A DNA stretch of 46,717 bases from contig QHYI01000123.1 of NCBI GenBank assembly GCA_003223245.1, forward strand, positions 1 to 46,717, read 5' to 3'. Within the stretch, counting starts at the first letter, position 1. Every line of letters begins with the position of its first letter. Below the pieces are notes generated by a model that had not been told where the DNA came from, did no database searches, and saw only the letters and a list, made by a program, of their open reading frames with translations. Positions 1-46,717 of the stretch are shown in pieces. The DNA comes from Acidobacteriota bacterium (GTDB lineage Bacteria; Acidobacteriota; Terriglobia; Acidiferrales; UBA7541). Made by a program: the position numbers and the translations under genes.

Positions 1-2
1 TG

Positions 3-104
3 GCCGACTACCGCGAAATTCCTTATTATTTTGGAGTGAACCACTGCTGGATGACGATCAAGCGTGGTCGCGTGATTCACGCCTCCAATGAGTCCAGGAA
101 CTAG
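3..104 (+). CDS. hutI: Imidazolonepropionase C-terminal fragment (partial, enters from left edge)
   Basis: An open frame enters from the left edge and ends at a TAG at 102-104, giving 33 residues. It begins ADYREIPYYFGVNHC and continues through a TIKRGRVIHA stretch. This matches the C-terminal end of HutI, where a Y-x-x-I-P-Y-x-F-G-V-N-H motif is followed by a short K-x-G-x-V strand. It lies on the opposite strand to the hutI N-terminal part just downstream, and the two fragments meet at an 18-base palindrome (107-124). The roughly 100 residues that would join them are not in the window. Either a tail segment of hutI has been inverted, or this is a fold-back join from assembly or amplification. 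A related amidohydrolase tail is possible, but the motif favours HutI. Confidence 0.75.
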   Translation, partial: ADYREIPYYFGVNHCWMTIKRGRVIHASNESRN

Positions 105-933
105 CTATACGGGCAAGCCCGTATTGGCGGCCAGCCTGCAAGACGCGTTTTGATTCCGCCACGTTAAATGCGCCGCGGTCGCAAAACACATCGCAAAATT
201 CCGCGAGTTGGTGCTCGGCAATGGCTGGGAGGAGATTTTCTTCGAGCAGTTGGATATAGCGCTTTGCTCCGTGTGCTTTTTTGCGAAACTCTTCGGGCAC
301 CACATGCGCGCCAAGAAACGTCGAGACAATTTCGAGCGGCTGCTCCGCCGCAAGTTCCTTGTGTAGCTTCAGAATCCTCAGCTCACTGGCAACGTCCAGC
401 CCGTAGCCGCTCTTGGCTTCCATCGTCGTCGTTCCATACGCCGCAAACTGCTTCAGCGCCGCATGCGCCCGCTTCTTGAGTTCCTCCGCCGTCGCCGCGC
501 GCAGCTGGTTCACGGAATTGAGAATGCCGCCGCCTTTGCGCGCAATTTCTTCGTAACTGGCGCCTTGAATCTTTCGTTCGTACTCTTCGGTGCGGCTCGC
601 TGCATGAACCAGGTGCGTGTGCGAATCCACGAATCCCGGCAAAGCCACGCGCCTGCCCAAATCCAGGTTTTCCGCGGAGCGCGCTTCCGGCAACGCTTCC
701 ACTTGTGCTCGCGTGCCGACGGCCGCGATCACGCCATCGCGCACCAGCAACGCGCCTTCTTTGATGATGCCCGGGTTGGAAAGGGACTGGCCCCGCCGCG
801 GTCCACGTCCGCGCAGCGTCAGCAATTGCGATGCGCCCGTGATGAGCAGGGAGTCACCCAAAGCCCTGGTATTATGCCGGAAAGGTTTCAAGTAGCACAG
901 ACGTCCGTCTGTGCCTTCGACTTCTCGGCACAA
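58..933 (-). CDS. hutI: Imidazolonepropionase, N-terminal part, disrupted
   Basis: HutI hydrolyses 4-imidazolone-5-propanoate to N-formimino-L-glutamate, the third step of histidine degradation, in the cytoplasm. Visible are the amidohydrolase metal motif DSHTHLVHA, the GGGILNSV and GTTTMEAKSGYGL segments and the AEFCDVFCDRGAF block, all typical of HutI. The family is about 400-420 residues. Here the homology stops at a GRQYGL motif, and the last 18 residues are read from the antisense of the hutI tail at 3-104. The gene is therefore broken at about two thirds of its length. The real start is probably the TTG at 861 (LGDSLLITGASQLL), since HutI proteins usually begin close to that strand; the longer version covers an intergenic palindrome. 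It follows hutU in the same direction, as in a hut operon. Confidence 0.85.
   Translation of the reverse strand: MCREVEGTDGRLCYLKPFRHNTRALGDSLLITGASQLLTLRGRGPRRGQSLSNPGIIKEGALLVRDGVIAAVGTRAQVEALPEARSAENLDLGRRVALPGFVDSHTHLVHAASRTEEYERKIQGASYEEIARKGGGILNSVNQLRAATAEELKKRAHAALKQFAAYGTTTMEAKSGYGLDVASELRILKLHKELAAEQPLEIVSTFLGAHVVPEEFRKKAHGAKRYIQLLEENLLPAIAEHQLAEFCDVFCDRGAFNVAESKRVLQAGRQYGLARIASSWTHWRRESRDHA
107..124. repeat. Palindrome at the hutI inversion junction
   Basis: ATACGGGC and GCCCGTAT form perfect 8-base arms around AA. The palindrome sits exactly where the forward hutI tail (stop at 104) and the reverse hutI N-terminal part meet. Each fragment, read in its own coding direction, carries ATACGGGC at the join, so this is the breakpoint. 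Confidence 0.8.
895..914. repeat. Perfect 9-base inverted repeat between hutU and hutI
   Basis: GCACAGACG and CGTCTGTGC flank a 2-base centre, followed at 940-955 by further related halves (GTGCGTCTGTGCG). It lies in the gap between hutU and the probable TTG start of hutI. The shape suits a REP-like intergenic palindrome or an mRNA hairpin between two operon genes; no T-run follows, so a terminator is unlikely. Confidence 0.6.
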
Positions 934-1000
934 ACTCTGTGTACTGTGCGTCTGTGCGTTATGCTTCTTCTTTTTGCTGGTTTCGCATAGGGGGCAATGT

Positions 1001-2689
1001 CTAGGCCATGGGGATTTTCACGCCAGTTTTCTTTGCGAAGGCCATGGCTTCGGGGTAACCCGCATCGACGTGGCGCGCCACACCCATCCCCGGATCATTC
1101 CTCAGCACGCGCTCGATGCGCTTGGCCATTTCTTTGGTTCCATCGGCCACCGTAACTTGGCCTGCGTGCTGCGAATAGCCAATCCCCACGCCGCCGCCGT
1201 TGTGGATCGACACCCAGGACGCGCCGCTCGCCGTGTTAATCAGCGCATTCAGCAGCGGCCAATCCGCCACCGCGTCCGAGCCGTCGCGCATGGACTCCGT
1301 CTCGCGGTACGGTGATGCCACCGACCCGCAGTCCAGGTGATCGCGCCCCATCACCACCGGCGCTTTGACTTCCCCGCGGGCCACCAAATCGTTCAACGCC
1401 AAGCCAAATTTATCGCGCTCGCCATAACCTAACCAGCAAATCCGCGACGGCAGCCCCTGGAACTTCACGCGCTTCTGCGCCAGTTTGATCCAGCGGGTCA
1501 AATACTCGTCGTGCGGAAACATTTCCAGCACTAACTGGTCGGTCCGCGCAATGTCGGAAGGCTCGCCCGAAAGCGCCACCCACCGGAACGGCCCTCGGCC
1601 CTCGCAAAAGAGCGGACGGATGTACGCCGGCACGAATCCCGGAAAGTCGTAGGCGTTCTTCACGCCCTGCTCGAACGCGAAGGTGCGAATGTTGTTGCCG
1701 TAATCAAACGTCACTGAACCTAGCTTCTGCAAATCGAGCATGCCTTGCACGTGCACTGCGATTGCTGCCAGCGCGCGCTTCTGATACTCCTCGGGATTTT
1801 TCTTCCGCAGCTCCAGCGCGGCTTCGAGCGACATTCCATTTGGCACGTAGCCCCCGAGCGGGTCGTGCGCGCTCGTTTGGTCGGTGAGCAAGTCCGGCAC
1901 AACGCCGCGTTTCGCCAGCTCCGGAATCACGTCCGCACAATTGCCCACGAGCCCGACCGAGGTGGCTTCCCCCTTGCGCACCGCGTTTTTTAGAATGCGC
2001 AACGCTTCGTCCAGCGTGGTGACCAGCACGTCGCAATAGCCCGTCTTCAGGCGCCTCTTGATGCGCTCCGGGTCGACGTCAATTCCTAGAAACGCCGCGC
2101 CGTTCATCGTGGCTGCCAGCGGCTGCGCTCCACCCATGCCGCCCATGCCGCCGCTGACCACCAGCCTGCCCTTCAAGTCGCCACCAAACTGTTTCTTCGC
2201 CGCCGCCGCAAAGGTCTCGTAGGTACCCTGCAAAATTCCCTGCGTCCCGATATAAATCCAGCTTCCGGCGGTCATCTGCCCGTACATCATCAAGCCCGCG
2301 CGGTCCAGTTCGTTGAATTTTTCCCAGTTGTTCCACTGGCCTACCAGGTTCGAGTTGCACAGCAGCACACGCGGCGCGTAGTCATGCGTCCGAAACATCG
2401 CCACGGGCTTTCCCGACTGCACTAGCAGCGTCTCGTCCGCTTCGAGCGCCTTCAGCGAACGCACAATCGCGTGAAAGCACTCCCAGTTTCGCGCCGCTTT
2501 CCCCGTTCCGCCGTACACCACCAATTCTTCGGGCTTCTCTGCCACTTCCGGATCCACATTGTTCAGCAGCATGCGCAGCGCCGCTTCCTGCTGCCACCCT
2601 TTGCAGGAAATCTCCGTCCCGCGCGGCGCGCGATACGGCCCTTTCGACAATCCGGCCTCCGCCAAGGTTCCTGGCAATGTCGCATTCAT
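1001..2689 (-). CDS. hutU: Urocanate hydratase
   Basis: HutU hydrates urocanate to 4-imidazolone-5-propanoate using tightly bound NAD+ as an electrophile, the second step of histidine degradation. The 562-residue length matches the family (about 555). Recognisable blocks run from the N-terminal [18 protein letters not shown] and the [13 protein letters not shown] region, through the glycine-rich [13 protein letters not shown] nucleotide-binding loop, to the VGNCADV and [12 protein letters not shown] motifs and a C-terminal [15 protein letters not shown] segment carrying conserved substrate-site residues. The start at 2689 gives [14 protein letters not shown], with a weak purine-rich stretch before it. 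It is followed on the same strand by hutI; no hutH or hutF lies in the window. Confidence 0.97.
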
Positions 2690-2725
2690 GACTTTCTCTC
2701 TTTCCCGCTCATCCTAACGCGAGCT

Positions 2726-3028
2726 TCACGCATAGACAGACTCGCCCCGTTTCAACCGGGGAAGCCGCTCGATGGACTTCCCGGCCTTTTCCTGGGCTCG
2801 GCGCAGGTCATAGAGACTTTGCAGATTGAGCCAAAACTGGGCGCTCGTGCCAAAGAAATGGCCAAGGCGCAGAGCGGTGTCGCCGGTGATCGAGCGCGTT
2901 CCATTCAAAATTTGTGTGACGCGATTGGTAGGCACGCCGAGTTTTCGAGCCAATGCTGCTGCGCTCATATCAAGCCTTTGCAGTTCCCGGGCCAAATGTT
3001 CTCCCGGATGAATAGCCGTAATGCCCAT
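2726..3028 (-). CDS. higA: HigA-family antitoxin (XRE helix-turn-helix)
   Basis: A 100-residue protein starting MGITAIHPGEHLARELQ. The HPGE start followed by a helix-turn-helix (about residues 15-65: AAALARKLGVPTNRVTQILNG, then ITGDTALRLGHFFGTSAQFWLNLQ) is the signature of HigA/VapI antitoxins, which neutralise HigB and repress their own promoter. The start at 3028 is chosen because AGGAG lies 7 bases upstream; a longer in-frame reading only runs into higB sequence in another frame. The higB stop codon overlaps this ribosome-binding site, so translation is probably coupled. Gene order toxin-antitoxin is normal for higBA. Confidence 0.92.
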   Translation of the reverse strand: MGITAIHPGEHLARELQRLDMSAAALARKLGVPTNRVTQILNGTRSITGDTALRLGHFFGTSAQFWLNLQSLYDLRRAQEKAGKSIERLPRLKRGESVYA

Positions 3029-3038
3029 TAAAATGCTC

Positions 3039-3326
3039 CTAGTGATAGTCAACCATCTCCACATGCGATGGCCCGGGTGCGCCGTCGAGCCACTCGAAAC
3101 AAATTCGCCACTGACCGTTAATCCGGATACTGTACTGGCCCTGGCGGTCGCCAGCCAAAGCCTCACCACGATTTCCTGGCAGGGCCGCGAGGTCTCCGAG
3201 GTAAGCCGCTGCCTCTAGCCGGTCGAGTTGCAGGCGAGCGGGACGCGCAAACCCGGAAAAAGCTTTGACCCGCCTCCCCCCAGCGAAGTCTCGGGTCGGC
3301 TGGTCCCGGCAGCTGACGATCACCAC
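3039..3326 (-). CDS. higB: HigB-family toxin (RelE-like mRNA interferase)
   Basis: A 95-residue protein of the RelE/ParE fold. It carries the HigB hallmarks: an N-terminal strand, FSGFARPARLQLDRL helix, LAALPGNRGEALAGDRQGQYSIRI and the QWRICFEW strand ending in HVEMVDYH. HigB toxins cut mRNA on the ribosome, with a C-terminal His and basic residues in the active site; the terminal YH and the central Arg residues are present, so it looks intact. It starts at a GTG (3326, with a second GTG 3 bases later). It precedes higA by 10 bases, and an inverted repeat with promoter-like hexamers lies just upstream. Confidence 0.92.
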   Translation of the reverse strand: MVIVSCRDQPTRDFAGGRRVKAFSGFARPARLQLDRLEAAAYLGDLAALPGNRGEALAGDRQGQYSIRINGQWRICFEWLDGAPGPSHVEMVDYH

Positions 3327-3349
3327 TCGGACGGTATCAAGGATTACGT

Positions 3350-3366
3350 GTTACGTCAAACGTAAC
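3350..3366. promoter_or_regulatory. Probable HigA operator / higBA promoter
   Basis: GTTACGT-CAA-ACGTAAC is a perfect 7-base inverted repeat 24 bases upstream of the higB start, flanked by further TTACGT/TACGT half-sites (3343-3376). On the reverse strand TTGACG falls within it as a -35 candidate, with TACCGT 17 bases later. This is the placement expected of a site for HigA autorepression. Confidence 0.6.
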
Positions 3367-3513
3367 GAAATACGTTTTTTCACCGCTTGTCCAACCTCAG
3401 CGTCTCCCGCTTTGGCCTTAGCAGGACTTCCAATCAACCGGGGCGTTTCCTTTTAGTTTGCACGCCTCCTCGCAACTCGCGCCCCCATGCTTGCTTTGCA
3501 GTAAAATCTCTCT

Positions 3514-4488
3514 GTGATGAAGCGTGGCAAGCGCAAGCTGAATCCCACACGGGACCCGAAGCCAGTCAAGAAAGACCGAAGACCCGTGGGAAAGGCCGCG
3601 CAAGTGGCCGAGAACGACCCGCAGCCGGTGGAGCGCGACGCCAAACTCGGGGCACAAGTCACGCCCGTTGACCCGCGCATCGAAAACGATAGCCCCGATA
3701 TGGCCATCGAGCTGCAACAGGAAATCGAGAATTTCACGAACTCCTTCCACGTTGAAAGGCACCCTGGAACGCCCCCCGCTTCTCGAAAAGCGCCGGCGTC
3801 GCCTCCAACCGCGGCCGACCGCCGCACCAGCCCTCGCTACACATTCCACGCCACCGCGGAAGTCCTAGCCACCGACTCCGGCGCAAAAAGCAAGACGCAC
3901 GTGCGCGACTTGAGCCAGCAGGGATGCTACCTTGACGCCGACAATCCGCTCCCCCTAGGCACCACGGTCCATGTGCGCATGATGAAGGGCGGCAGATCGC
4001 TCGAAGTGCAGGGCCGAGTCGTCTATAACCAGCCCGGCAAGGGCATGGGGCTCATGTTTACTGCGGTCAAGCCGGAACACGGCGGGACTCTCGATGTATG
4101 GATCAACGAGTCCCGCGAAACTTCCTGGCTTGCAAACAATCGCCGCCGCAGCCAGCGTGTCCTGATGAAAGTTCCCGTGCGCGTTTCGGTTCAAGCGGGC
4201 GCCGCCGCGCTCACCGAGCAAGAAACCTACACCCTGGCGGTCAGCGCCCACGGCGCACTGCTCGCCGCGTCCGCGCCGCTCTACCGAGGCCAGCGGCTCA
4301 CGCTAGAGAATCCGCAGACCAAAGCTTCGCTCGAGTGCGTGGTCGCGCACATTGACCGCTTCCCTGATGATGACCAAGTGAAGGTCGGCGTGGAGTTCCT
4401 CTTGCCCAATCCCACTTTCTGGCACGTGGCCTTCCCGCCCAAAGACTGGTCCCCGCGCCATCCTGACGCGAAATCCCGTCCAAAATAA
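3514..4488 (+). CDS. Tandem PilZ-domain protein
   Basis: A 324-residue soluble protein; the start is GTG 3514 or ATG 3517. Residues 1-95 are charged and probably disordered. Two PilZ-like domains follow. The first (about 102-200) has RRTSPRY and DLSQQGCYL, matching the c-di-GMP-binding RxxxR and [DN]xSxxG motifs. The second (about 208-310) has RRRSQRVLMKVPVRV, but its second motif reads AVSAHGALL, with Ala in place of the Asp/Asn. This suggests one good c-di-GMP site and one weakened site; PilZ domains couple c-di-GMP to motility or surface functions. No partner is adjacent, although pilT lies 23 kb away. It is transcribed away from higBA. Confidence 0.85.
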   Translation: MMKRGKRKLNPTRDPKPVKKDRRPVGKAAQVAENDPQPVERDAKLGAQVTPVDPRIENDSPDMAIELQQEIENFTNSFHVERHPGTPPASRKAPASPPTAADRRTSPRYTFHATAEVLATDSGAKSKTHVRDLSQQGCYLDADNPLPLGTTVHVRMMKGGRSLEVQGRVVYNQPGKGMGLMFTAVKPEHGGTLDVWINESRETSWLANNRRRSQRVLMKVPVRVSVQAGAAALTEQETYTLAVSAHGALLAASAPLYRGQRLTLENPQTKASLECVVAHIDRFPDDDQVKVGVEFLLPNPTFWHVAFPPKDWSPRHPDAKSRPK

Positions 4489-4668
4489 TTTCACCTACTG
4501 GTCTGTGCGTTCTGTCTTCGATCTTCCTCTCTTTAGTTGCTTTCCTTGCCGGTGGCGCGCGCCGGCCTTGTCGAGCGACTCCGTCCCTGCGATCGTCGAA
4601 ATTCCCTATAAGCGCGACGGTAGTCTCTTCGTGATTCCAATTCAATCGCTGGCTTAAAGCGGGCTTCT

Positions 4669-4697
4669 TTGACCGCTTCGGGTGTGCATGTTAGTAT
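4669..4697 (+). promoter_or_regulatory. Promoter of the glycine cleavage operon
   Basis: TTGACC (4669-4674) and TAGTAT (4692-4697) are separated by 17 bases and sit 24 bases before the gcvT ATG at 4721, giving a short leader of about 17 bases. That leaves no room for a glycine riboswitch downstream of the start point. Confidence 0.65.
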
Positions 4698-4720
4698 CGG
4701 TTCCTGCCCGGGCGATAGGA

Positions 4721-5899
4721 ATGGAATCCTCCACAACTCCACAAATTAGCGCGCTTCGCAAAACACCGCTTAACGCATTGCACCGCCGCCTTGGCGCAAA
4801 AATGGTCAATTTCGGCGGCTGGGACATGCCGGTGGAGTATCCGCCGAGCGGCGGCCTGATCACGGAGCACAAAGCGGTGCGCGGAAGTGTGGGAGTTTTT
4901 GACGTCAGCCACATGGGGGACATTCGCATTCGAAGCGGCAAGAGACCGGGCGGAGCGCTCGAGGCGGTTCAGCACATCACCATGAACGATGCGTCTAAGC
5001 TGGCAATCGGGCAGGCGCAATATTCGGCGATTCTTTATCCGGACGGTACGTTTGTGGACGACGTGATCGTACACCGCCTGGGGGAAGATGATTTTCTGCT
5101 GGTGATTAACGCGGGAACGCGCGAGAAAGACATTAACTGGGTACGAGAGAACACCAAGGGATTCGATCGGGTGGTAGAGGAATTGAGCGACGCGTACACG
5201 CAGTTGGCGATCCAAGGGCCGCGGGCGGCGGAGGTCGTGCAAAAGCTGACAGATGTCGACCTCAGCGGGATCAAGAATTACTGGTTTACGCACGGCACCG
5301 TCTGCGGGCTGAAGAACACGTTGATTGCGCGCACGGGATATACGGGCGAGGATGGATTTGAGATTTATGTTCCGTCCGACGTGGCGACAAGCGAAAGAAC
5401 CTGGAATCAGGTGATCGAGGCGGGGCGCGGATTCGGCATCGTTCCTTGCGGCTTGGGCGCGCGCAACACGTTGCGCCTGGAATCGAAAATGGCGCTGTAC
5501 GGACACGAGATCAGCGACAAGATCAATGTATGGGAAGCGGGGCTGGATCGCTATTGCAAAATGGAGAAAGGCGATTTCATCGGCCGCCCGGCGCTGGAAC
5601 GCGCAAAAGCCGCGGGATTGACGCGGACGCTGGTGGGCATCGAGATGATCGACCGCGGAATTGCGCGCGACGAATACTGCTGCTGCAACGAAGCCGGAGA
5701 ACGCATTGGTGTAGTGACGAGCGGTTCGCCCTCACCGACATTGGGCAAGAACATCGCGCTGGCGTATGTGCCGCCGGCGTATTCGGCGCTGGGTATGATT
5801 TTGTACGTGGAAATCCGCGGGCAGAAGTATAAAGCGCGGGTGGTTGCGACTCCGTTTTACAAGCGGCAAAAGAAAGCAGCGGCGCCGCAGGCAAGGTGA
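4721..5899 (+). CDS. gcvT: Glycine cleavage system T protein (aminomethyltransferase)
   Basis: GcvT takes the aminomethyl group from the lipoyl arm of GcvH, releasing ammonia and passing the methylene to tetrahydrofolate. Starting at ATG 4721 it is 392 residues, as usual for the family. Motifs include NFGGWDMPVEY, the GVFDVSHMGDI strand, the YTGEDGFEIYV loop near the folate site, GLGARNTLRLE and the C-terminal RGQKYKARVV. The longer reading from GTG 4682 would overlap the promoter, so 4721 is preferred; it has a GATAGGA just upstream. It is the first gene of gcvT-gcvH-gcvPA-gcvPB. Confidence 0.96.
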   Translation: MESSTTPQISALRKTPLNALHRRLGAKMVNFGGWDMPVEYPPSGGLITEHKAVRGSVGVFDVSHMGDIRIRSGKRPGGALEAVQHITMNDASKLAIGQAQYSAILYPDGTFVDDVIVHRLGEDDFLLVINAGTREKDINWVRENTKGFDRVVEELSDAYTQLAIQGPRAAEVVQKLTDVDLSGIKNYWFTHGTVCGLKNTLIARTGYTGEDGFEIYVPSDVATSERTWNQVIEAGRGFGIVPCGLGARNTLRLESKMALYGHEISDKINVWEAGLDRYCKMEKGDFIGRPALERAKAAGLTRTLVGIEMIDRGIARDEYCCCNEAGERIGVVTSGSPSPTLGKNIALAYVPPAYSALGMILYVEIRGQKYKARVVATPFYKRQKKAAAPQAR

Positions 5900-5937
5900 A
5901 GCTAGTCTAACTTAGACTAACTGCGAGGAGCAGGTTA

Positions 5938-6339
5938 ATGGCCTATCCGAAGTCATACCGCTACACCAAAGAGCATGAATGGATTGAGGTGAAAGGCGAC
6001 CTCGCTACCATCGGCATCACCGATCACGCCCAGCATGAATTGGGCGACGTGGTTTTTGTGGAATTGCCCAAGCCGGGCGCAAAAATTGAGGCTGGAAAAT
6101 CGTTTGGCACCGTGGAGTCGGTGAAAGCGGTCAGCGAAATTTACGCCCCGGCCAGCGGAGAAGTCATCGAGGCCAATGGCGAACTGCAGAACAAGCCGGA
6201 AACGATTAACAACGACCCGCACGGAGCCGCGTGGCTGATCAGAGTGCGCTTGACGAATGCGAAGGGAATCAGCGACTTGATGGACGCGGCCGCCTATGAA
6301 GCCTATATCGCGGAGAAGGGCAAGGAAACCTCCGCGTAA
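5938..6339 (+). CDS. gcvH: Glycine cleavage system H protein (lipoyl carrier)
   Basis: GcvH is the small carrier whose lipoyl-lysine shuttles the aminomethyl group among the P, T and L proteins. The 133 residues include YTKEHEWIEVKGD at the start, the GDVVFVELPKPG strand and the lipoylation hairpin TVESVKAVSEIYAPASGEV. The modified lysine is K63, matching the usual position of about 64. A GAGGAG precedes the ATG at 5938. Its stop codon shares one base with the gcvPA start (TAATG at 6337-6341), a sign of coupled translation. Confidence 0.97.
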   Translation: MAYPKSYRYTKEHEWIEVKGDLATIGITDHAQHELGDVVFVELPKPGAKIEAGKSFGTVESVKAVSEIYAPASGEVIEANGELQNKPETINNDPHGAAWLIRVRLTNAKGISDLMDAAAYEAYIAEKGKETSA

Positions 6340-7685
6340 TGCGCTACCTCCCGAAAAGCCCCGTCGAGCGGCAGGGAATGCTGGCCGCCATTGGCGCAAA
6401 ATCCATCAACGAGTTGTTTTCGAGCATTCCGGAAAAGTACCGGCTGCGTGAGGCGCTGAAGATTCCCGGGCCGTACTCGGAAGCGGAAATTATCCAATAT
6501 TTCAAAGAGCGCGCCGCCGAAAATGCGGCCGGGTACACCAGCTTTCTTGGCGCGGGCGTTTACAACCATTTGCGTTCGGTGGTGACGGACACGATCATTC
6601 AGCGCGGCGAATTCCTCACTTCCTATACGCCGTATCAAGCAGAGATTTCACAAGGCACGTTGCAAGCCATTTTTGAGTTTCAGACGTTGCTGTGCCAGCT
6701 CACCGGGCAGGACGTGGCAAACGCGTCGATGTATGACGGCTCGACGGCCACCACGGAAGCCGTGTTGATGGCGGAGCGGCTGACGGGGCGTCGGCGCGTG
6801 CTGGTGGCGCGCTCCGTGCATCCGGAATATCGCGAAGTGCTGAAAACCTACGCCAAAAATTCCGGGTTGCGGATTGAAGAGATTCCGTTCACCGCGAGCG
6901 GAACGATGGATACGAAGGTATTGCAGGGCGCGCTGAAAGATGACGTGGCCGCGGTCGTCGTACAATCGCCGAACTTTTTTGGCGCGATCGAAACGTACGC
7001 GCCCCTGGCCGAGGCGGCGCGCGCGGCGGGCGCCCTGTTCGTGGTGGCCATTGCGGAAGCCGTTTCGCTGGGACTGTTGCGGCCGCCAACGGAGGCAGAT
7101 ATTGTGGCGCTGGAAGCGCAGAGCTTGGGCTTGCCGCCAAGTTACGGGGGACCGTTTGCCGGAGTAATCGCCGCGCGCGAGAAATACGTTCGTCAAATGC
7201 CGGGAAGGCTGGCAGGACAAACGACAGATTCCGAAGGTCATCGCGGATTTGTGCTGACGCTTGCGACGCGCGAGCAGCACATTCGCCGCGAGAAAGCCAC
7301 CTCGAACATCTGCACGAATCAGGCGCTCTGCGCGCTAGCCGCTACCGTGCACCTGACCCTGCTCGGCAAGGAGGGCTTCCGCGAGATGGCGGAGCAGAAT
7401 CTTTCAAAAGCGCAGTTTGCGCTCGGGGAGCTGCTGAGAGTTCCCGGCGTGCGGCGCACATTTGACGCGCCATTTTTCAATGAATTCACGGTCGAACTGC
7501 CGCGCTCGGTGAAAATCGTGAATTCACATTTGGTGCGCGAAAAAATCATCGGACCGTTGGCGCTGGGCACGGCATACCCGGAATTGACGAAAAATGCCTT
7601 GGTGTGCGTCACGGAAACGACGCCGCGCGCGGAGATCGAAAGATTTGCTGGCGCAGTGAAACGGGCGCTGGAGCAGCCGGTCTAG
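6339..7685 (+). CDS. gcvPA: Glycine dehydrogenase (decarboxylating) subunit 1
   Basis: This is the N-terminal half of the split P protein; with GcvPB it decarboxylates glycine and loads the aminomethyl group onto GcvH. The 448-residue length is normal for the subunit. Recognisable blocks are RYLPKSPVERQGML, the SFLGAGVYNH motif, TSYTPYQAEISQGTLQ, the ANASMYDGSTATTEA segment and LPPSYGGPFAGVIA. This subunit lacks the PLP lysine, which is on GcvPB. It overlaps gcvH by one base. The two-gene form of P protein is common outside Proteobacteria. Confidence 0.96.
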   Translation: MRYLPKSPVERQGMLAAIGAKSINELFSSIPEKYRLREALKIPGPYSEAEIIQYFKERAAENAAGYTSFLGAGVYNHLRSVVTDTIIQRGEFLTSYTPYQAEISQGTLQAIFEFQTLLCQLTGQDVANASMYDGSTATTEAVLMAERLTGRRRVLVARSVHPEYREVLKTYAKNSGLRIEEIPFTASGTMDTKVLQGALKDDVAAVVVQSPNFFGAIETYAPLAEAARAAGALFVVAIAEAVSLGLLRPPTEADIVALEAQSLGLPPSYGGPFAGVIAAREKYVRQMPGRLAGQTTDSEGHRGFVLTLATREQHIRREKATSNICTNQALCALAATVHLTLLGKEGFREMAEQNLSKAQFALGELLRVPGVRRTFDAPFFNEFTVELPRSVKIVNSHLVREKIIGPLALGTAYPELTKNALVCVTETTPRAEIERFAGAVKRALEQPV

Positions 7686-7743
7686 CAGGCGGAAGGGTTG
7701 TGATGACCAGCGCGCTTGCAGCGGCCTCAAGCACAAGGAAGAA

Positions 7744-9255
7744 ATGAACGAAAAAATCAAAAAAGCCTCGCGGCACATGAATCAGAACGAAGGCCTGATC
7801 TTCGAGAAATCGTCCCCGGGCAAGCGCGCGTTCGAATTGCCGCCGCCCGACGTGCCAAAAGCGGACCCGGCAAAGGCGCTTGGTGCGCATCATCGGCGGG
7901 AAGGCGTCGAAGGTTTTCCGGAAGTCAGCGAAATCGAGGTGATTCGCCATTTCACGCGGCTTTCTACCTGGAACCACGCCATTGATCTGGGCATGTATCC
8001 GCTCGGTTCTTGCACCATGAAGTACAACCCGCGCGTAAATGAATTCGTGGCGCGGCTCGAAGGAATCGCTACGGAGCATCCGTATCAGCCGCAGGACCTC
8101 TCGCAAGGCTGCCTGAAAATTATGCGCCTGCTGGAGAAGTGCTTGCTGGAAATCACCGGCATGGATGCCATCACCTTGCAGCCGGCGGCGGGAGCGCAAG
8201 GTGAACTTACTGGCTTGCTGCTGATTCGCGCGTACCTACAGAAACAGGGCAATCCGCGCAAGAAAGTGCTGATCCCCGATTCTGCGCACGGCACAAATCC
8301 GGCGACGGCGGTGATCGCGGGATATGAGGTTCAAAACATCAAGTCGAGCGTCAACGGACAGATGGACATAGAAAATCTACGCCGGGTGGTAAACCAAGAC
8401 GTCGCAGCGCTGATGATCACGAACCCTTCGACCCTGGGAATTTACGAGCAGCACCTTCCTCATGTTGCCGAGATTCTGCACACCCAAGGCGCGCTGCTAT
8501 ACATGGACGGCGCCAATATGAACGCGCTCGCCGGGATCACGCGGCCGGGCGATCTCGGCGTGGACGTCATGCACCTCAATTTGCACAAGACGTTTTCGAC
8601 GCCGCACGGCGGTGGCGGGCCAGGGGCTGGACCCGTGGCGATGAAGAAAATCCTCGAGCCGTTCCGCCCGGTGCCCATCCTCGTGGAAAAAGAGGGCGGC
8701 CGATTGGCACTGGAGCCGGTGCGGCCGGAGTCCATTGGTAGAGTGAAAGCGTTCAGCAGCAATTTTGGCGTGCTGGTTCGCGCGCTCGCCTACATCCTTG
8801 CGTACGGTCCGGGCGTGCGCCAGGCCACCGAAGACGCAGTACTGAACGCGAACTACATTCGAAAGCATCTTGAAGGGGTTTACGAACTGCCGTATTCCCT
8901 GCCTTCGATGCATGAGGTCGTGTTCAGCGACGCCATTCAAAAGAAAAACGGCGTGAACACCATGGATATCGCCAAGCGGCTGATTGACTATGGATTTCAT
9001 CCCTATACCACGGCGTTTCCGTTGATTGTTCCCGGCGCGCTGATGATCGAGCCGACGGAATCCGAGTCCCGGGAAGAGTGCGACCTATTCATTGATGCGA
9101 TGAAATCCATCGCAGAAGAGGCTGCGACGGAACCCGAAATCGTGAAGGCGGCACCTCACACTACGCGCGTGCGGCGGCTGGATGAAGTCGGCGCGGCGCG
9201 CAAGCCTGTCTTGCGCTGGAAGCCCGCTGCGCCGCGCAGCACCGCTGCGGATTAG
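7744..9255 (+). CDS. gcvPB: Glycine dehydrogenase (decarboxylating) subunit 2
   Basis: This is the PLP-bearing half of the split P protein. The 503 residues carry the GSCTMKYNPR motif near residue 90, QPAAGAQGELTG, the DSAHGTNPATA loop and the PLP-binding segment LNLHKTFSTPHGGGGPGAGP, with the Schiff-base lysine at K282. A GGAAG stands before the ATG at 7744. The C-terminal 25-30 residues are Arg/Ala/Pro-rich and look like a lineage-specific tail. It is the last gene of the gcv operon; dihydrolipoyl dehydrogenase is not in the window. Confidence 0.96.
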   Translation: MNEKIKKASRHMNQNEGLIFEKSSPGKRAFELPPPDVPKADPAKALGAHHRREGVEGFPEVSEIEVIRHFTRLSTWNHAIDLGMYPLGSCTMKYNPRVNEFVARLEGIATEHPYQPQDLSQGCLKIMRLLEKCLLEITGMDAITLQPAAGAQGELTGLLLIRAYLQKQGNPRKKVLIPDSAHGTNPATAVIAGYEVQNIKSSVNGQMDIENLRRVVNQDVAALMITNPSTLGIYEQHLPHVAEILHTQGALLYMDGANMNALAGITRPGDLGVDVMHLNLHKTFSTPHGGGGPGAGPVAMKKILEPFRPVPILVEKEGGRLALEPVRPESIGRVKAFSSNFGVLVRALAYILAYGPGVRQATEDAVLNANYIRKHLEGVYELPYSLPSMHEVVFSDAIQKKNGVNTMDIAKRLIDYGFHPYTTAFPLIVPGALMIEPTESESREECDLFIDAMKSIAEEAATEPEIVKAAPHTTRVRRLDEVGAARKPVLRWKPAAPRSTAAD

Positions 9256-9405
9256 CCGCTGGCGCGATTACCTTAATTTCGCAGAAAATCCGCTTCTTTC
9301 CGTCTATTTGCAAGAACGCACAGCAAATCGCGTCAGTTAGCTTGCATCTTTTCTGCTTCTGATAAACTGACATGCACTTCTTTCTCCTCGAAGATCGAAG
9401 AAAGC

Positions 9406-11112
9406 ATGAAATTCGAAATCGAAGACTGGCTACCCAAATCTGTAATCCTGCTGCGTCATTACGACCGGCACAAATTCGTCTCGGATTTGATTGCCGGGGT
9501 CACCGTGGGGCTAGTGGCGCTGCCACTGGCGATGGCGTTTGCGATCGCGTCGGGCGTACCACCACAAGCCGGGTTGTACTGCGCGATGGTCACAGGCTTT
9601 TTGATTTCGGCTCTCGGGGGCTCAAAAACGCAAATTGGCGGCCCGACGGGCGCTTTCGTCGTGGTCGTCGCAGGAATCATCGCCAAACACGGCATCGCCG
9701 GCTTGTTTATGTGCACGATGATGGCGGGTGTGCTGCTAGTACTGCTTGGAATCACTGGCATGGGCACGCTGGTGAAGTATTTCCCACGGCCAGTGGTGGT
9801 CGGCTTCACCAACGGAATCGCCATTCTCATTGCCAGCACGCAAATCCGCGACTTTTTCGGCTTGAAAATGGATCACGTCCCGGGCGACTTCTTTCATCGC
9901 ATGAAGGCGTTGGCCTTAGCGTGGAACACGTTCTCCATGCCCTCGACCGCGGTTTCCATCCTTTCGATTGCGGTGATGATTTTCTGCTTGAAGTACGCCA
10001 AGCAAATACCGGGAGCGATCCTGGTCACTTTCGGAGCAACCGCCGCGGTCGTTCTCTTCCACATGAACGTGGAAACCATCGGAACGCGCTTTGGGGGCAT
10101 TCCCAAAGGTCTCCCGACGATTGTCATTCCGCAATTTCATTACGACATCTTCCGGCAACTGCTCTCTTCTGCGTTCACGGTAGCGATGCTGGGGGCGATC
10201 GAATCGCTCATGTCGGCTGTCGTGTCGGATCGTATGAGCAACGACAAGCACAATCCCAATATGGAATTGATCGGCCAGGGCGTAGCGAACATCCTTTCGC
10301 CTCTGTTTGGCGGATTGCCCGCCACGGGTGCGATTGCGCGCACCGCCACCAACGTCCGTTCCGGAGCGAAAACGCCCGTTGCCGGAATGATTCACGCACT
10401 CACGCTGCTGGGGATCATTCTCTTCGCCGCGCCCCTGGTGAAAAGTGTGCCGCTCGCGGCGCTGGCTTCGATTCTGATGATCGTCGCCTACAACATGGGT
10501 GACTGGGAGGAAATTCCGGAAATCCTGAAACTGAGCGCGGCGGATATTACGGTGTGGCTGCTGACAATGACGCTGACTGTAGTAGCCGACCTAACGTTTG
10601 CGGTCGAAGTGGGAATGGTGCTCGCGGCGCTGATGTTCATTCGCAAGGTTTCGCGAACCACCACCGTGAGCCCCGTCACTAAGGATTACGTTGAAGACAG
10701 CCGCGTCCACGTGCTGCAGGGCAAGGACATCCCGGACTATGTAATTGTTTACCGCATTCACGGGCCGTTTCTGTTTGGCGCGACGGACAAGTTTGCGGAT
10801 ATTCTCCACCACCTCGACAAGCTCCCGCCCATCATCATTCTGCGTTTAAGAAACATGACCGCGATTGACGCCACCGGGCTCGGCGCGATTCGCGACCTCG
10901 CCGATACGGTGCACGAGTCGGGGCGTTCCCTGCTGCTTTGCGGCGCTCGAGAGCAACCTTCGCAATTAATGAAGCAAGCGGAGTTCGAGCGCCATGTGAG
11001 CGCGGAAAACATTTGCGGAAGTATCACCGAAGCCCTGGAACGCGCGGCGGAAATTCACCGTTCGCAGGACGCAGGCAAAACGGCGGAAGAGTTCCTCCCA
11101 AGCCGCTGCTAG
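9406..11112 (+). CDS. SulP-family anion transporter with STAS domain
   Basis: A 568-residue inner-membrane protein of the SulP/SLC26 family. The transmembrane part (about residues 20-410) starts with the family signature around SDLIAGVTVGLVALPLAMAFAIASGVPPQAGLY and continues with GSKTQIGGPTGAFVV, GFTNGIAILIA and GGLPATGAIARTATNVRSGAKTPVAG. The C-terminal STAS domain (about 445-555) has LRNMTAIDATGLGAI, the conserved loop before the phosphorylatable-Ser region of anti-sigma-antagonist folds. Substrates in the family are sulfate, bicarbonate or other anions; nothing nearby (no sulfate assimilation or carbonic anhydrase gene) decides which. The ATG at 9406 has GAAGAAAG before it. The 150 bases upstream hold no clear hairpin after gcvPB. 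Confidence 0.92.
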   Translation: MKFEIEDWLPKSVILLRHYDRHKFVSDLIAGVTVGLVALPLAMAFAIASGVPPQAGLYCAMVTGFLISALGGSKTQIGGPTGAFVVVVAGIIAKHGIAGLFMCTMMAGVLLVLLGITGMGTLVKYFPRPVVVGFTNGIAILIASTQIRDFFGLKMDHVPGDFFHRMKALALAWNTFSMPSTAVSILSIAVMIFCLKYAKQIPGAILVTFGATAAVVLFHMNVETIGTRFGGIPKGLPTIVIPQFHYDIFRQLLSSAFTVAMLGAIESLMSAVVSDRMSNDKHNPNMELIGQGVANILSPLFGGLPATGAIARTATNVRSGAKTPVAGMIHALTLLGIILFAAPLVKSVPLAALASILMIVAYNMGDWEEIPEILKLSAADITVWLLTMTLTVVADLTFAVEVGMVLAALMFIRKVSRTTTVSPVTKDYVEDSRVHVLQGKDIPDYVIVYRIHGPFLFGATDKFADILHHLDKLPPIIILRLRNMTAIDATGLGAIRDLADTVHESGRSLLLCGAREQPSQLMKQAEFERHVSAENICGSITEALERAAEIHRSQDAGKTAEEFLPSRC

Positions 11113-11120
11113 TACGCGCC

Positions 11121-11143
11121 CAAGCACCTATTTGGCTTGTTTT
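11121..11143 (+). terminator. Possible weak terminator after the SulP gene
   Basis: CAAGC and GCTTG form a 5-base stem with a 9-base loop, followed by TTTT, 9 bases after the SulP stop codon. The stem is short, so this is tentative. Confidence 0.35.
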
Positions 11144-11277
11144 GAGAGCTCCAGTACTCGACTTCTCCGATTCATTAAGCCGACAAACTCCGTTTTCTCT
11201 CCTGTAACACAGCACTCCTAATGTCTACCGGGGAAACGCTGGTTTCCATTTGTTTCCCCAATCAAAAGGAGACCGAC

Positions 11278-13035
11278 TTGAAACAAAACTTTCTGGCTGT
11301 CGCCCTGTCTCTTGGATTGATCGGAGCCACTGTCCCGGCTTCCGCACAAAACGTCAGCGGGTCCAATATTAAGCACGTTTTGCTCGTCAGCATTGATGGC
11401 ATGCATGCGGTTGATTATGAGAATTGCGTGGCATCGAAGACTTGTCCAAATCTGGCCGCACTCGGCAAGACCGGAGTCAACTACACACGCACGACCACCT
11501 CGAGGCCGTCCGACTCGTTTCCCGGCCTGATGGCACTCGTGACCGGTGGGAGTCCGCGAACGGTCGGCGCATTCTACGACGTGGCTTACGATCGCGTTCT
11601 GGCGCCACCGAAGATTGCTACAGGCAACGGATTGCCGGCCGGAAGCTGCCTCGAGGGACAAATCAACGGGACGCAGACCGAATACGAGGAAGGCGTTGAA
11701 ATCGACCAGACGCAACTCAACGGCGGCTTTTCCGGATACTCCCCCATTGACGGCGGAGTGAAATCCATTGATCCCAACAAGCTCGAACGCGATCCGTTTA
11801 ACGGCTGCAAGCCGGTTTATCCCTGGAACTTCATCCGCACCAACACGATTTACGGCGTGATCCACGCCGCTGGCGGCTACACAGCGTGGTCGGACAAGCA
11901 CGCTGTTTACGCTGTTGTTTCGGGCCCCACCGGAACCGATCAGCCCAGCAACGTGGATGATTACTATTCTCCGGAAGTCAACTCCAATAAGATGCCGCTC
12001 CCTGGCCTGACTACGGCGGGAACCAACTACAAATGCGCCAACGTCGTAATGGACGGGAATGATTGGACGACCGATTTCGATGCCATCCAATGCTATGACC
12101 AGTTGAAAGTCAACGCCGTGGTGAACCAGATCAACGGCAAGAACCATCTCGGTACGAGCAATGCCCCAGTCCCTGTGATCTTGGGCATGAACTTCCAGGC
12201 GGTTAGCGTCGGCGAGAAGCTCGTTAGTCCCGCAGCTCTGCCCGCCGACCGAAGCGACATCAACTCAGGTGGTTATGAGGATGCCCAGGGTACGCCCAGA
12301 CCCCTCATGATGAAGGAAATCGTATTCGTGGATGGGGCGATCGGGCAGATGGTGTCTGCGCTCAAACACGAAGGTCTTCTGGATTCGACCGCCATCATCA
12401 TCACCGCAAAGCACGGGCAGTCGCCGATCGACCCGAATCGCTTCTTCCCGATTCCTGGGAAGACCAACAACGGTGAGCCGCCCTCCGCCGTGCTCCTGCC
12501 CCCTAATCCCAACCTTTTGCCTGCAGTTTATAGCGATCCGACCAACGGTCTCGGAATAGCTGAGGACGACATCTCCCAAATCTGGTTGGCAAATTCAAGC
12601 CAGACCGGGAATGCAGTGGCGGCTCTCGAGAATGCCGCGACGGCGATCGGACTAGGCCAGATCTACTACGGCTCCTCGCTGAACACACTGTTTAACCGGC
12701 CTGGCGTGCCGGACCACCCTGGCCCCTGCTGCCAGCTTCGAGAAGGGGGCGACCCGCGTACACCCGACATCGTCGTGATTCCAAACGTCGGCGTGGTCTA
12801 TACCGGCGGCGACAAAAAGCAGTCCGAACACGGCGGCTACGCATGGGACGATACCAACGTGATGCTGTTGGTATCCAATCCTTCCTTTCCGGCACGCACC
12901 ATCCACAGCTTCGTGGAAACCGCTCAGGTGGCTCCCACGATTCTGCAACTCCTGGGCCTGGATCCGAACGCCTTGGACGCTGTTAGGATGGAAGGGACCC
13001 CAGTGCTGCCGTCTCTCTTCGCCGGCGGAAACTGA
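11278..13035 (+). CDS. Secreted alkaline-phosphatase-superfamily protein (type I phosphodiesterase-like)
   Basis: The best start is TTG 11278, preceded by AAAAGGAG with 6 bases of spacing; it gives a signal peptide (LKQNFLAVALSLGLIGATVPASAQ) and a protein of 585 residues. An upstream in-frame ATG at 11221 would bury the signal. The AP-superfamily core is visible: LLVSIDGMH (metal-ligand Asp), SRPSDSFPGLMALVTGG (nucleophile region, here Ser), the DGAIGQMVSALKHEGLLDST helix, ITAKHGQSPID, and a late EHGGYAW with the final His. At the usual SDHG motif Asp is replaced by Lys (AKHG). The usual D-x-x-x-H pair appears replaced in the ILGMNFQAVSV segment. It may be a distinct subfamily with altered metal binding. 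It converges on the M48 protease gene across a shared terminator. Confidence 0.8.
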   Translation: MKQNFLAVALSLGLIGATVPASAQNVSGSNIKHVLLVSIDGMHAVDYENCVASKTCPNLAALGKTGVNYTRTTTSRPSDSFPGLMALVTGGSPRTVGAFYDVAYDRVLAPPKIATGNGLPAGSCLEGQINGTQTEYEEGVEIDQTQLNGGFSGYSPIDGGVKSIDPNKLERDPFNGCKPVYPWNFIRTNTIYGVIHAAGGYTAWSDKHAVYAVVSGPTGTDQPSNVDDYYSPEVNSNKMPLPGLTTAGTNYKCANVVMDGNDWTTDFDAIQCYDQLKVNAVVNQINGKNHLGTSNAPVPVILGMNFQAVSVGEKLVSPAALPADRSDINSGGYEDAQGTPRPLMMKEIVFVDGAIGQMVSALKHEGLLDSTAIIITAKHGQSPIDPNRFFPIPGKTNNGEPPSAVLLPPNPNLLPAVYSDPTNGLGIAEDDISQIWLANSSQTGNAVAALENAATAIGLGQIYYGSSLNTLFNRPGVPDHPGPCCQLREGGDPRTPDIVVIPNVGVVYTGGDKKQSEHGGYAWDDTNVMLLVSNPSFPARTIHSFVETAQVAPTILQLLGLDPNALDAVRMEGTPVLPSLFAGGN

Positions 13036-13065
13036 TAATGGCTCAATCGAATGGAATGACAGCAA

Positions 13066-13094
13066 AAAGGGCGTTCCCAGCCGGAGCGCCCTTT
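13066..13094. terminator. Bidirectional terminator
   Basis: AAAGGGCG and CGCCCTTT form a perfect 8-base stem with a 13-base loop, A-rich on one side and T-rich on the other. It lies between the convergent phosphodiesterase-like and M48 protease genes and can serve both. Confidence 0.8.
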
Positions 13095-13137
13095 CTATTT
13101 CCGCCATCCCATGGCAGGCGACTGACGTCACTGTGAC

Positions 13138-14595
13138 TTACTTTGTGAAGCGCACGCTGTCGAGAATGGCGTTGAAGGTCTTGTCGTACTTTTCGTACGC
13201 AGACTGCGGAGCCACGCAAACGAAGGAGACCAACCCTTCGGGACGCAGCGTGGTGACGATCCAATCGGTTTCCTGCCCGCCCACGGGAGAATCGTTGCTG
13301 AGATACGTCGCGAGGCCGGGCTGGCCGTTTAGGCGCACGCGCTCCGGCTGGCGCGTGATTTTCATGTTGGGATTCGACTTTTGAAGTTCCTGAATGGCCT
13401 GCTGCGTGGCGTTGTTTAGGGCGTCCCAATCATTGGAATCGCCTGTGGCCTGGGCCACGCTCACGATAAGCCCGTACGCAAGCGCTGCATGACCCGTGCC
13501 ATCGTCCACCACACCGTCTTCGGGAGCGAACGAAACGTTGTTGCCGCCGTTGTCGGCATACTTCTTCCAGTTGTCCGGATATTTCAGCGTGTAGGCACTC
13601 GCCTGATAAGCAGTGAAATTCCCCGAAGGAGGCGCCGGAGGTTTTGCCGCTCCCCGAGCGGCCGGCGTCAGCTTCTTCGCCGCCGGCAACGCCAGCACTT
13701 CGCGCTTGATGGCTTCGAATTCTGAAGAATCGCGCTTGGCGTTTGGCGGAGCCCCGCCTAGCTTGTCGATTTCCTCCTCTACGCGTTCTACGCGGTGCTC
13801 GGGGCTCGGATGGTCGGAGAAAAACTCCGGCGGATTCTTCCCTTTCCCCTCTGCTTCGAGCTTCTCGAAGAACTGCGCCATTGCCCGCGGATCGTAGCCG
13901 CTATCGTAAAGCACCTGCGTGCCCATCACGTCCGCCTGCGATTCGGCGCTTCGCGAGTAGCGCAGCAACACGCCCCCGGCGGCAAACGCGCCTAGCTTGC
14001 TCAAAAGCGCCCCACCGGTAGAGCCGCCAAGGATTCCATCGGCAATTCCAAGAACGCCGTTCGCAAACTCGGCTTTTGAGGCTTGATTTGTGCCGTGGCG
14101 CAGCGCAACGTGCGAAAGTTCATGCGCCATCACCGCAGCGAGCTGCGCTTCATTGTCGGCTACCTCGATGGCTCCGCGGTTGATGAACACATAACCGCCG
14201 GGCAAGGCAAACGCGTTGATGGCCTTGTCATTCACGCAATGAAATTCGAAAGGATACGGTACTCCGCCAGTAGGGAGCTTGGCTGCCAGCCGCATTCCGA
14301 GTTGCGTTAGATAAGCGTCGACTTTGGGCGCATTGCAGAGAGGCAATTGTCTCTCTGCATCGGTCGCGGCTTGCTTGCCCAACTGGATGTCTTGTTGCGG
14401 GGTGAACATGTTCCAGCCCGGCTTGAGCACGGTGCGCTGCGCAGATGCCGCCGGCGCGAGCAGAAAGCACAAAAGGGCTAGGCAGGCCCAGGTGGCATGG
14501 CCCCCGAGAGGCTGCCACGCCCGGAAGGAGCCCCTTCCTAACCCATATTCTTTCTTACTCCGCGCGTTCACACATGCCTCCGTAAACCGTTCCAA
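13138..14595 (-). CDS. Secreted M48-family zinc metalloprotease with C-terminal domain
   Basis: A 485-residue exported protein with a signal segment at about residues 33-53 (CLALLCFLLAPAASAQ); the true start may be later than 14595. The M48 peptidase domain (about 60-290) has the zinc motif HELSH at 158-162, in VMAHELSHVALRHG. The third ligand Glu is in SAESQADVMG, and DHPSPEHRVERV matches the M48C tail. Such BepA/Loi-like proteases act in the periplasm on misfolded outer-membrane proteins. After a Pro/Ala linker (about 315-345) comes a separate domain of roughly 140 residues (YTLKYPDNWKKYA, then ETDWIVTTLRPEG) that resembles PsbP-like or DUF1795-type folds; that identity is a guess. Confidence 0.88.
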   Translation of the reverse strand: MERFTEACVNARSKKEYGLGRGSFRAWQPLGGHATWACLALLCFLLAPAASAQRTVLKPGWNMFTPQQDIQLGKQAATDAERQLPLCNAPKVDAYLTQLGMRLAAKLPTGGVPYPFEFHCVNDKAINAFALPGGYVFINRGAIEVADNEAQLAAVMAHELSHVALRHGTNQASKAEFANGVLGIADGILGGSTGGALLSKLGAFAAGGVLLRYSRSAESQADVMGTQVLYDSGYDPRAMAQFFEKLEAEGKGKNPPEFFSDHPSPEHRVERVEEEIDKLGGAPPNAKRDSSEFEAIKREVLALPAAKKLTPAARGAAKPPAPPSGNFTAYQASAYTLKYPDNWKKYADNGGNNVSFAPEDGVVDDGTGHAALAYGLIVSVAQATGDSNDWDALNNATQQAIQELQKSNPNMKITRQPERVRLNGQPGLATYLSNDSPVGGQETDWIVTTLRPEGLVSFVCVAPQSAYEKYDKTFNAILDSVRFTK

Positions 14596-14650
14596 CCCTT
14601 CTCACAAGGAAATCTCTCGTTTCGGAATTACTTTAGCACTCGGGCGAGAC

Positions 14651-14687
14651 AAAAAGAAAAAGCCCAGGTGGCTGGGACACCCGGGCT
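14651..14687 (-). terminator. Rho-independent terminator after the downstream AAA+ gene
   Basis: On the reverse strand AGCCCGGGTG pairs with CACCTGGGCT (10 bases, one G-T pair) around a 7-base loop, followed by TTTTTCTTTTTG. It lies 29 bases after the stop of the second AAA+ gene and before the M48 gene, so the protease is a separate unit. Confidence 0.85.
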
Positions 14688-14715
14688 GGGGGGTAAAGCA
14701 AAGAGGAAACTCGAT

Positions 14716-15876
14716 TTAGCGAGCGACGCGCGGCGACGGCTCCGGAGAAGGGGTCGTGTTCGGCGCCTCGGCTGCCTTGCTTCGCGCGGCAACGGCGCGC
14801 GCAGCCGGCGGCGGCTCGGGCTTACGTGCCGGAATCGCGAGATTTTCGCCTTCACGGACAAAGGTCAAACGATTCTGTTCTTTGTTCCAGTCGATACAAA
14901 TGAGGTCGCCCAGGTGCACCTGCTCCGTGGCGAGCAGGTTGGCCAGGGGATAGACCACGTGGCGCTCAATGGCCCGCTTCAAGTGGCGCGCGCCGTAGCG
15001 CTGATCCGTGCCTTCCTCGAGCAGAAAATTGCGGCCCGGCTGGGTCACGCGGAAGAGGAACTGCCCTTTGGCAGTTTCCAGAACCCGCTCCTGCACCTGG
15101 GCCAGCTCAATTTCAAGAACTTGCTCCAATTGTTCGCGACGGAGAGGATGAAATACCACCACTTTGTCCAGGCGGTTCATGAATTCTGGCGAGAATTTGC
15201 GCCGCGCGGCTTCGACGGCCGTGCGCTCTACTTTTTGATCCAGTCCGGAGGCCGGTTTGTCGGCTGGCTGGACAAAGCCCATGCCACCCTGCATCAGTTG
15301 CGTAATCTCGCCGCCGCCAAGGTTCGAGGTCAGGAAAATGACCGTTTGGGAAAGGTCGACGCGGCGGTTATCGCCCAGTGTCAGCGTGGCCTTGTCCAAC
15401 ATACCCAGCAACAATTGCCAGAGAGCGTCGCTGGCCTTCTCGATTTCGTCGAAGAGCAGGAAGCTGAGCTTCAGCTTGTCCGTGTGGCAGGCAGCCAAAG
15501 CTTCCTGGGTGATCAAAGGGTGGGTCTCGCGGTGGCCGAGGTAGCCCGGAGGGGAGCCGATGAGCTTGGCAATCTCGTGGGAGTGTTGAAATTCGGCGCA
15601 ATCGACCTTGATGACCGCCCGGGCGTCCCCAAAGAGGATTTCGGCTGCCGCTTCCACGATGCGGGTCTTTCCTGAGCCCGTAGGGCCAAGGAAAAGGAGG
15701 TTGCCTACTGGGCGGCCGGGCGAGTTCAACCCGGCACAAAAGACCTGGTACATATCCACCAGGGACTGTATGCCTTCTTCCTGGCCGACGATCTTGGCGC
15801 GCAAGGACGCATGGAAATCCCGGGTGTCGTTGCTGCGGATACTTGGGTCCAGTTGATGACGAACAGCAGCTCTCAT
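14716..15876 (-). CDS. Single-ring Clp-type AAA+ ATPase, copy 2
   Basis: A AAA+ ATPase closely similar to the copy at 16298-17518; the start at 15876 has AGAAGGGG 8 bases upstream (an earlier in-frame ATG is at 15909). It keeps Walker A GPTGSGKT, the GSPPGYLGH pore loop, Walker B LLFDEIEKA, sensor 1 TSN, an arginine finger in FMNRLDKVV and sensor 2 GARHLKRAIE. At the position of the ClpA/ClpC ClpP-docking loop it reads GMGFVQP. It lacks the Clp N-domain and first ring, so it resembles a lone ClpB/ClpA D2. The C-terminal 50 residues are a Pro/Ala/Arg-rich tail that differs from copy 1. A terminator upstream and a promoter of its own suggest independent expression. Its substrate is unknown. Confidence 0.9.
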   Translation of the reverse strand: MRAAVRHQLDPSIRSNDTRDFHASLRAKIVGQEEGIQSLVDMYQVFCAGLNSPGRPVGNLLFLGPTGSGKTRIVEAAAEILFGDARAVIKVDCAEFQHSHEIAKLIGSPPGYLGHRETHPLITQEALAACHTDKLKLSFLLFDEIEKASDALWQLLLGMLDKATLTLGDNRRVDLSQTVIFLTSNLGGGEITQLMQGGMGFVQPADKPASGLDQKVERTAVEAARRKFSPEFMNRLDKVVVFHPLRREQLEQVLEIELAQVQERVLETAKGQFLFRVTQPGRNFLLEEGTDQRYGARHLKRAIERHVVYPLANLLATEQVHLGDLICIDWNKEQNRLTFVREGENLAIPARKPEPPPAARAVAARSKAAEAPNTTPSPEPSPRVAR

Positions 15877-15939
15877 CGCTTTGCCCCTTCTCCGCGTCTG
15901 TTCCCCCAAACGCGAACGCGCGTCTCAGGCTACGCACGA

Positions 15940-15968
15940 AAAATAAGATAGAGCATGGAGAGTGCCAA
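15940..15968 (-). promoter_or_regulatory. Promoter of AAA+ copy 2
   Basis: On the reverse strand TTGGCA (15963-15968) and TATTTT (15940-15945) are 17 bases apart, about 64 bases before the start at 15876. A GTGCGTAG half-site, like half of the palindrome upstream of the other AAA+ unit, lies immediately downstream of the -10. Confidence 0.5.
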
Positions 15969-16131
15969 TTCTTTTCTGCTTGTTGCTGAGGAGGAAACGC
16001 ACTGGTTTCAGTTAGATACAGGATTTCAAATTTTGTAGCGCGTCTCACTGCTTGAGATTACGCCCCAATTGAGTCAAGAATGAGAGAGCGATGCACAAGA
16101 GCAGAACATTTTGTGTCATGCGGCAAACGAC

Positions 16132-16150
16132 AAAAAGGGGCGGATTCCCC
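16132..16150 (-). terminator. Short terminator after AAA+ copy 1
   Basis: On the reverse strand GGGG-AATCCG-CCCC is followed directly by TTTTT. The stem is only 4 G-C pairs, but the T-run and its place about 150 bases after the copy 1 stop support a terminator. Confidence 0.55.
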
Positions 16151-16297
16151 GTTGCGCCCAGTCGCAGGCTCGAAAATTTCGAAGATGCTTCCTTTGCTCT
16201 TTACTGCGGCGTTCGCAGCCTGGGCTCTTATTGACTCCCCGACTCTCCTCGTCACCAGCTAAAGTCTTACTTTAAGAGATTTGCGCCGTTAAAGGCA

Positions 16298-17518
16298 CTA
16301 CGAATTCGACCGATCCTGCTTCTTGCGGCTCGGCTGCGCCGTGGAAGCCCCACCACCCGACTGGGCCGCGCGCGACTTCCTCTCCTCTGCCACGGTTTCC
16401 TCGGGCAGACTAGCCGATTTGCCGTCGGTCGCTTCGGCGCCCGCGGCAGCCGCTCCAGCTTTTCTTGCGGCTGGCTCCACAAGGGCCCCCTCACCTTCGC
16501 GCACGAAAGTGAGCCGGTTGTTGGTCTTGTCCCAATCAATGCATACCAAATCGCCCAAATTCACTTGATCGGTGGCCAAAAGGTTGGCCAACGGATAAAC
16601 GACATGGCGTTCTATGGCGCGCTTCAAGTGCCGCGCTCCGTAGCGTTGGTCAGTGCCTTCCTGTAGCAGGAAATCGCGGCCCGCAGGAGTTACGCGAAAG
16701 AGAAACTGTCCCTTGGCGGTGTCCAACACGCGCTGCTGCACTTGGCCCAGTTCGATGTCCAGCACTTCCTGCAACTGATCTTTCCGGAGGGGATGAAACA
16801 CTACAACTTTATCTAGACGGTTCATGAATTCGGGGGAGAACTTGCGTCGCGCCGCTTCGACGGCGGTGCGCTCTACCTTTTCGTCCAGTCCGCTTGCCGG
16901 TTTGTCTTTCGGCTGAATAAAGCCCATGCCGCCTTCCATCAATTCGGCGATTTCCCCGCCGCCCAGGTTGGAGGTGAGAAAAATGACCGTTTTGGACAAG
17001 TCCACCTTGCGATTGTCGCCAAGCGTCAACGTGGCTTTGTCCAGAATGCCCAGCAGCAACTGCCACAAAGCGTCGCTGGCCTTTTCTATTTCATCGAAGA
17101 GCAAAAAGCTGAGTTTCAGCTTGTCGGTGTGGCAGGCCGCCAGGGTCTCCTGAGTGATCAGCGGATGGGTTTCCCGGTGTCCCAGATAGCCTGGAGGCGA
17201 GCCAATCAGCTTGGCAATCTCGTGAGAGTGTTGAAACTCCGCGCAATCCACCTTAATGACCGCGCGCGCTTCTACAAAGAGGATTTCGGCGGCCGCTTCC
17301 ACAATACGCGTCTTTCCGGAACCGGTTGGACCGAGAAACAGCAGGTTCCCCACCGGGCGGCCGGGGGAATTCAAGCCCGCGCGGAAAACTTGATACAGGT
17401 CGACGAGCGCCTGCACCGCCTCTTCCTGGCCCACAATCTTCGAACGGAGCGCGGCCTGAAAATCGACCGTTTCCGCGCTGCGCTTATTCGGATCGAGAGA
17501 AAGGGTGTAGTCGCTCAT
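16298..17518 (-). CDS. Single-ring Clp-type AAA+ ATPase, copy 1
   Basis: A 406-residue AAA+ protein of the ClpA/ClpB D2 type. Walker A GPTGSGKT is at 63-70, the aromatic pore loop GYLG at 110-113, Walker B LLFDE at 139-143, sensor 1 TSN at 182-184, arginine finger R234 and sensor 2 GARHLKR at 294-300, followed by the C-terminal small domain. Residues 198-200 (MGF, in GGMGFIQP) align with the IGL/VGF loops by which ClpA and ClpC bind ClpP. There is no N-domain or first ring. The last 60 residues are low-complexity and charged. It follows the 144-residue gene by 9 bases, so the two form an operon. A polypeptide-threading role is inferred from the pore loop; the true partner is unknown. Confidence 0.9.
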   Translation of the reverse strand: MSDYTLSLDPNKRSAETVDFQAALRSKIVGQEEAVQALVDLYQVFRAGLNSPGRPVGNLLFLGPTGSGKTRIVEAAAEILFVEARAVIKVDCAEFQHSHEIAKLIGSPPGYLGHRETHPLITQETLAACHTDKLKLSFLLFDEIEKASDALWQLLLGILDKATLTLGDNRKVDLSKTVIFLTSNLGGGEIAELMEGGMGFIQPKDKPASGLDEKVERTAVEAARRKFSPEFMNRLDKVVVFHPLRKDQLQEVLDIELGQVQQRVLDTAKGQFLFRVTPAGRDFLLQEGTDQRYGARHLKRAIERHVVYPLANLLATDQVNLGDLVCIDWDKTNNRLTFVREGEGALVEPAARKAGAAAAGAEATDGKSASLPEETVAEERKSRAAQSGGGASTAQPSRKKQDRSNS

Positions 17519-17527
17519 AACTGCCTC

Positions 17528-17962
17528 CTAGCGAACCCGCCCGTGCGAGTTGCCATACCGCCCGCGTCCTCGGTCAAACTGTTCCAATTTGACCTGGATG
17601 GTCGACTGCAGGAGCCGCAACTGCATCAGCAGCTCCCTTGCCACCAGGGGCGATCCTGAAATTCCGAGCAGCGGCGGAAACACATCCGCCAATTCAAGAT
17701 TGAGCGTACGAAGAGAGGAAACAAGTTTTTGGACCGCCGGAGAGTGGGGATCCGCCAGGTCCGCGGAGTGGTTGCACTGCTCACGCAGAGCTCTCCAATT
17801 GAGCTCCACAAACGGATGTTTCTTCGAAACTTCCTTGACAACCTCCTCGGTAATGCGCGCACGCTGTCCCAGCCGCGCGAGATGCAATTGCTGCACTTTT
17901 CCGCCGCGGCGCACATTGTGCACCAGATAGAAGGAATTCCCTTTGCGGCGGACGAAAGCCAT
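17528..17962 (-). CDS. Small protein of unknown function, first gene of the AAA+ operon
   Basis: A 144-residue soluble protein with no signal or membrane segment. Residues 1-35 (MAFVRRKGNSFYLVHNVRRGG, then KVQQLHLARLGQ) look like the small beta-hairpin module seen at the start of some IS1634-type transposases and stand-alone small proteins, where a Lys/Arg-rich strand is followed by Y-L-V-x-N. The rest is helical: a KHPFVELNWRALRE segment and a long amphipathic stretch (about 75-130) that could form a coiled coil. The C-terminus is Gly/Arg-rich (DRGRGRYGNSHGRVR), as in nucleic-acid binders. There is no transposase catalytic domain. It may be an adaptor or substrate-recognition partner for the ATPase encoded 9 bases downstream; that is inference. 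Confidence 0.8.
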   Translation of the reverse strand: MAFVRRKGNSFYLVHNVRRGGKVQQLHLARLGQRARITEEVVKEVSKKHPFVELNWRALREQCNHSADLADPHSPAVQKLVSSLRTLNLELADVFPPLLGISGSPLVARELLMQLRLLQSTIQVKLEQFDRGRGRYGNSHGRVR

Positions 17963-18363
17963 GACTTACCTCGTCTTAAGCTCCATTCCGTGCGCGTAGT
18001 GTAAACATCTTCCACTACGCTCTGCAATATTAGACACAGAATTTCATCAAAAGTTGCACCTTATCAGTAACGCCTTCACCTGAAACATGCTAGCGGTTAT
18101 CACCCTCAATTCTTCTCTAATTTTCATCGATTTCGGTGCCTTCTTACTTGTTGTTCCGCAATCTGTCTGTCCTTTTTCTGCACATTCCCCGCTGATTCGA
18201 TGCGCAGGAAATAGGAAATACGCCTTGATTCTCCCTAGGTCCGCAACAGCGGCTACTCATTAAACCCGGCTGCGGCACTTTTCTCTTGTTCTTCGGAGGG
18301 GCTCAAACCTACCATGACGATGCCCTCGATTGTTGGCGATTTCGACTCAGGAGTCACGGCAAA
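17963..18363. other. Divergent intergenic region
   Basis: About 400 bases without a convincing gene, between the reverse AAA+ operon and the forward alkyltransferase-like gene. It contains the palindrome-covered promoter at 17994-18027. The stretch 18040-18300 is AT-richer than its surroundings and shows no clear structure; an in-frame start at 18286 for the ATL gene is possible but less likely than 18364. Confidence 0.6.
17994..18027 (-). promoter_or_regulatory. Promoter with overlapping operator-like palindrome, AAA+ operon
   Basis: On the reverse strand TTGCAG (18022-18027) and TTACAC (17999-18004) are 17 bases apart. A perfect inverted repeat GCGTAGT-N13-ACTACGC (17994-18000 and 18014-18020; arm centres 20 bases apart) covers the -10 and spacer. 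This is the geometry of a dimeric repressor site. The regulator is not identifiable here. Confidence 0.55.
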
Positions 18364-18711
18364 ATGTCATGGGATCCCGTCTATCGTCTGGTACAACGAA
18401 TTCCTCGCGGAAAGGTTCTAACGTACGGAGGGTTGGCTAAGGCTCTGCGCTTGCCTGGCGGAGCGCGCACGGCTGGACGCGCCATGGCCGCCACCCCTTC
18501 GGGAAAAGGCATTCCGTGGCACCGCGTGATTGGCGATCGCGGGAAAATCCTCATTCGCGGGCCACATGCTTTGCTCCAAAAGAAGCTCCTTGAAAGCGAA
18601 GGCGTACCCGTCGTCGAATTTCGTGTCGACCTGAAACGCCACTTCTGGCGGCCCTCCCAAAAACGCAAATCGAAAGCCGCTGCTCCGCGAAAGCGCTCTC
18701 CTCGAGTATAA
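18364..18711 (+). CDS. Alkyltransferase-like protein (MGMT/ATL family)
   Basis: A 115-residue protein with the DNA-binding fold of O6-alkylguanine-DNA alkyltransferases: YRLVQRIPRGKVLTYGGLAKAL, GGARTAGRAMAATP and IPWHRVIGDRGKI. The active-site PCHR is PWHR here (Trp at residue 52), the mark of ATL proteins. These cannot remove the alkyl group but flip and flag O6-alkylguanine for nucleotide excision repair. The start at 18364 (MSWDPVYRLV) matches the family and has GGAG 10 bases upstream. The C-terminal 25 residues are Lys/Arg-rich, probably adding DNA affinity. It stands alone and converges on the ADOP permease gene. Confidence 0.93.
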   Translation: MSWDPVYRLVQRIPRGKVLTYGGLAKALRLPGGARTAGRAMAATPSGKGIPWHRVIGDRGKILIRGPHALLQKKLLESEGVPVVEFRVDLKRHFWRPSQKRKSKAAAPRKRSPRV

Positions 18712-18820
18712 CGTTCCCTGCGAGCGTTCTCGGCACGTTCGCACACGGGTTTTGCATTCCGATTAGCTGCGAGGGGAGACGTTTCGGCGTGTTTCAACCG
18801 GCAAAAATAAACGGGTCATA

Positions 18821-18835
18821 TTGCGTGCGACGCAA
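18821..18835. repeat. Short perfect inverted repeat between convergent genes
   Basis: TTGCGT-GCG-ACGCAA, lying between the ATL gene and the 3' end of the ADOP permease. There is no T-run on either strand, so a terminator role is uncertain. Confidence 0.4.
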
Positions 18836-18856
18836 ATGCAAAGGCATGGTACTGCG

Positions 18857-21463
18857 CTACTCCTCGCGCAAAACCTGCATGGGCTCCACTCGCGCGGCAC
18901 GAATGGCGGGCGCGAGAGACGCAATCGCGGCGACAAAGAGCACCAGGAAAATTACAAAGGACAAGGTCACCGCATCGGTCGGTGAGACCCCATAAAGCAT
19001 CCCAGAGAGCACTCGTGTGAAGCCCACGGCGAGCCCCCAGCCGGCAACACAGCCAAGTAAGGTAACGCCGAGTCCTTGGAGAAGAAATTGCTTCACGATT
19101 TGCCCGCGCAGTGCACCTAGCGCCAAGCGCAAGCCCACTTCCCGCCGCCGCTGGCTCACGGTATAGCTGAGTGTTCCATACAGACCCACGCACGCGAGCG
19201 ACAGCGCTGTAGCCGAAAAAAAGCTCAGCAGAATGGCGCGCAAGCGATCTTCCCCAAACGCTTCGCCCAAATGCTCTTCGAGCGGCATGACCTCAAACAC
19301 CGAGCGGGCCGGTTCGACCTCGTGAACCTTCTTACGCAGTGTTTCGGCCATGGCCATTGGGTTCGTACTTGTCCGCACTAGGTAATACGGGTCGGGATCG
19401 AAACCGCTGCCACACCAATACACCGTGGGCGTAGGCTCGCGGTTCAAACCTTCTTCGCGCGCATCGCCAACGATTCCTCGGATTTCGCCCGGCCCGATGA
19501 ACGCCGTTTCCATTACGGCTTTCAAATGTCGCCCGATGCCCGTTGAACCCGCTAGATATGTATTCGCAAAACTACGGTTGATGAGCGCGCCCCCTTCCTG
19601 CGTGCCAAAACCTGGGCGGCAGTCCTCACCCTGCAGAAGCGGAATCTTCATCGTGGCAAGATAGCCGTCGGATATGAAACGATCCTCGGCAAGAATTTTG
19701 CGGTCCGGATTTACTTCTCCATCCGTAAACTTCAGCTCCGTTTCATACTCGCGCGCCAACCCTGGTAGGCCGCCCGAAGCCGCCGCCGCTTCTACGCCCG
19801 GCACGCGGCGAAGCGCGGCAATCGTCCCATCAATTCGCTGCGCTAGAGTCTTGGGGTTGGCCGTCTCGGCATAGGAGCCGGTGAGGTGAAAAGTCAGAAC
19901 GTGGCTAGGGTCAAAGCCGGGCGACACTCGGCCCAGCGCCTGAAAACTTCTCAGCAGCAATCCCGCTCCCGCGAGCAGCGTCACGGCAAGCATCACTTGC
20001 AGGCCTACAAGTAGCCACGGCAACGAGTGCCTTCCTGAAACCTGACCGCGGCCAGCGCGTGCTAACGAACTCGATAAATTCTCTCGCGTCTCGCGAATCG
20101 CCGGAAATAATCCGCACAGAACGGTCACCATGATCGAACAAGCGATCGTGTAAAGCACGATTCGGGCGTCGAGCCGGATTTCATCCACACGCGGCAGCTC
20201 CCCGGCGAGAGCCTGGAACACTTTTGACGCTGCCCCTGCCACAAACAATCCGAGCGCCCCACCGGCCAGCGTCAAAACAAACGTTTCTGTCAACAGCTGC
20301 ATAACGATAGCCCCGCGCGGAGCGCCCAGCGAAAATCGCAGAGAGATTTCCTGTTCACGCTGCCGTGCGCGGGCCAGTAACAGCGTTACGATGTTCGTGC
20401 ATGCGATCAGCAAAAGCAGCGATACCGAACCGAACAGCATCCACAACGACTTGCGCGCGCCGCCAACCGTCTCCTCCTTCAAAGGCTCGATCCTCACCCC
20501 CAAGTCGCCGTCCGTCTTCGGATACGCTTTTGCGAGTTGCGCTTGAACGGCCTCCAGGTCGGCCAAGGCCTGCGGCAAAGTCACACCACGCTTCAGACGC
20601 CCGATCGTCAAATACCATGTGCTGTCTCTACTCTGCGCCATGGGTGCATCCGTTGGAACTGCACCCCACAGATCTACATCCCGGTCCGGAAATAAAAACG
20701 ACGCAGGCATCACACCCACAATTCTGCTGGAGAATTTGCCGAAGCTCACCTTTTCCCGCAACACGTTTGGATCACTGCCGAAGTGATTGCGCCAGAACCG
20801 GTCGCTAATTACAACCGCGCTTGGCCCACCCCAATGTTCCTCCTCCGTAGTAAAATCGCGGCCTAGCTCGGGCGCAACTCCCCAAACCTGCACAAAACGC
20901 GGCGCCACAAACGCTGCCGTTACTTTCTCCGGCAGGATTCCAGAAGTCTCCGATTCATCTTCGGTGTAATACCCCGTGATGGCCTGGAACGTGGAATTCA
21001 TCCGGTTCCAATCCTCCAGGCGAGTGGGCGACAGACGACCCAACGGGTTCTTCACCTTGCGATGGAACTGTTCGAGCCACATCAGTTGATCGCCTTCGGG
21101 AAAAGGCAAAGGCCGCAGGAGAATCGCATCCATCGCGGAGAACACCGCGCTGTTCGCGCCGATTCCGAGCGCCAAGGTCAGAATCGCCGTGATGGAAAAC
21201 GAAGGGGATTTGCGCAGAAATCTTAAGGCGGACTTTAGATTGGCGACGGTGCTGTCGATAAACCGAATCTTGTACACATCGCGGACTTCTTCCTTGATTT
21301 GTTCTTTGCCGCCGAATTCCAGCATGGCCCGCCGGCGCGCCTCCCCCGGAGGCATGCCCGCGGCGATGTTGGCTTCGACGAGTTCTGCAATGTGAAAGCG
21401 CAGCTCGGAATCGAGTTGCGCGCCCGAGGCACGTTTGGGAAGAAAGAATTTCCACCAGGACAT
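18857..21463 (-). CDS. ADOP-type ABC transporter permease (MacB/FtsX-like, duplicated)
   Basis: An 868-residue inner-membrane protein. Residues 1-70 form the cytoplasmic prefix domain typical of acidobacterial duplicated orphan permeases (ELRFHIAELVEANIAAGMPPGEARRRAMLEFGG). The first MacB-like unit follows: a transmembrane helix (SITAILTLALGIGANSAVFS), a periplasmic domain at about 110-320, then three FtsX helices at about 340-470. A second copy of the same arrangement starts near 490 and ends in the FtsX helices at 750-860, closing with ARAARVEPMQVLREE. No ATPase gene is adjacent, hence orphan. It follows the PadR regulator by 9 bases, the standard arrangement for this family. The role is probably export or sensing of peptides or antibiotics, not resolvable here. 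Confidence 0.95.
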   Translation of the reverse strand: MSWWKFFLPKRASGAQLDSELRFHIAELVEANIAAGMPPGEARRRAMLEFGGKEQIKEEVRDVYKIRFIDSTVANLKSALRFLRKSPSFSITAILTLALGIGANSAVFSAMDAILLRPLPFPEGDQLMWLEQFHRKVKNPLGRLSPTRLEDWNRMNSTFQAITGYYTEDESETSGILPEKVTAAFVAPRFVQVWGVAPELGRDFTTEEEHWGGPSAVVISDRFWRNHFGSDPNVLREKVSFGKFSSRIVGVMPASFLFPDRDVDLWGAVPTDAPMAQSRDSTWYLTIGRLKRGVTLPQALADLEAVQAQLAKAYPKTDGDLGVRIEPLKEETVGGARKSLWMLFGSVSLLLLIACTNIVTLLLARARQREQEISLRFSLGAPRGAIVMQLLTETFVLTLAGGALGLFVAGAASKVFQALAGELPRVDEIRLDARIVLYTIACSIMVTVLCGLFPAIRETRENLSSSLARAGRGQVSGRHSLPWLLVGLQVMLAVTLLAGAGLLLRSFQALGRVSPGFDPSHVLTFHLTGSYAETANPKTLAQRIDGTIAALRRVPGVEAAAASGGLPGLAREYETELKFTDGEVNPDRKILAEDRFISDGYLATMKIPLLQGEDCRPGFGTQEGGALINRSFANTYLAGSTGIGRHLKAVMETAFIGPGEIRGIVGDAREEGLNREPTPTVYWCGSGFDPDPYYLVRTSTNPMAMAETLRKKVHEVEPARSVFEVMPLEEHLGEAFGEDRLRAILLSFFSATALSLACVGLYGTLSYTVSQRRREVGLRLALGALRGQIVKQFLLQGLGVTLLGCVAGWGLAVGFTRVLSGMLYGVSPTDAVTLSFVIFLVLFVAAIASLAPAIRAARVEPMQVLREE

Positions 21464-21472
21464 GACCGACTC

Positions 21473-21808
21473 CTAATTCGCGGCTTGAAGAATCTGCGCC
21501 ACCGCGCCCGCCAGGCGATTCCAATTCGATTCCTCACTGGCCAATTGCTTGCGGCCCTTCGCCGACAACTTATAGAACTTCGCGTCTCTCCCGTTGCTCG
21601 ACTGCCCCCATTCCGCTTCAAGCCAGCCGCGTTTCTCCAAGCGGTGCAGCGCGGGATAGAGCGAGCCTTGTTGCACCTGCAGGACTTCTTTGGAGATTTG
21701 CCGGATTCTTTGCGAGATGCCGTAACCGTGAACCGGGCCAAGCGCTACAATTTTCAAAATCAGCAGGTCCAGAGTTCCCTGCAGGAGATCCGACTTTTCC
21801 ATGGGCAT
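21473..21808 (-). CDS. PadR-family transcriptional regulator
   Basis: A 111-residue winged-helix protein: LLQGTLDLLILKIVALGPVHGYGISQRI, then LQVQQGSLYPALHRLEKRGWLEAEW and the two-stranded wing FYKLSAKGRKQL, ending in a dimerisation helix. The start at 21808 (MPMEKSDLLQGTL) has AGGAGAGG just upstream; a longer reading would run through the promoter. PadR proteins in this position are thought to repress their own promoter and the adjacent ADOP permease until an effector binds. A strong promoter with an overlapping ACATAT-N8-ATATGT repeat lies directly upstream. Confidence 0.95.
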   Translation of the reverse strand: MPMEKSDLLQGTLDLLILKIVALGPVHGYGISQRIRQISKEVLQVQQGSLYPALHRLEKRGWLEAEWGQSSNGRDAKFYKLSAKGRKQLASEESNWNRLAGAVAQILQAAN

Positions 21809-21827
21809 GACCTCTCCTAGACACTCG

Positions 21828-21859
21828 ACATATAAACATGCATATGTGTAGATTGTCAA
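21828..21859 (-). promoter_or_regulatory. PadR-ADOP promoter and operator
   Basis: On the reverse strand TTGACA (21854-21859) and TTTATA (21831-21836) are 17 bases apart, a near-consensus pair 20 bases before the PadR start. The inverted repeat ACATAT-N8-ATATGT (21828-21833, 21842-21847) covers the -10 and spacer, a spacing typical of PadR operators, so autorepression is likely. Confidence 0.75.
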
Positions 21860-22069
21860 GGAGAGACTAGCAAACGACCTTTGAGAGGCCCTCGCTCGAG
21901 CGAATTCCGCCACCCCGGCTCATCGGGGGACTTCCCGCCCGCAATATTCAGGAGCGGGACCCCTACGCATTTACGGGAGCATCGGCCCCGGGCGGCTGAC
22001 TTATGAAAACACAAACAGAACAACTGCGGTATCCTATACCTTCTCCTTGGTTCCGGATTAGAAGCGGCA

Positions 22070-22990
22070 ATGGACAACGCCATCCTTCAAGTGGAGAGTC
22101 TCGTCAAGCGCTACGGCGACGTGGAGGCCGTGCGCGGAGTCAGTTTTTCCGTGGAAGAAGGCGAAGTCTTCGGGCTGCTCGGCCCCAACGGCGCTGGCAA
22201 AACCAGCACCGTGGAAGTGCTTGAGGGCCTCCGTGACCGCGACGGCGGCTACGTCTCGGTCTGCGGACTAGATCCGCAGCGCGATGAGCAAGCGCTCAAG
22301 CACGAGATTGGCGCAGCGCTGCAATCTACAGCGCTTCCCGACAAGCTACGGGTCATGGAAGCTCTGCGCCTCTTTGCCAGCTTCTACAAAAGGCGGCGCA
22401 ATCCGGAAGAGTTGCTCGAGCGCTTCGGCCTTAAAGAAAAACGTCACGCCTTTTATAGCCAACTCTCCGGCGGACAAAAACAGCGGCTGGCCTTGGCTAT
22501 GGCGCTCGTCAACGATCCAAAACTGCTTTTTTTCGACGAACCCACCGCTGGACTCGATCCCCAGGTCCGCCGAGAGATTTACGACATCATTGAGGAACTG
22601 AAGCGCGACAAAAAAACCATTCTCATGACCACGCATTACATCGAAGAAGCCGAGCGCCTCTGCGACCGCGTGGCCATCATCGATCACGGGAAGGTAATCG
22701 CCTTGGGCACTCCCCGCGAACTCAAATCGCGCGCCAGTGGAACCACGCGCATCGAATTGCGCCTGTCCAAACCCGTAGCGAATGGCAAGCTCAAATCGCT
22801 CGAAGGCGTCGCGGACGCGCGTGAGGTGGATGGCGCTTTCGTGCTGCATTCGCAGCGACCGCCGCAAACCATCGTCTCTCTGGTGAAACATCTGGAAGCG
22901 GAAGGCAACGAACTGGTCAGCCTGGAAATCGCCACCCCCTCGCTGGAAGACGTGTTCATCGAAATGACCGGAAGGAGGCTCCGCGATTGA
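22070..22990 (+). CDS. ABC transporter ATP-binding protein (ABC-2 exporter)
   Basis: A 306-residue ATPase subunit of a DrrA/CcmA-type exporter. Walker A is GPNGAGKT, followed by the Q-loop near AALQST, the signature LSGGQKQRL, Walker B LLFFDEPTAGLD and the switch His in LMTTHYIEEAERLCDRV. A C-terminal extension of about 85 residues (from the RASGTTRIELRLSKP segment) matches the DUF4162-like tail of this subfamily. It overlaps the permease gene by 4 bases, so the two are co-translated. Substrates in the family are drugs, lipids or polysaccharides; the context does not decide. Confidence 0.95.
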   Translation: MDNAILQVESLVKRYGDVEAVRGVSFSVEEGEVFGLLGPNGAGKTSTVEVLEGLRDRDGGYVSVCGLDPQRDEQALKHEIGAALQSTALPDKLRVMEALRLFASFYKRRRNPEELLERFGLKEKRHAFYSQLSGGQKQRLALAMALVNDPKLLFFDEPTAGLDPQVRREIYDIIEELKRDKKTILMTTHYIEEAERLCDRVAIIDHGKVIALGTPRELKSRASGTTRIELRLSKPVANGKLKSLEGVADAREVDGAFVLHSQRPPQTIVSLVKHLEAEGNELVSLEIATPSLEDVFIEMTGRRLRD

Positions 22991-23925
22991 ATAACTTTGC
23001 CAGCTTGACCCTCCTGCGCATCCGTCTCGCCTTGCGCAACAAAATGTTTTTCTTTTTCAGCTTCGTGATGCCCCTCGGTTTCTTCTTCCTCTATCTCGGC
23101 GTGTTTGGCAAGGGCATCACTGGCTACGCCGCCTTTTTCCTGGGCGAAGTTCTTGCTCTCAACGTCATGGGAAGCTTCTGGGGCCTCAGCGCCACCATCG
23201 TGATGTTCCGCGAGCAGGGAATCCTTCGGCGTTTCCACGTCTCTCCCGTCACCGCGAGTGACATCCTCGCCTCGAGTGTCGTCGCCAATTTCGGCCTCGC
23301 TCTGCCGACGGTGCTTGTGGAACTCTTTCTTGCCACGGTCATCTACCACATCAACACCTGGAGCAGTCTGTTTGGTATTCTCGTCTTCATCGCCATCGGT
23401 ACCACCTCTTTCGCTTCCCTCGGTTTGGTTATCGCCAGCGTCACCAACACCATGCAAGAGACTCAGGTCCTCAACAACCTCATTTGGCTTCCATTGATCT
23501 TTCTCTCGGGCGCAACCCTTCCTCTTGCCTATCTTCCGCGCATCGTTCAACGCGTGGGCCTATTTCTCCCCGCCACGTATCTGGTCAACGCGTTTCAGCA
23601 GATCATCGTTAATTCTGCCTCGCTGCTCAGCCGCTACGCGGAAATCATCTCGCTGGTTGTCTGGGCTATCCTTACCTTTTTCCTTTCCATGCAGCTTTTC
23701 CGTTGGGAGCCGGAAACCAAGATCCCGCGCCGCGCCAAACTCCTCGTCGCGGCCACGGCCATTCCTTTTGTCCTGCTGGGCGCCTGGGAAAATCGCACCG
23801 ACCGCATCCTCAAGGAGTCCCGAACCACCTTTGAAAGCGCGGTCAATTCGCCGCATCCGGCCCTTGGTAGAATTTCCATGCCATCTGCAGGCGCAAGCAA
23901 ACCATCCGACAACTCCTCCAAATAG
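22987..23925 (+). CDS. ABC-2 type transporter permease
   Basis: A 312-residue membrane subunit partnering the ATPase just upstream. It starts at TTG 22987, inside the ATTGA that ends the ATPase gene. Six hydrophobic segments are visible (about residues 20-40, 50-75, 95-120, 130-155, 165-190, 220-240), with the ABC-2 motif LIWLPLIFLSGATLPLAYLPRIVQ before the last pair. A further hydrophobic segment (LLVAATAIPFVLLGAW, about 258-273) leads to a polar tail of about 40 residues, an extension beyond the usual ABC-2 fold. Confidence 0.93.
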   Translation: MNNFASLTLLRIRLALRNKMFFFFSFVMPLGFFFLYLGVFGKGITGYAAFFLGEVLALNVMGSFWGLSATIVMFREQGILRRFHVSPVTASDILASSVVANFGLALPTVLVELFLATVIYHINTWSSLFGILVFIAIGTTSFASLGLVIASVTNTMQETQVLNNLIWLPLIFLSGATLPLAYLPRIVQRVGLFLPATYLVNAFQQIIVNSASLLSRYAEIISLVVWAILTFFLSMQLFRWEPETKIPRRAKLLVAATAIPFVLLGAWENRTDRILKESRTTFESAVNSPHPALGRISMPSAGASKPSDNSSK

Positions 23926-24064
23926 CAGCCGTCTCTTGCCGCCAATTTGGTTCGCGGGCTCTCTCCTTCCATACTTCTCCTGATTGACGCTCCCTCTGCT
24001 CTTCCCTTATTCTGAATTTTCAACCTGCACCGCTAACACGCGGCTCATTTCAAGGGGAGTGTAT

Positions 24065-25012
24065 ATGGCCATTCAACCGACCGAGAAGATCTGGCACAAC
24101 GGAAAATGGATCGATTGGGACGACGCCAAGCTGCACGTTCTCTCCCACGTCGTCAGCTACGGCTCCGCGGTTTTCGAAGGCATCCGCTGCTACGAAACCA
24201 AGCAAGGCCCGGCCATTTTCCGGTTGCGCGAACACATGCAGCGGCTTGTCAACTCCGCCAGAATTTACCGCATGACGCTTCCCTACTCGGTCGACGACTT
24301 CGCGAACACTGCCTGCGAACTTGTTCGCATCAACAAACTGAATTCCTGCTATGTGAAGCCTATCGTGCTTCGCGGCTATGGCGACGTTGGCGTGAATCCC
24401 CTGAATTCTCCGATCGATCTTTACATGGCCTGCTGGAGTTGGGGCGCCTATCTCGGTCCCGACGCGCTTACCAAAGGCGTCGATGTCGGCGTCAGTTCAT
24501 GGACCCGCATTGCGCCCAACACGTTGCCCGCCATGTCCAAAGCCGCGGCTAACTACATGAATTCACAACTCGTGAACATGGAAGCGCGCTTGAATGGTTT
24601 TGTCGAGGGCATTGCCCTGGATGACTCCGGTCATGTCAGCGAAGGATCCGGAGAAAACGTTTTTCTCGTCCACGAAGGCACGCTCTACACGCCGCCACTC
24701 GCGACCAGCATTCTTCCCGGCATCACCCGCGACTCCATTTTGAAAGTTGCCGAAGACCTCCGCATCCCCTGCAAAGAAAGCGTGATTCCGCGCGAGATGC
24801 TCTACATTGCCGATGAAGTCTTCTTCGCGGGCACAGCTGTGGAGGTCACGCCTATCCGCTCCGTCGACCATATTCAAGTCGGCAAAGGAGTTGCCGGCCC
24901 AATCACGCGAAAGATCCAGGAAGAATTTTTCGCCATCACCAGCGGGACCAAGCCCGACCGTCACAACTGGCTCACGCCGGTCGGCGCTCCCGTCGTGGCC
25001 GCCACGCGCTAG
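24065..25012 (+). CDS. ilvE: Branched-chain amino acid aminotransferase
   Basis: IlvE transfers the amino group between glutamate and the keto acids of leucine, isoleucine and valine, using PLP. The 315 residues from ATG 24065 include KIWHNGKWIDWDDAKLHVLSH, GSAVFEGIRCYET, YVKPIVLRGYGDVGVNP and the PLP lysine K159 in PAMSKAAANYMNS, with the class IV signature around EGIALDDSGHVSEGSGENVFLV. Length and lysine position match the E. coli enzyme. AAGGGGAG before the ATG fixes the start. It stands alone; no other ilv or leu genes are nearby. Confidence 0.97.
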   Translation: MAIQPTEKIWHNGKWIDWDDAKLHVLSHVVSYGSAVFEGIRCYETKQGPAIFRLREHMQRLVNSARIYRMTLPYSVDDFANTACELVRINKLNSCYVKPIVLRGYGDVGVNPLNSPIDLYMACWSWGAYLGPDALTKGVDVGVSSWTRIAPNTLPAMSKAAANYMNSQLVNMEARLNGFVEGIALDDSGHVSEGSGENVFLVHEGTLYTPPLATSILPGITRDSILKVAEDLRIPCKESVIPREMLYIADEVFFAGTAVEVTPIRSVDHIQVGKGVAGPITRKIQEEFFAITSGTKPDRHNWLTPVGAPVVAATR

Positions 25013-25332
25013 TTCCGGAGATGAGCATGAAACTCGCATCGAACGCGCCCAATCGATCAGCGTGGTCGTTCTCGCAAACGTTTCGCGGCCCATACCCGCA
25101 CTTAGTGTTGCTCTACAAACTCATTGCGGATGCATTTCGCGCGCTTCGTGCCGGCTTCCGATAGCCCGGCGCTCTCTACGCCAAATCAAAGCATTGTGAC
25201 CGTTCACGGTCTCGTAAGCGTGCTTTCACTGCGGGGGCGCCATTGGATGGCTGACACCCGGCGTGCTCTTTTTCCGCCGATGAAGCGCGTAATATCATGT
25301 GCCGCATCATGCAGCCGAGAGGAGCCTGAATT
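25013..25332. other. Intergenic region without a recognised gene
   Basis: About 320 bases between ilvE and the P1 peptidase. Short open frames here have no ribosome-binding site and no recognisable motif. No convincing promoter hexamers, terminator hairpin or repeat was found; only the GAGGAG before the peptidase GTG stands out. Confidence 0.5.
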
Positions 25333-26499
25333 GTGACCGCACGCATGCTGCTCGCTATCGCTGTCGCTGTTATTTCAACTCCCGGCCTTCTGGCGCAGCA
25401 GCCCGAACCTTCGCATCGGCCTCGAGCGCGCGAACTGGGTATTCATCCAGGTATCTACGATCCCGGCCCGAACAACGCCATCACCGACGTCCCCGGCGTC
25501 CAAGTGGGTCAGGTCACTATCGTCAAAGGCGAAAACGTCCGAACGGGAGTCACGGCCGTTTTGCCGCACGCGGGGAATATTTTTCAGGACAAAGTCGCGG
25601 GTGCAATTTTTGTGTTCAACGCGTTTGGCAAGCTCGTCGGCTCCACACAGGTCATCGAGCTCGGACAAATCGAAACACCTATCGTGCTCACCAATACTCT
25701 GAGCGTCGGGGAGGCCTCGACCGCTTTGGTTAGCTGGACCCTGGCGCAACCCGGAAACGAAGACGTCCTCAGCGTTAATCCCGTCGTCGGTGAAACCAAC
25801 GATGGCTGGCTCAACAACATCCGCGGATTCCACGTCGGAGCCGAGGACATCAAGCGCGCTCTGGACGAAGCTCGCAGCGGCCCTGTCGAGGAAGGTTCCG
25901 TGGGCGCGGGCCAAGGAACGATTGCCTTTGGCTGGAAAGGCGGCATCGGCACAAGTTCGCGCCATCTTCCCGAAAAAGCAGGGGGCTTCATGATTGGCGT
26001 GCTGGTGCAGACAAATTTCGGAGGTCGGCTCACGATTGCGGGCGTTCCCGTCTGGGAGAAGCTAAAGCCCACTCACGCAACCAGCCGCAGATCTAAGTCG
26101 CCAGTCCGAAATGAAGCGGACGGCTCGTGCATGATTATTATCGCCACCGACGCGCCGCTCGATGCGCGGCAGTTGCGGCGGCTTGCGGCGCGAGCATTTC
26201 TCGGCATGGGGCGCTCGGGCTCGACCGGAAGCAACGGCAGCGGCGACTTTGCTGTGGCCTTCTCCACTACGAATCGCATTGCCTTCAACGCCGCTCGCAC
26301 CCCCGCCATCTCCTTACTCGGCGAAGATGCTCTCTCCCCTTTGTTTGAAGCGGCCATCGACGCAACGGAAGAAGCCATCGATAACTCGCTCCTGAAAGCC
26401 CAGACCGTTCACGGCCGCGACGGCCATGTCGCTGATGCGATTCCGATTGATCGCCTCCGTGAAATTTTGGGCGCCGCCGCGCGTCCTTCATCTCACTAA
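25333..26499 (+). CDS. Secreted P1-family peptidase (DmpA/BapA-like beta-aminopeptidase)
   Basis: A 388-residue protein starting at GTG 25333 behind GAGGAG, with a signal peptide (LLAIAVAVISTPGLLAQ) and periplasmic or secreted location. The P1/DmpA features are ITDVPGVQVGQVTI, GVTAVLPHAGN, the VNPVVGETNDGWLNN loop, GAGQGTIAFGWKGGIGTSSR and the autoprocessing site NGSGDF. By analogy with DmpA the precursor is cut before Ser303, which becomes the N-terminal nucleophile of the beta chain. Substrates are N-terminal D- or beta-amino acids in peptides. It is not in an operon. Confidence 0.94.
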   Translation: MTARMLLAIAVAVISTPGLLAQQPEPSHRPRARELGIHPGIYDPGPNNAITDVPGVQVGQVTIVKGENVRTGVTAVLPHAGNIFQDKVAGAIFVFNAFGKLVGSTQVIELGQIETPIVLTNTLSVGEASTALVSWTLAQPGNEDVLSVNPVVGETNDGWLNNIRGFHVGAEDIKRALDEARSGPVEEGSVGAGQGTIAFGWKGGIGTSSRHLPEKAGGFMIGVLVQTNFGGRLTIAGVPVWEKLKPTHATSRRSKSPVRNEADGSCMIIIATDAPLDARQLRRLAARAFLGMGRSGSTGSNGSGDFAVAFSTTNRIAFNAARTPAISLLGEDALSPLFEAAIDATEEAIDNSLLKAQTVHGRDGHVADAIPIDRLREILGAAARPSSH

Positions 26500-26715
26500 A
26501 TAGCTTGACGCTAACGAACCGTGTCAGCGCTTTCTGACGGTTATTGGTTTGTCGAATTTCTATTTTCCCTTTTTTATTTTCCACTTTGCTGCCTTTTGCT
26601 GTCGGCTGTGGGCTGTCGCTTCTCCCGGGACTGGCGTTTCGCGCGGCATTGCGGCTAGAATGCCTCCGTTCGAAGCGCGCCCGTTTCCCCTTTCCGTTCT
26701 TGGGAGGAACTGTTC

Positions 26716-27402
26716 ATGTACAGCCTCACGCAAAAACTTGTCGCCGAATTCCTCGGCACTTTCGCCCTGATTTTCTTTGGCGCCGGTTCCATCTGCGCCG
26801 ATCAGTATCTCCGCACCTCCGGCGGTCTTGGCCTTCTCGGCATCGCGCTTGCGCATGGCCTCGCGATGGGCATCATGGTTTCCGCACTCGGCCACGTTTC
26901 CGGCGGCCACTACAATCCCGCCATCACCATCGGCGTTTGGGTCACCAAGCGCATCAATACGATGGAAGCCCTTCTGTATTGGGCTGCGCAGCTCCTTGGC
27001 GGCATCATAGCAGCCTACATCCTCAAAGCCGCCATTCCTGATGACAATTGGCGCGCGGTCGCCCTCGGCACCCCAGAACTGGCGCGCGATTTTCCTGTCT
27101 GGGCCGGAATGTCCCTCGAGGCGGTCGGCACATTCTTTCTCGTGCTGGTGTTTTTTGCCACCGCCATCGATGAAAAAGGCGCGCTCAAAGCCATTGCCGG
27201 TTTCGGCATCGGCCTGACCATCACGATCGGCATTTTGGTGGCCGGCCCGCTTACCGGCGCAGCGCTGAACCCTGCCCGCGCCTTTGGACCTGCGCTGGCA
27301 GCGAACCATTGGGCGCACCACGGCGTCTACTGGATCGGCCCGCTTGCGGGAGGCTTTATCGCCGGACTTCTTTACGACAGCCTGTATCTGAAAAAAGGCT
27401 GA
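26716..27402 (+). CDS. Aquaporin-family channel (MIP) with TIP-like selectivity filter
   Basis: A 228-residue, six-helix MIP channel with two half-helices: SGGHYNPAITIG (NPA 67-69) and GAALNPARAFGP (NPA 185-187, followed by R188). Aligned by eye with E. coli AqpZ, the ar/R filter positions F43, H174, T183 and R189 become H47, I173, A182 and R188. That H-I-A-R set is like plant tonoplast intrinsic proteins and not AqpZ or GlpF, which suggests transport of water with ammonia or other small solutes (inference). GGGAGGA precedes the ATG at 26716. It has no glycerol kinase or other obvious partner next to it. Confidence 0.93.
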   Translation: MYSLTQKLVAEFLGTFALIFFGAGSICADQYLRTSGGLGLLGIALAHGLAMGIMVSALGHVSGGHYNPAITIGVWVTKRINTMEALLYWAAQLLGGIIAAYILKAAIPDDNWRAVALGTPELARDFPVWAGMSLEAVGTFFLVLVFFATAIDEKGALKAIAGFGIGLTITIGILVAGPLTGAALNPARAFGPALAANHWAHHGVYWIGPLAGGFIAGLLYDSLYLKKG

Positions 27403-27642
27403 AGCCAGTGACTGGTGACTCCAGCCTCGAATGGCTCAAGCCATTTTCCACTTTCCATTTTCCATTTTGGTCTACTTCCAGCGCATAATTCCAAGCTCAG
27501 AAGGATTTGCACGCCTCACGCCTCCCGTACAGGTAACTACCGCGCAACCTGCCTCCACGACTTCCCTGTTCCTTTTTCGTGCTCGATGCTACTTTGGCTT
27601 CACGGCAAACTCGGAAACCGAATTTCCGGGCTCTTACCGAGT

Positions 27643-27667
27643 ACTGAGAACCGAAAACTGAGAACCG
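27643..27667 (+). repeat. Two 11-base direct repeats before pilT
   Basis: ACTGAGAACCG occurs at 27643-27653 and 27657-27667 (period 14), ending 3 bases before the pilT ATG and occupying the place of a ribosome-binding site, which is otherwise missing. The rest of the 27403-27642 gap is pyrimidine-rich with no gene. Confidence 0.6.
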
Positions 27668-27670
27668 CTC

Positions 27671-28816
27671 ATGCCGACTAGCGTTGATGATCTGCTGCGC
27701 CGAGCCGTCGAAAACAAGTCCTCCGACTTGCACCTGAAAGTCGGCAACCATCCCTATTTGCGCGTCGACGGCTTGCTGACTCCGCTCACCGACGTCCCTC
27801 GCATCACGCCGGAAGAAATGCTCTCCATGGCTTTCAGCATGATGACCAATCGCCAGAAGCAAAAGTTCAAGGAAACGGCGGAATTGGACATGGCGTACGG
27901 CGTTGCCGGCCTGGGCCGCTTCCGCGTGAACGTCTTCCAGCAGCGCGGCAACGTCGGCATGGTTCTCCGCGTCATTCCCACAAAAATCCGCACCGCGGAA
28001 GAGCTGAATCTTCCTCCCGTCATCAACAAAATTTGCGAGGAGCAGCGCGGCCTCGTGCTCGTTACCGGAACCACCGGTTCCGGTAAATCCACCACGCTCG
28101 CGGCCATCATCGACCGCATCGACGCTACCCGCGCCGACCACATCATCACCATCGAAGACCCCATCGAATTTCTGCACCGCGACAAGAAAAGCTTCATCAA
28201 CCAGCGCGAAGTCGAAGTCGACACCGCGAATTTCTCGACCGCCTTGCGCGCCGCTCTTCGTCAGGACCCCGACGTCATCCTCGTCGGCGAAATGCGCGAC
28301 CTGGAAACCATTTCCACCGCCCTGCTCGCCGCCGAAACCGGCCACCTGGTGCTTTCCACCCTGCACACTCTCGACGCCACCGAAACCATTCAGCGTATTA
28401 TCGCGGTCTTCCCGCCGCCCGAGCAGAAGCAGATTCGTTTGCAGCTTGCCGCCACGTTGAAAGCGGTCATTTCCCAGCGTCTGGTGCGCCGCGCCGACGA
28501 CAAAGGCCGCGTTCCCGCGGTCGAAATCATGATCGCCACCGCGTACATCCGCGATTGCGTGATCAACCCGGACAAGACCCGCCTGATTCACGACGCCATC
28601 GCCGCTGGCACCAGCCAGTACGGCATGCAGACTTTCGATCAGTCGCTGTTCGATCTCTACTCGAAGCAGCTCATCACCCTCGACGAAGCTCTGGCACGGG
28701 CCTCCAACGCCGACGAATTCAAGCTGCGCATCCAGGGCATCCGCTCCGCTTCCGACGCCGCCCGCGAGGAAATGGAGCGCCAGATGGCCGACTTCGAGCG
28801 CTTCGCCCGCAAGTAA
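27671..28816 (+). CDS. pilT: Type IV pilus retraction ATPase PilT
   Basis: PilT is the hexameric cytoplasmic ATPase that powers pilus retraction and twitching. The 381 residues show the PilT N-domain (DLLRRAVENKSSDLHLKVGNHPYLRVDG), Walker A GTTGSGKST, the Asp box IEDPIEF, Walker B DVILVGEMRDLETI, the His box GHLVLSTLHTLDA and the retraction motif region around AVEIMIAT. Length and order match PilT rather than PilB (no MshEN domain). No other pilus gene is adjacent, as often for pilT. The ribosome-binding site is poor; a direct repeat sits in its place. Confidence 0.96.
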   Translation: MPTSVDDLLRRAVENKSSDLHLKVGNHPYLRVDGLLTPLTDVPRITPEEMLSMAFSMMTNRQKQKFKETAELDMAYGVAGLGRFRVNVFQQRGNVGMVLRVIPTKIRTAEELNLPPVINKICEEQRGLVLVTGTTGSGKSTTLAAIIDRIDATRADHIITIEDPIEFLHRDKKSFINQREVEVDTANFSTALRAALRQDPDVILVGEMRDLETISTALLAAETGHLVLSTLHTLDATETIQRIIAVFPPPEQKQIRLQLAATLKAVISQRLVRRADDKGRVPAVEIMIATAYIRDCVINPDKTRLIHDAIAAGTSQYGMQTFDQSLFDLYSKQLITLDEALARASNADEFKLRIQGIRSASDAAREEMERQMADFERFARK

Positions 28817-29069
28817 AGTTCAGGAGTCGACCGTTCGCAGTTGAAGGTGAAAGACTCCTTCCTTCTTTTTGTCTCGAACCCTGGAGCGGTTTAACTTTCC
28901 GACTCTGGAACTTGGAACTTTTGAACCTTTCTTTCCTTCTCTGTTACGGTTTTCAACCCTTTTGGGCTACGTCGTGACGAAGTCCAGATTTGTTGGGTAA
29001 TTCACCCGATTGCCTTCAGAATTAACCGCACGTTAGGCTTCCTTGCTTGGGGTCAATTGGGGATCGCTT

Positions 29070-30908
29070 ATGAAAGTTCTTTCCTGGAAGGCCTTTCTGG
29101 CACTCGCGTTCTTCATTTGCACTCTTTCAGGGTGCGGCGGCGTTACCAATTCGACTCCGCCTCCGCCTCCGCCACCGCCACCCCCCAAGCCCACCTTCAC
29201 CAGCACCCCACCCACTTCCGCCGCCGAAGGCGTAGCGTACTCTTACCAGGTCACCGCCACTTCCCCGGATTCCAGCGCCATCACCTTCACGCTCACCACC
29301 GCTCCTTCCGGCGCAACGCTCTCTCGGAGCACCGTTGCCTGGACTCCCACGCACGCCGAATCGCGCACTGCCAACTCCTTCACTGTCACGGCCACCACCG
29401 CGGCTGGCGCCAGCGCCACGCAATCCTGGACCGTCACTCCCAACGGCACCGTCACGATCACCGCCGTTGCCACTTACTGGACGCCTTCCGGCTCGGTCAA
29501 TATCCCTCCGCAATGGCCCGCGAATGTCAATTACCCCGCCGCTCTCATCCCGCAACCCGACGGCTCGCTGCTACGCCTACAGGGTGCCGCGAACGCCGAC
29601 GGCTCCTTCAGCATCCCCAACGTTCCTGCCGGCAATTACTGGCTCGAGATCAACCCCAACGCCAACTATTGGACTACGGCGAGCGACTTCGACGACGGCT
29701 ACGATGTGATCGGGCGTCCTCTCGCCACGACGGCGACAGAGAACACTACCACGTTCACCTCCTCCATCTCCGGAATCAACCCTTCCACTACAGGCGGTGA
29801 TTTTTTCCTGGCCCTGACCGACTTCGACGATTCTTTTTCGCCGGCATTCGGCCAGATCCCCGCCAATTCCACCACCTTTACTTCCAGCCTTCCGGTCACC
29901 TCGAACGTGAATTGGACACAGGTAACCACGCTCTATTTAGGGCAATATGTATTCACCACTTCTGGTAATTTCACCGGCTATCTCCTCGGCCCTTCGCAGA
30001 CGGTTTCCAACGTAGCGTTCGTAAACGGCGCAACCAATCCGATCAACGGCACTCTGTCCTCTAGCCCGACGGTCTCTTTGCCTCTCAGCATCACTGGTTC
30101 GGCTTGGGCTGCCCTTGCCGCTTCAGCCGGCCCCGGAACACCATCGCCGACGGTCTCCGATTACTCCGTCTTCGCGCAACCCTACGCCACGGATCGCTTG
30201 GCCCTGCCATCTTCCGGATCGCTTCTCGGACCCGATCTGATTTTGATTGCGCCCGCCGTACCTCCCGCCGCAGGCTCAACTCCCGTTCCGGCTTCCTACG
30301 CTTGCAGCTTCTCTGTGGCCTCTCTCACTTCCCCGCTCTCGGGCTTGGGCTTAGCTCCGATAACCACCGATGTAAACTACGGCACACTTTCTTACGGCGA
30401 TCCGTATCCCTCCAGTTGGCCGCGAATATTTGAGTACTGTCAGATTTCCACCGTCACTCTTCCCCGGCCCAACTCCACCGTGACCGACACTTTCATGGTC
30501 ACCAACAAGCAGGCGACTGCGCTTCCCACGTCCGCCGTCGCGCCCCTTCTGGGTCCCGTACAATCCGCCACACTGAACGGGGGCAGCTTTTTTCAAACCG
30601 CAACCCTCAGCACCACCGCGGTCACCATCAGCTGGAGTTCTCCCTCGACCGGTCAGCCTTACGGTTACTTTGTCCAGGTTTATCAACTGGGGACTCTTCC
30701 CAGCGGCGGAACCGGCTACACTCTGGCTGGAATGTACGGCACCGCTCAAACTTCCGTAGCCCTCCCCTTTTTGTCCGCTGGCAACACCTACGTCTTCGCC
30801 ATTCTGGCGGCCTCCGATGCCAACGCCAACATCGAGACCAAGCCCTTGCGCCACCAAATCCCCTCGGCCGAATCTGCCGTGGTTTCCGCCCCTTTCGTCA
30901 CTCAATGA
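29070..30908 (+). CDS. Exported lipoprotein with proline tract and He_PIG/Ig-like domain
   Basis: A 612-residue protein from ATG 29070. The signal peptide ends in the lipobox LSGC (Cys22), so it is a lipoprotein. A Pro-rich tract (about 30-40, ten consecutive Pro) acts as a rigid spacer to an Ig-like domain (about 43-125: SAAEGVAYSYQVTATSPDSS and the WTP motif), matching the He_PIG pattern of bacterial surface proteins. The remaining 480 residues are Ser/Thr/Pro-rich with repeated beta-strand character and a carboxypeptidase-regulatory-like stretch (DGSFSIPNVPAGNYWLEI at about 178-195). No catalytic motif is seen; a cell-surface adhesion or binding role is possible. The bias toward C in third positions matches the neighbours. 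Confidence 0.8.
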   Translation: MKVLSWKAFLALAFFICTLSGCGGVTNSTPPPPPPPPPPKPTFTSTPPTSAAEGVAYSYQVTATSPDSSAITFTLTTAPSGATLSRSTVAWTPTHAESRTANSFTVTATTAAGASATQSWTVTPNGTVTITAVATYWTPSGSVNIPPQWPANVNYPAALIPQPDGSLLRLQGAANADGSFSIPNVPAGNYWLEINPNANYWTTASDFDDGYDVIGRPLATTATENTTTFTSSISGINPSTTGGDFFLALTDFDDSFSPAFGQIPANSTTFTSSLPVTSNVNWTQVTTLYLGQYVFTTSGNFTGYLLGPSQTVSNVAFVNGATNPINGTLSSSPTVSLPLSITGSAWAALAASAGPGTPSPTVSDYSVFAQPYATDRLALPSSGSLLGPDLILIAPAVPPAAGSTPVPASYACSFSVASLTSPLSGLGLAPITTDVNYGTLSYGDPYPSSWPRIFEYCQISTVTLPRPNSTVTDTFMVTNKQATALPTSAVAPLLGPVQSATLNGGSFFQTATLSTTAVTISWSSPSTGQPYGYFVQVYQLGTLPSGGTGYTLAGMYGTAQTSVALPFLSAGNTYVFAILAASDANANIETKPLRHQIPSAESAVVSAPFVTQ

Positions 30909-31141
30909 CCTGGCGAGGCCGACCAGCGTGTCATCCCGAGCGAAGCGCGGGATCTGCTTTTTCGTTGTCCCCTTACCTGTTTCCTTCTGGTGTTCCGTCT
31001 CTCCCTTCCAAACTCTTGGATCTTTAGCTCTTCGACTTCTTCTCTGTGACCTCTATGCTCTGACCTCTCCTGTCCTCCGTATTAGCTCTTCTCTTCTTCT
31101 CGCCACTAGCCAGTCGCGACTTCTTCCTCTATGCTTTCCTC

Positions 31142-31657
31142 GTGTTCCCCAAGCCTCGCCAGCTCGACTCCGAATCCGCCCTTTACGACGCCGCCATTAA
31201 AATCCTCATGCGCCGCGCGCATTCCATCCATGAAATGAGGCAGGCGCTCGAGCGCCGCTGCGAAGACGCCTCGATGGTGAAAAACGTGATGGCCCGCCTC
31301 AAAAGCGCGGGGCTGATTGACGACGCGCGCTACGCGAGCCAGTTTGCCCACCAGCGCACCGAAGGCCGAAAGCAGGGAAAGTATCGTGTGGCGCGTGACT
31401 TACGCGCCCGCGGCGTCCCCGACCGTCACATCGAAGCGGCGCTAGAAGAGGTCGCCAAAAGTACCGACGAAGCCGCTCTGGTCCGCCAGCGCATCGAGCG
31501 CAAGCTGCGCTCGTTCCGCGGCGAAATCGATGAGAAGAAGCTCGCTTCCCTCTACCGCAGCCTCCTTCACGCCGGATTTTCCGTTGACATCATTCGCCGC
31601 GAACTGCACCTCATGACTCGCGAAAATGTCCCCGAAGGTGATCCTGGAATGGAATAA
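31142..31657 (+). CDS. recX: RecX family regulatory protein
   Basis: A 171-residue all-helical protein that in the family binds inside the RecA filament and limits its activity. The three-helix repeats are visible: ALYDAAIKILMRRAHSIHEMRQAL, then the RLKSAGLIDDARYASQFAHQR signature, and YRVARDLRARGVPDRHIEAALEE, with a fourth repeat ending at MTRENVPEG. It begins at GTG 31142; the pyrimidine-rich 230 bases upstream hold no gene. recA is not in the window, so recX is unlinked here. Confidence 0.88.
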   Translation: MFPKPRQLDSESALYDAAIKILMRRAHSIHEMRQALERRCEDASMVKNVMARLKSAGLIDDARYASQFAHQRTEGRKQGKYRVARDLRARGVPDRHIEAALEEVAKSTDEAALVRQRIERKLRSFRGEIDEKKLASLYRSLLHAGFSVDIIRRELHLMTRENVPEGDPGME

Positions 31658-31733
31658 TCTTCGGACCCTCGGTCTTGAGACGGAACCGAATCTTGTTTCT
31701 GTCCTCTGATCTGCGATCTCCGTTCTCTGCTCT

Positions 31734-32405
31734 TCAAGACAGCGCTTTCTTCAGAAAGCTGAGCGTGCGGTCCCAGGCCAACTTTGCTGACGCTGCATGA
31801 TAGACCTCGGGCCGCATTTCGTTCATGAACGCGTGATGTGCGTCGTAGCGGTACATCTGGAATTTTGATTTCGACTGTTTGAGCATGTTTTCAAGCTCGG
31901 TCACCTTCGCGGGCGTGCACCAATCGTCCTGATTCGCAAAGTGGCAGATCAACGGAATCTTGATCTTCTTGAACTCGGCGGGCTCGACCGGCGGAAGACC
32001 GTAGAAGCATGCGCCCGCATCCATCTCCGGAACCCGCAGAGCCGCCAGGAGCGTCAGCGCGCCGCCCATGCAGAAACCGCCTACGGCAACCTTTTTCTTG
32101 GAAGCTTGCTTCAGGTGCTGAACGGCTCCGCGAATGTCCTGCTCGGCCGCATCGGGAAAATTCAGATCGGTCATCAAGTGCTTTGCTTCATCGGCCACGG
32201 TTGCCAGCTTGCCGCGATACAAATCCGGAACGAGCGTCCGGTATCCCGCTTGCGCAAAACGGTCAGCGGTTTTCTTGATCTGCTCGTTCAGCCCCCAATA
32301 TTCCTGAATGCACACAAAGCCAGGCGCGTTTGCTCCCTTGGGGGTTGCGAGATAAGCGGGACAGCTCTTCCCGTCCGGCCTCTTGACTTGAATCATTTCA
32401 CCCAT
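31734..32405 (-). CDS. Dienelactone hydrolase family protein
   Basis: A 223-residue alpha/beta hydrolase of the dienelactone hydrolase family, cytoplasmic. The nucleophile elbow is GFCMGG with Cys112; the acid is in NQDDWC (Asp160/161) and the base in DAHHAF (His190/191), completing a Cys-His-Asp triad. The early QEYWGLNEQI motif carries the Glu that activates the Cys in this family. No aromatic-ring degradation genes are near, so the substrate may be any small lactone or ester. It lies opposite in direction to alaS and convergent with recX. Confidence 0.92.
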   Translation of the reverse strand: MGEMIQVKRPDGKSCPAYLATPKGANAPGFVCIQEYWGLNEQIKKTADRFAQAGYRTLVPDLYRGKLATVADEAKHLMTDLNFPDAAEQDIRGAVQHLKQASKKKVAVGGFCMGGALTLLAALRVPEMDAGACFYGLPPVEPAEFKKIKIPLICHFANQDDWCTPAKVTELENMLKQSKSKFQMYRYDAHHAFMNEMRPEVYHAASAKLAWDRTLSFLKKALS

Positions 32406-32691
32406 AACGTTTCTCCCATCGAAATTGGCGCACGTTCCTATGTTCGCGCCCCCCGCGCGCTCCCCGCAAGGCTGACAAGATGGTCAATCTCGACTGACCC
32501 TGGCTTTTTTAATGCTTTCCTCACAGCCGCACCACCGGCAAAATTATCTTCCGCTTCTTCAATCACTTACAAAAATGCCCGGGTGTACGGGGCCCCTCCC
32601 ATTTCTCATCTTCGCTTTTCCATTTTCCGCTCTCGCCCACGCGCCACTTTCTGACTCATCCTCCCTCTGCGATAATGGCTATACTCCAAAA

Positions 32692-35475
32692 ATGACCGCA
32701 CCCAAATCCAAATCGACCACTTTCAGCGGCAATGAGATCCGCGAGATGTTCTTGCGCTTCTTCGAGGGCAAGGGCCACAAGCGCGTGCGCAGTTCGTCGC
32801 TCGTGCCGCATGGCGACCCCACGCTGCTGTTCACCAACGCCGGGATGAACCAGTTCAAGGACGTCTTCCTCGGCCTCGAAAAGCGCGATTACGCGCGCGC
32901 CACCACGGCGCAAAAGTGTGTGCGCGCGGGCGGCAAGCACAACGACCTCGAAAACGTGGGCTTCACCAAGCGCCACCACACCTTCTTCGAGATGCTTGGC
33001 AATTTCTCCTTCGGCGATTATTTCAAGAAGGAAGCCATCGCCTACGCCTGGGAACTAGTCACTTCGCCGCAATGGTTCGGCATCCCTAAGGACAAACTCT
33101 ACGTCACCGTCTTCGGCGGCGCAGAGCTCATCGGCGTCGACGAAGAAGCTCGCAACTTCTGGCTCGAACAAAAAGTTCCCGCGGATCGAGTCTTTGCCAT
33201 CCCCGGCCTGAAGGAAAACTTCTGGCAGATGGGCGACACCGGCCCTTGCGGCCCCTGCAGCGAGCTTCATTACGACATGGGCCCCGCCGCTTCCGATGAG
33301 GGCCATGGAACGACCGCGCCGGAATGCAAATTTCCCTGTGATTGTGGCCGCTTCGTCGAAATATGGAACCTCGTCTTCATGCAATTCAATCGCGATGCGT
33401 CCGGCAAGCTCACTCCCCTCCCCAAGCCCTGCGTCGACACGGGCATGGGCCTCGAACGCACCGCCGCGGCCCTCCAGGGCGTCATCTCCAACTACGACAC
33501 CGATCTTTTCGTGCCATTGATGAAGCGCGCCGCCGAACTTTGCGGCGTGGATTTCACACGCGAAGAAAAACTGGAAGAAGGCAAAGGCGGTGCCGCTTCT
33601 CTCCGCGTCATCGCCGACCACGCCCGCGCCACGACATTTCTCATCACCGACGGCGTTCTTCCTTCCAACGAAGGCCGCGGCTATGTCCTTCGCAAAATCA
33701 TGCGCAGGGCCATTCGTCACGCGCGCCTGCTCGGGCAGAAACAACCGGTGGTTTTGACAGAAATGGTGCACAAGGTTCAAAGGCTAATGGAGGAAGCTTA
33801 TCCGGAATTGCGCGAACCGTCGTTTGCCCATGTACCAAAAGTGGTGAAATCGGAGGAGGAAGCTTTCGCGCGCACTTTAGACATTGCTTTGGAGAGGCTG
33901 GAGGACCAGCTACGCCCCCTCACTCGATTCGTAGGGACGCCCTTTCAGGCTAAGGAAGGAACGTATTCAGGTAAGCAGGCTTTTCAACTCTATGACACTT
34001 ATGGCCTACCCCTAGATTTTATCCTGGACTCGGCTCGTGACCTTGGCATTCCATTCGATCAGTCCGGTTTTGACGAGGCTCTCGAGGAGCAGCGCAAGCG
34101 AGCTCGCGCTTCGTGGAAGGGCGGAGCGAAAGAAGCGGCGAATCCGGCGTATGCGAAGCTGGCGGAAACGTTCAAGACAGAGCCGGGCTTTTACGCCGGC
34201 ACGAGCACGAAGGATTGCCGCATTGAAGCCATCATCACCAAGAATGGCCCCGTCAAGGAGCTCAAGCCCGGCGAATCCGGTGAAGTGGTGCTCGATCGCA
34301 CGGCGATTTACGCCGAATCCGGCGGACAAGTCGCCGACACCGGCTGGTTTTACGACAACTCGGAATCACAGGAACTCGCCGAAGTGAAAGGCGCGTTCTA
34401 TCCCGTCGCGGGACTGATCGCGCACAAAGTCGTCGCCAAGGAAACGCTGCGCGTAGGCGACCGCACGGCGGTCGTGGCCGATGCCGAACGCCGCGCGCGC
34501 ATCATCCGCAATCACACCGGCACGCATCTGGTCCACGCCGCGCTACGCAACATTTTGGGCACACACGTGAAGCAGTCCGGCTCGCTCAACGCCCCCGACC
34601 GCCTGCGCTTCGACTTTTCGCACTTCGCGCATGTGGATGCCGAGGAACTGCGCGACATCGAGCAGCAGGTCAACGAGGAAATCCGCCTGAACTCCCCGAC
34701 CGAAACCAACGTCACCTCGCTCGAAGACGCGCTCAACTCCGGGGCGCTGGCCTTCTTCGGCGACAAGTATCCCGAATCGAACGTTCGCGTGGTGACCATA
34801 CCCGATCCCCGCTCTCCCCGTGGCTTCTACTCGAAGGAGCTGTGCGGCGGCACGCACGTCCAGCGCGCTGGCGACATCGGCGTGCTGAAAATCGTGAGCG
34901 AAGAGTCGGTTGCCGCCGGGGTGCGCCGCATTGAAGCCGTCACCGGCATCGGCGCACTGGAGCATTACCAGCAGCAGGCGCAAACCCTGCGGCAACTGGC
35001 CGCCCAACTTAACGTTGGCGAAGACGCCGTCCTCGCCCAGGTCGAAAAGCTCTCTCAAACCGTCAAGCAGCTGGAAAAGGATCTGGAAGCTCAAAAGCGC
35101 AAAGGCGCGCTAGGCCAGCTCGACGAGCTTGCGGGACGCATGCAAGTTATAAAAGGCATTAAGGTTATTGTCGCCGAGGTGCAACCTGGTGACCGCGAAG
35201 GACTTAGGCAACTCGTAGATAGTTTGCGCCAGAAGCTCGGTTCTGGCGTGGTCGCCCTAGGCATGCCCGAGAACGGCAAAGTGGCCTTGATCGCCGGCGT
35301 GACCAAGGATCTCACCGCTAAAGTCCATGCTGGCAAGCTGATAGGGGCTCTGGCAGAGAAGCTGGGCGGCAAGGGGGGTGGCAGGCCTGATTTGGCCGAG
35401 GCTGGCGGCAAAGATACAGCTGGCCTGAAAACGGCCCTCGAGACAGTTCCCTCTTACATCGAAAGTCTGCTATAG
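32692..35475 (+). CDS. alaS: Alanine--tRNA ligase
   Basis: AlaS charges tRNA-Ala and edits mischarged Ser and Gly. From ATG 32692 it is 927 residues; an in-frame reading 60 codons longer lacks AlaS homology. Domains in order are: class II catalytic core (EIREMFLRFFEGKGHKRV, SSLVPHGDPTLLFTNAGM, the GDTGPCGPCSELHYD motif and GMGLERTAA), then tRNA recognition, the editing domain with zinc ligands HTGTHLVHA and CGGTHV, a coiled coil (about 760-810) and the C-Ala domain with GGKGGGRPDLAEAGG. The stretch around 33,830-34,030 has more AT-rich codon use than its flanks, though the frame stays open. Confidence 0.97.
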   Translation: MTAPKSKSTTFSGNEIREMFLRFFEGKGHKRVRSSSLVPHGDPTLLFTNAGMNQFKDVFLGLEKRDYARATTAQKCVRAGGKHNDLENVGFTKRHHTFFEMLGNFSFGDYFKKEAIAYAWELVTSPQWFGIPKDKLYVTVFGGAELIGVDEEARNFWLEQKVPADRVFAIPGLKENFWQMGDTGPCGPCSELHYDMGPAASDEGHGTTAPECKFPCDCGRFVEIWNLVFMQFNRDASGKLTPLPKPCVDTGMGLERTAAALQGVISNYDTDLFVPLMKRAAELCGVDFTREEKLEEGKGGAASLRVIADHARATTFLITDGVLPSNEGRGYVLRKIMRRAIRHARLLGQKQPVVLTEMVHKVQRLMEEAYPELREPSFAHVPKVVKSEEEAFARTLDIALERLEDQLRPLTRFVGTPFQAKEGTYSGKQAFQLYDTYGLPLDFILDSARDLGIPFDQSGFDEALEEQRKRARASWKGGAKEAANPAYAKLAETFKTEPGFYAGTSTKDCRIEAIITKNGPVKELKPGESGEVVLDRTAIYAESGGQVADTGWFYDNSESQELAEVKGAFYPVAGLIAHKVVAKETLRVGDRTAVVADAERRARIIRNHTGTHLVHAALRNILGTHVKQSGSLNAPDRLRFDFSHFAHVDAEELRDIEQQVNEEIRLNSPTETNVTSLEDALNSGALAFFGDKYPESNVRVVTIPDPRSPRGFYSKELCGGTHVQRAGDIGVLKIVSEESVAAGVRRIEAVTGIGALEHYQQQAQTLRQLAAQLNVGEDAVLAQVEKLSQTVKQLEKDLEAQKRKGALGQLDELAGRMQVIKGIKVIVAEVQPGDREGLRQLVDSLRQKLGSGVVALGMPENGKVALIAGVTKDLTAKVHAGKLIGALAEKLGGKGGGRPDLAEAGGKDTAGLKTALETVPSYIESLL

Positions 35476-35626
35476 TTCGGGGCGACCGGCAGTTGTGTTC
35501 CAGATTTTACGGCTTGGGCGTGTGTCCGTTTGGACGAGGGCACGATCTTCGGGCTGCTGCTCGGAATTTAGGTCCCGCGCTCCTACGGTTAAGTGAACTT
35601 AGCCATTGGTTGGAGGCGTATAGTAC

Positions 35627-35660
35627 TCGCGATTTATTGACGGTTAGACCGTCGTCGCGA
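35627..35660. repeat. Nested inverted repeat upstream of the lytic transglycosylase
   Basis: GACGG-TTAGA-CCGTC (35639-35653) is flanked on both sides by the self-complementary TCGCGA (35627-35632 and 35655-35660). TTGACG with a TATGAA 18 bases later overlaps it, so it may be an operator. The rest of the 35476-35722 gap shows no gene. Confidence 0.45.
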
Positions 35661-35722
35661 TATGAACGAGCGCATGGGAGTGGGGTAAATCCCAGGAAGA
35701 CAGGGGTTAATCCAAGAAGGAC

Positions 35723-36448
35723 ATGACCTTCCTGCGAGCCATGAGGAACAAGAGCGTCGCATTCTCAGGTTGCCTGATTCTGGGTTCGCTCGGTTTATGC
35801 GCGCGGCCGGTTGAAGCCCAGATCGCCAAGGTTGTCGACGATAGCGGACGCAGCTTCTTCATCAATGCCAACCCGCAACCGATCAAAATTGCTCCTGTCA
35901 CGAAAACGCATGCCAATATTTATTTGCCCGGTGAGATCTCGTTTACCGGACGCGCGCATCCGGCCGTGGATATGAACCGCGACGGCGTGGAGAAGATTGT
36001 GCGCGAGGCGGCAGATCGCTTCCGGGTTGATCCGGCGCTCGTGCGCGCAGTGATCGAGACGGAATCCAATTGGAACCCTAAGGCGTATTCCCACAAGGGA
36101 GCCGGGGGATTAATGCAATTGATCCCCACGACGGCCCAACGCTATGGCGCCTATGACGTTTTTGACCCGCAACAGAATATCGCCGCTGGAGTTAAGTATC
36201 TGAGGACGCTTTTGGAGCGCTACCATGGCAACCTCGATCTGGCGCTGGCGGCGTATAACGCGGGAGAAGGCGCGGTGGATCGCGCCCACGGAGTTCCCTC
36301 GATCCGCGAAACGCGGGATTACGTACAGAAGGTTCAGAACGCCTACTTCCGGCCCGGGTCCGGGCGCATGCCTGACGCTTTCGTCAACCCGCACGCCATC
36401 CACAGGGCCGTTACCCGCGAAGGACGCATCATATTTACGAACGACTGA
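35723..36448 (+). CDS. Secreted lytic transglycosylase (Slt/SLT domain)
   Basis: A 241-residue exported protein (signal peptide about residues 10-32, CLILGSLGLCARPVEAQ) that cleaves peptidoglycan glycan strands, leaving 1,6-anhydro ends. The SLT domain (about 90-200) has the catalytic Glu in VIETESNWNP, then GAGGLMQLIPTTAQRYG, DPQQNIAAGVKYL and LALAAYNAGEGAVD, all conserved motifs. A short N-terminal region (SGRSFFINANP) may be a small beta domain. GAAGGAC precedes the ATG. It is followed by an amidase, so two wall-cleaving enzymes sit together. Confidence 0.94.
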   Translation: MTFLRAMRNKSVAFSGCLILGSLGLCARPVEAQIAKVVDDSGRSFFINANPQPIKIAPVTKTHANIYLPGEISFTGRAHPAVDMNRDGVEKIVREAADRFRVDPALVRAVIETESNWNPKAYSHKGAGGLMQLIPTTAQRYGAYDVFDPQQNIAAGVKYLRTLLERYHGNLDLALAAYNAGEGAVDRAHGVPSIRETRDYVQKVQNAYFRPGSGRMPDAFVNPHAIHRAVTREGRIIFTND

Positions 36449-36469
36449 AAATTACTCGAAGTTTTCAGT
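36444..36469. repeat. Inverted repeat at the end of the lytic transglycosylase gene
   Basis: ACTGAAAA-N10-TTTTCAGT is a perfect 8-base inverted repeat overlapping the stop codon. The stem is A-T rich with no strong T-run after it, so it may be a weak terminator or a 3'-end stabilising hairpin. Confidence 0.45.
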
Positions 36470-36653
36470 CCTAAGTTTTCCGTTCCGGGCTGCGAAGGCT
36501 GCAGATCCCGTGAGCGTTGTACGGGAATTCCAGGTTTTTCACTAATGTTGGTTCCAGTACGGTGTATTTAATATTTAGAGTAAGTCTTGCAAAATGACGG
36601 TATAACACGTACGGAAGTGGACTAATATTCCGAAGAACGGCAGCACGGGCCGT

Positions 36654-38921
36654 ATGTTGAAAGCGGCTACCACAATGTTCAGGGAGATGAAGCGAGCAGT
36701 TTGGGGGAACAGTCGGATGCTTGCGGCGGAGAAGAACTTGCTTCGGGTCTTCGCCCCCCTTTCGCTAGGCTTTGTGCTGGCCACTGCAGTTGCCGCCTTA
36801 TCCGCAAGGGCGGCGCCCAACCTAGCAGAACCCAATTCTTCGGCAAAACGCCAATCCGCCTCCGCACAATTTGCGCGAGCCGAAGAGCAGCGCGCTGCGC
36901 TCAACGCGAAGCCCAGCGATAAGCGATCGCTCGCCGATTACAAGCAAGTGGTAATGAGTTACCGACGCGTGAAGCTGATTACGCCGCGCGCGCCGGAAGT
37001 GCCCGATTCCGTGCTGGCCGTCGCGGAACTTTACACCGAGATGGGCGATCGCTTCGGGCGAAGCTATTACCAGCAGGCGGTGACCTCCTACGAATTTCTG
37101 GTGCGCGAATATCCGGCGCACAAATATTGCCAGGAAGCTTTACTGCGCATCGCCAGGCTGCAGCGCGATCAGCTTGCGCAGCCCGCGCAGGCGCAAAGGA
37201 CCTACAGCGAATTCTTGAAGCGTTTCCCGCGCTCCCCAAAGAAGCGCGAAGTGGAAGAAGCGCTGGCGGAATTGGCGCTGCTGCAAAACAGCAGCGGCGT
37301 TGAGGCGGCGAGGAGCAGTGTGCGCGAGAATGGCGAAAACTCCGCGCCTGCGAGAAGCGTGGCAGTCGACGAGGCGCGGCCCAGCGCGCCGCTGCATGCC
37401 GGCGGAAAATCGGTAGCAACGTCGAGTTTCACGGAGATTCCACGCGTGCGACGCATTCGCACGTCGCTGAACGGCGACGCGACACGCATCACGATTGATC
37501 TCGACAACACCGTGGAATTTACCTCCGGCCGGATCAACAATCCCGACCGCGTCTTTTTTGATTTGCACGCGGCGCGGCTCACGCCGGAAGTCGCGCGGAC
37601 AAGCATCCACGTCGAAGGCGATTTATTGACCGCGGTGCGCGTGGCGCAAAATCACGCTGGCGTGGTGCGCGTCGCCCTGGATGTGAACGGAGTGAAGGAG
37701 TACACCGCTCTGCTGACGAAAGACCCGACGCAACTGGTGATTGATCTCTACGGAAGTTCTTTTGGCGCGGAACCGCTGCGCACTGCCAGCGTCAAGCGTC
37801 CAGAAAAAGTAGAGAAGATGGCTGCGGAAGAGTCGAAACAAACCGAAGTGGCCGCGGGCAGCGCGCCGCGAGACACGCAAATTGCTGCGGCAAAAGCTGG
37901 AGATCAGGCAGCTCCAGCGGGCGAACAATGGCCCGCCGTCCCCAATACCAAACCCGTTGTCACCGGCACATTAGACGCATCCAATACCCCCGCGAACAAT
38001 GCTCAGCCGAACCCGCGCAATAGTCCGCCAAGCGCCAAAAGCAGGAACTCAAAATCATTGCGAGCATCCGCAACGGAGGCGAAGCCGGATTTGGTGCGGC
38101 CAACCAGCCCTCCGCAGCCACTGCGCGACGGCCAGTCTACCTTGACGCGCACACTGGGCCTGAAAATTGGGCGCATCGTAATCGATCCCGGCCACGGCGG
38201 GCATGACACCGGTACGATCGGTCCGACGGGCCTGATGGAAAAGGACCTATGCCTGGACGTAGCTCTGCGGTTGGGGAGAATCATCGAGCAGCGCCTGCCG
38301 GGTGCCGAGGTGATTTACACGCGCTCGGACGACACCTACGTGCCGCTGGAAGAGCGCACCAACATCGCCAACCAGGCGAAGGCTGATTTGTTCATCTCCA
38401 TTCACGCAAATTCGAGCCGCAACACCGGCGCGCGCGGAATTGAGACGTATTACCTGACGCTGAAAAGCACGCCGGAGGCCATGGAAGTGGCTGCGCGCGA
38501 AAACGCCACAGCACAGGAAGGAGTGCACGACCTGGAAAGCCTGGTCAAGAGAATCGCGCAGACGGAAAAAATCGACGAGTCCAAGGAATTTGCCCAAGAT
38601 ATCCAGGAATCGCTGACGAACCGAATCCAAAAATCCAGTAAAAGCGTAAGAAACCGCGGCGTGCGCAAAGCGCCGTTTGTGGTGCTCATCGGCGCGGATA
38701 TGCCTTCGATCCTCACGGAGATTTCTTTCCTGAGCAATCCCGCCGACGAAAAGCTTTTGAAGCAGCCCGAGCAGCGGCAAAAAGTGGCCGAAGGACTTTT
38801 TCAGGGTATTTCCAGCTACTTGCAGAACATGAACAGCGTGACCGTGAACCTTCCGGCAAGAAAGGGCGCGGAGCGGCCTGGCTCCAGCCGGTCAGTTGAA
38901 CAATCAAGAAACCAGCGGTAG
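36654..38921 (+). CDS. N-acetylmuramoyl-L-alanine amidase with AMIN domain
   Basis: A 755-residue exported amidase (AmiC type) that cuts the stem peptide from peptidoglycan, usually at division. The signal segment is RVFAPLSLGFVLATAVAALSARA; of several in-frame starts the ATG at 36717 has the best ribosome-binding site (GGGGA). Residues about 60-210 form TPR-like helices (FLVREYPAHKYCQEALLRIA). About 262-372 is an AMIN domain (RVRRIRTSLNGDATRITIDLD). A Pro/Ser-rich linker at 375-500 follows. About 505-725 is Amidase_3, with zinc ligands in DPGHGGHD, GLMEKDL and ISIHANS and the catalytic Glu in LTEISFLSNP. TPR plus AMIN plus amidase is an unusual but coherent layout. Confidence 0.93.
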   Translation: MLKAATTMFREMKRAVWGNSRMLAAEKNLLRVFAPLSLGFVLATAVAALSARAAPNLAEPNSSAKRQSASAQFARAEEQRAALNAKPSDKRSLADYKQVVMSYRRVKLITPRAPEVPDSVLAVAELYTEMGDRFGRSYYQQAVTSYEFLVREYPAHKYCQEALLRIARLQRDQLAQPAQAQRTYSEFLKRFPRSPKKREVEEALAELALLQNSSGVEAARSSVRENGENSAPARSVAVDEARPSAPLHAGGKSVATSSFTEIPRVRRIRTSLNGDATRITIDLDNTVEFTSGRINNPDRVFFDLHAARLTPEVARTSIHVEGDLLTAVRVAQNHAGVVRVALDVNGVKEYTALLTKDPTQLVIDLYGSSFGAEPLRTASVKRPEKVEKMAAEESKQTEVAAGSAPRDTQIAAAKAGDQAAPAGEQWPAVPNTKPVVTGTLDASNTPANNAQPNPRNSPPSAKSRNSKSLRASATEAKPDLVRPTSPPQPLRDGQSTLTRTLGLKIGRIVIDPGHGGHDTGTIGPTGLMEKDLCLDVALRLGRIIEQRLPGAEVIYTRSDDTYVPLEERTNIANQAKADLFISIHANSSRNTGARGIETYYLTLKSTPEAMEVAARENATAQEGVHDLESLVKRIAQTEKIDESKEFAQDIQESLTNRIQKSSKSVRNRGVRKAPFVVLIGADMPSILTEISFLSNPADEKLLKQPEQRQKVAEGLFQGISSYLQNMNSVTVNLPARKGAERPGSSRSVEQSRNQR

Positions 38922-38945
38922 GCTGGTATGGTCTAAGCCAACGAC

Positions 38946-40067
38946 ATGAAACTTTACACCTGCGCCTGCGCGTTCTTCCTCCTGGCCCTGGCCGCACCGG
39001 CGAGAGCCCAGAATGCCCTGCTGCCCAACCAACTGGCCGGCTGGCAGGCGTCTGGTCCCGCTATTCCGGTAAAACCAAGCGATTTGGGACCCCAGTGGGA
39101 TCGTTGGCAAGAAGGCGAACAGATTCTGGCCGAGAGCGGGCTCGGCAAAATCGTAGACCGCCCGTATAAGAAAGGCGATGACCAGTTAGGCCTGCGGCTC
39201 TACCAATTCAAAGACCCGAGCGGCGCGTACGAGTTTTACACGTTTGCCGTAGTTCCGGGCATGCAACCCCTTGGTGTGGGAGAAGACTCCGCCATCCGCC
39301 AGGATGACGCGCGGATGCTGCTAGGGAATCTCGTGATTCAGGCGGGCCTCTCCGATCATTTGTCGCCCACAGTTTTGCAGGATATTGCGGCAGGAGTGAA
39401 GCCCCACGCCGATCAGACACCTCTCCCTGCGATTCGCAACTACCTGCCGGCCGAAGGGCAAGTTTTTGGGTCGGAGAAATACGCTTTGGGCCCGCAAGGG
39501 TTTCTGAGCGCCGCAAAGTTCCTCGACAGGCCGGAAATTGCGGGCCTTGTAAATGAAGTTGGATTTGAACGAGACGATGCGGAAGCCATGTTCGCGCAAT
39601 ATCACTCGGGAAAGGGTGAAGCAGTTTTATTGCTCATCGAATACCCCACGCCGCAGTTGGCCGAGCAACATTTGCATCACTTCGAGGCGGACCTCCCATC
39701 CGCGTCCAGGCAAGCGGGGACAACCGTTGCGCGCGAGGGTTCCCTGCTCTCGGTGGTCTTGAAGCCTTCTTCCGCGGCATTTGCTGAATCTCTGCGAAAC
39801 GCGATTCGCTATCACACAGAAGTAACCTGGAACGAACCGACACACAAGCTGACGGACCCGCCGTGGCTGCTCATCGTGGGCCGAATTTTCATCATGACGC
39901 TTCTGTTTATGGGACTGGCCGTTGCGGTGGGAGCGGCGTTTGGGGGAGTGCGGGTTCTACTGAAAATGATATTTCCTGGGAAAATTTTCGACCGGCCGGA
40001 TCAGATGGAAGTGCTGCAACTGGGGCTTTCCGGCAGCAAGCGCATCGATTCCCGCGATTTTTACTGA
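38946..40067 (+). CDS. Exported single-pass membrane protein of unknown function
   Basis: A 373-residue protein with a signal peptide (residues 1-22, ending ARAQ), a soluble domain, and one membrane helix at about 310-336 (LLIVGRIFIMTLLFMGLAVAVG), followed by a 35-residue cytoplasmic tail. The soluble part begins LLPNQLAGWQASGPAIPVKPSDLG, a start I associate with DUF6599-like acidobacterial proteins (uncertain), and seems to hold two related alpha/beta halves (EFYTFAVVPGM and EAVLLLIEYPTPQLAEQHL). No catalytic motif is seen. It starts 24 bases after the amidase stop, so it is probably co-transcribed with it and may work in the envelope. I cannot assign a function. Confidence 0.75.
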   Translation: MKLYTCACAFFLLALAAPARAQNALLPNQLAGWQASGPAIPVKPSDLGPQWDRWQEGEQILAESGLGKIVDRPYKKGDDQLGLRLYQFKDPSGAYEFYTFAVVPGMQPLGVGEDSAIRQDDARMLLGNLVIQAGLSDHLSPTVLQDIAAGVKPHADQTPLPAIRNYLPAEGQVFGSEKYALGPQGFLSAAKFLDRPEIAGLVNEVGFERDDAEAMFAQYHSGKGEAVLLLIEYPTPQLAEQHLHHFEADLPSASRQAGTTVAREGSLLSVVLKPSSAAFAESLRNAIRYHTEVTWNEPTHKLTDPPWLLIVGRIFIMTLLFMGLAVAVGAAFGGVRVLLKMIFPGKIFDRPDQMEVLQLGLSGSKRIDSRDFY

Positions 40068-40164
40068 AACTACGGTCCCAATTGCCCCTGCTCCGGCGCA
40101 AAACTGAGCAATTTTCTGCACTTTTCCACTTCTGGGGCGCTTGCAGTCTGTTAGAGTAGGGTCG

Positions 40165-40485
40165 ATGAAAGCGCGAGTCTCAAGCGTAATACCTGCAGCT
40201 GCATTGCTCACCTGCATGGTCTGTCCCGTTTTGGAGATGTTTGACCGTTGGGATCACACGCTGCAAACCGGACAGGACACGGAATACTCTTTGGTCTTGC
40301 TTGCGTTGTCTCTCAGCATCGTGTACGTGCTTTCGCGATTTGTTCTTAAACTCCGGCTCCCCGACCTTGGTAAGAAGTTTGTTTCGAGCTGGCGTCTCCC
40401 CAAATCTCTTCTGTCGTGCGGAAGAGGTTGTCTTTTTGACGTTCCTATCGACGGCAGTCCTCCCGTTTTTGCACTCCGAATCTAA
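40165..40485 (+). CDS. Small two-helix membrane protein, unknown
   Basis: A 106-residue open frame from ATG 40165. Hydrophobic segments lie at residues 7-25 (signal or helix 1) and about 42-62 (YSLVLLALSLSIVYVLSRFVL). Between them is a polar, strand-crossing EMFDRWDHTLQTGQDTE motif. I recall similar E-M-F-D-x-W-D-H-T motifs in small acidobacterial membrane proteins, but cannot check that here. No good ribosome-binding site is visible, and the last 25 residues look unstructured, so the frame could be degraded at its end. It lies 135 bases before the TonB-dependent receptor in the same direction. Confidence 0.6.
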   Translation: MKARVSSVIPAAALLTCMVCPVLEMFDRWDHTLQTGQDTEYSLVLLALSLSIVYVLSRFVLKLRLPDLGKKFVSSWRLPKSLLSCGRGCLFDVPIDGSPPVFALRI

Positions 40486-40501
40486 AACTCACCGGTAGCT
40501 C

Positions 40502-40600
40502 TCGCTAAGACACGTGCCCTGAGAGTCCCGCACTGTTGTGTGGATTCACAGATGGGCCTTGGAAGCTCAACCATTCCACACCATCTATCGGTTGGGCTTT
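40502..40600 (+). promoter_or_regulatory. Possible structured leader of the TonB-dependent receptor
   Basis: GTGTGGATTCACA can fold as a TGTG/CACA hairpin, or its GTGTGG can pair with CCACAC about 40 bases later, with AGATGG pairing with CCATCT; the two folds exclude each other. GCCC and GGGC could close an outer stem. The CCCGCACTGT stretch recalls cobalamin riboswitches, but the other conserved blocks are absent. Speculative. Confidence 0.3.
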
Positions 40601-40620
40601 AAGCAAAAGGGGAGCGTGAG

Positions 40621-43536
40621 ATGATTTTGCACCGCCGCTGGTTCCCCCACGTGGTGTTTGTCGCGAGCGTATCGCTTCTGATTCTCGCCTCTCCGGCTGC
40701 TGCAAGAGCCCAGGCCTCGAAAGTGGCAGCTACAGTCGAGGGCAGTGTGAGAGACAGCAGTGGCGCTGTTGTTCCAGGCGCCACGCTCACGATTCTCGAC
40801 ACTCTAACCAATCAAACTCGTTTGGTGACCACGGATGAGCAGGGCTTCTTCCGAGCGAGCCAGCTTGCGGTTGGCAGCTATGAAGTGCGTCTGGAGCACG
40901 CTGGCTTTGCGCCTTATCGGCGCACAGACATTACCTTGAGCCTTGGCCAGACGCTTCATCTGGCTATCGTTCTTTCTCCCGCATCCACAACGGCCCAAAT
41001 CCGAGTCAGCGCGCCGGTTTCGGGCTTGGACACTTCACAGACGTCGGCCGTCGCTTCGGTGGACCAGGAAAGAATCGAAGAACTGCCGGTGCGCACGCGA
41101 AACTATCTCGATTTTGTGCTTCTCGCTCCCGGAGTTTCGAGTTCTCCTGCAGCAACAACTTCTGCCGCCTCAACGCCGCTGGCTGGCAGCGGCTTCACCT
41201 TCGGAGGCTTGCGGCCTCAAAGCAATAATGTCTTGATCGACGGTTTGGATAACAATGATGAGTTCACCGGCTCGAGCCGGACCGAGCTTTCCCCCGAAAT
41301 CGTGCAGGAGTTTCAAGTCGTCAACAACGGCCTGTCCGCGGAGTTCGGCGGAGCGTCAGGAGGTTCCATTGACGTCATTACGCGCTCCGGGACAAACACG
41401 ATGCACGGTGACGCCTTCATTTTTGCGCAAGATAGCGCAGCCAATGCGCGAGATCCCTTCCAAACGCAGCCGGAAAAACCATCGTTTCGTCGTTCTCGCC
41501 CTGGATTCTCACTCGGTGGGCCCGCGGTGCAAGACAAAAGCTTCTACTATGCGGCTTTGGAACAGGAACACAATCGCGGGCAAATTGGCTCGGACATTGA
41601 TCCGGCCATCACCTCCGCCATCAATTCGTTTCTCGCAAGCGGAGCTTTCCCGGGCTTGAGCACGCGGCAGATCACTACAGCGTTCTCGCCAACCGCTCGT
41701 GCGGAAACTGAGGCAGCCGGAAGGTTGGACCAGCAACTCAGGAGAAATACTTCGCTGATGCTCAGGTACGCCTTCACCAACAATAAAGAGGCGGGCAACG
41801 GCTTCAACACCGGCGGTCTCAGCGACGCGAGCGCGCGCGGCAGCAGCTTCCTGAGCGACAATGCGCTGTCGGGATCGCTTACTTCGATACTCGGGTCGGA
41901 GGCGGTGAGCGATTTTCGCTTTCAGCTTGCAACGCGCCACGCGGTGTTGCGCACGAACAATTCCGCTGGACCGGAAATAGACATTGCCGGGCTGCTCGCC
42001 TCCGGGCGTGCTTACGCCGGCAACAGCGAGCGACGCGAAAACCACTATCAAGCCGTTTATACCTACTCGCGCACCAAAGAAAAACATTTGTGGAAAGCGG
42101 GCGGAACCATCAGTCGCGTTCGCGAACGTGCTGACGTTCCGGACGGTTTCGGCGGCGTTTATCTGTTCGGTTCTCTCGCGGATTTCCTGGCCGGAAATCC
42201 GGATCAGTTTCGCCAAGTCTTCGGGAATCCTCATGTGGATTTTCCGGTCACGAGTTACGGCGCATTTCTCCAAGACCATTGGCCGGCCACGCGCCAACTT
42301 ACGCTGGACCTCGGCGTACGCTACGATTTCGAACATCTGCCATCGGGATTCCATCAGGATGCGAATAACATTAGCCCACGGATTGGTCTCGCGTGGAATC
42401 CTCTCAGCAGGTGGCTGTTTCGCGCGGGTTACGGAATCTTTTTCGATCGCTACGTTCTGGCGAACCTGACACGCGCCATTGATACAAACGCATTGCAAGC
42501 GTTTGAGCAGGTGGCTGACGGAAACGCTGCGGCAAGCTTGTTCGCAGCAGCACAAGGCGGCGCGTTAACTGCTCCCGCGCCGGGAATTGCGCCTTCGATC
42601 TTCCGCTCGGACCCGCACATGGCTACGCCTTATAGCCAGCAAGCCAGCACCGGCGCCGAATATCTGCTGGCGAACAACTTCACCCTTCGCACGGACTATC
42701 TCTTCGTTCATGGCGTCAAGCTGCCGCGAACCCTCAATGTGAATCTGTTGCCTCCCTTTGTCCTGACGCCTGCAAATGCCGCTAGCCTGGGAGTTCCTAA
42801 TCCCACGTCGCAACAGATTGGCCGGGAGGTTTTTTCAAGTGCCCGGATCAACCCGCAATTTAACGATATTTACGAGTTGCAAGACTCTGCAAATTCCACG
42901 TACAACGGCCTTTCCTTCACCCTGAGCCGCACGATGAATGAAGATTTCGAGTTTTCTGCGAGCTATACGCTCTCGAAGACCTGCGACGACGCCTCAAACT
43001 ACGACGAACAACCGCAAAATCCGTTCGATGTTCGCGCTGAAAACGCCCTCTCGCGGCAGCACCAGCAGCACCGGTTGGTGTTCAATGCGCTCTGGGACTT
43101 GCCGATCGGCGACAGAGAGGACAGCTCTCAAAAGTCAGAACAGAACCTCAGCTGGCCTCTGCGCGCGTTCAGCCACATTGAAGTTGCGCCGATTTTTACG
43201 GCCGAGAGCGGCCGCCCGGTGGACCCTTTAACCGGTCTTGACTCGAATCGAAGCGATGCTTTTCCTCTCTCCTCGAGACCGCTGGGCTTTGGGAGAGACT
43301 CGCTGCACACGCCCATGGTCGTGAAGTTGGACCTGCGCGTTCTCAAATACTTTCCCTTCGGAGGGCTCCGGCGCCTGGACGTGGTCGCCGAGTCCTTCAA
43401 TTTGTTGAATCGGGCAAACGCGGTTCAAATCAATCCGGTTTTCGGTTCAACCTTGGCCCCTATGCCAGGTTTTGGGCAAGCTATAGAGGGGCTCGGCGCC
43501 AGGCAAATCCAGTTTTCCCTCGATTTCGAGTTTTGA
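40621..43536 (+). CDS. TonB-dependent receptor, Oar-like with carboxypeptidase-regulatory domain
   Basis: A 971-residue outer-membrane protein with signal peptide (residues 1-31). A carboxypeptidase-regulatory-like domain (about 36-120: VEGSVRDSSGAVVPGATLTILD and TTDEQGFFRASQLAVGSYEVRLEHAGF) precedes the plug (about 125-250: IEELPVRTRNYLDFVLLAPGV and FGGLRPQSNNVLIDGLDNNDEF). A 22-strand-type beta barrel fills the rest and ends in aromatic FSLDFEF, the usual barrel-assembly C-terminal signature. This is the Oar/acidobacterial architecture, often tied to uptake of glycans or large substrates. AAAAGGGGAG stands before the ATG. No SusD-like partner is present. Confidence 0.95.
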   Translation: MILHRRWFPHVVFVASVSLLILASPAAARAQASKVAATVEGSVRDSSGAVVPGATLTILDTLTNQTRLVTTDEQGFFRASQLAVGSYEVRLEHAGFAPYRRTDITLSLGQTLHLAIVLSPASTTAQIRVSAPVSGLDTSQTSAVASVDQERIEELPVRTRNYLDFVLLAPGVSSSPAATTSAASTPLAGSGFTFGGLRPQSNNVLIDGLDNNDEFTGSSRTELSPEIVQEFQVVNNGLSAEFGGASGGSIDVITRSGTNTMHGDAFIFAQDSAANARDPFQTQPEKPSFRRSRPGFSLGGPAVQDKSFYYAALEQEHNRGQIGSDIDPAITSAINSFLASGAFPGLSTRQITTAFSPTARAETEAAGRLDQQLRRNTSLMLRYAFTNNKEAGNGFNTGGLSDASARGSSFLSDNALSGSLTSILGSEAVSDFRFQLATRHAVLRTNNSAGPEIDIAGLLASGRAYAGNSERRENHYQAVYTYSRTKEKHLWKAGGTISRVRERADVPDGFGGVYLFGSLADFLAGNPDQFRQVFGNPHVDFPVTSYGAFLQDHWPATRQLTLDLGVRYDFEHLPSGFHQDANNISPRIGLAWNPLSRWLFRAGYGIFFDRYVLANLTRAIDTNALQAFEQVADGNAAASLFAAAQGGALTAPAPGIAPSIFRSDPHMATPYSQQASTGAEYLLANNFTLRTDYLFVHGVKLPRTLNVNLLPPFVLTPANAASLGVPNPTSQQIGREVFSSARINPQFNDIYELQDSANSTYNGLSFTLSRTMNEDFEFSASYTLSKTCDDASNYDEQPQNPFDVRAENALSRQHQQHRLVFNALWDLPIGDREDSSQKSEQNLSWPLRAFSHIEVAPIFTAESGRPVDPLTGLDSNRSDAFPLSSRPLGFGRDSLHTPMVVKLDLRVLKYFPFGGLRRLDVVAESFNLLNRANAVQINPVFGSTLAPMPGFGQAIEGLGARQIQFSLDFEF

Positions 43537-43657
43537 AGCCGGAACCTATTTAGCAAAGGACTAGAGAGCGGCGGCAACGCCGAATTGTCGAGCAGAATTT
43601 CACTCCATGAAAGATCTCCGGTCTCTTACGATGAATTGCGCAAGGAGGACGAACACA

Positions 43658-44698
43658 GTGCGTCTGCGACATTCGATGGCCGCGCTCTTATTCTCGGTCC
43701 TTTTAGGATTCCCAGGCGCTATCCGTTGCACTGCAACAGAACTCCAACAGAAAACGCTTGAAGCTTTCGATCGTTACGTGCGCTTCACCGAGGCTCGGAG
43801 AGAGGAGCTTCGCGCGAACGGCTCGTTCCTCTGGCTCGACTCTTTGCCGGAACCCCGCCGAAAGCAGCTCTACGATCGACTACGGCGTGGTCAGCTTGAG
43901 ATACGGCAGGAAAAGATAGAAGAGGACGGCAATCCCGTTGAAGTTCCTGACGGGCTGATCCATGACTGGTCGGGCGTTGTGTTCATACCGGGTGTTTCTT
44001 TGGACCGGGTCGTAGCTTTGTTGCATGACTACAACAATCACTGCCACACCTACGCCCCCGACGTGCGCCGCTCGAAGTTGCTCGAACATGCAGACGACAC
44101 ATTCAAAGTCTACCTGCAGTTTTACAAGGAGTCCCCACGCCGTGTTTCATTCAATACCCTGTTCGAGGTCCATGACACGCGGATCGATGCTACGCATTCG
44201 ATCAGCCGCGCGATTTCTGTCCGGATCGCCGAACTCGAACACCCGGATCAGCCGGACAGTTCGGAATTTCCGGTGGGCCAGGGGCACGGCTATCTTTGGC
44301 GCCTGAACAATTACTGGCGGTTGGAACAAAAGGATGGCGGCGTCTATGTGCAGGTGGAAACGATTGCCCTCAGCCGGGATGTTCCCGCAATCTTCGCCTG
44401 GTTCGTTAATCCCCTTATTCGGCGTGTCTCGCGCCACACGGTCGCAAACCTGCTAACCGCCACGCGCCGCGGCTTGGTGAACTCCGCCACCAATAGAACA
44501 ACGCCTGGCCAGATGGGTTCTCTGCCAGGAATTTCGGATTCCGCCTGTGGCAGGAGGGAACGCCGGCAGATCCAATTCTGTTCAAATTTGTGGGCTTTGA
44601 AATTGCTGCTAACCAAAGTTTTGGCCGGGCATCCAAACTCTAGGGACGGACCCTGTTGGATTATGTGGCGGCGCGAGATTGTCGTAAAATCCAAGTGA
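43658..44698 (+). CDS. Secreted SRPBCC/START-like protein, unknown function
   Basis: The best start is GTG 43658, with AAGGAGG 9 bases upstream, giving a signal peptide (LRHSMAALLFSVLLGFPGAIRC). It is 346 residues; upstream ATGs in frame lack a ribosome-binding site. The middle part (IHDWSGVVFIPGVSLDRVVALLHDYNNH, then YLQFYKESPRRVSFNTLFEV and GGVYVQVETIALSRDVP) has the helix-grip look of SRPBCC/START-like domains seen in acidobacterial exported proteins. The natural domain seems to end near the TATRRGLVNSA motif. The last 55 residues are rich in Cys, Arg and Trp and look like read-through into non-coding sequence, so a lost stop or frameshift is possible. It overlaps the region just before the RND operon (2 bases from the next GTG). 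Confidence 0.7.
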   Translation: MRLRHSMAALLFSVLLGFPGAIRCTATELQQKTLEAFDRYVRFTEARREELRANGSFLWLDSLPEPRRKQLYDRLRRGQLEIRQEKIEEDGNPVEVPDGLIHDWSGVVFIPGVSLDRVVALLHDYNNHCHTYAPDVRRSKLLEHADDTFKVYLQFYKESPRRVSFNTLFEVHDTRIDATHSISRAISVRIAELEHPDQPDSSEFPVGQGHGYLWRLNNYWRLEQKDGGVYVQVETIALSRDVPAIFAWFVNPLIRRVSRHTVANLLTATRRGLVNSATNRTTPGQMGSLPGISDSACGRRERRQIQFCSNLWALKLLLTKVLAGHPNSRDGPCWIMWRREIVVKSK

Positions 44699-44699
44699 C

Positions 44700-45869
44700 G
44701 TGACCGGGATGAAAGTGCCTATTCAAGGTCGTAGCTGGAAGAGTGCCCTGTGCACCGAGAGGCGACTGGCGAGCGGGACGCTCGTTCTCGCGCTCGCCGC
44801 GTTCGTAGCTGGCTGCGGCAAGAGTTCCGCCAATGCACCTAGTGGCAGTCCAGCCGCAATGCCTGTGCAGGTGCGCATTGCAACATCGGCAAAAATCCCG
44901 GAAACCACCGAATATTTGTCCATCCTGAAGTCGCGCCACTCGGCGGCCATCAATCCGCAGGTGGAAGGACAAATCACCAAAATCCTCGTCCAGTCCGGCG
45001 ACCGCGTGAGGGCAGGAACGCCGCTGCTGCAAATCGACCCGCTCAAGCAGGAAGCCACGGTAAGCAGCCAGGAAGCTTCGCGACTAGCGCAGGAAGCCAA
45101 TGTGCGCTACGCGAAGATTTCGCTGGAACGCGCGCAAAAGCTCTTTGACGCTGGAGTCGTCAGCAAGCAGGACCTCGATAACGCACAAACGGCTTACGAC
45201 GCAGCCCTGGCGCAGCTCAAGGCGCTCGACGAACAAGTCAATCAGCAAAAGGTCGAGTTGCACTACTACAGTGTGAGCGCGCCGATGGACGGCATTGTCG
45301 GCGACATTCCCGTGCACGTTGGGGATCGCGTGACCGTTGCGACGCTCCTGACCACCGTAGATGAGCCCGGGGCGCTCGAAGCTTACATCTATGTTCCCGC
45401 CGAAAAGGCGCGCAATCTGAAGCTCGGATTGCCGGTGCGTTTGTTCGATGGTGCGGGAAATACCGCGAGCGACACGCAAATCACTTTTGTCTCCCCGCAG
45501 GTGGATACCGATACGCAGACGGTGTTGGCCAAGGCCGCGGTCCAGAACCCGAAATCGAAAGTGCGCATCGCTCAGCAAGTGCGCGCGCAGATTACCTGGG
45601 GAATCCACGAAGGGCCGGTGATTCCCGTGCTCGCCGTGCAGCGCATCAATGGCGTGTTCTTTGCGTTTGTGGCGGTCAACGAAGGCCAAGGAACGGTCGC
45701 TCGCCAGCGTGTGGTGAAACTCGGTGACACCGTGGGAAACGACTTCGCCGTGCTGGATGGCTTGAAACCCGGGGACCACATCATTGTTTCCGGCACGCAA
45801 TTCCTGCAAGACGGGATGCCCGTCACCGAGCAGATTCAAAACGACGCCAAAGGCGCTTCGGGCAAGTAG
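44700..45869 (+). CDS. RND efflux system periplasmic adaptor (membrane fusion lipoprotein)
   Basis: A 389-residue AcrA/MexA-type adaptor linking the RND pump to an outer-membrane channel. The signal peptide ends in the lipobox VAGC (Cys39), so it is lipid-anchored. Then come the lipoyl/barrel-sandwich half (INPQVEGQITKILVQSGDRVRAGTPLLQID), an alpha-hairpin at about 120-185 (EASRLAQEANVRYAKISLERAQKLFDAGVVSKQDLDNAQ), the second half (SAPMDGIVGDIPVHVGDRV) and beta-barrel and membrane-proximal domains. The start is GTG 44700 or ATG 44709. It is followed by the RND permease gene and is the second gene of a likely pump operon. Confidence 0.95.
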   Translation: MTGMKVPIQGRSWKSALCTERRLASGTLVLALAAFVAGCGKSSANAPSGSPAAMPVQVRIATSAKIPETTEYLSILKSRHSAAINPQVEGQITKILVQSGDRVRAGTPLLQIDPLKQEATVSSQEASRLAQEANVRYAKISLERAQKLFDAGVVSKQDLDNAQTAYDAALAQLKALDEQVNQQKVELHYYSVSAPMDGIVGDIPVHVGDRVTVATLLTTVDEPGALEAYIYVPAEKARNLKLGLPVRLFDGAGNTASDTQITFVSPQVDTDTQTVLAKAAVQNPKSKVRIAQQVRAQITWGIHEGPVIPVLAVQRINGVFFAFVAVNEGQGTVARQRVVKLGDTVGNDFAVLDGLKPGDHIIVSGTQFLQDGMPVTEQIQNDAKGASGK

Positions 45870-45927
45870 TTTCTTGTAGACAGCATGAACAGCGGCACTC
45901 CAACTCAAACGGGGACGGAATCCGGCC

Positions 45928-46717
45928 TTGTTCGTTGATTTCTTTATCCAACGCCCGGTTTTCGCCACAGTCTGTTCCCTTTTCATCATTCTAGGCGGCG
46001 CCATCTCTATTCCCTTATTGCCGGTCGCGTACTTTCCAGACTTGGCTCCGCCGCAAGTCGTCGTCAGCAGCGTTTACATTGGCGCAAACGCACAGACGGT
46101 GGAATCGGCGGTCACAATTCCCCTTGAACAAGCGATCAACGGCGTTCAGGGCATGAAGTACATCGCCTCAACCAGCGGAAATGACGGTACGAGCCAAATC
46201 ACGGTTGTTTTTGACGTGACGCGAAATGTGGACCTCGCCGCTGTGGACGTGCAGAACCGCGTGAACCAGGCCTTAGGGCGTTTGCCCAACGAAGTCAAGA
46301 ATACCGGAGTCATCATCACCAAGCAGATTGGAGGATTCGTCTTCGGCGCGGGCGTCTATGCCGGCGAAGGGCAATACGACAGCCTGTTCCTGAGCAACTA
46401 CCTCGACGTTTACGTGAAAGATTCCGTGAAGCGCGTAAAAGGCGTAGGCGACGCGATTGTGTTTGGCGAGCGCAAGTACGCCATGCGCTTATGGCTGGAC
46501 CCGTCGAAAATGGCGGAGCACGGCTTGGCGGCCACCAATGTTTTGAGCGCGCTAGAAGAGCAAAACGTGCAAGTGGCCGCGGGACAGATCGGCCTTCCTC
46601 CTACCCAGCAGGAACACTCCTTCCAGATCAGCGTAAGGGCCGTGGGGCGGCTTAGCGAAACCTCGCAATTCGACAACATTATCTTAAAAACCGGAACGGA
46701 TGGAACGCTGGTTCGAC
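45928..46717 (+). CDS. RND efflux permease (AcrB-like), partial at right edge
   Basis: The first 263 codons of an inner-membrane RND pump, cut by the end of the window. It starts at TTG 45928 with GGGGACGG upstream: LFVDFFIQRPVFATVCSLF, then the first transmembrane helix (IILGGAISIPLLPVAYFP) and the porter start DLAPPQVVVSSVYIGANAQTVESAVTIPLEQAINGV. These match AcrB-family proteins (normally about 1,040 residues). The periplasmic porter region continues to the edge (GVGDAIVFGERKYAMRLWLDPSKMAEHGL). It pairs with the adaptor upstream; the outer-membrane factor would lie beyond the window. The substrate is not evident. Confidence 0.95.
   Translation, partial: MFVDFFIQRPVFATVCSLFIILGGAISIPLLPVAYFPDLAPPQVVVSSVYIGANAQTVESAVTIPLEQAINGVQGMKYIASTSGNDGTSQITVVFDVTRNVDLAAVDVQNRVNQALGRLPNEVKNTGVIITKQIGGFVFGAGVYAGEGQYDSLFLSNYLDVYVKDSVKRVKGVGDAIVFGERKYAMRLWLDPSKMAEHGLAATNVLSALEEQNVQVAAGQIGLPPTQQEHSFQISVRAVGRLSETSQFDNIILKTGTDGTLVR

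Follow-up and report, generated by a model that had tools for sequence, protein, structure and literature searches.

The window, the whole 46,717-nucleotide stretch of DNA that was analysed, carries on its minus strand three genes that an earlier note had described as a small gene preceding two closely similar AAA+ ATPase genes, and the open reading frame list places all three at the positions given there. The two ATPases, AAA1 and AAA2, share 81% identity across 379 residues and, judging from their sequences, are a tandem duplication in the genus of the window organism. In the open reading frame list AAA2 starts at a TTG (15909); the ATG at 15876, which yields 386 aa, was preferred because two relatives without the small gene (L056 and L057) open at an ATG with MRAAV...LDP, as read by eye. 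The genes and the elements around them are the following:

17528..17962, minus strand: small gene, 144 aa (open reading frame, predicted structure, conservation)
16298..17518, minus strand: AAA1, a 406-aa single-ring Clp (D2-type) ATPase (open reading frame, domain matches, motifs)
14716..15876, minus strand: AAA2, a single-ring Clp ATPase of about 386 aa, tandem duplicate of AAA1 (open reading frame, domains, tree)
17524..17530, minus strand: small-gene stop TAG, which overlaps the AAA1 ribosome-binding site AGGAGG (sequence)
17994..18020, minus strand, core 17996-18018: palindrome GCGTAGTG-N11-CACTACGC, proposed operator of small-AAA1 (pattern scans)
17998..18027, minus strand: sigma-70-like promoter, TTGCAG (18027-18022), 18 nt, TACACT (18003-17998) (sequence)
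16919..16927, minus strand: Met-Gly-Phe of AAA1 (residues 198-200), predicted ClpP-docking loop (alignment, sequence)
15274..15282, minus strand: Met-Gly-Phe of AAA2, predicted ClpP-docking loop (alignment, sequence)
15953..15968, minus strand: sigma-54-type promoter of AAA2, TTGGCACTCTCCATGC (GG-N10-GC) (conservation)
16043..16057, minus strand: inverted repeat TCTCA-N5-TGAGA, lying 75 nt 5′ of the AAA2 promoter element (conservation)
14661..14687, minus strand: terminator-like hairpin 3′ of AAA2 and 5′ of an M48 peptidase gene (scan)

Only 9 nt separate the stop of the small gene from the start codon of AAA1, and the overlap of the TAG stop with AGGAGG predicts translational coupling of the two genes. 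The arrangement is a two-gene unit, small-AAA1, followed by AAA2 with promoter elements of its own, and it is not clear that the three genes form one operon. No Rfam family reached its gathering threshold in the window.

We analysed the linkage between the small gene and the ATPase in other genomes, on which the proposal of a module in the earlier note depended. The small gene was present in 57 of 101 genomes, the window's own included, and in 56 of these an AAA gene lies directly downstream on the same strand; in the 57th a contig end truncates the small gene. This frequency excludes chance linkage, and the adjacency holds in all three host families that have the small gene. The trio is real, linked and conserved, as had been proposed, and unlinked homologues of the small gene, which the earlier note had named as a refutation, were not found in these genomes. 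It is not a general unit, since the ATPase family is broader than the small gene, being widespread in Acidobacteriota and usually found without it; the small gene was absent beside all 20 distant AAA copies inspected.

In each ATPase a single stretch matches AAA_2 and ClpB_D2-small, and the domain search reported no Clp N-domain family for either, in agreement with the previous description of proteins with one ring each and no N-domain. Out of 101 cluster members, 94 rows longer than 300 aa were aligned. Walker B, the arginine-finger motif and sensor 2 (YGAR) are present in 94/94, Walker A is complete in 93/94 (the remaining row is cut) and the pore motif GYLG is found in 93/94. These domains and intact motifs (Walker A and B, pore loop, arginine finger, sensor 2) place AAA1 and AAA2 among the Clp/Hsp100 AAA+ proteins of the D2 type. 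The two AAA rings plus Clp N domain of ClpA, ClpB and ClpC are not found in them, and their scores lie far under the respective NCBIfam cut-offs. Neither protein matches zf-C4_ClpX, which is present in the genome's own ClpX, and the ClpX equivalog TIGR00382 was not reached (16.7 bits for AAA1 vs a cut-off of 370.75). In a tree from which ClpX was left out, and which has long branches and an unsure deep order, the family is set apart from ClpC/ClpA; a divergent single-ring row (L212) groups on the ClpB/ClpC side.

PADLOC reported no defence system at the locus, and among toxin, antitoxin and secretion families nothing but general AAA models passed a cut-off, which bears out the opinion that this is not a known toxin-antitoxin, secretion or defence arrangement. 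The PADLOC models DolB and PDC-M37B do match the AAA domain, which would fit a defence module related to Dodola (DolA-DolB) or PDC-M37. These matches (best E 3e-22) are confined to the shared AAA core and are far weaker than that to ClpB (E 3e-71). DolB is matched only in part (E 1e-13 for AAA1 and 1e-14 for AAA2), and the small protein, with 0 PADLOC matches, corresponds to no partner of such a system. Furthermore, part of the gene order is conserved, and the AAA tree for the most part tracks host groups. All phage and plasmid AAA matches fall below 60% identity, the gene-named ones among the matches listed being ClpB, and the small protein was not found in either kind of element. Altogether, a defence role is disfavoured and seems very improbable to us.

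In the stretch that separates sensor 1 from the arginine finger, AAA1 and AAA2 have a hydrophobic-G-F/L loop of the kind by which unfoldases that partner ClpP are recognised in sequence; this is the site at which ClpC and ClpX attach to ClpP. The xGF tripeptide occurs in 94/94 aligned homologues (MGF 72, LGF 14, YGF 7, FGF 1) and is invariant in this sense although the sequence flanking it varies; 19 distant homologues have IGF, LGF, MGF or FGF at the loop. At the same place LGF is found in the genome's own ClpX and in its ClpA/ClpC-type double-ring protein, and none is found in its ClpB. It has to be noted that the ClpC label of this 831-aa double-ring protein is our own, as it reached no NCBIfam cut-off (best scores ClpB 932 and ClpA 808 bits). 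One ClpP was found in the genome, adjoining ClpX. The docking loop is the strongest functional clue at the locus, and it was absent from the earlier note.

The loop was also examined in a comparison that took in 143 single-ring domains, where single-ring denotes open frames no longer than 527 aa; three of the 143 were read by eye instead of by script. In two of eight ClpB-type double-ring D2 domains (L201 and L203) the corresponding stretch contains IGF or IGL, so that xGF is not exclusive to ClpP partners. Human CLPB (SKD3) has one D2-type ring and is a ClpP-independent disaggregase; it resembles AAA1 and AAA2 in being a Clp ATPase with a single ring of this type, and differs in its ankyrin N-domain, which is described in a passage of PMC9934407. 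The window's ATPases might likewise be chaperones or disaggregases acting without ClpP, with the GF loop serving another purpose; the two ClpB-type domains with the tripeptide would be consistent with this, as would the best profile match (ClpB D2) and the best solved relatives (ClpB). Against this, six of the eight ClpB-type D2 domains lack the tripeptide, and the position and invariance of the loop fit ClpX and the ClpA/ClpC type better than they fit ClpB, so that we regard ClpP independence as unlikely. From their sequences, AAA1 and AAA2 are most likely, and are best read as, ClpP-partner unfoldases.

To get insight into the control of the small-AAA1 unit, the region upstream of the small gene was analysed. 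In 50 of the 51 host-family genomes having the small gene, with positions compared by eye, the palindrome GTAGTG-N11-CACTAC is found a short way upstream of that gene, and it occurs at exactly one site in the window's 6.3-Mb genome. By loci, it stands 16-90 nt before the start in 71/74 of those with the small gene; named loci and G-loci are often the same genomes, so that this locus count, like those of the 94 aligned rows and the 143 single-ring domains, includes duplicates, and genome counts do not. The palindrome covers the sigma-70-like promoter, which the consensus scan did not report; a TTGAC..TACACT pattern was seen by eye upstream in relatives. A scan of the window that tolerated up to 3 mismatches gave no heat-shock CIRCE operator. 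We propose the palindrome as a candidate operator of small-AAA1.

The N11 pattern was found in 0/10 host-family genomes without the small gene, which is a weak control because five of the ten also show no AAA of this ATPase family. Seven genomes outside the host family have one N11 site each, and the small gene was not found in them. Two further cases concern loci without the small gene: G023 has a mismatch in one palindrome arm, and G022 has lost the small gene and retains, before AAA1, the palindrome with perfect arms and a spacer of 10 nt. The latter suggests that another protein may bind the palindrome, or that the loss is recent.

The hairpin-like N-terminus noted before in the 144-aa protein is recovered in the AlphaFold2 (AF2) prediction, with strands at residues 2-7, 10-19 and 22-32 and block pLDDT values of 87-93 for residues 1-50. 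This N-terminal domain has a beta-beta-beta-alpha order and is basic (12 K/R vs 3 D/E); the C-terminal half is helical and the tail (134-144) is of low confidence. The two AF2 models had pTM values of 0.44 and 0.47, and in the PDB fold search with both, no match reached E 0.001 and no Z value reached 5. The best fold match had a Z of 4.9, with no solved structure matched with confidence, and the rows for an arm-type integrase (3jtz, Z 3.0) and an AP2 DNA-binding domain (6sy0, Z 2.5) lie within a background of ribosomal and unrelated proteins.

At the sequence level, hhalign aligned the N-domain with the N-terminus of a DDE transposase over 35 columns with a probability of 89% (E 2.2e-6 for that single comparison), and the DDE domain of this transposase was confirmed. 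A genome scan with the N-domain also gave transposases as weak matches. The small protein and the transposases, which we take to belong to an IS1634-like DDE family, have in common the pattern [F/Y]xLVxxxRxxGKVxQxxLxxLG-like in a similar hairpin domain; the small protein lacks the DDE catalytic domain. Related N-domains also occur in proteins of 510-540 aa (L146 and L148, the former with a TPR match) and in a family whose members span about 200-350 aa (L147, L220-L227, L230 and others). These longer relatives were of no help in assigning a function, because no AAA1-like gene was found in their scanned loci, the window's own locus excepted.

Family searches were made with the window's small protein, which reached no Pfam cut-off and had no match in NCBIfam or PADLOC, and with homologues of it (59 distinct of 84 after removal of duplicates and of matches not starting at residue 1; 35 aligned). 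Among the 35, PF17697 (DUF5543) was matched by nine, with a best E of 1.1e-4, and PF23397 (DUF7104) by six, with a best E of 0.006; PHROGs gave weak matches only (best E 0.016). These were taken as chance; six divergent homologues, when rescanned, matched no family at E 0.01. The small protein had no match to the CtsR domain up to E 1, nor to ClpS or another adaptor family.

The main rival to a regulatory role casts the small protein as an adaptor for substrates, or as a replacement N-domain, that delivers clients to AAA1 in the way ClpS does for ClpA, the palindrome being bound by an unrelated regulator. The gene for ClpS lies directly upstream of that for ClpA, much as the small gene adjoins AAA1 in the three host families having it, and AAA1 itself lacks an N domain; the palindrome retained in G022 also fits an adaptor. 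On the other hand, the lack of an adaptor match sets the small protein apart from ClpS, and its transposase-like N-domain and private operator point to DNA: the palindrome is confined to the small-AAA1 operon in its own genome, as expected for a locally encoded binder. The absence of the small gene beside the distant AAA copies also argues against an adaptor, a role we judge rather improbable. Most likely, the small protein is a putative dimeric DNA-binding autoregulator.

AAA2 has no small gene of its own. The GG-N10-GC element precedes it in 28/30 cases and the inverted repeat in 29/30, with a spacing of 74-76 nt in all 27 having both. The composite of promoter and inverted repeat occurs once in the window's own genome, and the reversed control gave 0. 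A sigma-54 gene is present in the genome, and the inverted repeat is likely an activator site. The two ATPase copies thus appear, from these elements, to be under separate controls, and with a sigma-54-type switch of its own AAA2 could supply a second pool of near-identical ATPase under a different signal.

In the mechanism that we propose, AAA1 and AAA2 would dock on the cell's ClpP via the [M/L/I/F/Y]-G-F loop and feed substrates to it. The small protein, co-produced with AAA1, would bind the palindrome over its own promoter and control small-AAA1. As with CtsR and ClpC, the regulator may itself be a target for removal by the unfoldase, which would close a feedback loop responsive to stress; this is the weakest step. 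AAA2, presumably transcribed from its sigma-54-type promoter, would constitute the second pool. Taken as a whole, we consider this reading evenly balanced between right and wrong.

The closest regulatory parallel is in Bacillus subtilis, where the gene for CtsR is a small regulator gene sharing an operon with ClpC and the CtsR operator is a direct repeat. A passage of PMC12634643 ties repressor release in this system to the Clp ATPase. The window has the same layout by sequence, with a putative regulator gene and a Clp ATPase in one operon and a candidate operator over the promoter, and differs in the palindromic nature of this operator as well as in the small protein. In the D2-type AAA+ core, the GYxG pore loop and the xGF at the ClpP-facing position, the ATPases resemble the D2 ring of ClpC/ClpA and ClpX; they differ from ClpA/C in having one ring only and from ClpX in having no N domain or zinc finger.

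To our knowledge, the known ClpP partners are few (ClpX, ClpA, ClpC and ClpE), and no description of a single-ring ClpP-type ATPase in Acidobacteria was found in the open-licence literature. ClpI of Actinomycetota has recently been proposed as a further partner, and passages of PMC10149685 present it as an additional class of Clp, specific to its lineage and identified from sequence, with an LGF loop as marker of ClpP partners. In these passages ClpI has two rings besides its N and M domains, unlike the single-ring, N-domain-less proteins of Acidobacteriota. A more ambitious reading, possible though doubtful, is that the latter form a further kind of ClpP machine across the phylum, which in one class captured a transposase-like DNA-binding domain as its private transcriptional switch, removed by its own protease; with the duplicate placed under sigma-54, there would be two interchangeable ring subunits, each answering to an independent signal. 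If true, such a partner in a large, little-studied soil phylum would be the smallest ClpC-type engine, and a private operator and regulator with a separate sigma-54 switch would be a new way of controlling regulated proteolysis.

Downstream of AAA2, the M48 peptidase family is present in 33 of 74 clustered sources (73 loci plus the window). Its co-transcription with AAA2 was rejected on account of the terminator-like hairpin between them, a site weak alone because the scan gave 7 such sites vs 5.4 expected, and the peptidase gene was treated as conserved neighbourhood only.

The small gene, which encodes a protein of 144 residues, was found in 57 of the 101 relatives' genomes searched, the window's own included, distributed over three host families. 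In 56 of the 57, a gene for a single-ring Clp-type ATPase (AAA) directly followed it on the same strand. These comprise 28 of 30 loci, all 20 fetched loci, five genomes linked by coordinates (G020, G041, G049, G055 and G059) and three counted apart from these loci (G004, G025 and G051), in which the start of AAA is present and a contig end then cuts it. In the remaining genome, G060, the contig ends within the small gene. The own genome (6.31 Mb, 237 contigs) has 'gp2' Acidobacteria bins as nearest named relatives, and its arrangement is as follows.

18286-18711, plus strand: divergent gene, its product having an alkylguanine DNA methyltransferase DNA-binding domain; family in 29 of 74 clustered sources
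17962-17528, minus strand: small gene, 144 aa
17518-16298, minus strand: AAA1, first ATPase
ending at 14716, minus strand: AAA2, second ATPase, 81% identical to AAA1
13138-14595, minus strand: gene for an M48 peptidase, lying downstream of AAA2; 33 of 74 clustered sources have its family

The AGGAGG preceding AAA1 shares bases with the small gene's stop codon, and the AAA1 ATG lies 9 nt past that stop, so the two genes are probably translated together. The distance from the AAA1 stop to the AAA2 start is 421 nt, taking ATG 15876 as the latter.

Analysis of the region upstream of AAA2 revealed a TGGC-N6-YATGC element (GG-N10-GC) in 28 of 30 genus members, against a mean of 0.04 in shuffled sequences. 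GG-N10-GC is the spacing of sigma-54 promoters. An inverted repeat, TCTCA-N5-TGAGA, was present in 29 of 30 members, at 74-76 nt from the first element in all 27 members with both. The composite occurred once in the own genome, never in the reversed control, and in 30 of 61 genomes, in at least two places (G024 and G070) away from AAA2. The earlier note had taken the small protein and both ATPases as one trio; the linkage of the small gene to an AAA gene holds, but the single unit probably does not, since AAA2 has its own promoter-like element and inverted repeat. Because these elements are conserved, a sigma-54 gene is encoded in the own genome and a terminator-like hairpin follows AAA2, the trio most likely consists of two units with two switches. 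Some read-through from AAA1 into AAA2 is possible.

A palindrome, GTAGTG-N10/11-CACTAC, was common to 48 of 50 upstream regions of the small gene. By eye it overlies a TTGAC..TACACT-type promoter, the window's version of which was not listed by a consensus promoter scan. In the window the arms can be lengthened to 8 pairs, all perfect, and the own genome has exactly one copy of the 23-bp pattern; allowing one mismatch added 1 further place, vs 6 for the reversed control. Within the window's family, the N11 pattern lay just upstream in 50 of the 51 genomes having the small gene and in none of the ten lacking it, yet five of those ten also lack such an AAA. Four family genomes have extra N11 sites elsewhere, and seven genomes outside the family carry one site each and no small gene. 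The palindrome was present in 71 of 74 loci with the small gene (locus counts include duplicates), always 16-90 nt before its start, and in 2 of 47 loci without it, both from a single genome, G022, where the small gene has been lost but the palindrome is still perfect, its spacer being 10 nt. G023, where the gene was also lost, has one arm with a mismatch. This mixed picture leaves room for a palindrome binder other than the small protein.

In domain searches AAA1 and AAA2 each matched AAA_2 once and ClpB_D2-small once, and a Clp N domain was found in neither. Their nearest NCBIfam models are those of double-ring proteins such as ClpB and ClpA, matched in the D2 half, and both score far under every curated cut-off. 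In the alignment, pore and catalytic motifs are unbroken throughout the family. Sensor 1 (TSNLG) is separated from the arginine-finger motif (FSPEFMNR) by a variable stretch in which Gly-Phe is invariant and follows a residue that is hydrophobic or aromatic (MGF 72, LGF 14, YGF 7, FGF 1; n = 94). In 19 distant homologues belonging to other families within the phylum the tripeptide is IGF, LGF, MGF or FGF, and hydrophobic-G-F/L was found in 143 of 143 single-ring domains, duplicates included (140 by script, 3 by eye). One study describes LGF loops as docking into ClpP, absent from ClpB and useful as a sequence marker (PMC10149685). In the own genome, LGF stands at the same place in ClpX (over its NCBIfam cut-off and adjoining the one ClpP found) and in an 831-aa double-ring protein of ClpA/ClpC type, and ClpB, over its own cut-off, has no such motif there. 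The motif by itself is no proof of ClpP partnership, because 2 of 8 ClpB-type double-ring D2 domains (L201 and L203) carry IGF or IGL in this stretch, where ClpB normally has none. Altogether, we consider it quite probable that AAA1 and AAA2 are ClpP partners.

The window's small protein met no curated family in domain, NCBIfam and PADLOC searches; a few homologues gave weak DUF matches. In the wider alignment 17 of 19 invariant residues fall within the first 60 positions. AlphaFold predicted three strands and a helix, a block of high confidence (87-93), followed by helices (overall pTM 0.47), and structure searches with the predicted models gave no confident match to a solved structure. With 12 K/R against 3 D/E, the N-domain is strongly basic, and its profile matches the N-terminus of a DDE transposase; scanned against 199 genomes, this profile found matches in 23, namely transposases, TPR proteins and a further family of ~200-350 aa. 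That the small protein is a DNA-binding regulator has an even chance or slightly better. Members of the ~200-350 aa family with the hairpin N-domain, starting MPFLRxxRDxRG or similar, occur at other Acidobacteriota loci (L220-L227, L230 and others), several of them flanked by a conserved gene starting SPILVRPVREQ on one side and, on the other, by one whose start resembles that of a secreted protein. In L146 and L148 the hairpin N-domain is fused to a longer C-terminal part (510-540 aa), with TPR repeats matched in L146.

In the proposed mechanism, AAA1 and AAA2 would be unfoldases feeding ClpP, the small protein would bind the palindrome and sense or set the AAA1 level, and AAA2 would add capacity under a sigma-54 signal. 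The protease might also remove the small-protein regulator, a tentative and rather doubtful feedback guessed by analogy with CtsR, which is reported to need ClpX to leave its operator (PMC12634643). The system belongs to the Clp/Hsp100 kind and is no new kind of machine; unusual are the single-ring ClpP-type architecture, the putative regulator, unnamed and with an operator to itself, and the split control over two near-identical ATPase copies.

The ATPase was present in 40 of 297 phylum-wide genomes, the own included (E 1e-75). In the same draw the window's own small protein was the only full-length match, four others being weak and partial, and the small gene was absent from 20 of 20 neighbourhoods of distant ATPase copies, whose neighbours vary. 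In the tree, most single-ring copies form a separate group largely tracking host groups, with long, unsure deep branches. Within the genus of the window, AAA2 lies beside AAA1, as a tandem duplicate should; the group of seven has a support of 93/77. Other Acidobacteriota genomes encode more divergent single-ring Clp ATPases (L204-L213; 39-49% identity to AAA1), and these also carry the hydrophobic-G-F/L loop; L212 falls on the ClpB/ClpC side, and eight, L204-L211, make up a starred group in the tree.
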